A DNA stretch of 25,605 nucleotides from a virus: the IMG/VR virus record IMGVR_UViG_3300048554_000375, positions 1 to 25,605 of that record. One strand, 5' to 3'. This document shows positions 1 to 25,605 of the stretch, piece by piece (the stretch's first letter is position 1; each line of letters begins with the position of its first letter). Below the pieces are notes generated by a model. It was not told the origin of the DNA. It made no database searches and worked only from the letters and a program-made list of their open reading frames with translations. Made by a program: the position numbers and the translations under genes.

Positions 1-640
1 GGAGATATTGTGCCCTTTCGGGGATTTTCTCGGTTAGGTAATCTTCCGCTTGCGTGAGAATATTTCTGATATCCTCATCGGCATATTCCTTCCCACCGGA
101 TTCTACATAATCTTTTCCGATGTGTTGTAATGCCCATTTCTTGGCGGCGATTGCTTCCTTTCGTAAGGTTTCCAATGATTGAAAATCTTGGACTTCTTCA
201 AGGGCGGGCTGACTAGATTCCGATTGCTTCTGTGGATTAGCCTTTAGTGATTCGATTTGAGCTTGTAATGCTTCGGCTGTTTCTTCGGCTGACTTTGCTC
301 GGGCGGTCAGTTTATTGACCTGTTTAAGCAGTTTGCCGACAGCTTTGGGCGGTTCAGCTTCTTCCGATTCTGACTCCTCCTCTTCGGCTATCTCTTCCGT
401 TTCCTCCTCCTCCGATTCCTCGGTTTCGGTTGACTGTAAAAGAACATCTGTATCCTGGTCGGTTTCTGCGTCTGCGGTAGTTGTCTCGGGACCAACTTCC
501 ACTTCAGATTCCTGTGAGGGTTCAGCCTCTTCGACTTTCTCAACGAACGATGCCGTTAATTCTTCCAAAGTGGTGATCCCTTGCGTTTGTGTTTCTGCTC
601 CCGATTCAGCCGGAGCCTCGCTTAATTCTGTATCTGCCAT
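1..640 (-). CDS. Head scaffolding-like protein (C-terminus beyond left edge)
   Basis: The visible 213 residues begin MADTELSEAP and run off the left edge without a stop. Residues 38-98 are extremely acidic, with Glu-rich runs. Residues 100-135 (KLLKQVNKL then ETAEALQAQIESL) look like a coiled coil, and the later part is helical and charged (RKEAIAAKKWALQHIGKDY). This composition and the place downstream of terminase and portal fit a capsid assembly scaffold, which in T7-like phages precedes the major capsid gene; that gene would lie past the left edge. The start is uncertain. An in-frame ATG at 706 would add 22 residues beginning MGCGVPYRCAEKRKSANFKR, basic and unlike the rest. Neither start has a clear Shine-Dalgarno. 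Assignment rests on composition and context, not on a catalytic motif. Confidence 0.7.
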   Translation of the reverse strand, partial: MADTELSEAPAESGAETQTQGITTLEELTASFVEKVEEAEPSQESEVEVGPETTTADAETDQDTDVLLQSTETEESEEEETEEIAEEEESESEEAEPPKAVGKLLKQVNKLTARAKSAEETAEALQAQIESLKANPQKQSESSQPALEEVQDFQSLETLRKEAIAAKKWALQHIGKDYVESGGKEYADEDIRNILTQAEDYLTEKIPERAQYL

Positions 641-731
641 AATTCTGCGTTTAAAGTTCGCACTCTTGCGTTTTTCTGCGCACCGATATGGTACGCCACA
701 TCCCATTATGACAGGGGGCCAAGAAAATTAC

Positions 732-1163
732 TCAGGCAGTTTTAAATATTTCCCACGCTTCCCGATATTTCTCGTGCTTGGCTTTGGAATTGGGGTTGTG
801 CGGGTATACCGCAACTGTCAATGCCCCATCAATCGCAAGGCATGGAATTAGATACCAGGCATCAATGTCAGCGCAGAATATTGCCACCACATCAACCTTG
901 GTGCAGTCCAACGGATATTTTACAACTCGGCCTGTGGTCGTTGAAAATTTATACCTTGCACATCCGTTTTTTCTATCCGAAACACTCGACTTTTCAGAAC
1001 CCTTGATTTGAACATTAAACTTTTTTCCCGCCGAATTTACGACAATGCAGTCTACCGGTAAATGATCCCCAAGGGGGCAAAAAACTTCTAGGCCGTTTTT
1101 TAAAGCTTCAGTAAAGAAAATCTGCTCGTAGATATAGCCTTTACGCTTCGTGTTCTTCGTCAT
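732..1163 (-). CDS. Free-standing PD-(D/E)XK nuclease (PDDEXK_5-like)
   Basis: The 143-residue protein carries a PD-(D/E)XK nuclease core: Glu13 in the first helix (GYIYEQIFFTEAL), Pro36-Val-Asp38 on the first catalytic strand, and Gln52-Ile-Lys54 (FNVQIKGSEK) as the QxK form of the last motif. It continues with the VDVVAIFCADIDAWYLIP strand pair common in the I-Ssp6803I-like family (Pfam PDDEXK_5). That family includes intron-encoded homing endonucleases and related free-standing nucleases. The start at 1163 is preferred because the frame upstream (to 1193) lies inside the preceding gene; overlap with it is 23 bases. It sits between small head-cluster genes and the scaffold, an unusual place for a replication enzyme. 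A homing role is inferred; a resolvase or packaging nuclease is the alternative. Confidence 0.7.
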   Translation of the reverse strand: MTKNTKRKGYIYEQIFFTEALKNGLEVFCPLGDHLPVDCIVVNSAGKKFNVQIKGSEKSSVSDRKNGCARYKFSTTTGRVVKYPLDCTKVDVVAIFCADIDAWYLIPCLAIDGALTVAVYPHNPNSKAKHEKYREAWEIFKTA

Positions 1164-1344
1164 CTTCGAGGTCGATATCGCTTTCAAACTCAATCACCTC
1201 ATCGTCCATCCATTCCTCTATATCCGCTAAAACGATCTTGGCCATGTCATGGTCTTCAATGTCGCTCTCTTCAAGCCAGCGGTTAAGCAAAGCCCGATGT
1301 TCGTTTTTAAATTGCTGATGGGGTGTCAGTGTCTCTTTCGGCAT
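1141..1344 (-). CDS. Small acidic hypothetical protein
   Basis: The 67-residue protein is not recognised. It is strongly acidic, especially the last third (EEWMDDEVIEFESDIDLEDDEEHEA), and probably helical. It overlaps the preceding gene by 38 bases and the following nuclease gene by 23 bases, which supports translation in this frame within a polycistronic late message. It has no Cys pairs, signal peptide or membrane segment. An accessory head-assembly or DNA-mimic role is imaginable from charge alone but is not shown. Confidence 0.6.
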   Translation of the reverse strand: MPKETLTPHQQFKNEHRALLNRWLEESDIEDHDMAKIVLADIEEWMDDEVIEFESDIDLEDDEEHEA

Positions 1345-1537
1345 TTTCTAAGCTTTCTACGATTCGGGTTAAACCAGCAATCTCACCGCTAAGTCGGGCG
1401 AGTTTTTGAGGGTTATCCACATGGGTATAGTCCTGAAAATCGACCAGGCACATATCCCGCTGTTCTTTAATAAAATCTTTTATTACGAGCCATTCAGTCT
1501 GTTCGCCGAGGCCGTTTATTGCATCACCTAGTGTCAT
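1307..1537 (-). CDS. Small hypothetical phage protein
   Basis: The 76-residue protein begins MTLGDAINGLGEQTEWLVIK and has a helical C-terminal half (PQKLARLSGEIAGLTRIVESLEN). This resembles small unnamed proteins often found next to portal genes in podoviruses. Its ATG overlaps the stop of the preceding basic gene by 4 bases (ATGA), a sign of translational coupling. The gene also contains a perfect DnaA-box 9-mer on the plus strand, probably by chance. Function is unknown. Confidence 0.7.
   Translation of the reverse strand: MTLGDAINGLGEQTEWLVIKDFIKEQRDMCLVDFQDYTHVDNPQKLARLSGEIAGLTRIVESLENAERDTDTPSAI
1413..1421 (+). promoter_or_regulatory. Consensus DnaA box inside a gene
   Basis: TTATCCACA matches the bacterial DnaA box consensus exactly. 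It lies inside the small gene at 1307-1537. It is listed because the phage encodes an orphan DnaA domain IV protein and a second perfect box exists in the SSB gene. A single 9-mer can occur by chance, and there is no cluster of boxes or AT-rich unwinding element beside it. Confidence 0.2.
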
Positions 1538-1884
1538 TTTTTCCTTCTTATTGGTTTAACTCTTCTGCCCATGCCAACCTTTGATTTCTCCGCCTTCTTC
1601 CGTTTCAATTGGCTCTTGCTCATCTCCGATTTTAGCTTGGGCGTTTTACTCGAAACTCTTTTAGTCGGGCGGCAGTATTCATTCGCCTTACCCTGTCCAC
1701 ATGGTTTGCCGGTCCGTGTATCTTGCCACTTTTCAGCACCCCATCTTTTTAACGAAGATCCAGCCGGAGACTTCTTAACCTGTCCCTTCGACTTTCGGCA
1801 CTTGGCAATCTGCTGAGATGCTCGGGCGGATGGAAATACCTTTACCCGAGCCTTTACCTTTTTGTAGCAAGCGTCCTTTGGCAT
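1534..1884 (-). CDS. Very basic small protein (MPKDACYKKVKAR family, DUF5872-like)
   Basis: The 116-residue protein is extremely basic. It opens MPKDACYKKVKARVKVFPSA, a start shared by a family of small proteins in phages and large DNA viruses; from memory this resembles DUF5872, and a profile search would settle it. Residues 44-80 contain KRWGAEKWQDTRTGKPCG and a second Cys (EYCRPTKR), and the end is a Lys/Arg tail (RRVKPIRRKK). Four Cys occur (6, 29, 62, 71). It starts one base after the stop of the preceding basic gene. DNA binding or condensation in the virion is inferred from charge. Confidence 0.75.
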   Translation of the reverse strand: MPKDACYKKVKARVKVFPSARASQQIAKCRKSKGQVKKSPAGSSLKRWGAEKWQDTRTGKPCGQGKANEYCRPTKRVSSKTPKLKSEMSKSQLKRKKAEKSKVGMGRRVKPIRRKK

Positions 1885-1885
1885 C

Positions 1886-2164
1886 TTACCACTTCACCTT
1901 GTTTGCCCAGTAAGCCGCCGAAGTTTTTCCCTTGGCAATATTCTTCCCATGACGAGCTTTAAACGATGCCCGCTTTTTCTTCATTGCCGAACTCTCACCC
2001 TTTTTCGGTTTGCCCGCAGTCTTTGCACCCTGTTGGCCGAAGCGAATCATTTTATCCTTCCCATCATCTTTAACTAAAACCACATGAGATTTAGTCGGAT
2101 GGTTGGGAGTTCGCTTCGGTTTTGAATATCCGGCGAATGTAATTCCTCGGTAAACCTTACTCAC
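1886..2164 (-). CDS. Basic conserved phage protein (RFGQQG...FKARHGKNIAKG)
   Basis: The 92-residue protein has the block MIRFGQQGAKTAGKPK followed by FKARHGKNIAKGKTSAAYWA and the end NKVKW. This pattern recurs in a family of short uncharacterised proteins of marine phages and is recognised here from family knowledge. It is strongly basic. The start is GTG at 2164, which overlaps the TGA of the preceding micro-gene (GTGA), so translation is probably coupled; no separate Shine-Dalgarno is seen. It lies second in a run of three very basic small genes after the portal. Its role is unknown, possibly nucleic-acid binding in the head. Confidence 0.8.
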   Translation of the reverse strand: MSKVYRGITFAGYSKPKRTPNHPTKSHVVLVKDDGKDKMIRFGQQGAKTAGKPKKGESSAMKKKRASFKARHGKNIAKGKTSAAYWANKVKW

Positions 2165-2271
2165 TTTTTATTAGGCATTTTCTTCTTAGGCATTTTTTTC
2201 CGACCCATTGCTTTTGCTTTTTTAGACGGCCTTCCGACCTTCGATCCGTATGTTCCTTTTCCGTATGGCAT
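2161..2271 (-). CDS. 36-residue Lys/Gly-rich microprotein
   Basis: This short gene encodes 36 residues starting MPYGKGTYGSKVGRPSKKAK and ending in three Lys-rich units (GRKKMPKKKMPNKK). Similar MPYGKGTYG starts occur in small phage proteins beside portal genes. A good Shine-Dalgarno (AAGGAA, 6-7 bases upstream) follows directly after the portal stop. The stop overlaps the GTG start of the next gene. Strong ribosome site, coupling and composition make it a real gene. About half the residues are Lys, Arg or Gly, which suggests an unstructured nucleic-acid-binding peptide. Confidence 0.75.
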   Translation of the reverse strand: MPYGKGTYGSKVGRPSKKAKAMGRKKMPKKKMPNKK

Positions 2272-2287
2272 AATATTTCCTTTTTAT

Positions 2288-4360
2288 TTAAGCGGCCATC
2301 GATGTGCCTGGTACATTGCCGGGGGCAGTACCTAGCTGGCCAATTATTGCGTTTCTTTGTTGAGCTTGCATCATTTCGAGCTGTCCCGCATATGTCTGAA
2401 GTCTCTTTGCAAAGTTCTCATCCTCTTGCATCCTTTGCTGTACATCGGTTGCTGGCACTTCGGGAGTTCCCTGAAGGTACTCTTGTAACTTCTGTAAACG
2501 AAGTTGAGAATTTACACCCTGTTGAGGTACATTAACCACTTGTCCCGATGCAATCTTAGCAATGTCTGCGGAAGTTTCTTGGATCTCCTTGTCGGTTGCT
2601 TCTTCAACTGGGGCGATCAATTGACCGGCTAAGTTAGGATCGATTGCTTCCAAAACTTTACGAAGATATACATCATATCGACCAACTCCTTGACGGTCAT
2701 AAGTTGACATTAATTTACCAACAGTATCCAACTTTTGAAGAACCTTTTCCTCATCCTGATTCATCGAGTTCCATGTGATATTAAAATCATAAACCTCGGC
2801 AGTCTCATCGAGCATGAGCATCGCACCCTGTTCATTATTTGTTACCCGAAACCATATCTGTGGACCGCCGTAAGTTCTGTCTAGACACCATACCCGATTT
2901 AAAATCTGTTTGAATCCATTAAGCCACTGATTTACCAAGTGCTGTCGAATGCTGTTCGCTTCAACTGCGTCTTCGGCGGAGGTTGCTCGGCCGGTTATCT
3001 TATTGGCGAGTTGTCTGATTTGCATCTCCACCTCCATCGAGGCTTGCGAATACCTCGGGATCTCCATGAAACCAACTTCTCCCCTTCGGCGGACTGCCAA
3101 GGTTGCCCCTGGGCCTATCCTCTCGGGACGGCGGCCAGCCAAATGTTCCACGGGTGGCAAGGTACTCATCGAGGCGCGGTCTCGCCGCGCATCCATCTCA
3201 GTTTTTACTGAAATTTGATAACTCTTTAAAAGTTCAGGGTAACCTCGGGAATCGAGTAGTCGGTGATTTAGGTTCTCCCTAGTTATGCAGACAAATGGAT
3301 ATCTGCCCTCATCATATTCCATCGGACTATGAAAACCATGCCCTTCAGCTTCATCCGCCCAGCAAGTAATCGTGCAAATAGGTACATCGTCTTCATCCAA
3401 TTCCTTACGATATGTCGTAATAACTCGGACCATGCCTTCATAATCCTGTGTGCCGTAAAAATTACCGGTATCGTAGGACATTAAATCAGAACTATAACTT
3501 TCAGGTGCATAAAAGCCCTTACTGTTCTCAAGTACCTCCTCAATCCACTTCTTATCCCATCCCTCATTGACCTTCTGCATGAGTGCTTCGGGAGAATAAT
3601 AGTGAATGCAGTGAATGCTCCTGGCAGATTCCAAATCAATTACATTTGAATCGATGATTATTTCTCTGCCCAATTCATACGCCTTAATTGCCGGACGATT
3701 TACAACAGCTTTCTCAGTCGGAACTTTCGATACTCCTTTATTGCGAAGTTCATTAATCATCTTCCGAACTCTCCGCTTTTTCAGATTCGGGAATAGCGGG
3801 AATAACATCTCCTCGACTCCCTCCTTCATCTCGGGATCTTGTATCGCCATTGCAAGCTCGGGACTCATTTGAGCAATCTCTTCGAGGCTAATATCCTTAA
3901 ATACTCTTGTGGTTTCACGCTTCCAGTAAGTACCGAAAAAAGTGATACCATTTTGCAATAAATAGTTTGCTCCTATAGCGGCTTCCCGAGGAAGTTCCGT
4001 CATTGAGTTCATTCGCCATTTCAGAAATTCGCTTACCATCTTAGCACTGCCAATGTCGGAACTTTCGACGGGAGCGGCTACGAGGTTGGCTTGGCTGAGT
4101 GACTGACTAAGTAAGGCTACATCCCCATCAATCAACGGGTTTACCAAGTTTGGCTCGAGATCACTTGCCCCGTCCCAAGGGAATGCTTCCGGTCCGTTCT
4201 TCTTTCCGCTTTCATCTTTGCCAGCCCACTCGTTAAATCGACACTCCCTACCCTGTTCCGCTTTATCCATCCAAAAGCTCAAGTCTGCTTTCGCATCTTC
4301 AAACTCCTTTTTGATGGCATCTACATCGGGTCCTTTTTCGCTAAATTCCTGTATTTCCAT
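2288..4360 (-). CDS. Portal protein
   Basis: The 690-residue protein has the size and features of a podovirus portal. It has a charged helical N-terminus (EFEDAKADLSFWMDKAEQGR), then PEAFPWDGASDLEPN and NPLIDGDVALLSQS near residues 58-86, then a mixed alpha/beta body. The C-terminal part is Gln-rich and helical (QQRMQEDENFAKRL), as in the portal barrel. Portals form the dodecameric ring at the head vertex that binds terminase and passes DNA. A Shine-Dalgarno GGAG lies 7 bases before the ATG, inside the end of the upstream gene, which overlaps by 20 bases. Position after terminase fits. It seems closer to P22-like or environmental podovirus portals than to the shorter T7 type; that subgroup is inferred. 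Confidence 0.85.
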   Translation of the reverse strand: MEIQEFSEKGPDVDAIKKEFEDAKADLSFWMDKAEQGRECRFNEWAGKDESGKKNGPEAFPWDGASDLEPNLVNPLIDGDVALLSQSLSQANLVAAPVESSDIGSAKMVSEFLKWRMNSMTELPREAAIGANYLLQNGITFFGTYWKRETTRVFKDISLEEIAQMSPELAMAIQDPEMKEGVEEMLFPLFPNLKKRRVRKMINELRNKGVSKVPTEKAVVNRPAIKAYELGREIIIDSNVIDLESARSIHCIHYYSPEALMQKVNEGWDKKWIEEVLENSKGFYAPESYSSDLMSYDTGNFYGTQDYEGMVRVITTYRKELDEDDVPICTITCWADEAEGHGFHSPMEYDEGRYPFVCITRENLNHRLLDSRGYPELLKSYQISVKTEMDARRDRASMSTLPPVEHLAGRRPERIGPGATLAVRRRGEVGFMEIPRYSQASMEVEMQIRQLANKITGRATSAEDAVEANSIRQHLVNQWLNGFKQILNRVWCLDRTYGGPQIWFRVTNNEQGAMLMLDETAEVYDFNITWNSMNQDEEKVLQKLDTVGKLMSTYDRQGVGRYDVYLRKVLEAIDPNLAGQLIAPVEEATDKEIQETSADIAKIASGQVVNVPQQGVNSQLRLQKLQEYLQGTPEVPATDVQQRMQEDENFAKRLQTYAGQLEMMQAQQRNAIIGQLGTAPGNVPGTSMAA

Positions 4361-4613
4361 TTTTAATCTCCAATTCTAACATTATTTTTTTTAAATTACT
4401 CAGGGCTCTTTTTTCGATCCGTCTCATCGTCTCAAAACCAACCCCGCTAAAGTCAGCTATCTCTTGTAAAGTATGACTCCTCGGATCTCTTCCCGCCTCA
4501 AATGCAGACAAGCCCTCCTCTACCACCATTTCCCTCAACATCAGATCAATCCGCTTCTCCGTCTGATCAGGCGATTCGATACAAATCATCGTCTCCCTCG
4601 ACTTTTTTGACAT
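4341..4613 (-). CDS. Sigma region 4-like HTH protein, late cluster
   Basis: The 90-residue protein contains a helix-turn-helix closely resembling region 4 of sigma70 factors: TLQEIADFSGVGFETMRR followed by IEKRALSNLKK, residues about 52-80. Region 4 contacts the -35 element and the flap of RNA polymerase. No regions 2 or 3 are present, so it cannot be a whole sigma factor. The start at 4613 is chosen because upstream in-frame codons lie inside the previous gene. It overlaps the portal start by 20 bases. A second protein with the same signature is encoded in the early operon. A role in redirecting host RNA polymerase, or simple DNA binding, is inferred. Confidence 0.7.
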   Translation of the reverse strand: MSKKSRETMICIESPDQTEKRIDLMLREMVVEEGLSAFEAGRDPRSHTLQEIADFSGVGFETMRRIEKRALSNLKKIMLELEIKNGNTGI

Positions 4614-4923
4614 AAATTTCCGATTTTGGAGGGTGATTGGCTCCTGGTCTCTTAACGCACCTCGCAATCCCTTCCCGATCATCAAAATGAATGAGCATAA
4701 GGCGGGGATTTGGGACGAGTTTAAGCACCCTAGCCTTTTCTATCTGCTTTGCCGGCGGGGCGGGCAGTTCGATTTTACCATCCGATTCCTCAGACCAAAT
4801 CTTCTGACAGCTAGAACGAGGGATGCCCACCCCTTTACTTACCTTTGGCCAGCTTAATCCAGTCTTCCGTAAAATTACCACTTGGTCCCTCTGCATTTGA
4901 CTCCACTTTTTAGTTACTCCCAT
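4567..4923 (-). CDS. HTH DNA-binding protein next to large terminase
   Basis: The 118-residue protein starts MGVTKKWSQMQRDQVVIL and has a homeodomain-like helix-turn-helix (RKTGLSWPKVSKGVGIPRSS, residues 18-37). A linker and a basic C-terminal part follow (VKRPGANHPPKSEIYVKK). A strong Shine-Dalgarno (GGAGGAGG) lies 9 bases upstream of the ATG and is formed by the last codons of the large terminase gene, whose stop is only 2 bases away. It overlaps the sigma-like gene by 47 bases. It could be a late regulator, or a small terminase subunit in an unusual position after the large subunit. The gene at 6889 is the better small-terminase candidate by its C-terminal pattern. Confidence 0.65.
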   Translation of the reverse strand: MGVTKKWSQMQRDQVVILRKTGLSWPKVSKGVGIPRSSCQKIWSEESDGKIELPAPPAKQIEKARVLKLVPNPRLMLIHFDDREGIARCVKRPGANHPPKSEIYVKKVEGDDDLYRIA

Positions 4924-4925
4924 AA

Positions 4926-6560
4926 TTAATATCCTCCTCCACCCGTTGAAATTAATTCGTCCTCGCTGAAATACTCGAAGTTGCCGATGCAAAAATATCT
5001 ACATACATCAACAAAATCTTTGGAAAAATCCTTCAAGTTTCCAGGAGTGTATGCCTGAAGACAACTTATGAGATTTTGACATTCATCCGAAAACATCAAT
5101 TTAGGCTTATTATCCAAATCCATCGGTTTATCCCGATCCCATGCGAGTAAATTATTAATAGCCTGAAGTCCTGTTTCGATGTCTAACGCTTCGGCCGGCT
5201 GAACGATTATATCTTCATCCATTAAATCATCGATAATGTTAGAAGATCCTTCTGACTTCTGATAGCTCGCCGCTCCCAAACGAGGGTCGATTATGCGGAT
5301 GACCTCACTATCCCCACATACCTTCTCCATTCTTCTAATCTCATCGGCATAATCCGCCAGGCCGTACCCGTTCGGTTGGGCCGCCTCGCCGGCACTTAGC
5401 TTGTCCTTTGTCAGATCAATCCATCCTCCCCATGTGTCGAAGTCAGGAAACTCCTTAACCGCCCAGGCGACCCCGTGAGGATCGATTGCAAAGAGGACCA
5501 TTGTCCAAGGCTTCGCTCCCGCCGGATCAATTGACATTACCCAATTGGCATCTTTGAAATCGGGGAGTTTGTCAGATGTTACGAAGTTTTTATCGGTCAA
5601 ATTAGGGAAAATGGCCCTAGACTGCCTCACAGGCACTCCATATGCCCGACAAAGAATCGTTTCCCTCTTCTCCCCCTCTAATTGATTCTTCATCGCCGCC
5701 CAGCCGCCAAAGGGATTCGCCGCTGTATGGAAATAAACCACAGAACTGGCTTTGCGGATGGGCTGTTGAACGAGGGGGACTTCTTCGCCGTCTAATAGAT
5801 CCGCTTTCGTTGACTCTATGGTGCGGGCTCCCGTGAGCATCGATTTTACTACGCTGTTCCATCCGTCTACTGCGGTGAAGGAAATTAATCCACTTGCCGG
5901 TCGAACTACTCCATCATGTGGACTCTCATGCGATCTTGTTACGCATCTAAATCTTAGCGTATTCACCCACGACATTGGCACCAATTCGTCAGCCCAAAAT
6001 CCAATGTTATGGGTGCCGGTTACCGGCGGAGAGGGACATCCGATTTCTCCACCCTCAATTGTGCTGATGTCCTGACTCCAATTTCTAAAGATGCACTCGG
6101 ACCGGTTGGGCAAAGTAAACTTTGAGGCAGTAAATCCATTACGAAGGCTGTACATTACATATCCGACCTTACCTCTGCCTAACGATTTTAACTCTTTTGG
6201 GAGGTATTTGAAAACGAGTTTTTGCTGAAATTGGATCGAATTTGCCGATGTTTCTGTTAAACACCAAATAATTGTGCCTGGATTCTCGACTAAAGTCTGA
6301 ACAACTCTCTTCGCACAAAGCTCGGACTTGCCAGCCCTATTCCCTCCCATAAGCAGAATTTCCGAGTGAGTCTTTAACTGCTCATCCGCTAACTTCCATG
6401 TATCAAGTTCAAACCCATGCCGGTAAGGATCATCCTTCTCGAGCTTGATCGCTTCCTCACGCTTTTCCCAATATGCGAGGATTGATTCGGGGCTCATGGA
6501 CAGCATCTCTGATTTGGTCAGAGGCGGTAAGGCGGGGTGCGGTGTCCAGGTAAGTGGCAT
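4926..6560 (-). CDS. terL: Terminase large subunit
   Basis: The 544-residue protein is the DNA-packaging motor ATPase and nuclease. Walker A is GGNRAGKS (residues 72-79), and Walker B with catalytic Glu is IGFWADE (186-192). The RNase H-fold nuclease has Asp345 (MSIDPAG), Asp425 (IIDPRLGAAS) and Asp518 (FVDVCRYF). The Gly-rich C-terminus (STGGGGY) supplies the ribosome site of the next gene. The ATG at 6560 lacks a clear Shine-Dalgarno. A TTG at 6656, preceded by the G7AG6 tract, would add 32 residues (MAARRSPRPIVSHKK...). The shorter form is preferred because it begins MPLTWTPHPALPP, a plausible terminase start. Function is secure; the start is not. Confidence 0.93.
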   Translation of the reverse strand: MPLTWTPHPALPPLTKSEMLSMSPESILAYWEKREEAIKLEKDDPYRHGFELDTWKLADEQLKTHSEILLMGGNRAGKSELCAKRVVQTLVENPGTIIWCLTETSANSIQFQQKLVFKYLPKELKSLGRGKVGYVMYSLRNGFTASKFTLPNRSECIFRNWSQDISTIEGGEIGCPSPPVTGTHNIGFWADELVPMSWVNTLRFRCVTRSHESPHDGVVRPASGLISFTAVDGWNSVVKSMLTGARTIESTKADLLDGEEVPLVQQPIRKASSVVYFHTAANPFGGWAAMKNQLEGEKRETILCRAYGVPVRQSRAIFPNLTDKNFVTSDKLPDFKDANWVMSIDPAGAKPWTMVLFAIDPHGVAWAVKEFPDFDTWGGWIDLTKDKLSAGEAAQPNGYGLADYADEIRRMEKVCGDSEVIRIIDPRLGAASYQKSEGSSNIIDDLMDEDIIVQPAEALDIETGLQAINNLLAWDRDKPMDLDNKPKLMFSDECQNLISCLQAYTPGNLKDFSKDFVDVCRYFCIGNFEYFSEDELISTGGGGY

Positions 6561-6662
6561 TAGTTCGATTTTAGCAGACTGGAGGGCGAGTGGTACGCAA
6601 TTGGGCAAAATTTTTTTATGGGACACAATCGGTCTCGGTGATCGGCGGGCCGCCAAATCCGA

Positions 6663-6676
6663 CCCCCCTCCCCCCC
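6663..6676 (-). repeat. Homopolymer tract G7AG6 upstream of terL
   Basis: The plus strand reads C6 T C7, so the terL sense strand carries G7AG6. It lies 7-20 bases before the possible TTG start and about 100 bases before the preferred ATG of terL. It contains GGAGG, the anti-Shine-Dalgarno complement. It could also fold into a G-quadruplex or slip during replication. Assembly error in such a run is also possible. Confidence 0.6.
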
Positions 6677-6735
6677 TGGTGGAGTTAACCGATTTAATTA
6701 CACAACTTGCACGATCCTAGAGCATTTACATAAAG

Positions 6736-6778
6736 CACTAATAATCAGTGGCTTAATATTTACACTAATTTCGTGTAA
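6736..6778. promoter_or_regulatory. Tandem operator-like inverted repeats
   Basis: CACTAATAATCAGTG (6736-6750) and TTACACTAATTTCGTGTAA (6760-6778) are both inverted repeats, and the CACTAAT half-site recurs at a 27-base step. A further ATAGTGATTAT follows at 6778. Such spacing, in a region between divergent genes, fits binding of a dimeric HTH regulator, perhaps the plus-strand HTH protein itself. Seen in sequence; binding is inferred. Confidence 0.4.
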
Positions 6779-6814
6779 TAGTGATTATGTCTAATTGTTC
6801 TTGCCATTATCCTT

Positions 6815-6834
6815 ATTGAGATTACTTTCTCAAT
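6815..6834. promoter_or_regulatory. Perfect 7-base inverted repeat (operator candidate)
   Basis: ATTGAGA and TCTCAAT flank a 6-base spacer, 55 bases before the plus-strand HTH gene. The arms are perfect. There is no T-run after it, so an operator is more likely than a terminator. Confidence 0.4.
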
Positions 6835-6888
6835 TGCTTACACCGATAAATATTTAAAAATTGAAAAGTTATTCGTGCATTAGTTTTT

Positions 6889-7398
6889 ATGCCTACTGAA
6901 AAAAAGAGAGTTGCGATAGAAGCTGATAATCTTCCGGCTAACCTGATAGTTGAAGAGTCATGCCCAGCGGTCTACACCGCTCAAGGTTTATTCGATAAGA
7001 GACCAGGAGACTACGCCAAGCTGGTTCAAATGCTAACAGATGGAATACCGGTCACTCGGATCAAGAAAGAACTAAAGGTATCCCATAACACTATCGCTGT
7101 GGTTCGGTCCCGAGAGAAAGAGGTAATCGAAGCATCGAAGAAAGTAATGAGAGGATTGATCGGCCATGCTTCACAGCTTGCAGTCGAAAAGATGATCGAG
7201 AAGCTGGATAATGATGAAATACCTAACGGAGTCCTACCAATCGCTACCGGCATTCTAATCGACAAGCATCGCCAGTACGAAGGTGAGCCTACTCAGACTA
7301 TCGAAGTGAAGAAATCTCTTAGCCTGGATGAGATCCGAGCCGAGCTTGCCAATCTGAAGGATGAAAAAATCATCGAGGCCGAAGTCACCGATACATAA
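6889..7398 (+). CDS. HTH protein, candidate terminase small subunit
   Basis: The 169-residue protein is the only plus-strand gene. A helix-turn-helix spans about residues 45-70 (LVQMLTDGIPVTRIKKELKV then SHNTIAVVRSREKEV). The C-terminal half has a helical segment (QLAVEKMIEKLDND) and VLPIATGILIDKHRQYEGEP, a pattern seen in HTH proteins next to terminase genes. Small terminases recognise the packaging site and hand DNA to the large subunit. Placement divergent to terL is unusual, since the two are normally co-directional. No Shine-Dalgarno precedes the ATG, only a T-rich stretch. A transcription regulator acting on the adjoining divergent region is an equal alternative. Confidence 0.6.
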   Translation: MPTEKKRVAIEADNLPANLIVEESCPAVYTAQGLFDKRPGDYAKLVQMLTDGIPVTRIKKELKVSHNTIAVVRSREKEVIEASKKVMRGLIGHASQLAVEKMIEKLDNDEIPNGVLPIATGILIDKHRQYEGEPTQTIEVKKSLSLDEIRAELANLKDEKIIEAEVTDT

Positions 7399-7423
7399 TA
7401 ATCAAAGAGAGTGGTATGCTCTC

Positions 7424-7537
7424 CTAACCTTGTTCTTCTTTTTCCTCGAACGGGATCTCATAATCGACAGCCTGTTTATCATACTTCAGATAATATTTGA
7501 AATATTCGGATAAAGATAAACCGACATATAATTCCAT
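7424..7537 (-). CDS. Possible 37-residue small protein
   Basis: A short minus-strand frame encodes 37 residues starting MELYVGLSLSEYFKYYLKYD and ending IPFEEKEEQG. It has a Tyr-rich helix and an acidic tail, a composition typical of real small phage proteins. It converges on the plus-strand HTH gene and ends 25 bases from it. No Shine-Dalgarno is visible. It would need read-through from the replication operon or a local promoter. A small hairpin (GAGAG...CTCTC, 7407-7423) follows the stop without a T-run. Confidence 0.35.
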   Translation of the reverse strand: MELYVGLSLSEYFKYYLKYDKQAVDYEIPFEEKEEQG

Positions 7538-7540
7538 ATA

Positions 7541-7610
7541 TAGCGTTTAAATCGCCACACAGGACGCTGAGAGCGTTTTTAGACTCCAACCTATATAATC
7601 TACAACGCTA
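7541..7610 (+). terminator. Nested hairpins with T-run, possible terminator of the plus-strand transcript
   Basis: TAGCGTT (7541-7547) and AACGCTA (7604-7610) form a perfect 7-base outer inverted repeat. Inside it ACGCT-GAG-AGCGT (7564-7576) forms a tight hairpin followed at once by TTTT (7577-7580). On the plus strand this resembles a weak intrinsic terminator 180 bases after the HTH gene. The stem is only 5 base pairs. Confidence 0.35.
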
Positions 7611-7708
7611 GGGTACAAGACCGCCAATCCCGCCATTCCTCTGAATGCCCGATTTGCTGTGATTGTCAGGTTAATATGATTATACCTCTTTGACGGCATG
7701 AGATTTAT

Positions 7709-7735
7709 AACGAGTGATTGGTTTGAACGAGTGAT
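7709..7735 (+). repeat. Direct repeat AACGAGTGAT x2 (third partial copy at 7790)
   Basis: AACGAGTGAT occurs at 7709-7718 and 7726-7735, a 17-base step. Its core CGAGTGA recurs at 7790-7796. Iteron-like repeats in a gene-free segment next to a candidate small terminase could be protein binding sites (packaging or origin), but only two full copies exist. Confidence 0.4.
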
Positions 7736-7802
7736 ACCTGTTCTGCCGGTTAATCGGTTAAGCTGATGGATCGGTTTTAATCTTCTAATCGAGTGAGCTT
7801 GT

Positions 7803-7936
7803 AGGCTGGCAATGTAGTCCACCTGGTACGGCCGCCTAAAGCGGTTGGCGGACTGGTGCGTAAGCTTTAGCTTTTGGGCCGGCTTACGGGCCAAAGCATT
7901 AGTCCGAAGGAGGACTACTAACAGCCTGTATTTTTT
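7803..7936 (+). ncRNA. Candidate structured RNA ending in a T6 tract
   Basis: Plus-strand pairing is dense. AGGCTG (7803-7808) pairs with CAGCCT (7922-7927), and GTAGTCC (7814-7820) with GGACTAC (7912-7918). CACC (7820-7823, sharing one base) can pair with GGTG (7855-7858), and CCGCC (7832-7836) with GGCGG (7847-7851). GTAAGC (7860-7865) pairs with GCTTAC (7882-7887). The loop of the last stem, GCTTTTGG (7870-7877), can pair with CCAAAGC (7891-7897), making an H-type pseudoknot. The outer stem is followed by GTA and TTTTTT (7931-7936), as in intrinsic terminators. TAGTCC at 7900-7905 competes for GGACTA. No match to a known RNA family was recognised. The strand is chosen from the T-run. Confidence 0.4.
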
Positions 7937-7955
7937 CATGTTGGAGAGTGGGCCG

Positions 7956-7986
7956 AATTTAATAATATATATATTATATATATATA
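7956..7986. repeat. 31-base all-A/T tract with a 14-base palindrome
   Basis: Every base from 7956 to 7986 is A or T, and TAATATATATATTA (7963-7976) is a perfect palindrome. It lies between the structured block and the end of the helicase gene. It may melt easily (origin unwinding element), form a cruciform, or serve as a -10-rich promoter region; none can be decided from sequence. Confidence 0.5.
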
Positions 7987-8026
7987 GGGTTCGGACTACT
8001 ATTATTGGTTCAGTTAAATAGTTAAC

Positions 8027-9184
8027 CTATTCACCTTTTAGATTTAATCGCAAAGAGTAGGTAGTTTGATTGCTCGGACCAGCCTTTTCGATGTCAATTT
8101 TGTCCTTAATTTCGGACAGAATCTTGGCAAAAATGTGCTTATCTATTCGATTATTTGTTTGCTCTTTTAGGAGGGTAATTGCTCGCTCTCTTCCGCAAAT
8201 CGGCTTATCTTTTAACAGTTCGAGGAACTTATCGCATAAAGCCTCATTTATCTTTTTTTGGATTGTGGAGGTTTGCCCTGGCTTTCTGAACTTTGCCTCG
8301 AGGTCGGGCTTATGTCGGAAAAGGGGGAAGGTATCGGCAGAGAATTCGAGGACTTTAGGAGGTGAGAATGGACAGTTTCGGGAGGTGGTTTCGAGGACTA
8401 AGTGTTCCTCTTCCTCGTGAGCGGTGAGGGTTAGGATAGCATCGGGATCACGGGCAAAGACACCTGAACCACTCGCTCTGTCGATATGATCAGTTTCTGA
8501 CTTGTTACCCTTGGAGAAGTGGTGGGCAAAGACTATGGCTGCACCTGTTTCCTCGGAGAAGTCTTCGATTAGATTGACAATTTCGCCTACCGCCTTGGCA
8601 TCGTTTTCGTCTATACCGGTTGCCAGCTTGTAGTATGGATCGAGGATAATTAGGTCGTAGTTTCTCCTTTCCACTCGGATCTTGGTTAGGAGATCCAACA
8701 ATTCAGTCCGGTAACCTCGTAAAGGCCAATAGTCTAACCGAGGGTTTAGTGGCATCTCTCCTTTAAACATGGCCTTAGCTACTCGCTTTATTCGATCTGT
8801 ACCGAAGTATTTCTTTAGCTCGAAGTCTAGGTATAGGACCTTACTCTGCTTAACCGGCATCCCCAGCCACGGCATCCCATTGGATGCGGCGATGGCCAAG
8901 TTAATGAGTGACCATGTTTTACCGGCTTTACTTGAGCCTGAGATAATCATCTTACATCCTTCATGCAGACATCCCTCGATAATCTCCTCTAGCTCGTTCT
9001 TCGGGTTAGTGGCGAACTCCATGCACTGACCGAATGACATGATATCGGGTAGTGGTTTGGGATCGTCATTAGTCACCTCGATTGATCGGTTTGGCATATT
9101 GGTGACAGTTGGGCTGTCTAGCATATATTCCAGTTCTATGGCCTTAAGCTGTGCTTTATAATATGGGTCATTTTTAGGTCTCAT
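8027..9184 (-). CDS. RepA-like RecA-fold replicative helicase/ATPase
   Basis: The 385-residue protein has a RecA-type ATPase core (AAA_25/RepA group). Walker A is GSSKAGKT (residues 83-90), with VLYLDFEL (116-123) and Walker B LIILD (178-182). AHHFSKG (220-226) acts as the motif H/sensor region, and SGSGVFARDPDAI (238-250) follows. The C-terminal third is helical, possibly a winged-helix region (GRERAITLLKEQTNN). RepA-family proteins form hexameric DNA helicases, and this one sits beside a primase gene. It is the last gene of the operon and overlaps the previous small gene by 11 bases. No DnaB-type N-terminal domain is present. Confidence 0.85.
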   Translation of the reverse strand: MRPKNDPYYKAQLKAIELEYMLDSPTVTNMPNRSIEVTNDDPKPLPDIMSFGQCMEFATNPKNELEEIIEGCLHEGCKMIISGSSKAGKTWSLINLAIAASNGMPWLGMPVKQSKVLYLDFELKKYFGTDRIKRVAKAMFKGEMPLNPRLDYWPLRGYRTELLDLLTKIRVERRNYDLIILDPYYKLATGIDENDAKAVGEIVNLIEDFSEETGAAIVFAHHFSKGNKSETDHIDRASGSGVFARDPDAILTLTAHEEEEHLVLETTSRNCPFSPPKVLEFSADTFPLFRHKPDLEAKFRKPGQTSTIQKKINEALCDKFLELLKDKPICGRERAITLLKEQTNNRIDKHIFAKILSEIKDKIDIEKAGPSNQTTYSLRLNLKGE

Positions 9185-9368
9185 TATCTTTTATGTTATT
9201 TTTGATTAGTGTTAAAATTATTTGGGGCTTTAAATTTATGTGATTTCTGACAAGCACAATAGCATCTCCCTCGTTCATTCGGTCGGCCATTCTCATTGCT
9301 TTAACGGGCTTAATTCCTAGCTGAATAAACCGTCGTACGATGGTTGCTTTGAGGAGAGTATTAATCAT
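9174..9368 (-). CDS. Small hypothetical protein between primase and helicase
   Basis: The 64-residue protein starts MINTLLKATIVRRFIQLGIK and is basic and helical (AMRMADRMNEGDAIVLVRNH). The ATG at 9368 overlaps the primase stop as ATGA; an ATG three codons upstream (9377) is possible but lies deeper in the primase gene. It overlaps the helicase start by 11 bases. Its position between primase and helicase suggests a replication accessory or helicase-loader role, which is inference only. Confidence 0.65.
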   Translation of the reverse strand: MINTLLKATIVRRFIQLGIKPVKAMRMADRMNEGDAIVLVRNHINLKPQIILTLIKNNIKDNET

Positions 9369-10219
9369 TCCCGCCAAAATAAGATTGGTTGCTGGGCAGT
9401 ATATTTCTCCCCCTTCTCAGTCTTTGGCTTTCTCGTCCCCCAAGGCAGTCGGACTAATCCGAGGGGTGAATTGTAAATCGATGGGTCGGCTCCGAGCTTC
9501 ATCGACATATGTTTAAACTGATCAGCCTTACCAGGTATCCAGTCGTACCAGCAGTGTAGACTCTGCCCGCCACTATCGACTATCATCTTGAGCGGGCAGA
9601 TAGATTCAAGGGCTAGTGCCGGTCCAATCTGTTCGGCCTTGGTCCATGTTGGATCATCAATTTCGTGGACCAGGTACATCCGCTCACCGGCATTCTCTTT
9701 TACCCGAGGACCGATATCCTTGAATGGATTGTAGGAAATAAATTCCATCTGCCCTACCCCTTGACTGATCCCCCAATCGCCCGCTGACTTGATCATCGTA
9801 TTATATTTATCCGCCTGGATGTTTATCCACTGGTCGGATCGGAACAGCTTGGAAACAGCCTCCTCGGCATTCAAAGGAATGGCGGAGGAGCGGAGTTGTA
9901 GCATTTCGAGATCTTCGGGCCTACCCTTTGAGCTTGTTGAGATTGTGGTATCAATAGATACTTTCTTGGTTGGGCTGATAATCTTCTCACCTGACAGGAT
10001 TTGATATGCACCGGTGAGAGCGTTTCGGATCTCGTTTGGCTGGAGTGGTCGGCGGGTAAATTCTTTTGCGACCTCGAGGCAATAATCGTGAGCCTTTTCA
10101 AAGTCTGATTGGTGCATGGCGGCACGGAGGGTAAGGCGGGCAATAAAGGTATGATGGCCAAAGTCTCCTTGCGGGAGTCGGTCGAAGAACCCCGCCATAT
10201 CTGTTGATAAGATTGCCAT
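9365..10219 (-). CDS. AEP-superfamily (RepB/prim-pol-like) DNA primase
   Basis: The 284-residue protein shows the three catalytic motifs of archaeo-eukaryotic primases: an acidic motif Glu186-x-Asp188 (LVHEIDD), SLH at 220-222 (DSGGQSLHCW), and a downstream SPLGLVRLPWGTR (251-263). The first about 75 residues (GDFGHHTFIARLTLRAAM ... PNEIRNALTGAYQ) look like the helical PriCT domain, which usually follows rather than precedes the catalytic part. Primases of this type lay primers for the phage polymerase and pair with RepA/D5-like helicases, as here. The ATG overlaps the preceding stop by one base (TAATG). Motif assignment is by eye; a zinc-type DnaG primase is excluded by the lack of Cys clusters. 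Confidence 0.75.
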   Translation of the reverse strand: MAILSTDMAGFFDRLPQGDFGHHTFIARLTLRAAMHQSDFEKAHDYCLEVAKEFTRRPLQPNEIRNALTGAYQILSGEKIISPTKKVSIDTTISTSSKGRPEDLEMLQLRSSAIPLNAEEAVSKLFRSDQWINIQADKYNTMIKSAGDWGISQGVGQMEFISYNPFKDIGPRVKENAGERMYLVHEIDDPTWTKAEQIGPALALESICPLKMIVDSGGQSLHCWYDWIPGKADQFKHMSMKLGADPSIYNSPLGLVRLPWGTRKPKTEKGEKYTAQQPILFWRE

Positions 10220-10437
10220 TAGTCGGAACCCTCTTCCCTAATAAATTGCTGGATATAATCGGTTATTTTGGTAATCGCCTCGGTTTCAATCTTCCGAATT
10301 GTTCTCCGAGGAATCCCTGTTTTATCCGACAGTTCCCTTTGGGAGAATCCATCGTGGTCCTCGGGTACTTTGAGAAGCATATTTTTAAGCTTCGCTTCCG
10401 TGGCCATTTGCTTGGCTATATTCCTAGCTTTTCCCAT
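10219..10437 (-). CDS. Sigma region 4-like HTH protein, early cluster
   Basis: The 72-residue protein contains SQRELSDKTGIPRRTIRK followed by IETEAITKI, a sigma70 region 4-like helix-turn-helix. It shares E, D, G, T, R, IE and A with the late-cluster protein at 4341-4613 at matching spacing. The N-terminus is basic (MGKARNIAKQMATEAKLK). The ATG at 10437 overlaps the end of the kinase gene; a TTG at 10464 would add nine residues. It may modulate host RNA polymerase promoter choice early in infection; a simple DNA-binding repressor is the alternative. Confidence 0.65.
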   Translation of the reverse strand: MGKARNIAKQMATEAKLKNMLLKVPEDHDGFSQRELSDKTGIPRRTIRKIETEAITKITDYIQQFIREEGSD

Positions 10438-10933
10438 CCTCACCCACCGACACCCATTTATCAATCATCCCTTTAGGAAGTCCCGCCTCAGAGACATGGT
10501 GATCATTCGGATCGGGTTCATGTCCCTTCCGAGAAATATGAACGATTTCCGTCAACACCTCGTGGGTATGTCCCCATCTGCGAATCGCCCATGCTTCGTT
10601 GGGAAATCGGATATCATCGAATACAATTGTTTTCTTACCGATGTAAGGGAGAGCCGCCTTATAGGCCAAGTCCACCCATATATTCGGATAAACTCCTTCC
10701 CTTCCCCACTCCGTCCCGAGGGTTTGTAATAACTGCCTGGTATTAATATTATCGGGGAAGTTGGGTATTGGTTCTTCCTTAAAATGCAGATATTTCTCTC
10801 CCGGCAATATCACCTTCAGCATCTCTTTAATTGGAGTGGCGAAGGAAAGTATTACCGCTCCCTCGATTAATTTGGCATAGGTCGATTTACCTACCGCCTT
10901 TGGACCTGTTAGGCCGATAATTTTATGGTTCAT
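10424..10933 (-). CDS. Deoxynucleoside monophosphate kinase
   Basis: The 169-residue P-loop kinase begins MNHKIIGLTGPKAVGKSTYA, with Walker A GPKAVGKST at 10-18. It continues with RQLLQTLGTEWGREGVYPNI and TIVFDDIRFPNEAWAI. These blocks are typical of phage dNMP kinases of the T4 gp1 type, which phosphorylate dNMPs to dNDPs for replication. The ATG at 10933 overlaps the stop of the upstream membrane microprotein as ATGA, and no Shine-Dalgarno is seen, so translation is probably coupled. Length suits the smaller phage forms (T4 gp1 is larger). Substrate range cannot be told from sequence. Confidence 0.85.
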   Translation of the reverse strand: MNHKIIGLTGPKAVGKSTYAKLIEGAVILSFATPIKEMLKVILPGEKYLHFKEEPIPNFPDNINTRQLLQTLGTEWGREGVYPNIWVDLAYKAALPYIGKKTIVFDDIRFPNEAWAIRRWGHTHEVLTEIVHISRKGHEPDPNDHHVSEAGLPKGMIDKWVSVGEDGKS

Positions 10934-11049
10934 GTAGTGTAGAATAGTGATGTTATTACTGTTAGTACGAATGCGGCCACGATGTAGGCTAAGACGAGGA
11001 CTGCGGTGACGAATAATCCGATTAAGCCGATGATTCGGAGGAGGTTCAT
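10930..11049 (-). CDS. 39-residue single-span membrane microprotein
   Basis: A short gene encodes 39 residues starting MNLLRIIGLIGLFVTAVLVL and ending VLTVITSLFYTT, almost wholly hydrophobic, with one basic residue (Arg5) near the N-terminus. One or two close-packed transmembrane helices are likely. Both ends are coupled: its ATG overlaps the preceding stop as ATGA, and its stop overlaps the kinase start as ATGA. That arrangement is the main proof that it is translated. It could be a small holin, a membrane anchor for the replication complex, or a superinfection-exclusion peptide; context does not decide. Confidence 0.75.
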   Translation of the reverse strand: MNLLRIIGLIGLFVTAVLVLAYIVAAFVLTVITSLFYTT

Positions 11050-11369
11050 GGCCTATTGATTTTGTAAATATTAAGCATGAACTCGTATAATTTGACACAA
11101 TCAGCTACATGACCCTCTCCAATATTTCTAATGGAGATAAAAGCGGATTCAGGTGTATTAGCTTTTCCTACGAACTTAAAAAAATCAAAGACTGAGGCGG
11201 AACTAACCCCGCAATGTTCACATTCCTTTTTAGATGATTCTAATTTCCTTAATATATTTAATGTAACCTTTTTAGGTACTACCCATGTCTTGCCATCTAT
11301 CATTAATTTTTCACCATGCCATTTGGAAAACGGAATTGTTTTTAATTTCTTTTTGCGTTCTTTATTCAT
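11046..11369 (-). CDS. Hypothetical protein with CxxC motif
   Basis: The 107-residue protein is not recognised. It begins MNKERKKKLKTIPFSKWHGE, then GKTWVVPKKVTLNILRKLES, and has one ECEHCG pair near residues 49-54 with a further Cys at about 91. A single CxxC is too little for a classical zinc finger unless it dimerises. Its ATG overlaps the polymerase stop by one base (TGATG), and its stop overlaps the next ATG (ATGA). Its place between polymerase and nucleotide kinase suggests an early-stage role. Confidence 0.7.
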   Translation of the reverse strand: MNKERKKKLKTIPFSKWHGEKLMIDGKTWVVPKKVTLNILRKLESSKKECEHCGVSSASVFDFFKFVGKANTPESAFISIRNIGEGHVADCVKLYEFMLNIYKINRP

Positions 11370-13123
11370 CAGTAATGCGTTTTAATTTCCCCCTCTGCCG
11401 CCAAGGGTAGTCCTGGCATATAGAGAGGTTCTTCGGTTAATAGTTGGATCATTAAGTCGAGTGCCGCCTGTCCCTCCGATTCGGCAACTTCAACAGTTAC
11501 GGAATCGTGGACATGAAGTACAACGGGGAGACCAGCGGCTTCTATCTTCAAGAGGGAATCCGCCATAATATCCCGAGCGGTTGCCTGGACTAAGTTCTCA
11601 ACAAGGAGTCCGCCGTATAATTTCATCGACCCTTGCCCTCTTACCTTCTGACCGGTCAATTCCTTGCCGTCATCCTTTACATTAAAATATCGGATCAGAT
11701 TCCCCGATCTCATGTTCATAATTGCACACTCGGGAGTCTGCTTTGCTTCCTCGCGGATATGGTCCTCGCACTTCTTCCATAGCTCGACAATCTTGGGATT
11801 CTGATTTCTAAAATCTTTGACCTGTTTTCGGCTCTCAGCATCGGTCATATTTAATTTACCACCGGTTAAAGCCTGTGCCACTTGGCCGAATTTCTTCGGT
11901 CCGCATCCGTAGCCCAAGCCCAACACACGGGCTTTACAGAGATGTCGAAGTTCGGGGGCTAAGTCCTTCATCGGTTCGTCCTCGTTATAGAGTCCAGTCG
12001 CTCGGCCATGTGCCTCGTACAAGTCTATCCCGCCTCTGACCAAACCTAGGAAATCAAAGTCCCCGCAAAGATATGCCAACACCCTCGGCTCGATTTGCGA
12101 GAGGTCGGCAGAAACCATGACTCGGCCTTTACCAGGTGTCAGACATTTCTTGGCCGATGTACCTTCCACCTCGTCCCGAGGAATGCCCTGAAAGTTTAAT
12201 CCACCCGCTCCACTCCATCGACCGGTATGCGGAGCACCGCAGTATTTCAGACGGGTGGAAACTCGATGATCGGGGCGAACTCGTAAGATCATACTAATAT
12301 AAGTCTGCCTCGCTTTATTCGCTTTTCTCCACCTTGTCATTGCTTCCAAGATTGGGGCGTACTGCGGATTCCTAGCCTTCCAAAGAAGCAGTTCCGAATC
12401 TCCCTCCTGAGTAGACTTCGGAGGTTCGACATTCTGCATTTTTAAGTAGGCGGCCATAGCAACAGTTGAAGTTGGTTCTCCTCCACCTTGACCAACCCAA
12501 GGCAGAAAGGATTCAACCTCCTTCATAATCTCCTCAGTCTTATTAATATAGTCCTGGCAAAGTTTCTGATTAATTGCCATCCCTCGGCTTGCCGTCCTTC
12601 GGGTAAATGCGGACAATAGAAATTCTTTTTCGGGGAACGATGTTTTCAGTTCATTATATATCCGAATACACGCTCGACTATCGCCCAATGCATACTCCTT
12701 AAACGATTCATTCTGAAGGATCTCTTCGGGTCGAAGTCCGCTCATTTCATTGCGGGCATCCTTGTTCAACTCCTCGCCAAATAGTTCCTTATAGCATCCC
12801 GCCAATGACCTCGGCAACTGATGCCAGCTTGCCATATCCGCCGTGCAGATCCATTCCTTCGGAGTAAACTGTGGCATCTGCCCCCTCGCCATTGCCATTC
12901 GACAGCATACTGAATCGAACTCGGCATTATGTGCGCAGATCGATTGTCCGTTTAGAATATCGACCGGTAAATCCCTTGGATCTCCTACCCACTCAAATCC
13001 ATCATCGGCTACCAGGCTGACAATAGTTACTCTGAAATCGGGGTGCTTGGCATATCGATCCAATCCCATCGTGGCCACGCTGTACTGCTTGGACCAAACT
13101 GTTTCCACATCCAAGGCGATCAA
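11369..13123 (-). CDS. Family A DNA polymerase with 3'-5' exonuclease
   Basis: The 584-residue replicative polymerase has an N-terminal DnaQ-like exonuclease: Asp5-Val-Glu7 (LDVETV), HNAEFD at 65-70, and Tyr144...Asp148 (YALGD). Polymerase motif A is DLSQIEPR (340-347). The O-helix is R393xxxK397xxxL401xxxY405 (RHLCKARVLGLGYG). Motif C is HVHDSVTVEV, with His539-Asp540-Ser541. The residue matching E. coli Pol I Phe762 is Leu401; viral polymerases have Phe, Tyr or Leu there, and Leu has been associated with temperate or slow-replicating phages. Ser replaces the usual Glu of the HDE motif. No 5' nuclease domain is present. Its ATG overlaps the preceding stop by 4 bases. Confidence 0.95.
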   Translation of the reverse strand: MIALDVETVWSKQYSVATMGLDRYAKHPDFRVTIVSLVADDGFEWVGDPRDLPVDILNGQSICAHNAEFDSVCCRMAMARGQMPQFTPKEWICTADMASWHQLPRSLAGCYKELFGEELNKDARNEMSGLRPEEILQNESFKEYALGDSRACIRIYNELKTSFPEKEFLLSAFTRRTASRGMAINQKLCQDYINKTEEIMKEVESFLPWVGQGGGEPTSTVAMAAYLKMQNVEPPKSTQEGDSELLLWKARNPQYAPILEAMTRWRKANKARQTYISMILRVRPDHRVSTRLKYCGAPHTGRWSGAGGLNFQGIPRDEVEGTSAKKCLTPGKGRVMVSADLSQIEPRVLAYLCGDFDFLGLVRGGIDLYEAHGRATGLYNEDEPMKDLAPELRHLCKARVLGLGYGCGPKKFGQVAQALTGGKLNMTDAESRKQVKDFRNQNPKIVELWKKCEDHIREEAKQTPECAIMNMRSGNLIRYFNVKDDGKELTGQKVRGQGSMKLYGGLLVENLVQATARDIMADSLLKIEAAGLPVVLHVHDSVTVEVAESEGQAALDLMIQLLTEEPLYMPGLPLAAEGEIKTHY

Positions 13124-13332
13124 TTCCGATCCTCCTTTAAAATGGTTTCTGCGGACATGACCGCATTCTCAAAGGTCGGATATTCCAGTTCGGGAAGGTC
13201 GGGGGTATCCAGCTTGACCCGCCAATTCATTTTATCGGTGTCTAGGATTACATCCGCTTGTCGACTCCCCACCTTTACGACTACCTTCTCGCCTCGAGGT
13301 AAGCCCCGTCCCATCTTATATTGTGTTTTCAT
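13120..13332 (-). CDS. Small hypothetical protein upstream of polymerase
   Basis: The 70-residue protein starts MKTQYKMGRGLPRGEKVVVK and has alternating hydrophobic/charged segments that suggest beta strands (VVVKVGSRQADVILDTD) and a C-terminal helix (ENAVMSAETILKED). Both its ends share 4-base stop/start overlaps (with the 48-residue gene before it and the polymerase after it). Unrecognised; a polymerase partner is conceivable from location only. Confidence 0.7.
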   Translation of the reverse strand: MKTQYKMGRGLPRGEKVVVKVGSRQADVILDTDKMNWRVKLDTPDLPELEYPTFENAVMSAETILKEDRN

Positions 13333-13475
13333 TTCGTTAATTCCTTTTCCACCGCCTTAATAAATTGTTTAAGCGGGTCTTTGTGCATCTTTCGGATTCG
13401 AGCATTCCCAATCTGTGCGGTTAAAATATCCAGCCGCTTATATGCTTCAGCTATTTGCTCCCGAGTGATCGTCAT
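13329..13475 (-). CDS. 48-residue hypothetical protein
   Basis: The protein starts MTITREQIAEAYKRLDILTA and is helical and basic (IGNARIRKMHKDPLKQFI). The ATG at 13475 is chosen over an upstream frame extension because it has a modest Shine-Dalgarno (AAAGGGA, 8 bases upstream) and the extension would overlap the upstream gene more deeply. It overlaps the previous gene by 29 bases and the next by 4. Function unknown. Confidence 0.6.
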   Translation of the reverse strand: MTITREQIAEAYKRLDILTAQIGNARIRKMHKDPLKQFIKAVEKELTK

Positions 13476-13650
13476 ATTTCGTCCCTTTCTTCTTATTCCT
13501 AAAATCCAAATCATGGGCTGGCTTAGGGCGGACCCTCGGAATACCCGTCCGAATGATCCGCCCATTTTTATAAGCCAGTCTGTTCTTTTCCCAAAATCGG
13601 TCGTATGCTTGGCTCACCATTAAGCTAAACTCTTTCCAAGATTCGCTCAT
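13447..13650 (-). CDS. Small basic hypothetical protein
   Basis: The 67-residue protein starts MSESWKEFSLMVSQAYDRFW. After a helical first half, the rest is basic and probably unstructured (RTGIPRVRPKPAHDLDFRNK). The ATG overlaps the stop of the ribbon-helix-helix gene as ATGA. Not recognised. Confidence 0.65.
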   Translation of the reverse strand: MSESWKEFSLMVSQAYDRFWEKNRLAYKNGRIIRTGIPRVRPKPAHDLDFRNKKKGTKYDDHSGANS

Positions 13651-13856
13651 CGGTTAAGAGCAGTTAAATGCTCATCTAATTCCTTATCCTCTTTTCGGAT
13701 CTCCTTTATCACGATCTCAAGACAAAGGGCGGACATACTTTGTTTAATTTCCGCAGATTTCCGCCTAATCGAATCTTTGATCTCCTCGGGCATGGCAATC
13801 ATCACCATTTCTGAGTTTTTACCGCCAAGATACCAATCTTTGGATTTATACCTCAT
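13647..13856 (-). CDS. Ribbon-helix-helix-like DNA-binding protein
   Basis: The 69-residue protein has a short strand (SEMVMIAMP) followed by two helices (EEIKDSIRRKSAEIKQSM and SALCLEIVIKEIRKED), the order expected for a ribbon-helix-helix regulator. The start at ATG 13856 lies 8 bases from a GGAGGA ribosome site; a GTG two codons upstream (13862) sits too close to it. It overlaps the 55-residue gene upstream by 11 bases. It may regulate the operon or bind partner proteins. The fold is inferred from pattern, not from a signature residue. Confidence 0.6.
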   Translation of the reverse strand: MRYKSKDWYLGGKNSEMVMIAMPEEIKDSIRRKSAEIKQSMSALCLEIVIKEIRKEDKELDEHLTALNR

Positions 13857-14013
13857 CTGCACATTCCTCCAATAATTCCTCTTCCCGCTTGGCCTTTGCC
13901 AAAGTCATGGCATCGGGTTCAAGACCAGCTAACTCCCTCATCTCATCGATGTCATCTTGATTGACATCTAGGAAGCTGTCCCGAGGTTCTAGTAGCCAAT
14001 ATTTATTCTCCAT
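13846..14013 (-). CDS. 55-residue acidic hypothetical protein
   Basis: A short gene starts MENKYWLLEPRDSFLDVNQD and continues with an acidic helix (DDIDEMRELAGLEPDAM) and a charged tail (KREEELLEECADEV). It overlaps the exonuclease end by 11 bases and the ribbon-helix-helix start by 11 bases. Its last codons provide the GGAGGA ribosome site of the next gene. These overlaps and the composition support it as real. It has no recognised function. Confidence 0.65.
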   Translation of the reverse strand: MENKYWLLEPRDSFLDVNQDDIDEMRELAGLEPDAMTLAKAKREEELLEECADEV

Positions 14014-14821
14014 GACTTCTAGGATCGTAGTTCTTTAAGGACCGCCATAACTGACAAAGGGCGGTGAAATCGACCCATGCTTTGGCGAGGTCTTCGGGGG
14101 AATATTTAATTACCTCGAACCTACCAGGCTCAGTCGAACTGATGTAGCAGTTAGCTCCGTGGACGCTATGCCCCAACACCGCCTCTTCGCCCCAATAGGT
14201 TGCGGCATAGGCCGCTATCTGATGGATTTGGAAGTCGTAACTGGTGACCTTGACCTTCGGCTTAGTCTTACGGGTTTTCCAATCTAAGATAAACTTAGCA
14301 CCTTCCGCTCCTCGTCCGACAATATCGACAGTACCGGCGAATCCATGATTCGTATTAACCAGCATCTTCTCAAACTCGATGAAGTTAAGGCCATGATCCT
14401 GTTTCCAATCAAGGGCGGGCTGAATATACTCTAGTAGTTCATCGGGTATATGCTGACCGGTGAAATAAGCTTCAATCGCATCGTGAACTTTCGTCCCAAA
14501 GTCTGCCGCTTCTTCGACAGGCTTTTCATGCTGAACAAGGCATCGGTCTGCATAGTTTTCAAAACTCTCGTCAAGCTTCGCCGGATTATCAAATGCTATA
14601 CGAAGTAGCTGGTCCTGTTTCCATCGCTCTAACCCAGGCTTGGCAAACAGGCCAAGAAGAGTTGTTACGGATGGAAATAGTCCATGCTTCTTAGCATCCC
14701 TAAGAGTGGTATTCCGTTCGCCGTCTCCTTTAGCTCGAGGCATCGTATGCATGGCCTTTCCCTCTCGGGTGTACCAATGTCCACCTCCGCCTCGCTTAGG
14801 TTTTTCTGTTAGAATAGCCAC
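14003..14821 (-). CDS. PD-(D/E)XK exonuclease, RecB/Cas4-like
   Basis: The 272-residue protein has the RecB-family nuclease motifs in order: an early His in GTKVHDAIEAYF (residues 109-120, His113), Asp166 in FAGTVDIVGR, Asp180-Trp-Lys182 in FILDWKTRK, and QIAAY (201-205) as the Gln-x3-Tyr motif. Enzymes of this group in phages act as 5'-3' or recombination exonucleases. It may degrade host DNA or prepare ends for recombination with the SSB and RuvC-like proteins encoded upstream. The start is GTG at 14821 with a perfect GGAGGT ribosome site 7 bases upstream, the strongest in the operon. The Gly-rich N-terminus (KRGGGGHWYTREGK) is unusual. Confidence 0.88.
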   Translation of the reverse strand: MAILTEKPKRGGGGHWYTREGKAMHTMPRAKGDGERNTTLRDAKKHGLFPSVTTLLGLFAKPGLERWKQDQLLRIAFDNPAKLDESFENYADRCLVQHEKPVEEAADFGTKVHDAIEAYFTGQHIPDELLEYIQPALDWKQDHGLNFIEFEKMLVNTNHGFAGTVDIVGRGAEGAKFILDWKTRKTKPKVKVTSYDFQIHQIAAYAATYWGEEAVLGHSVHGANCYISSTEPGRFEVIKYSPEDLAKAWVDFTALCQLWRSLKNYDPRSHGE

Positions 14822-14888
14822 GGATTACCTCCTTCCCATATTTCCAAAGAAAGATTACCAGGTGAATTAATCGTTTCAGATATCTCAT
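14796..14888 (-). CDS. Possible 30-residue microprotein
   Basis: A short frame encodes MRYLKRLIHLVIFLWKYGKE followed by VIRGYSNRKT. The ATG overlaps the stop of the DnaA-like gene as ATGA, and the frame runs 26 bases into the exonuclease gene, carrying its Shine-Dalgarno. It has a hydrophobic centre (LIHLVIFLW) flanked by basic residues, a membrane-surface pattern. The coupling supports translation, but the peptide could be a by-product of an intergenic leader. Confidence 0.45.
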   Translation of the reverse strand: MRYLKRLIHLVIFLWKYGKEVIRGYSNRKT

Positions 14889-15163
14889 CCTAACTTAGCC
14901 TCCACCTTTTTTATAATCTCAGAATATTCCCGATCACACTCGATGAATGCTTCAACCCGTTTACAGGTGTGGAAGATATTAGAATGAACTCGGCCGAAAT
15001 GTTTTCCAGTCTCCACTACGCCGTGCATTTTCCTGGTGAAATAAATAGCGATTTGACGGGCGAGGGAAACCTTCCTCAATCTCCCCCGCCCATCTATATC
15101 ACTCACCATAACACCACATTCGTCAGCGGAAACTCGTTTAATATCTTCGATGGTCATGCTCAT
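14885..15163 (-). CDS. Orphan DnaA domain IV (origin-binding) protein
   Basis: The 92-residue protein corresponds to the C-terminal DNA-binding domain of DnaA alone. It has IEDIKRVSADECGVMVSDID, then the basic loop and signature helix RKVSLARQIAIYFTRK (30-45), then the HTH region HFGRVHSNIFHTCKRVE (55-71). In bacterial DnaA the last stretch reads G-R-D-H-T-T; here the Asp is Val and the first Thr is Ser. These positions contact DnaA-box bases, so specificity may differ. No AAA+ domain is present in this or adjacent genes. It could mark a phage origin, recruit or displace host initiator, or act as a regulator. It overlaps the upstream micro-gene by 4 bases. Confidence 0.85.
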   Translation of the reverse strand: MSMTIEDIKRVSADECGVMVSDIDGRGRLRKVSLARQIAIYFTRKMHGVVETGKHFGRVHSNIFHTCKRVEAFIECDREYSEIIKKVEAKLG

Positions 15164-15225
15164 AGCACCATGTCAGTTACTACTGCCGCCCATCCGATCA
15201 TTAGTAATATAGCTATCGGATTCAT
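15160..15225 (-). CDS. 21-residue hydrophobic microprotein
   Basis: A tiny gene begins MNPIAILLMIGWAAV and ends VTDMVL, forming one possible membrane helix. Its ATG overlaps the SSB-like stop (TGATG), and its stop overlaps the DnaA-like start (ATGA). Exact coupling on both sides, identical in style to the neighbouring genes, leaves no spare base in the operon and is the reason to call it. Without it the two flanking genes would be separated by 61 untranslated bases with no ribosome site. Function unknown. Confidence 0.6.
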   Translation of the reverse strand: MNPIAILLMIGWAAVVTDMVL

Positions 15226-15911
15226 CAGAAAGGTACATTTGTGGACTGAGGTCCGGTGAACTGAGTTCCCATCGTTGCCTGTTGTGGTTGAGGGGCGGGC
15301 TGTTGTACGGGTTGCTGTACAGGTACTTGCTGGGGCTGATCGACTGTTACCTGAGTGGTCGCTTGCATCGGCTGTTGCTGAATCGGAGCTTGCATCGGTT
15401 GAACAGGTTGAACTACAGGAGCATTCTGAACCGGTGCGGGTGCTTCGTCTCCGCTCGGGATGACAAATCTTGACCTGTCAGGTATTTGATTTTCATTTCC
15501 CGCCATGACCGGCATGATGGCTGTGATATCTGCATACTCTCTGCCTTTTTTGCTGGTCTTGTGGATAATGTTCAGAGTCGCTCCTTTGCCCACCATTGTT
15601 TCAGTGTCAAAGCCCGAAAAAGGCATAGTGCCGTTCCAGCTTGTTAAAGTCTTAAAAAGTTTCGACTTTTCGTTTAAGCTGATTGTCATCTCCCCTGTCT
15701 GAATCATTGTCCCATCGGAAAGACCAAAAAGGAAACGGCAGAAGTTCTTCGTTTCGATGACAGATGGATCTTCGTAGGAAGGACTCTGAATATTCATTGA
15801 GTCCTTAACTGCCAAACAGACGGCGAAGGTTTGCCCTTGAGGGGCGAGTGTAGTTAGTGGCCAACCTGTGATCGGTCCGCCTCCGTTAGATGATTGCTGT
15901 AATATAGCCAT
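15225..15911 (-). CDS. SSB-like protein with Gln/Pro-rich tail
   Basis: The 228-residue protein has a compact N-terminal part of about 150 residues rich in beta-type segments (QTFAVCLAVKDS, FCRFLFGLSDGTMIQTGEMT, GKGATLNIIHKTSKKGREYA). It is followed by a low-complexity Gln/Pro/Val tail and the terminus STNVPF. That layout, OB-like core then disordered linker then a final Pro-Phe, is like bacterial SSB (ending in IPF), although the tip here lacks acidic residues. Location in a replication operon next to exonuclease and resolvase supports a single-strand-binding role. The fold is inferred; no signature residue proves it. The ribosome site is weak. Confidence 0.6.
   Translation of the reverse strand: MAILQQSSNGGGPITGWPLTTLAPQGQTFAVCLAVKDSMNIQSPSYEDPSVIETKNFCRFLFGLSDGTMIQTGEMTISLNEKSKLFKTLTSWNGTMPFSGFDTETMVGKGATLNIIHKTSKKGREYADITAIMPVMAGNENQIPDRSRFVIPSGDEAPAPVQNAPVVQPVQPMQAPIQQQPMQATTQVTVDQPQQVPVQQPVQQPAPQPQQATMGTQFTGPQSTNVPF
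15560..15568 (-). promoter_or_regulatory. Consensus DnaA box in the SSB-like gene
   Basis: The minus strand reads TTATCCACA, a perfect DnaA box, about 400 bases upstream of the orphan DnaA domain IV gene. It is one of two perfect copies in the window (the other at 1413). It lies in coding sequence, so it may be incidental. Confidence 0.25.
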
Positions 15912-15953
15912 GATATTTAGTTTTCTATCTCCATTTTTACGGGTGGAGGCCCA

Positions 15954-16412
15954 TTATTGATTAATAAGAAAGTGTCTTAGTATTAGGATCGCATCGGCTG
16001 TCTTGAGGGTAATCCCTTTAGTCGATGGAAAGAATCGCTTGGCATGATTCGCTAAAACTTTTTTGCGTTTGCCTGAAGTTAGCCCAGTCAATCCGCTTAG
16101 TCCTTTTTGCCATTCTTGAGGTCGGACTAAGGTGAATGGAATGCCAGCAAATCGAAGAACTCCTTGGATAAATCCATAGTTCTCTCCAAGTTTGAATGAA
16201 GACGAACTAGGGATCAGCTTGCCAGCGAAGGGTGGGACTAACTCGACTACCGCTTCAACTAATTCAACATCGGGGTTGTCTAAAATGTCTTCGATATGTT
16301 CAACAAATTCAAAGTCCTCCCCGATGGAGAATAAATGAATACTATTCAATCCTCCGTAAGCGATTGCGTAACCGCCACTCTTGCCAGGGTCGATTCCGAT
16401 GGTGACCTTCAT
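15954..16412 (-). CDS. RuvC-like Holliday junction resolvase
   Basis: The 152-residue protein has the RNase H-fold resolvase pattern: Asp8 in VTIGIDPGKSGGYAI, Glu53/Glu57 in LVEAVVELVPP, and Asp140 in LKTADAILILRHF. The linking stretch VRPQEWQKGLSG also recurs in phage RuvC-like enzymes. Such enzymes cut four-way junctions during recombination-dependent replication or debranch DNA before packaging. The length is a little under that of bacterial RuvC. Its ATG overlaps the preceding stop by 4 bases. A transposase or other RNase H-fold nuclease is less likely given the DPGKSGG motif. Confidence 0.85.
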   Translation of the reverse strand: MKVTIGIDPGKSGGYAIAYGGLNSIHLFSIGEDFEFVEHIEDILDNPDVELVEAVVELVPPFAGKLIPSSSSFKLGENYGFIQGVLRFAGIPFTLVRPQEWQKGLSGLTGLTSGKRKKVLANHAKRFFPSTKGITLKTADAILILRHFLINQ

Positions 16413-16600
16413 GCGGCCTCCTCGCTAAAGATGGCGATTACTTTTCGGACATCGGAAGCCAAATATAGCTGGCCTCTTTTTCGAATGCCAAACTCTCGCT
16501 TAAAAGCATTGAGAGCTTTATCAGACTTTAATCTGAATATTTCTTTGACCTCACATTTTGTGAGGAATAGACTGTGATATTGGTTTAGTAGTTTTTCCAT
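16409..16600 (-). CDS. Small winged-HTH/excisionase-like protein
   Basis: The 63-residue protein has LTKCEVKEIFRLKSDKAL followed by FGIRKRGQLYLASDVRKVI. This matches the two-part pattern of MerR/excisionase-like DNA-binding domains, where a helix pair is followed by an RxG...Y..sDV wing. It is the first gene after the predicted early promoter and could regulate it. An excisionase role is not supported because no integrase is visible. No Shine-Dalgarno is present; a hairpin sits 4 bases upstream of the ATG. Confidence 0.6.
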   Translation of the reverse strand: MEKLLNQYHSLFLTKCEVKEIFRLKSDKALNAFKREFGIRKRGQLYLASDVRKVIAIFSEEAA

Positions 16601-16603
16601 TTT

Positions 16604-16623
16604 GCCGGTAATTTAAAACCGGC
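16604..16623 (-). promoter_or_regulatory. Hairpin abutting the start codon of the first early gene
   Basis: GCCGGT and ACCGGC form a perfect 6-base stem with an AATTTAAA loop, ending 4 bases from the ATG at 16600. In the leftward mRNA it would occupy the ribosome-binding position, where no Shine-Dalgarno is found. Translational control is inferred. Confidence 0.45.
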
Positions 16624-16678
16624 TGGAAAAAATCTAAGGTCTACTTACTAACTTTTTTTGTAAGAATAGGCCCGTAAT

Positions 16679-16703
16679 GCATATTGTGCGAAACATAATA
16701 TGC
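16679..16703. promoter_or_regulatory. Long inverted repeat in the early leader
   Basis: GCATATTGTG (16679-16688) and CATAATATGC (16694-16703) pair over 10 positions around a CGAAA loop, with one G-T/A-C mismatch. It lies between the predicted promoter and the first early gene. It may be a repressor operator or an RNA hairpin. Confidence 0.45.
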
Positions 16704-16739
16704 TCCAACCGGTACTTGTTAAGAATTTTAAAGATCAAC

Positions 16740-16761
16740 TTCAACCCATCCACTGGTTGAA
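16740..16761. promoter_or_regulatory. Operator-like inverted repeat at the predicted early transcription start
   Basis: TTCAACC and GGTTGAA (perfect 7-base arms, 8-base spacer) lie directly downstream of the predicted -10 box, where transcription would begin. This is a classic repressor position. Confidence 0.5.
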
Positions 16762-16768
16762 CTTTCTT

Positions 16769-16797
16769 CTTAAAATAGAAAAATAATATCATGTCAA
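16769..16797 (-). promoter_or_regulatory. Sigma70-like promoter for the leftward replication operon
   Basis: Reading the minus strand, TTGACA (16797-16792) is followed after 17 bases by TTTAAG (16774-16769), four of six matches to the -10 consensus. The surrounding 16601-16856 is AT-rich and without a convincing gene. It would start about 160 bases before the first operon gene. Confidence 0.5.
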
Positions 16798-16856
16798 TAA
16801 AAAGTTTAAAAAAGATTAAATTAGTTTGAATTTGTACACATATAGGCTGTTAATAT

Positions 16857-17258
16857 TCATTTTTTCCTATTTTTGTTTGATTCTTTCATCGTTCTTTTAG
16901 CTCGAAGTAAGCGGTAATAATTAGAATCGCCTCGAACTTTTTTCTTACCATATCCAGCCTGGCCACCAACTTGGCCCAATAGCCTAGCCGCCTCTTTGAC
17001 CTTATCCTTCCTGTCAATGATGGTGTATTGAATCCGTTCGCCGGTAGCACAAATAGTATGACCATGCCACTCATTATTACTTACTTGGGCTAAACTGTCA
17101 CTATTCATATTACACCATAATTTCCACTTCCTATGGACCGCTTCGGGAAGCTTTAATCTCATATGCCTAAAATCTTGCGCAAAGCACTTACGAGTCTCAC
17201 CCTTATAGTACAATGTGCAACTTAGGTCGTTTATCCATTTTTTAGATCCTTTTCTCAT
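16857..17258 (-). CDS. Hypothetical basic protein between virion and early blocks
   Basis: The 133-residue protein is basic and not recognised. It has four Cys (SCTLYY, RKCFAQ, LWCNMN, TICATG), a central SNNEWHGHTICATGERIQYT, and a C-terminal EAARLLGQVGGQAGYGKK then RGDSNYYRLLRAKR. That end resembles Gly-rich repeats in unnamed phage and plasmid proteins. A good ribosome site (AAAGGA, 5-6 bases from the ATG) is present, immediately after a long inverted repeat. It lies upstream of the early promoter, so it has its own promoter or is read through from the virion block. Confidence 0.65.
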   Translation of the reverse strand: MRKGSKKWINDLSCTLYYKGETRKCFAQDFRHMRLKLPEAVHRKWKLWCNMNSDSLAQVSNNEWHGHTICATGERIQYTIIDRKDKVKEAARLLGQVGGQAGYGKKKVRGDSNYYRLLRAKRTMKESNKNRKK

Positions 17259-17265
17259 TTTATCC

Positions 17266-17362
17266 TTTCGCTAGTGGTTGCGTAGAATATTGTACCGCAT
17301 TCAGCCATGCAAGGACTAAAATGGACTAAAATGGAACTATTCTAACGCAAGGGTTAGCGAAA
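17266..17362. repeat. Long imperfect inverted repeat upstream of the 133-residue gene
   Basis: The arms 17266-17289 (TTTCGCTA, 4 bases, TTGCG, TAGAATA) and 17338-17362 (TATTCTA, 1 base, CGCAA, 4 bases, TAGCGAAA) pair over 20 positions with a 48-base loop. The loop holds a tandem 10-base repeat, GGACTAAAAT twice (17313-17332). It fills most of the gap between the giant virion gene and the next gene. There is no T-run, so a simple intrinsic terminator is unlikely; mRNA processing, an operator or a mobile-element scar are possible. Confidence 0.55.
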
Positions 17363-17388
17363 GAAATTGGAGGCTGTTAATAGATTAT

Positions 17389-20300
17389 TTACCGAAATCT
17401 TTCGGATAACTTAGCACCCGCTGAAGCCGCTGGAGCCATGAACCGATTACCAGGCATAGCTGGTGCTTGGCGGGTAATGCGATTGGCGGGTTGGCGGGTT
17501 GGTGCTTTGGAGTCTGAGGGCATGAACGAAGTCATCCAGTCAACATTTTGTTTTGCTAACCGCTCGTCCTGTTTAGCTCTCTTTTTTTCTGACCGGTCTA
17601 AACGCTTCTCTAGCTTGGCATTTAACTCGCCTGTGTTTTCTTCGAGTTGCTTGGCCGCTTGGCGGAGTCCTGACTGAGCGGATTTAAGTTCACGAATGAA
17701 CTTGTCGTACTCAGCCCTAATTCTGTCCACTCTTTTACGCTTCCCTTGCGTAAGGGCTTGGTAATCTTTTGATTCGGCCCCCTTGAGGAAATCTCCTGCA
17801 ATCTTCGCTTTAAGTCCTGTTGCTTCTCGAATTCTTTTGATGTACTCATTTTTCTTACGATTTTTAAAATTGTTTATTACATTCTTGTAATCTGCTCTCT
17901 CAATATATGTTGAATCATATTCTCGTCCATAAATGGTTGCGTCATAATTGCCAAAAGATTCAGTAATTAAATTATTAAGGTTACTCGGATCAATTGGCTT
18001 TGTCGAGAAATCCTCTAAAAACATTGGATTAACATCAATAACTAATCCGTTTGGACGCTGAGATAAATTCGCTTCATGCCCAATTGAGGACAAATGTTCT
18101 GCAAAAGTTTTTAAGTTGGGATTATCAATCGATGCACCTTTTATAAAAACAGAAAAAGTATCCGGGGTCGGTGTATCTGAAATCTTAAACAGACTTGCCG
18201 CTTGAGCGGCTTGCAAGAAAGGCTCTCCCAACATTGCCAGGTAAACTTCATGCAATTCTTTTGGCATACTGTCCATAGGTATACGAATATTCTGACTCAT
18301 TGCCCCTTCAAATGTCCCCTTACCTAATTCAAGCCGAGTGATTTCTTTATTTGTTTGAGTAATCGCCTGAGCCAATTCTGTTAGTAAGGAAGGTTTATCA
18401 ATTTTCTTACCGGTCTTTTTATCTTTCTTTCTACGGTTAGTAAGCAGTTTCATGCTCACCCTTACCATATCATCAGCCGCTTTTATATTTAGACTCTCGC
18501 CAGTCTCTAGACTCTTATCATATAACTCCGCAAACTTCTTACCGTTTTCATGTAACAGTGTTACAATTTCCATTGTGCCGAATTTACTTTCTCTAAACTT
18601 TACAGCTAATGGTGAAAGAATTTCGACTACCCGAGGATCTCTTAGAACATCTTTTGTGAAGATAGGAAGTCCTGTTTTAGAATCCTTTCCGACTTTTATC
18701 CCGGCATCTCTTAACTTTTGAGCGGCTTTGCGGAATGCATTGGCATAAGCATCTCCCTCAAAGATTTCTTCTTCGGTCATGCTCTTACTTCTTTTCATCT
18801 TACTCTCTGCACGGGTCTGTACCCAGCTTGGTGCTTGCAGTTGGTAAGACTGAAAAGGTCCGTTTGGATCGTTTGGTCTTTGCTGGTTTATATGATCCCG
18901 CAACTTATTATAAAACCTTGCGACTACTTCGTATAAAACTGGATACTGACCAAATGCTTCATCGGGTATATCAAATGATGCGGCCACTTGGCGGTCATTT
19001 GTTGGAAGTGGCGGGCTATCGATATCCCCGGCAATAAATTTAAATGTCTGCCCAAAACTTCCAACTTTTCGAGCTTCTTGTTTACCGAAATCTCCACTGA
19101 ATACATCAGCCACAGATTTTTGAACGACTGCTGGGGTAACACTTGGATCTCCTCGTTCAAACTCTGACATGATGCTTATCATTAGTTCAGAATTATAATT
19201 CGGGTCTGCTAAAGGCGAAGTTGCGGCGGTCATGTCCTTCACGATTTCCCCCTCTTTTCCTAAATGCTCGGGGAAAGAAATACTCATCGCCTCGGAACTT
19301 ATTTCGTACCAAAACCTATCTCGTAGTGTTCTGCCTTCTACGCTTTTCCAATGAGCTTCATTGGGTGGGACCATATTAATCCCTTTTGACTGCATATCCT
19401 CAAATGCTCGATTTGCCGCTGGTCCACTTTCATCGAAAGATTCTTGCATGATTCTGTCAATGTCAGATTGTTTAACCCCGAGGTTACCTATTTTTTGATC
19501 CAAATCGAGTTCCAAGAAAGGCTTTCCATTTGGTCGGGTTACCGGCATACCGGCGGGCTTGTTACCGATAAATCGTTCCTGAGCAGGTATGCGTTCAAGA
19601 ATTTCTTCAAGTGGTCGAGCATATGTATTATCGCTCGGCATGAAGAGTTTCTGCCCGCTTTCTAATTCGTTACGAATCTGATTAGCTGTTCGATCTGAGT
19701 CCCTAGACTTGGTAATATCCTGTGGATTTACATACTCCCGTCTTTGACTAAACTCCTGTCCACTTTTATCGAAACCATAGAATGGGTTCTGCTCGGGATT
19801 ATCTGCTACCCCTGATAGACGAGAACCATCCTTTAAATAGACTGGGCTTTTAAATGTTCTGACTTGAGCAGATGTATCCCTTGAAGATTTTGGTCTAAAG
19901 TAACTACCAGGTGAACCTTCAAAGGTTTCGGTTGGCATGAATGACCTTTGCCCCTCGGATCTTACTGAACCAGGCATTAAGTTCCGCCTAATTCGATCAA
20001 TTACTACATTACGAGTGTTACCAGTTGGGTTCATTGTACCTATGCGATCCAATCGGCGGGATCGATAAGTACCTAAAGTATTTGCTTTTCTCTCACCAAG
20101 ATTGGAAAGTGTTGGATTGTCCGCAATTTGTGCCTTACTGACTGGACCGAATGCGGCATTAAGAAGATCCCTCTGCTTATTGGTTATGCCACTTTGTGGG
20201 TTTTGATCTCCATTTAAAATACCTTTTGCATGGTTATCCAAATATTTCTCAAACATGGATTCAAAGTTTTTACGAATCACTGCGGGGTCTGACCCCCCAA

Positions 20301-23300
20301 ATGCCTGACCGACTTCGTTACCTCTTCGCTTGAGTAGGAAATCAATATTCTTCTGTAGCTTATCAAGGGATACTGTATCCAGTATTACATTCCCATCTTT
20401 GGTAATGGTTATTCCGTAAACCAAACTATCCCGATATCCGCCTTTTAAACTCTTGTACTTCCTACCGCCTTTACCGGTGGCCGCATAGTAGAATAAGAGC
20501 ATTTGATTTCCAATACCCTCCCTACCCGCCTTGCTGGCTTCCCGAAGAAAGTTTATCTGCGATGGATTATATCGATTGGTCCTTGAGAGTTCATCAATTA
20601 TCGAATCGTCAATAAACTTGCCTGAGCCTGTGAGTTTTCCGTCTGCGGTTTCAGATAAAGTAACATGACCCTCGGGCAGATCATTTTCTCGGGCTTCGAT
20701 TGAATCGATTAAATCTCTTGCGAGTGCCTGGTTTGCCTGTCTTGTTTCGGAAGGAGAAAATACTTCGGGCTTTTTGGTGATCGGATTAATTTTTATATTC
20801 CCATCTTTATCCGTCTTAAAGTGTCCGCCGTTATTAAATACCTGTAGACTCTCAATCGGGTCGCTTGGGGAAACGATAACAGTATCCAGTTCGTCATCCG
20901 TTGTTACCGGTCTTTGTTCCCTAATCTCCGTCTCCGATAGTCCAATAGTATCATCCTCGTACCGCTTGACCAGGTTGTCTAATTCTTTGGACGATTTGAA
21001 AGGTTTGCCGAGTATGCCGGTCCCTTTGACAAGAGATCCGTCTGCATTGGTTGCCATACCGAGCGAATGCATTGCTTTACGCATAAATCCTCCGCCCGTA
21101 ATCCTATCGCCTAGGCTTTCAATTATTTTTTGAGTGCCTTTATAAATGGAAGACTGCCCTACCCGCTTACTCGTTTTACCGGTTATCATTCTATCTGCCA
21201 CAATCTCGGCAAATAGTTCCCGGGCAAACTGCTCAGGAGTTTCATATGCCTGTCTCGCTTTTTCAGAAACATTTGAATTGGCAAGTTTATCGATGTAAGT
21301 TTTTTGAAGCTCTCGGAATTCGTCATTTAATTCGTAGTGCTTCATGCCATTCTCATCGGTTGTAATCTTTGGCTTACCGGTAGATTTATCTATCTGTGTA
21401 AACACTCCGACTTTCCCTTTTTCAGGATTCCCGAGTAATTCCTCTAAGATGTTTGGGAGCAATCCATGCCTTTCAACATGGTGGCCGATTTCATGGGATA
21501 AAATGGTACTCCAAGGATTATTCTTGTCTGAATTTATTTCGATTACACTGTCAGAACCATCGACATAATGCGCACCCATTGGCCCGTCCTTACCCATCGA
21601 TTTAACTTTTATAACTGCATCCGGATAGAACTGAGAAAATGTAGATACCGCAACTTGCTGATCTTTTGCCAGCTTTTCAAAGTCCGCCCTTTCTCTTTGG
21701 CCTAAAGATTGCTTGTGGTATTCCACATCTCCCAACTGCTTGGCAATTAAATCAGATTTATTTGCGTACCTTAAAAGAGATCCGTATCCAAGACCAGCGG
21801 CAATAAATGGACTTGATGCCCCAATAGCCGCCGCCGCTCCCTCTCCTCCACCAATCATGTAACCAAATGTACCAGGCAATGCCGCCCCACCGACAGCCGC
21901 CTTTGCGACATTGGCGGTTCCTGTGGCTACCCTTCCGAGTCCCGTTCGATCAATCGTCCTAGCGGCATTGCGAACGAGGCTAGGCAGTTCCCTTGCCTGT
22001 GAAAGGAGTGGTTTTAATTGTGAAGCCGCATCGCCGAGAAGTAAATTATCAGTTCTATCGACAATAACCTCGGCAAGTTTTGGATTGTCTGCCGGCAATG
22101 CACCAATTCTTTTAAAGAACGGCATTGAGGTTTCTGCCATTGTTAACTGCTTCCCGAGGATTGCAGAACTTCTTCCCATTGAGGCTATAGCCCTTGGGCC
22201 TAAGTAGGCCGCCAGTGCGTTTATACCACTACCCGTCAAACTCGCCTCCCCATCTGTCATATCAGTAGCTAAACCGACTGACCCAAAAATAACTGTTTTA
22301 GCGGCGGTTTCACTTAGACCGGATTTCATTAGAAAAGTGGTAGCCTCTTCGATCCCCGCTCTTCGGATAAACTCGGTTACATTCCCGACATATTCTCCAG
22401 CCCTACCCATGCCTTGCATTGCCTTACCAACAACTTGATTGGTCATTCCGGCTTTTGCTTTTTGCTTGGTATATGGATTTAGTTTCTCGAGGATGTCGTT
22501 TACTTCCTTAGTCGCTCCTTGAAGGGCATCGTCTGCGGTTTTAACTAAATTTTTGGGTGCATCTGCCGCTAAACGATTTAATTGATTACTGTACAGAAAT
22601 TGCTTTGACTGTGCTTTCTGTAAATCTTGTGCAAGTTTCTTGGCGGTCCCCCGGCGGAGTAGATTAGTGGTTGATCGCAATCCGGTAGTAGTTGCCATTG
22701 CTACGGGATTTTCTAATTGGACAAATAATGAGGCCGCAAGTGCTTGCTTCTTATCCGGTTCAACCCGACCCATTTTAAGGTCGTTATACATATCAATATC
22801 GCCAAACTTTTCGGCCATGATTGATGCCCCATCATCGATAAATGACTGAGTTGCCATCATGTCCCCAATAAATTCAATCGATGCATCGATGTCCTCATCC
22901 CCCTCGCCTACCATTTTTGAAAAAGCCATTTTACCAGCATCTCCGATGGATTTATATCCGCCATAAACTTCAGCCACCGTTTGATATGCAGTAGCTTTTC
23001 GAGATTTACCTTTAGGCACTTTTACGCCAAGTTTCATTCTCATTTCTGCTGGCATACCTTCAATTGCATCCCTTTGGAAATTGTCAAAAGGCTGATCAAC
23101 AATTGAACCTAATCCCTCGAAAACTTCCCCGGCGGCTTGTTTAAATGCATCATATAAACCGGTATCAGAATCCTGGTCGAAGTATCCATTTTTATAAGCG
23201 GCTCGGGCGAGATCTTTATTTCCGGCCTTATATGCCTTTATCATTTGATCGGGTGGAACTACTTGTTTTAAAATCTCAAATGTGGATTTTTCGTTGGGTG

Positions 23301-23364
23301 CTTCGTCCCCTTCGACTAAAAAGTCTACTCCAAGGGATTTGCTCTGTATTCTATACTGTCCCAT
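17389..23364 (-). CDS. Giant internal virion protein with zinc metallopeptidase motif
   Basis: The 1991-residue protein is the last of three virion genes and has the position of the T7 gp16 ejection protein. Its early part (about 1-540) is helical with small-residue-rich segments near 485-530 (AAVGGAALPGTFGYMIGGG), possibly membrane-active. HEIGHH at 624-629 (ILSHEIGHHVERHG) is a zinc peptidase HExxH motif, with a likely third ligand in FARELFAEIVADR (713-725). A middle alpha/beta region follows (910-1130). The short motif FMP with Ser/Thr and an acidic residue occurs at 1142, 1241 and 1947, plus RFMAP at 1974; these could be cleavage sites. The C-terminus is a basic coiled coil (1880-1940). 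No lysozyme motif was found. It resembles the polyvalent proteins that phages inject with their DNA. Confidence 0.8.
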   Translation of the reverse strand: MGQYRIQSKSLGVDFLVEGDEAPNEKSTFEILKQVVPPDQMIKAYKAGNKDLARAAYKNGYFDQDSDTGLYDAFKQAAGEVFEGLGSIVDQPFDNFQRDAIEGMPAEMRMKLGVKVPKGKSRKATAYQTVAEVYGGYKSIGDAGKMAFSKMVGEGDEDIDASIEFIGDMMATQSFIDDGASIMAEKFGDIDMYNDLKMGRVEPDKKQALAASLFVQLENPVAMATTTGLRSTTNLLRRGTAKKLAQDLQKAQSKQFLYSNQLNRLAADAPKNLVKTADDALQGATKEVNDILEKLNPYTKQKAKAGMTNQVVGKAMQGMGRAGEYVGNVTEFIRRAGIEEATTFLMKSGLSETAAKTVIFGSVGLATDMTDGEASLTGSGINALAAYLGPRAIASMGRSSAILGKQLTMAETSMPFFKRIGALPADNPKLAEVIVDRTDNLLLGDAASQLKPLLSQARELPSLVRNAARTIDRTGLGRVATGTANVAKAAVGGAALPGTFGYMIGGGEGAAAAIGASSPFIAAGLGYGSLLRYANKSDLIAKQLGDVEYHKQSLGQRERADFEKLAKDQQVAVSTFSQFYPDAVIKVKSMGKDGPMGAHYVDGSDSVIEINSDKNNPWSTILSHEIGHHVERHGLLPNILEELLGNPEKGKVGVFTQIDKSTGKPKITTDENGMKHYELNDEFRELQKTYIDKLANSNVSEKARQAYETPEQFARELFAEIVADRMITGKTSKRVGQSSIYKGTQKIIESLGDRITGGGFMRKAMHSLGMATNADGSLVKGTGILGKPFKSSKELDNLVKRYEDDTIGLSETEIREQRPVTTDDELDTVIVSPSDPIESLQVFNNGGHFKTDKDGNIKINPITKKPEVFSPSETRQANQALARDLIDSIEARENDLPEGHVTLSETADGKLTGSGKFIDDSIIDELSRTNRYNPSQINFLREASKAGREGIGNQMLLFYYAATGKGGRKYKSLKGGYRDSLVYGITITKDGNVILDTVSLDKLQKNIDFLLKRRGNEVGQAFGGSDPAVIRKNFESMFEKYLDNHAKGILNGDQNPQSGITNKQRDLLNAAFGPVSKAQIADNPTLSNLGERKANTLGTYRSRRLDRIGTMNPTGNTRNVVIDRIRRNLMPGSVRSEGQRSFMPTETFEGSPGSYFRPKSSRDTSAQVRTFKSPVYLKDGSRLSGVADNPEQNPFYGFDKSGQEFSQRREYVNPQDITKSRDSDRTANQIRNELESGQKLFMPSDNTYARPLEEILERIPAQERFIGNKPAGMPVTRPNGKPFLELDLDQKIGNLGVKQSDIDRIMQESFDESGPAANRAFEDMQSKGINMVPPNEAHWKSVEGRTLRDRFWYEISSEAMSISFPEHLGKEGEIVKDMTAATSPLADPNYNSELMISIMSEFERGDPSVTPAVVQKSVADVFSGDFGKQEARKVGSFGQTFKFIAGDIDSPPLPTNDRQVAASFDIPDEAFGQYPVLYEVVARFYNKLRDHINQQRPNDPNGPFQSYQLQAPSWVQTRAESKMKRSKSMTEEEIFEGDAYANAFRKAAQKLRDAGIKVGKDSKTGLPIFTKDVLRDPRVVEILSPLAVKFRESKFGTMEIVTLLHENGKKFAELYDKSLETGESLNIKAADDMVRVSMKLLTNRRKKDKKTGKKIDKPSLLTELAQAITQTNKEITRLELGKGTFEGAMSQNIRIPMDSMPKELHEVYLAMLGEPFLQAAQAASLFKISDTPTPDTFSVFIKGASIDNPNLKTFAEHLSSIGHEANLSQRPNGLVIDVNPMFLEDFSTKPIDPSNLNNLITESFGNYDATIYGREYDSTYIERADYKNVINNFKNRKKNEYIKRIREATGLKAKIAGDFLKGAESKDYQALTQGKRKRVDRIRAEYDKFIRELKSAQSGLRQAAKQLEENTGELNAKLEKRLDRSEKKRAKQDERLAKQNVDWMTSFMPSDSKAPTRQPANRITRQAPAMPGNRFMAPAASAGAKLSERFR

Positions 23365-24773
23365 TATTGGCCTGGTTGGTAACCTCCAACTGAAAGATCC
23401 CCAATTTTGTAATTACCTTGGGTCGATGTTTTTATGCCCCCGGTATCGGGAGATTGAGATTCAACTGTTTCAAATGATGGACCGTTGTAGCCCTTCATCG
23501 TCCCATTGTCTTTAAAATATGCAAAAGATTGATTTCTCGCTTTTGCTCGATCTTTTATCTCCTTGAGTAATGCCCTGACTCTTTTAGCATTTTCTACATC
23601 GCCTAATTTATCATTATAACCTCGGGCCATAAACATTTCGCCTTCTTTTTGAGCAAACTGCGCCCCGAGTGTTTCTCGTAGGTTTTCTTGGATTACACTT
23701 TCGACTGCTTCTTTCGTGCTTAAACCTTTTGAATTAAAAAGAGCTTTCAGACTCTCGGGCAAACTACCTTTTATCCAGCCAGTCAAATCCCCGTCTTTTT
23801 CTAACTCGGCTATGGAATCTTCTAGCTTTTTAATTTTACTATTTACTGCGGCTTGGCCACCCATGTTTACAAATTCCGAGTATTCTTTCCCAACTAGTTT
23901 ATCTATTTCTACTTCTCCAGGGTTAAGAAGTGGTTTTTCAAGCTCTCTCAAGGCTTTTAGCTCTGTTGGCGAATAAGCCGCCTTCTGCTCGGCCATTGCT
24001 TGCTGTTGGATTCGATTTAATGCTAAGTCTGCCGCTGGTTGCGATATTTCTCCATTATCAGCCATATCAATAATACGGCCAGCTTGACCTTGGAAAGATT
24101 CGGGCAACTGCTGTTCTATTGGAGCTTTACCAACATTAAACATTTCAAAGTTTGGCTTGTCTGTAGCGAAGGATGCCATAAGAGGTGGCCTTGCTCCCAT
24201 TGGTTCAGATAATTCCTTTGCTTCAAATTCAGGTGTACCAGGTATTTGATCGGGTCTAAACTCTTCTAGTAAATTTGAAAACTCAGGGGTTTCAGTTTGA
24301 GGCCGAGTTCGCATAAACTGATTGGCCTCACTCATTATTTCCTCATCCTCTCGAATCTTATCCTGTTGAGTCCTGAATAATTCCTCTTTCATATCCATCT
24401 CACGATTCTTTTGGAATGCTTGATCGGAAGATTGTTTTTGTTGGGCGGCTAATTTTTGGGCTTCCATTTGAAGGCGGTTGCCTTCCATTTGCATTTGAGC
24501 CTCGGTTGCCTTTTTCCGCTGATACTCTTTTTGCAGAAATGGATTCTTTGCGATTGCTTTGGCATCTTTTTCGGAGACTCCCTGGTTCATCAGATAGCCC
24601 GTCATTTCTTCTGCCCGTGCTTTTTTCTCCTGTCCCTCAATGAATCCTTTGGCTACCTGGTTAAGAGCATTGCCGAATGCCATATTAGCATTCGCATTCG
24701 CCTGTCCCGCCCTTTCATAGGCGGAGGTGTCGATTCGCATTAAGCCCGCTTGAACTGTATCTCCTATTGCCAT
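23364..24773 (-). CDS. Internal virion protein, coiled-coil rich
   Basis: The 469-residue protein starts MAIGDTVQAGLMRIDTSAYE and has a long Gln/Lys/Glu/Met-rich helical stretch (residues about 45-155, e.g. QMEGNRLQMEAQKLAAQQKQ). A second helical part follows (SKIKKLEDSIAELEKDGDL) and then a Gly-rich end (GDLSVGGYQPGQ). It lies where T7 gp15 lies. It probably forms part of the ejected core. GAGG lies 8 bases before the ATG, inside the end of the preceding gene. Its stop overlaps the giant gene's ATG by one base (TAATG). Assignment rests on order and composition. Confidence 0.65.
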   Translation of the reverse strand: MAIGDTVQAGLMRIDTSAYERAGQANANANMAFGNALNQVAKGFIEGQEKKARAEEMTGYLMNQGVSEKDAKAIAKNPFLQKEYQRKKATEAQMQMEGNRLQMEAQKLAAQQKQSSDQAFQKNREMDMKEELFRTQQDKIREDEEIMSEANQFMRTRPQTETPEFSNLLEEFRPDQIPGTPEFEAKELSEPMGARPPLMASFATDKPNFEMFNVGKAPIEQQLPESFQGQAGRIIDMADNGEISQPAADLALNRIQQQAMAEQKAAYSPTELKALRELEKPLLNPGEVEIDKLVGKEYSEFVNMGGQAAVNSKIKKLEDSIAELEKDGDLTGWIKGSLPESLKALFNSKGLSTKEAVESVIQENLRETLGAQFAQKEGEMFMARGYNDKLGDVENAKRVRALLKEIKDRAKARNQSFAYFKDNGTMKGYNGPSFETVESQSPDTGGIKTSTQGNYKIGDLSVGGYQPGQ

Positions 24774-24777
24774 AATT

Positions 24778-25605
24778 TTATCCTCTACCTAGCCAACCAC
24801 CAGCGGCTGAACCAATTGCTCCAAATAATCCCTGTGCCATTCCACTAGCCGCATTTTCTCGGGCGGCATAGTTCGCCGCATCGTAATTTGCTTTATTTGC
24901 GTATGCTTGCATACCAATATTAACACCAGCATCGGGATTAATCCGAGTGGCAGATTCCTGTGGCAATCCAAACAATGCGGACCTTTCCCCAAATCCTTGG
25001 GCCGTATAATTCTGTCCGCCTCGAAGCATAGCCAGTGGATCGACTGCTGTCTGCCTATTTAATCCAGCGGCATAAGATCCGAGGGTTTGTGCTTGTTGGC
25101 GATTTTGCCCAATAATATCTCTTAAATAATCTTCTCGGCTCATGGCTTCAGCGGCAATGCCCGCATTATCCATTCCCCTACCCCGTGCGACTAATCCTTC
25201 ACGAGCGGACTGAGTAGCTCGCCTTCTCATTTCGGGCGATAGGTCAGTCATTTGTGCCTCATTGAAAGCCTGTTCCGCAAGCTGATTAGCTTGGTTTGTA
25301 CGAGCTTGCATAAGGGGATCGGATGCACGATAGGCTTGGTTCATGTCTGCCCCAAATCGACCTAGCATACTGATATCCGATCCAGCCTGTCTTTCCGCCA
25401 TCCTCGCTCCGAAATCCTGTGACCGCATGGCATTTGATTCTGCCAGGCTTGCCATCGGATCGGCGGCCCGCTTGGCAAGTCCCATCTGTAAATCCTGATA
25501 TTGAGGATCGTATTGCTGGCGAACTCCTAAAAGCTGATCTTGAAGTCCCGAGTCGGCCATTGATCCGACATAATCTCGGGCAGATTTTCCGACATTAAAT
25601 TCGGG
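24778..25605 (-). CDS. Internal virion protein, T7 gp14-like (N-terminus beyond right edge)
   Basis: The frame is open from the right edge to a stop at 24778. The first ATG is at 25560, but the 15 codons before it (PEFNVGKSARDYVGS) read as protein with no stop, and that ATG has only a weak ribosome site, so the gene probably begins outside the window. The visible part has DSGLQDQLLGVRQQYDPQYQ, a long Ala/Arg/Gln/Met helical body (e.g. PEMRRRATQSAREGLVARG), and a Gly/Ala-rich hydrophobic end (GLFGAIGSAAGGWLGRG) that could insert in a membrane. Small ejection proteins of podoviruses share this layout. It precedes the coiled-coil core protein by 4 bases. Confidence 0.65.
   Translation of the reverse strand, partial: PEFNVGKSARDYVGSMADSGLQDQLLGVRQQYDPQYQDLQMGLAKRAADPMASLAESNAMRSQDFGARMAERQAGSDISMLGRFGADMNQAYRASDPLMQARTNQANQLAEQAFNEAQMTDLSPEMRRRATQSAREGLVARGRGMDNAGIAAEAMSREDYLRDIIGQNRQQAQTLGSYAAGLNRQTAVDPLAMLRGGQNYTAQGFGERSALFGLPQESATRINPDAGVNIGMQAYANKANYDAANYAARENAASGMAQGLFGAIGSAAGGWLGRG

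Follow-up and report, generated by a model that had tools for sequence, protein, structure and literature searches.

The window, meaning the whole stretch of DNA analyzed here, is a 25.6-kb IMG/VR virus record (25,605 nt) whose main genes lie on the minus strand, the exception being an HTH gene. A gene-free segment, 7538–8026, lies between this gene and a helicase gene. The genes that matter to the locus are the following:

4926–6656, minus strand: Terminase_6N-like large terminase gene
6889–7398, plus strand: HTH gene encoding a candidate small terminase of 169 aa; it opens the plus-strand segment at whose end the RNA described below lies; conserved in 154 viral loci
8027–9184, minus strand: AAA_25 (RepA/DnaB-like) helicase gene (Pfam PF13481, E 2e-28), convergent to the RNA and its invariant neighbor
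11369–13123, minus strand: family A DNA polymerase gene
14003–14821, minus strand: exonuclease gene

The name "small terminase" is unproven for the HTH gene since its protein received no useful Pfam, PHROG, or NCBIfam assignment, and among cultured phages nothing like this protein or the DNA of the segment was found. Elsewhere on the minus strand, 15225–15911 is similar to the NGO0469 family of phage replication-initiation proteins (E 2e-18, under the family cut-off), and 17389–23364 encodes a 1991-aa protein for which an NCBIfam search returned zero matches.

The first-pass annotation described 7538–8026 as gene-free and heavily structured, and both halves of the description are borne out, the one by the lack of any supported gene and the other by folding, with a z score of −4.8 at 7803–7943. 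A minus-strand open reading frame at 7547–7939 (130 aa) is uninterrupted in the window and of considerable length in several relatives, as a small protein gene would be. However, its substitutions number 192, 192, and 253 at codon positions 1, 2, and 3 (relatives above 85% identity) versus 1,789, 1,239, and 6,530 in the helicase gene, its indels are mostly not multiples of three, and the frame is broken in many relatives. With frame-breaking indels and none of the codon periodicity for which the first-pass annotation had suggested a check, this gene was ruled out and has practically no chance of being real. A conserved-looking 37-aa minus-strand reading at 7429–7539 has stops in relatives and is therefore not a gene.

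Related contigs were collected by means of their HTH and helicase proteins. The part from ~7540 to ~7940 is conserved in ~50 related viral contigs, with some blocks 93–99% identical, and it is made up of the following features, to which the hairpin that adjoins it is added:

7564–7580, plus strand: hairpin ACGCT-GAG-AGCGT with T5 after it, lying at the 5′ edge of the conserved unit and found in most close relatives
7591–7650, plus strand: 5′ conserved block (AATCTAC..GACCGCCAATCCCGCCATTCCTCTGAATGCCC), with means per ten bases of 87–99% identity to the window in 43–44 contigs
7634–7647, plus strand: hairpin CATTC-CTCT-GAATG
7651–7789, plus strand: mosaic middle region of exchangeable and duplicated modules, its blocks shuffled among relatives
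7795–7807, plus strand: conserved junction GAGCTTGTAGGCT at the entry to the 3′ domain, common to close and many distant alleles
7803–7927, plus strand: 3′ structured domain, seen in folding, covariation, strand preference, and covariance-model matches
7803–7808/7922–7927, plus strand: P1, the outer stem
7814–7823/7909–7918, plus strand: P2 stem
7850–7859/7896–7905, plus strand: P3 stem
7862–7873 and 7874–7894, plus strand: inner hairpins of the 3′ domain
7931–7936, plus strand: T6 tract after P1, a likely transcript 3′ end
7953–7994, no strand assigned: a second hairpin, located after the RNA and short of the helicase stop codon; its stem varies and its loop, TATATA..AGGG, is AT-rich

Measured per ten bases, identity to the window reaches 98–99% at 7621–7640 and 95% at 7791–7810, which exceeds most of the helicase coding flank, while 7651–7730 is variable. 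The outer stem, the nested stems, and the T6 tract lie where the first-pass annotation had drawn them. The limits 7803–7936 need widening: conservation starts at ~7540 and peaks at 7591–7650 and 7790–7810, so the conserved unit is larger. Total RNA length differs by more than 100 nt among relatives, and the arms of the core, the 3′ domain, are also mosaic. A search of IMG/VR with a DNA pattern from the 5′ block yielded 55 contigs, which bear the HTH and/or the helicase gene of the same phage group. The host and prophage search gave 82 pattern matches in genome contigs, with the closing stem in 0 of the 80 loci checked, and no match to the RNA was found in bacterial genomes.

On the plus strand, 7803–7943 folds at −64.2 kcal/mol compared to −45.4 ± 4.0 kcal/mol for dinucleotide shuffles (z −4.8; 0 of 200 shuffles), whereas the minus strand is weaker (−48.6 kcal/mol, z −3.0); the whole 489-nt segment has a folding z of −3.6. 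Across 20 distinct alleles, P1 and P2 are paired in 98.3% of cells. Cells in which both sides of a P1 or P2 pair have changed number 31 versus 9.1 expected in shuffles (17 versus 6.3 in the type-A alleles alone), and P2 covariation is 0.300 versus 0.056. The shuffles preserve column make-up and not relatedness, so these figures are not probabilities; slid controls, which do preserve relatedness, give far lower values. Three adjacent P2 pairs each occur as four or five standard pair types in the 20 distinct alleles, and the stem is constant at GTAGTNNN/NNNACTAC, with NNN free to change. In type-A alleles, P3 covaries from GC to CG, GU occurring as an intermediate, and the hairpin at 7862–7873 has an extension of one pair in which UA is swapped for AU. 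The 3′ domain ranges from a simple hairpin of 56–58 nt to a branched structure of 152 nt, and all allele types share AGGCT...GTAGT...ACTAC...AGCC.

The strand is indicated in two ways. Folding is better on the plus strand in 13 of 13 distinct alleles below 90% identity (L039 having been turned to the forward orientation), and the A1 helices contain 13 G-U cells and 0 A-C cells, which fits a plus-strand RNA and is unexpected for double-stranded DNA. Compensatory changes in homologues, a check that had been suggested for the candidate, occur together with an absence of protein-coding signal, two of the things looked for in a conserved structured noncoding RNA, in which a discrete transcript would be the third. 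The evidence for a conserved plus-strand structured RNA is strong, and we consider its existence very probable.

Smaller structures surround the core. In distant relatives the 5′ border hairpin is replaced by one of varied sequence, also with a T-run, and the hairpin with its T5 is possibly a partial terminator. Distant relatives also carry GAGTC-CTCT-GACTC matching the hairpin at 7634–7647, with two double compensatory changes and an identical loop, and the two are probably equivalent in place. The consensus fold of the 5′ half in distant relatives has no strand preference. Two long-range pairings were rejected: CTCCAAC (7584–7590) with GTTGGAG (7940–7946) is missing from other alleles, and CTACAACGCT (7600–7609) with AGCTTGTAG (7797–7805) is broken without compensation in several. 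The H-type pseudoknot proposed earlier at 7860–7897 can be drawn, with 92.6% of type-A cells paired, but it needs gaps and bulges, is imperfect in several alleles, and shares AGC (7863–7865) with a competing local hairpin that is kept in 10 of 10 type-A alleles. It is not recognizable in the other allele types and belongs at most to one of them, type A, rather than to the family in general. Beyond the RNA, the stem of the hairpin at 7953–7994 diverges completely in sequence among phages yet stays complementary, its AT-rich loop persists, and its strand preference is mixed.

With a covariance model of the 3′ domain, a single copy is detected in the window and in each of four near-complete relatives (37–38 kb), opposite the helicase strand and on the same strand as the HTH gene. 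In L322 and in L135 that hairpin also gives a single faint echo on the reverse strand, as is usual for near-palindromes. In the near-complete relatives the RNA always lies beside the 3′ end of the helicase gene, which is ~350–490 nt away from the RNA anchor wherever a contig is long enough to include the two. The HTH gene, in turn, is 98 to ~2500 nt upstream of the RNA across relatives, and the added length is a shuffled array of small plus-strand genes. This means that the RNA ends a plus-strand segment, and this segment of HTH gene, array, and RNA is the only one in an otherwise nearly one-directional genome. The RNA persists where the upstream genes differ completely.

The array is likely a hot spot of accessory or anti-host genes. 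Its genes (60–211 aa) recur in varied orders, some with shared leader peptides (L013, L068, L108, L129, L008, and others); inspected by eye, one product seems XF1762-type-like and another ribbon-helix-helix-like. Between the HTH gene and the RNA, L136, L138, L142, and L143 have imperfect repeats TTGGCAGGTTGGC(A/T)GTGTCAG with inverted parts, which are possibly iteron-like or REP-like.

At the 3′ end, at least five T in the 8 nt past P1 are found at 18 of 29 distinct allele ends, leaving 11 of 29 without a good T-tract, and a consensus scan for terminators gave no call at the window site. Judged from its place, its stem, and its T-tract, which is missing in some alleles, the simplest reading is that the transcript would end at the RNA. 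A search for sigma-70 promoters found none above chance, and a candidate promoter of the RNA's own, TATAAT at 7594–7599, was rejected, being without a −35 element and lost in some alleles.

Our best explanation, to which we give about an even chance, is a plus-strand structured noncoding RNA that serves an accessory-gene operon as its 3′ end, both terminator and stable RNA. The RNA would be ~350–400 nt long, from roughly 7540 or 7590 to 7936, and would end the sole plus-strand operon, in which the HTH gene is followed by the variable small accessory genes (in relatives) and then the RNA. Its 3′ domain is a branched hairpin in which P1 and then the T-tract would stop transcription short of the helicase gene, into which it would otherwise run antisense. 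Termination would spare the rest of the one-directional genome antisense transcription and leave a stable RNA, whose 5′ block and P1/P2 junction may be recognized by a host or phage protein or RNA. The middle modules and the core arms appear to be exchangeable. The RNA is more than a terminator, since a 60-nt block of up to 99% identity is not needed by a mere terminator.

The same 5′ block, with its 98–99% stretch conserved above most of the coding flank, could also point to an independent trans-acting phage RNA, synthesized separately or cut out as its own molecule and working through that block or in a ribonucleoprotein, with the terminator only its end. The keeping of the fold over very different arms and of the RNA itself when the upstream genes change completely would agree with this, but the poor showing of an own promoter speaks against it, and we regard it as a lesser though real possibility. 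The locus may instead act as DNA, as a replication origin, a set of single-strand initiation hairpins, or a packaging site, given that it is single copy, has a fixed place beside a replicative helicase gene, adjoins an AT-rich hairpin, and belongs to a phage that encodes both a helicase and DNA polymerase A. The strand-specific wobble pairs and the better plus-strand folding fit an RNA better, however; GC skew has no clear switch beyond gene direction, and the contig ends of the four near-complete relatives share no single point, so a DNA site is quite unlikely. Finally, loops with CCUCYUU could make the RNA an anti-Shine-Dalgarno small RNA that blocks translation of mRNAs, and CCTC[CT]TT does occur 1.23 times per close allele versus 0.10 in shuffles. 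But this count is inflated by shared ancestry, the motif is absent from most distant alleles, and it is no more unpaired than other pyrimidine runs; with the enrichment limited to close alleles, such loops were rejected and the idea is very improbable.

To return to the noncoding RNA at the operon end, one could speculate, with a small chance of being right, that it represents a new phage RNA class with a constant chassis (the 5′ block, the GAGCUUGUAGGCU junction, and P1/P2) and arms and modules that can be swapped. Specificity, for instance in superinfection, in incompatibility among related phages, or against a host factor, would reside in the arms, and the RNA and the upstream accessory genes would work together. 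To our knowledge, few structured phage RNAs are of such size, and any new family offers a way into phage gene control or phage–host conflict. This RNA is present in the near-complete relatives examined, within an uncultured phage group with many public contigs, and its position is the end of a hypervariable array of small genes, a type of array in which one would expect anti-host genes. Also, its fold is clear enough for direct probing.

A search of the window and eight relatives with different alleles against Rfam 15 (GOLLD, ROOL, pRNA, introns, and RNase P included), as had been suggested at the outset, gave zero matches above the gathering threshold; the best sub-threshold matches in the window were far under the cut-off, and no matching RNA was found in the literature. 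Together with the compensatory changes and the missing codon periodicity of the minus frame, this supports the original idea of a new plus-strand phage RNA. It is previously uncatalogued, single copy, and kept by a whole group of uncultured aquatic (marine) phages.

Among known systems, the analogy to the packaging RNA (pRNA) of phi29 finds no support. The two have no more in common than the broad notion of a structured phage RNA; there is no Rfam match, an ordinary large-terminase gene is present, and synteny gives no link to packaging genes. The RNA stays with the helicase 3′ end and not with the HTH or terminase genes: up to ~2.5 kb of other genes can separate it from the HTH gene. Phi29 differs in both terminase and polymerase type from the present phage, whose large terminase is Terminase_6N-like and whose polymerase belongs to family A. 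Integron attC sites offer a possible parallel, being structured, varying in arm length, and lying next to a variable gene array. There is one attC per cassette, whereas the RNA is single copy per genome and at the array end; no integrase was identified in the present phage, and the strand evidence favors an RNA over an attC-type site. Like intrinsic terminators and 3′UTR-derived small RNAs, it has in most alleles a GC-rich stem and then a T-tract, on the strand that codes for the upstream operon, but it differs from them in its 57–152-nt stem structure, its conserved upstream block, and the weakness or absence of the T-tract in more than a third of alleles. GOLLD and ROOL are large, ornate RNAs, often associated with phages or prophages, and we know of no established function for either. 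The present RNA is smaller (350–400 nt), has no Rfam match to either, and, unlike them, lies next to a helicase gene, where an accessory operon ends. GOLLD and ROOL are themselves orphan structured RNAs discovered by comparative genomics (PMC12286853, PMC2864571).
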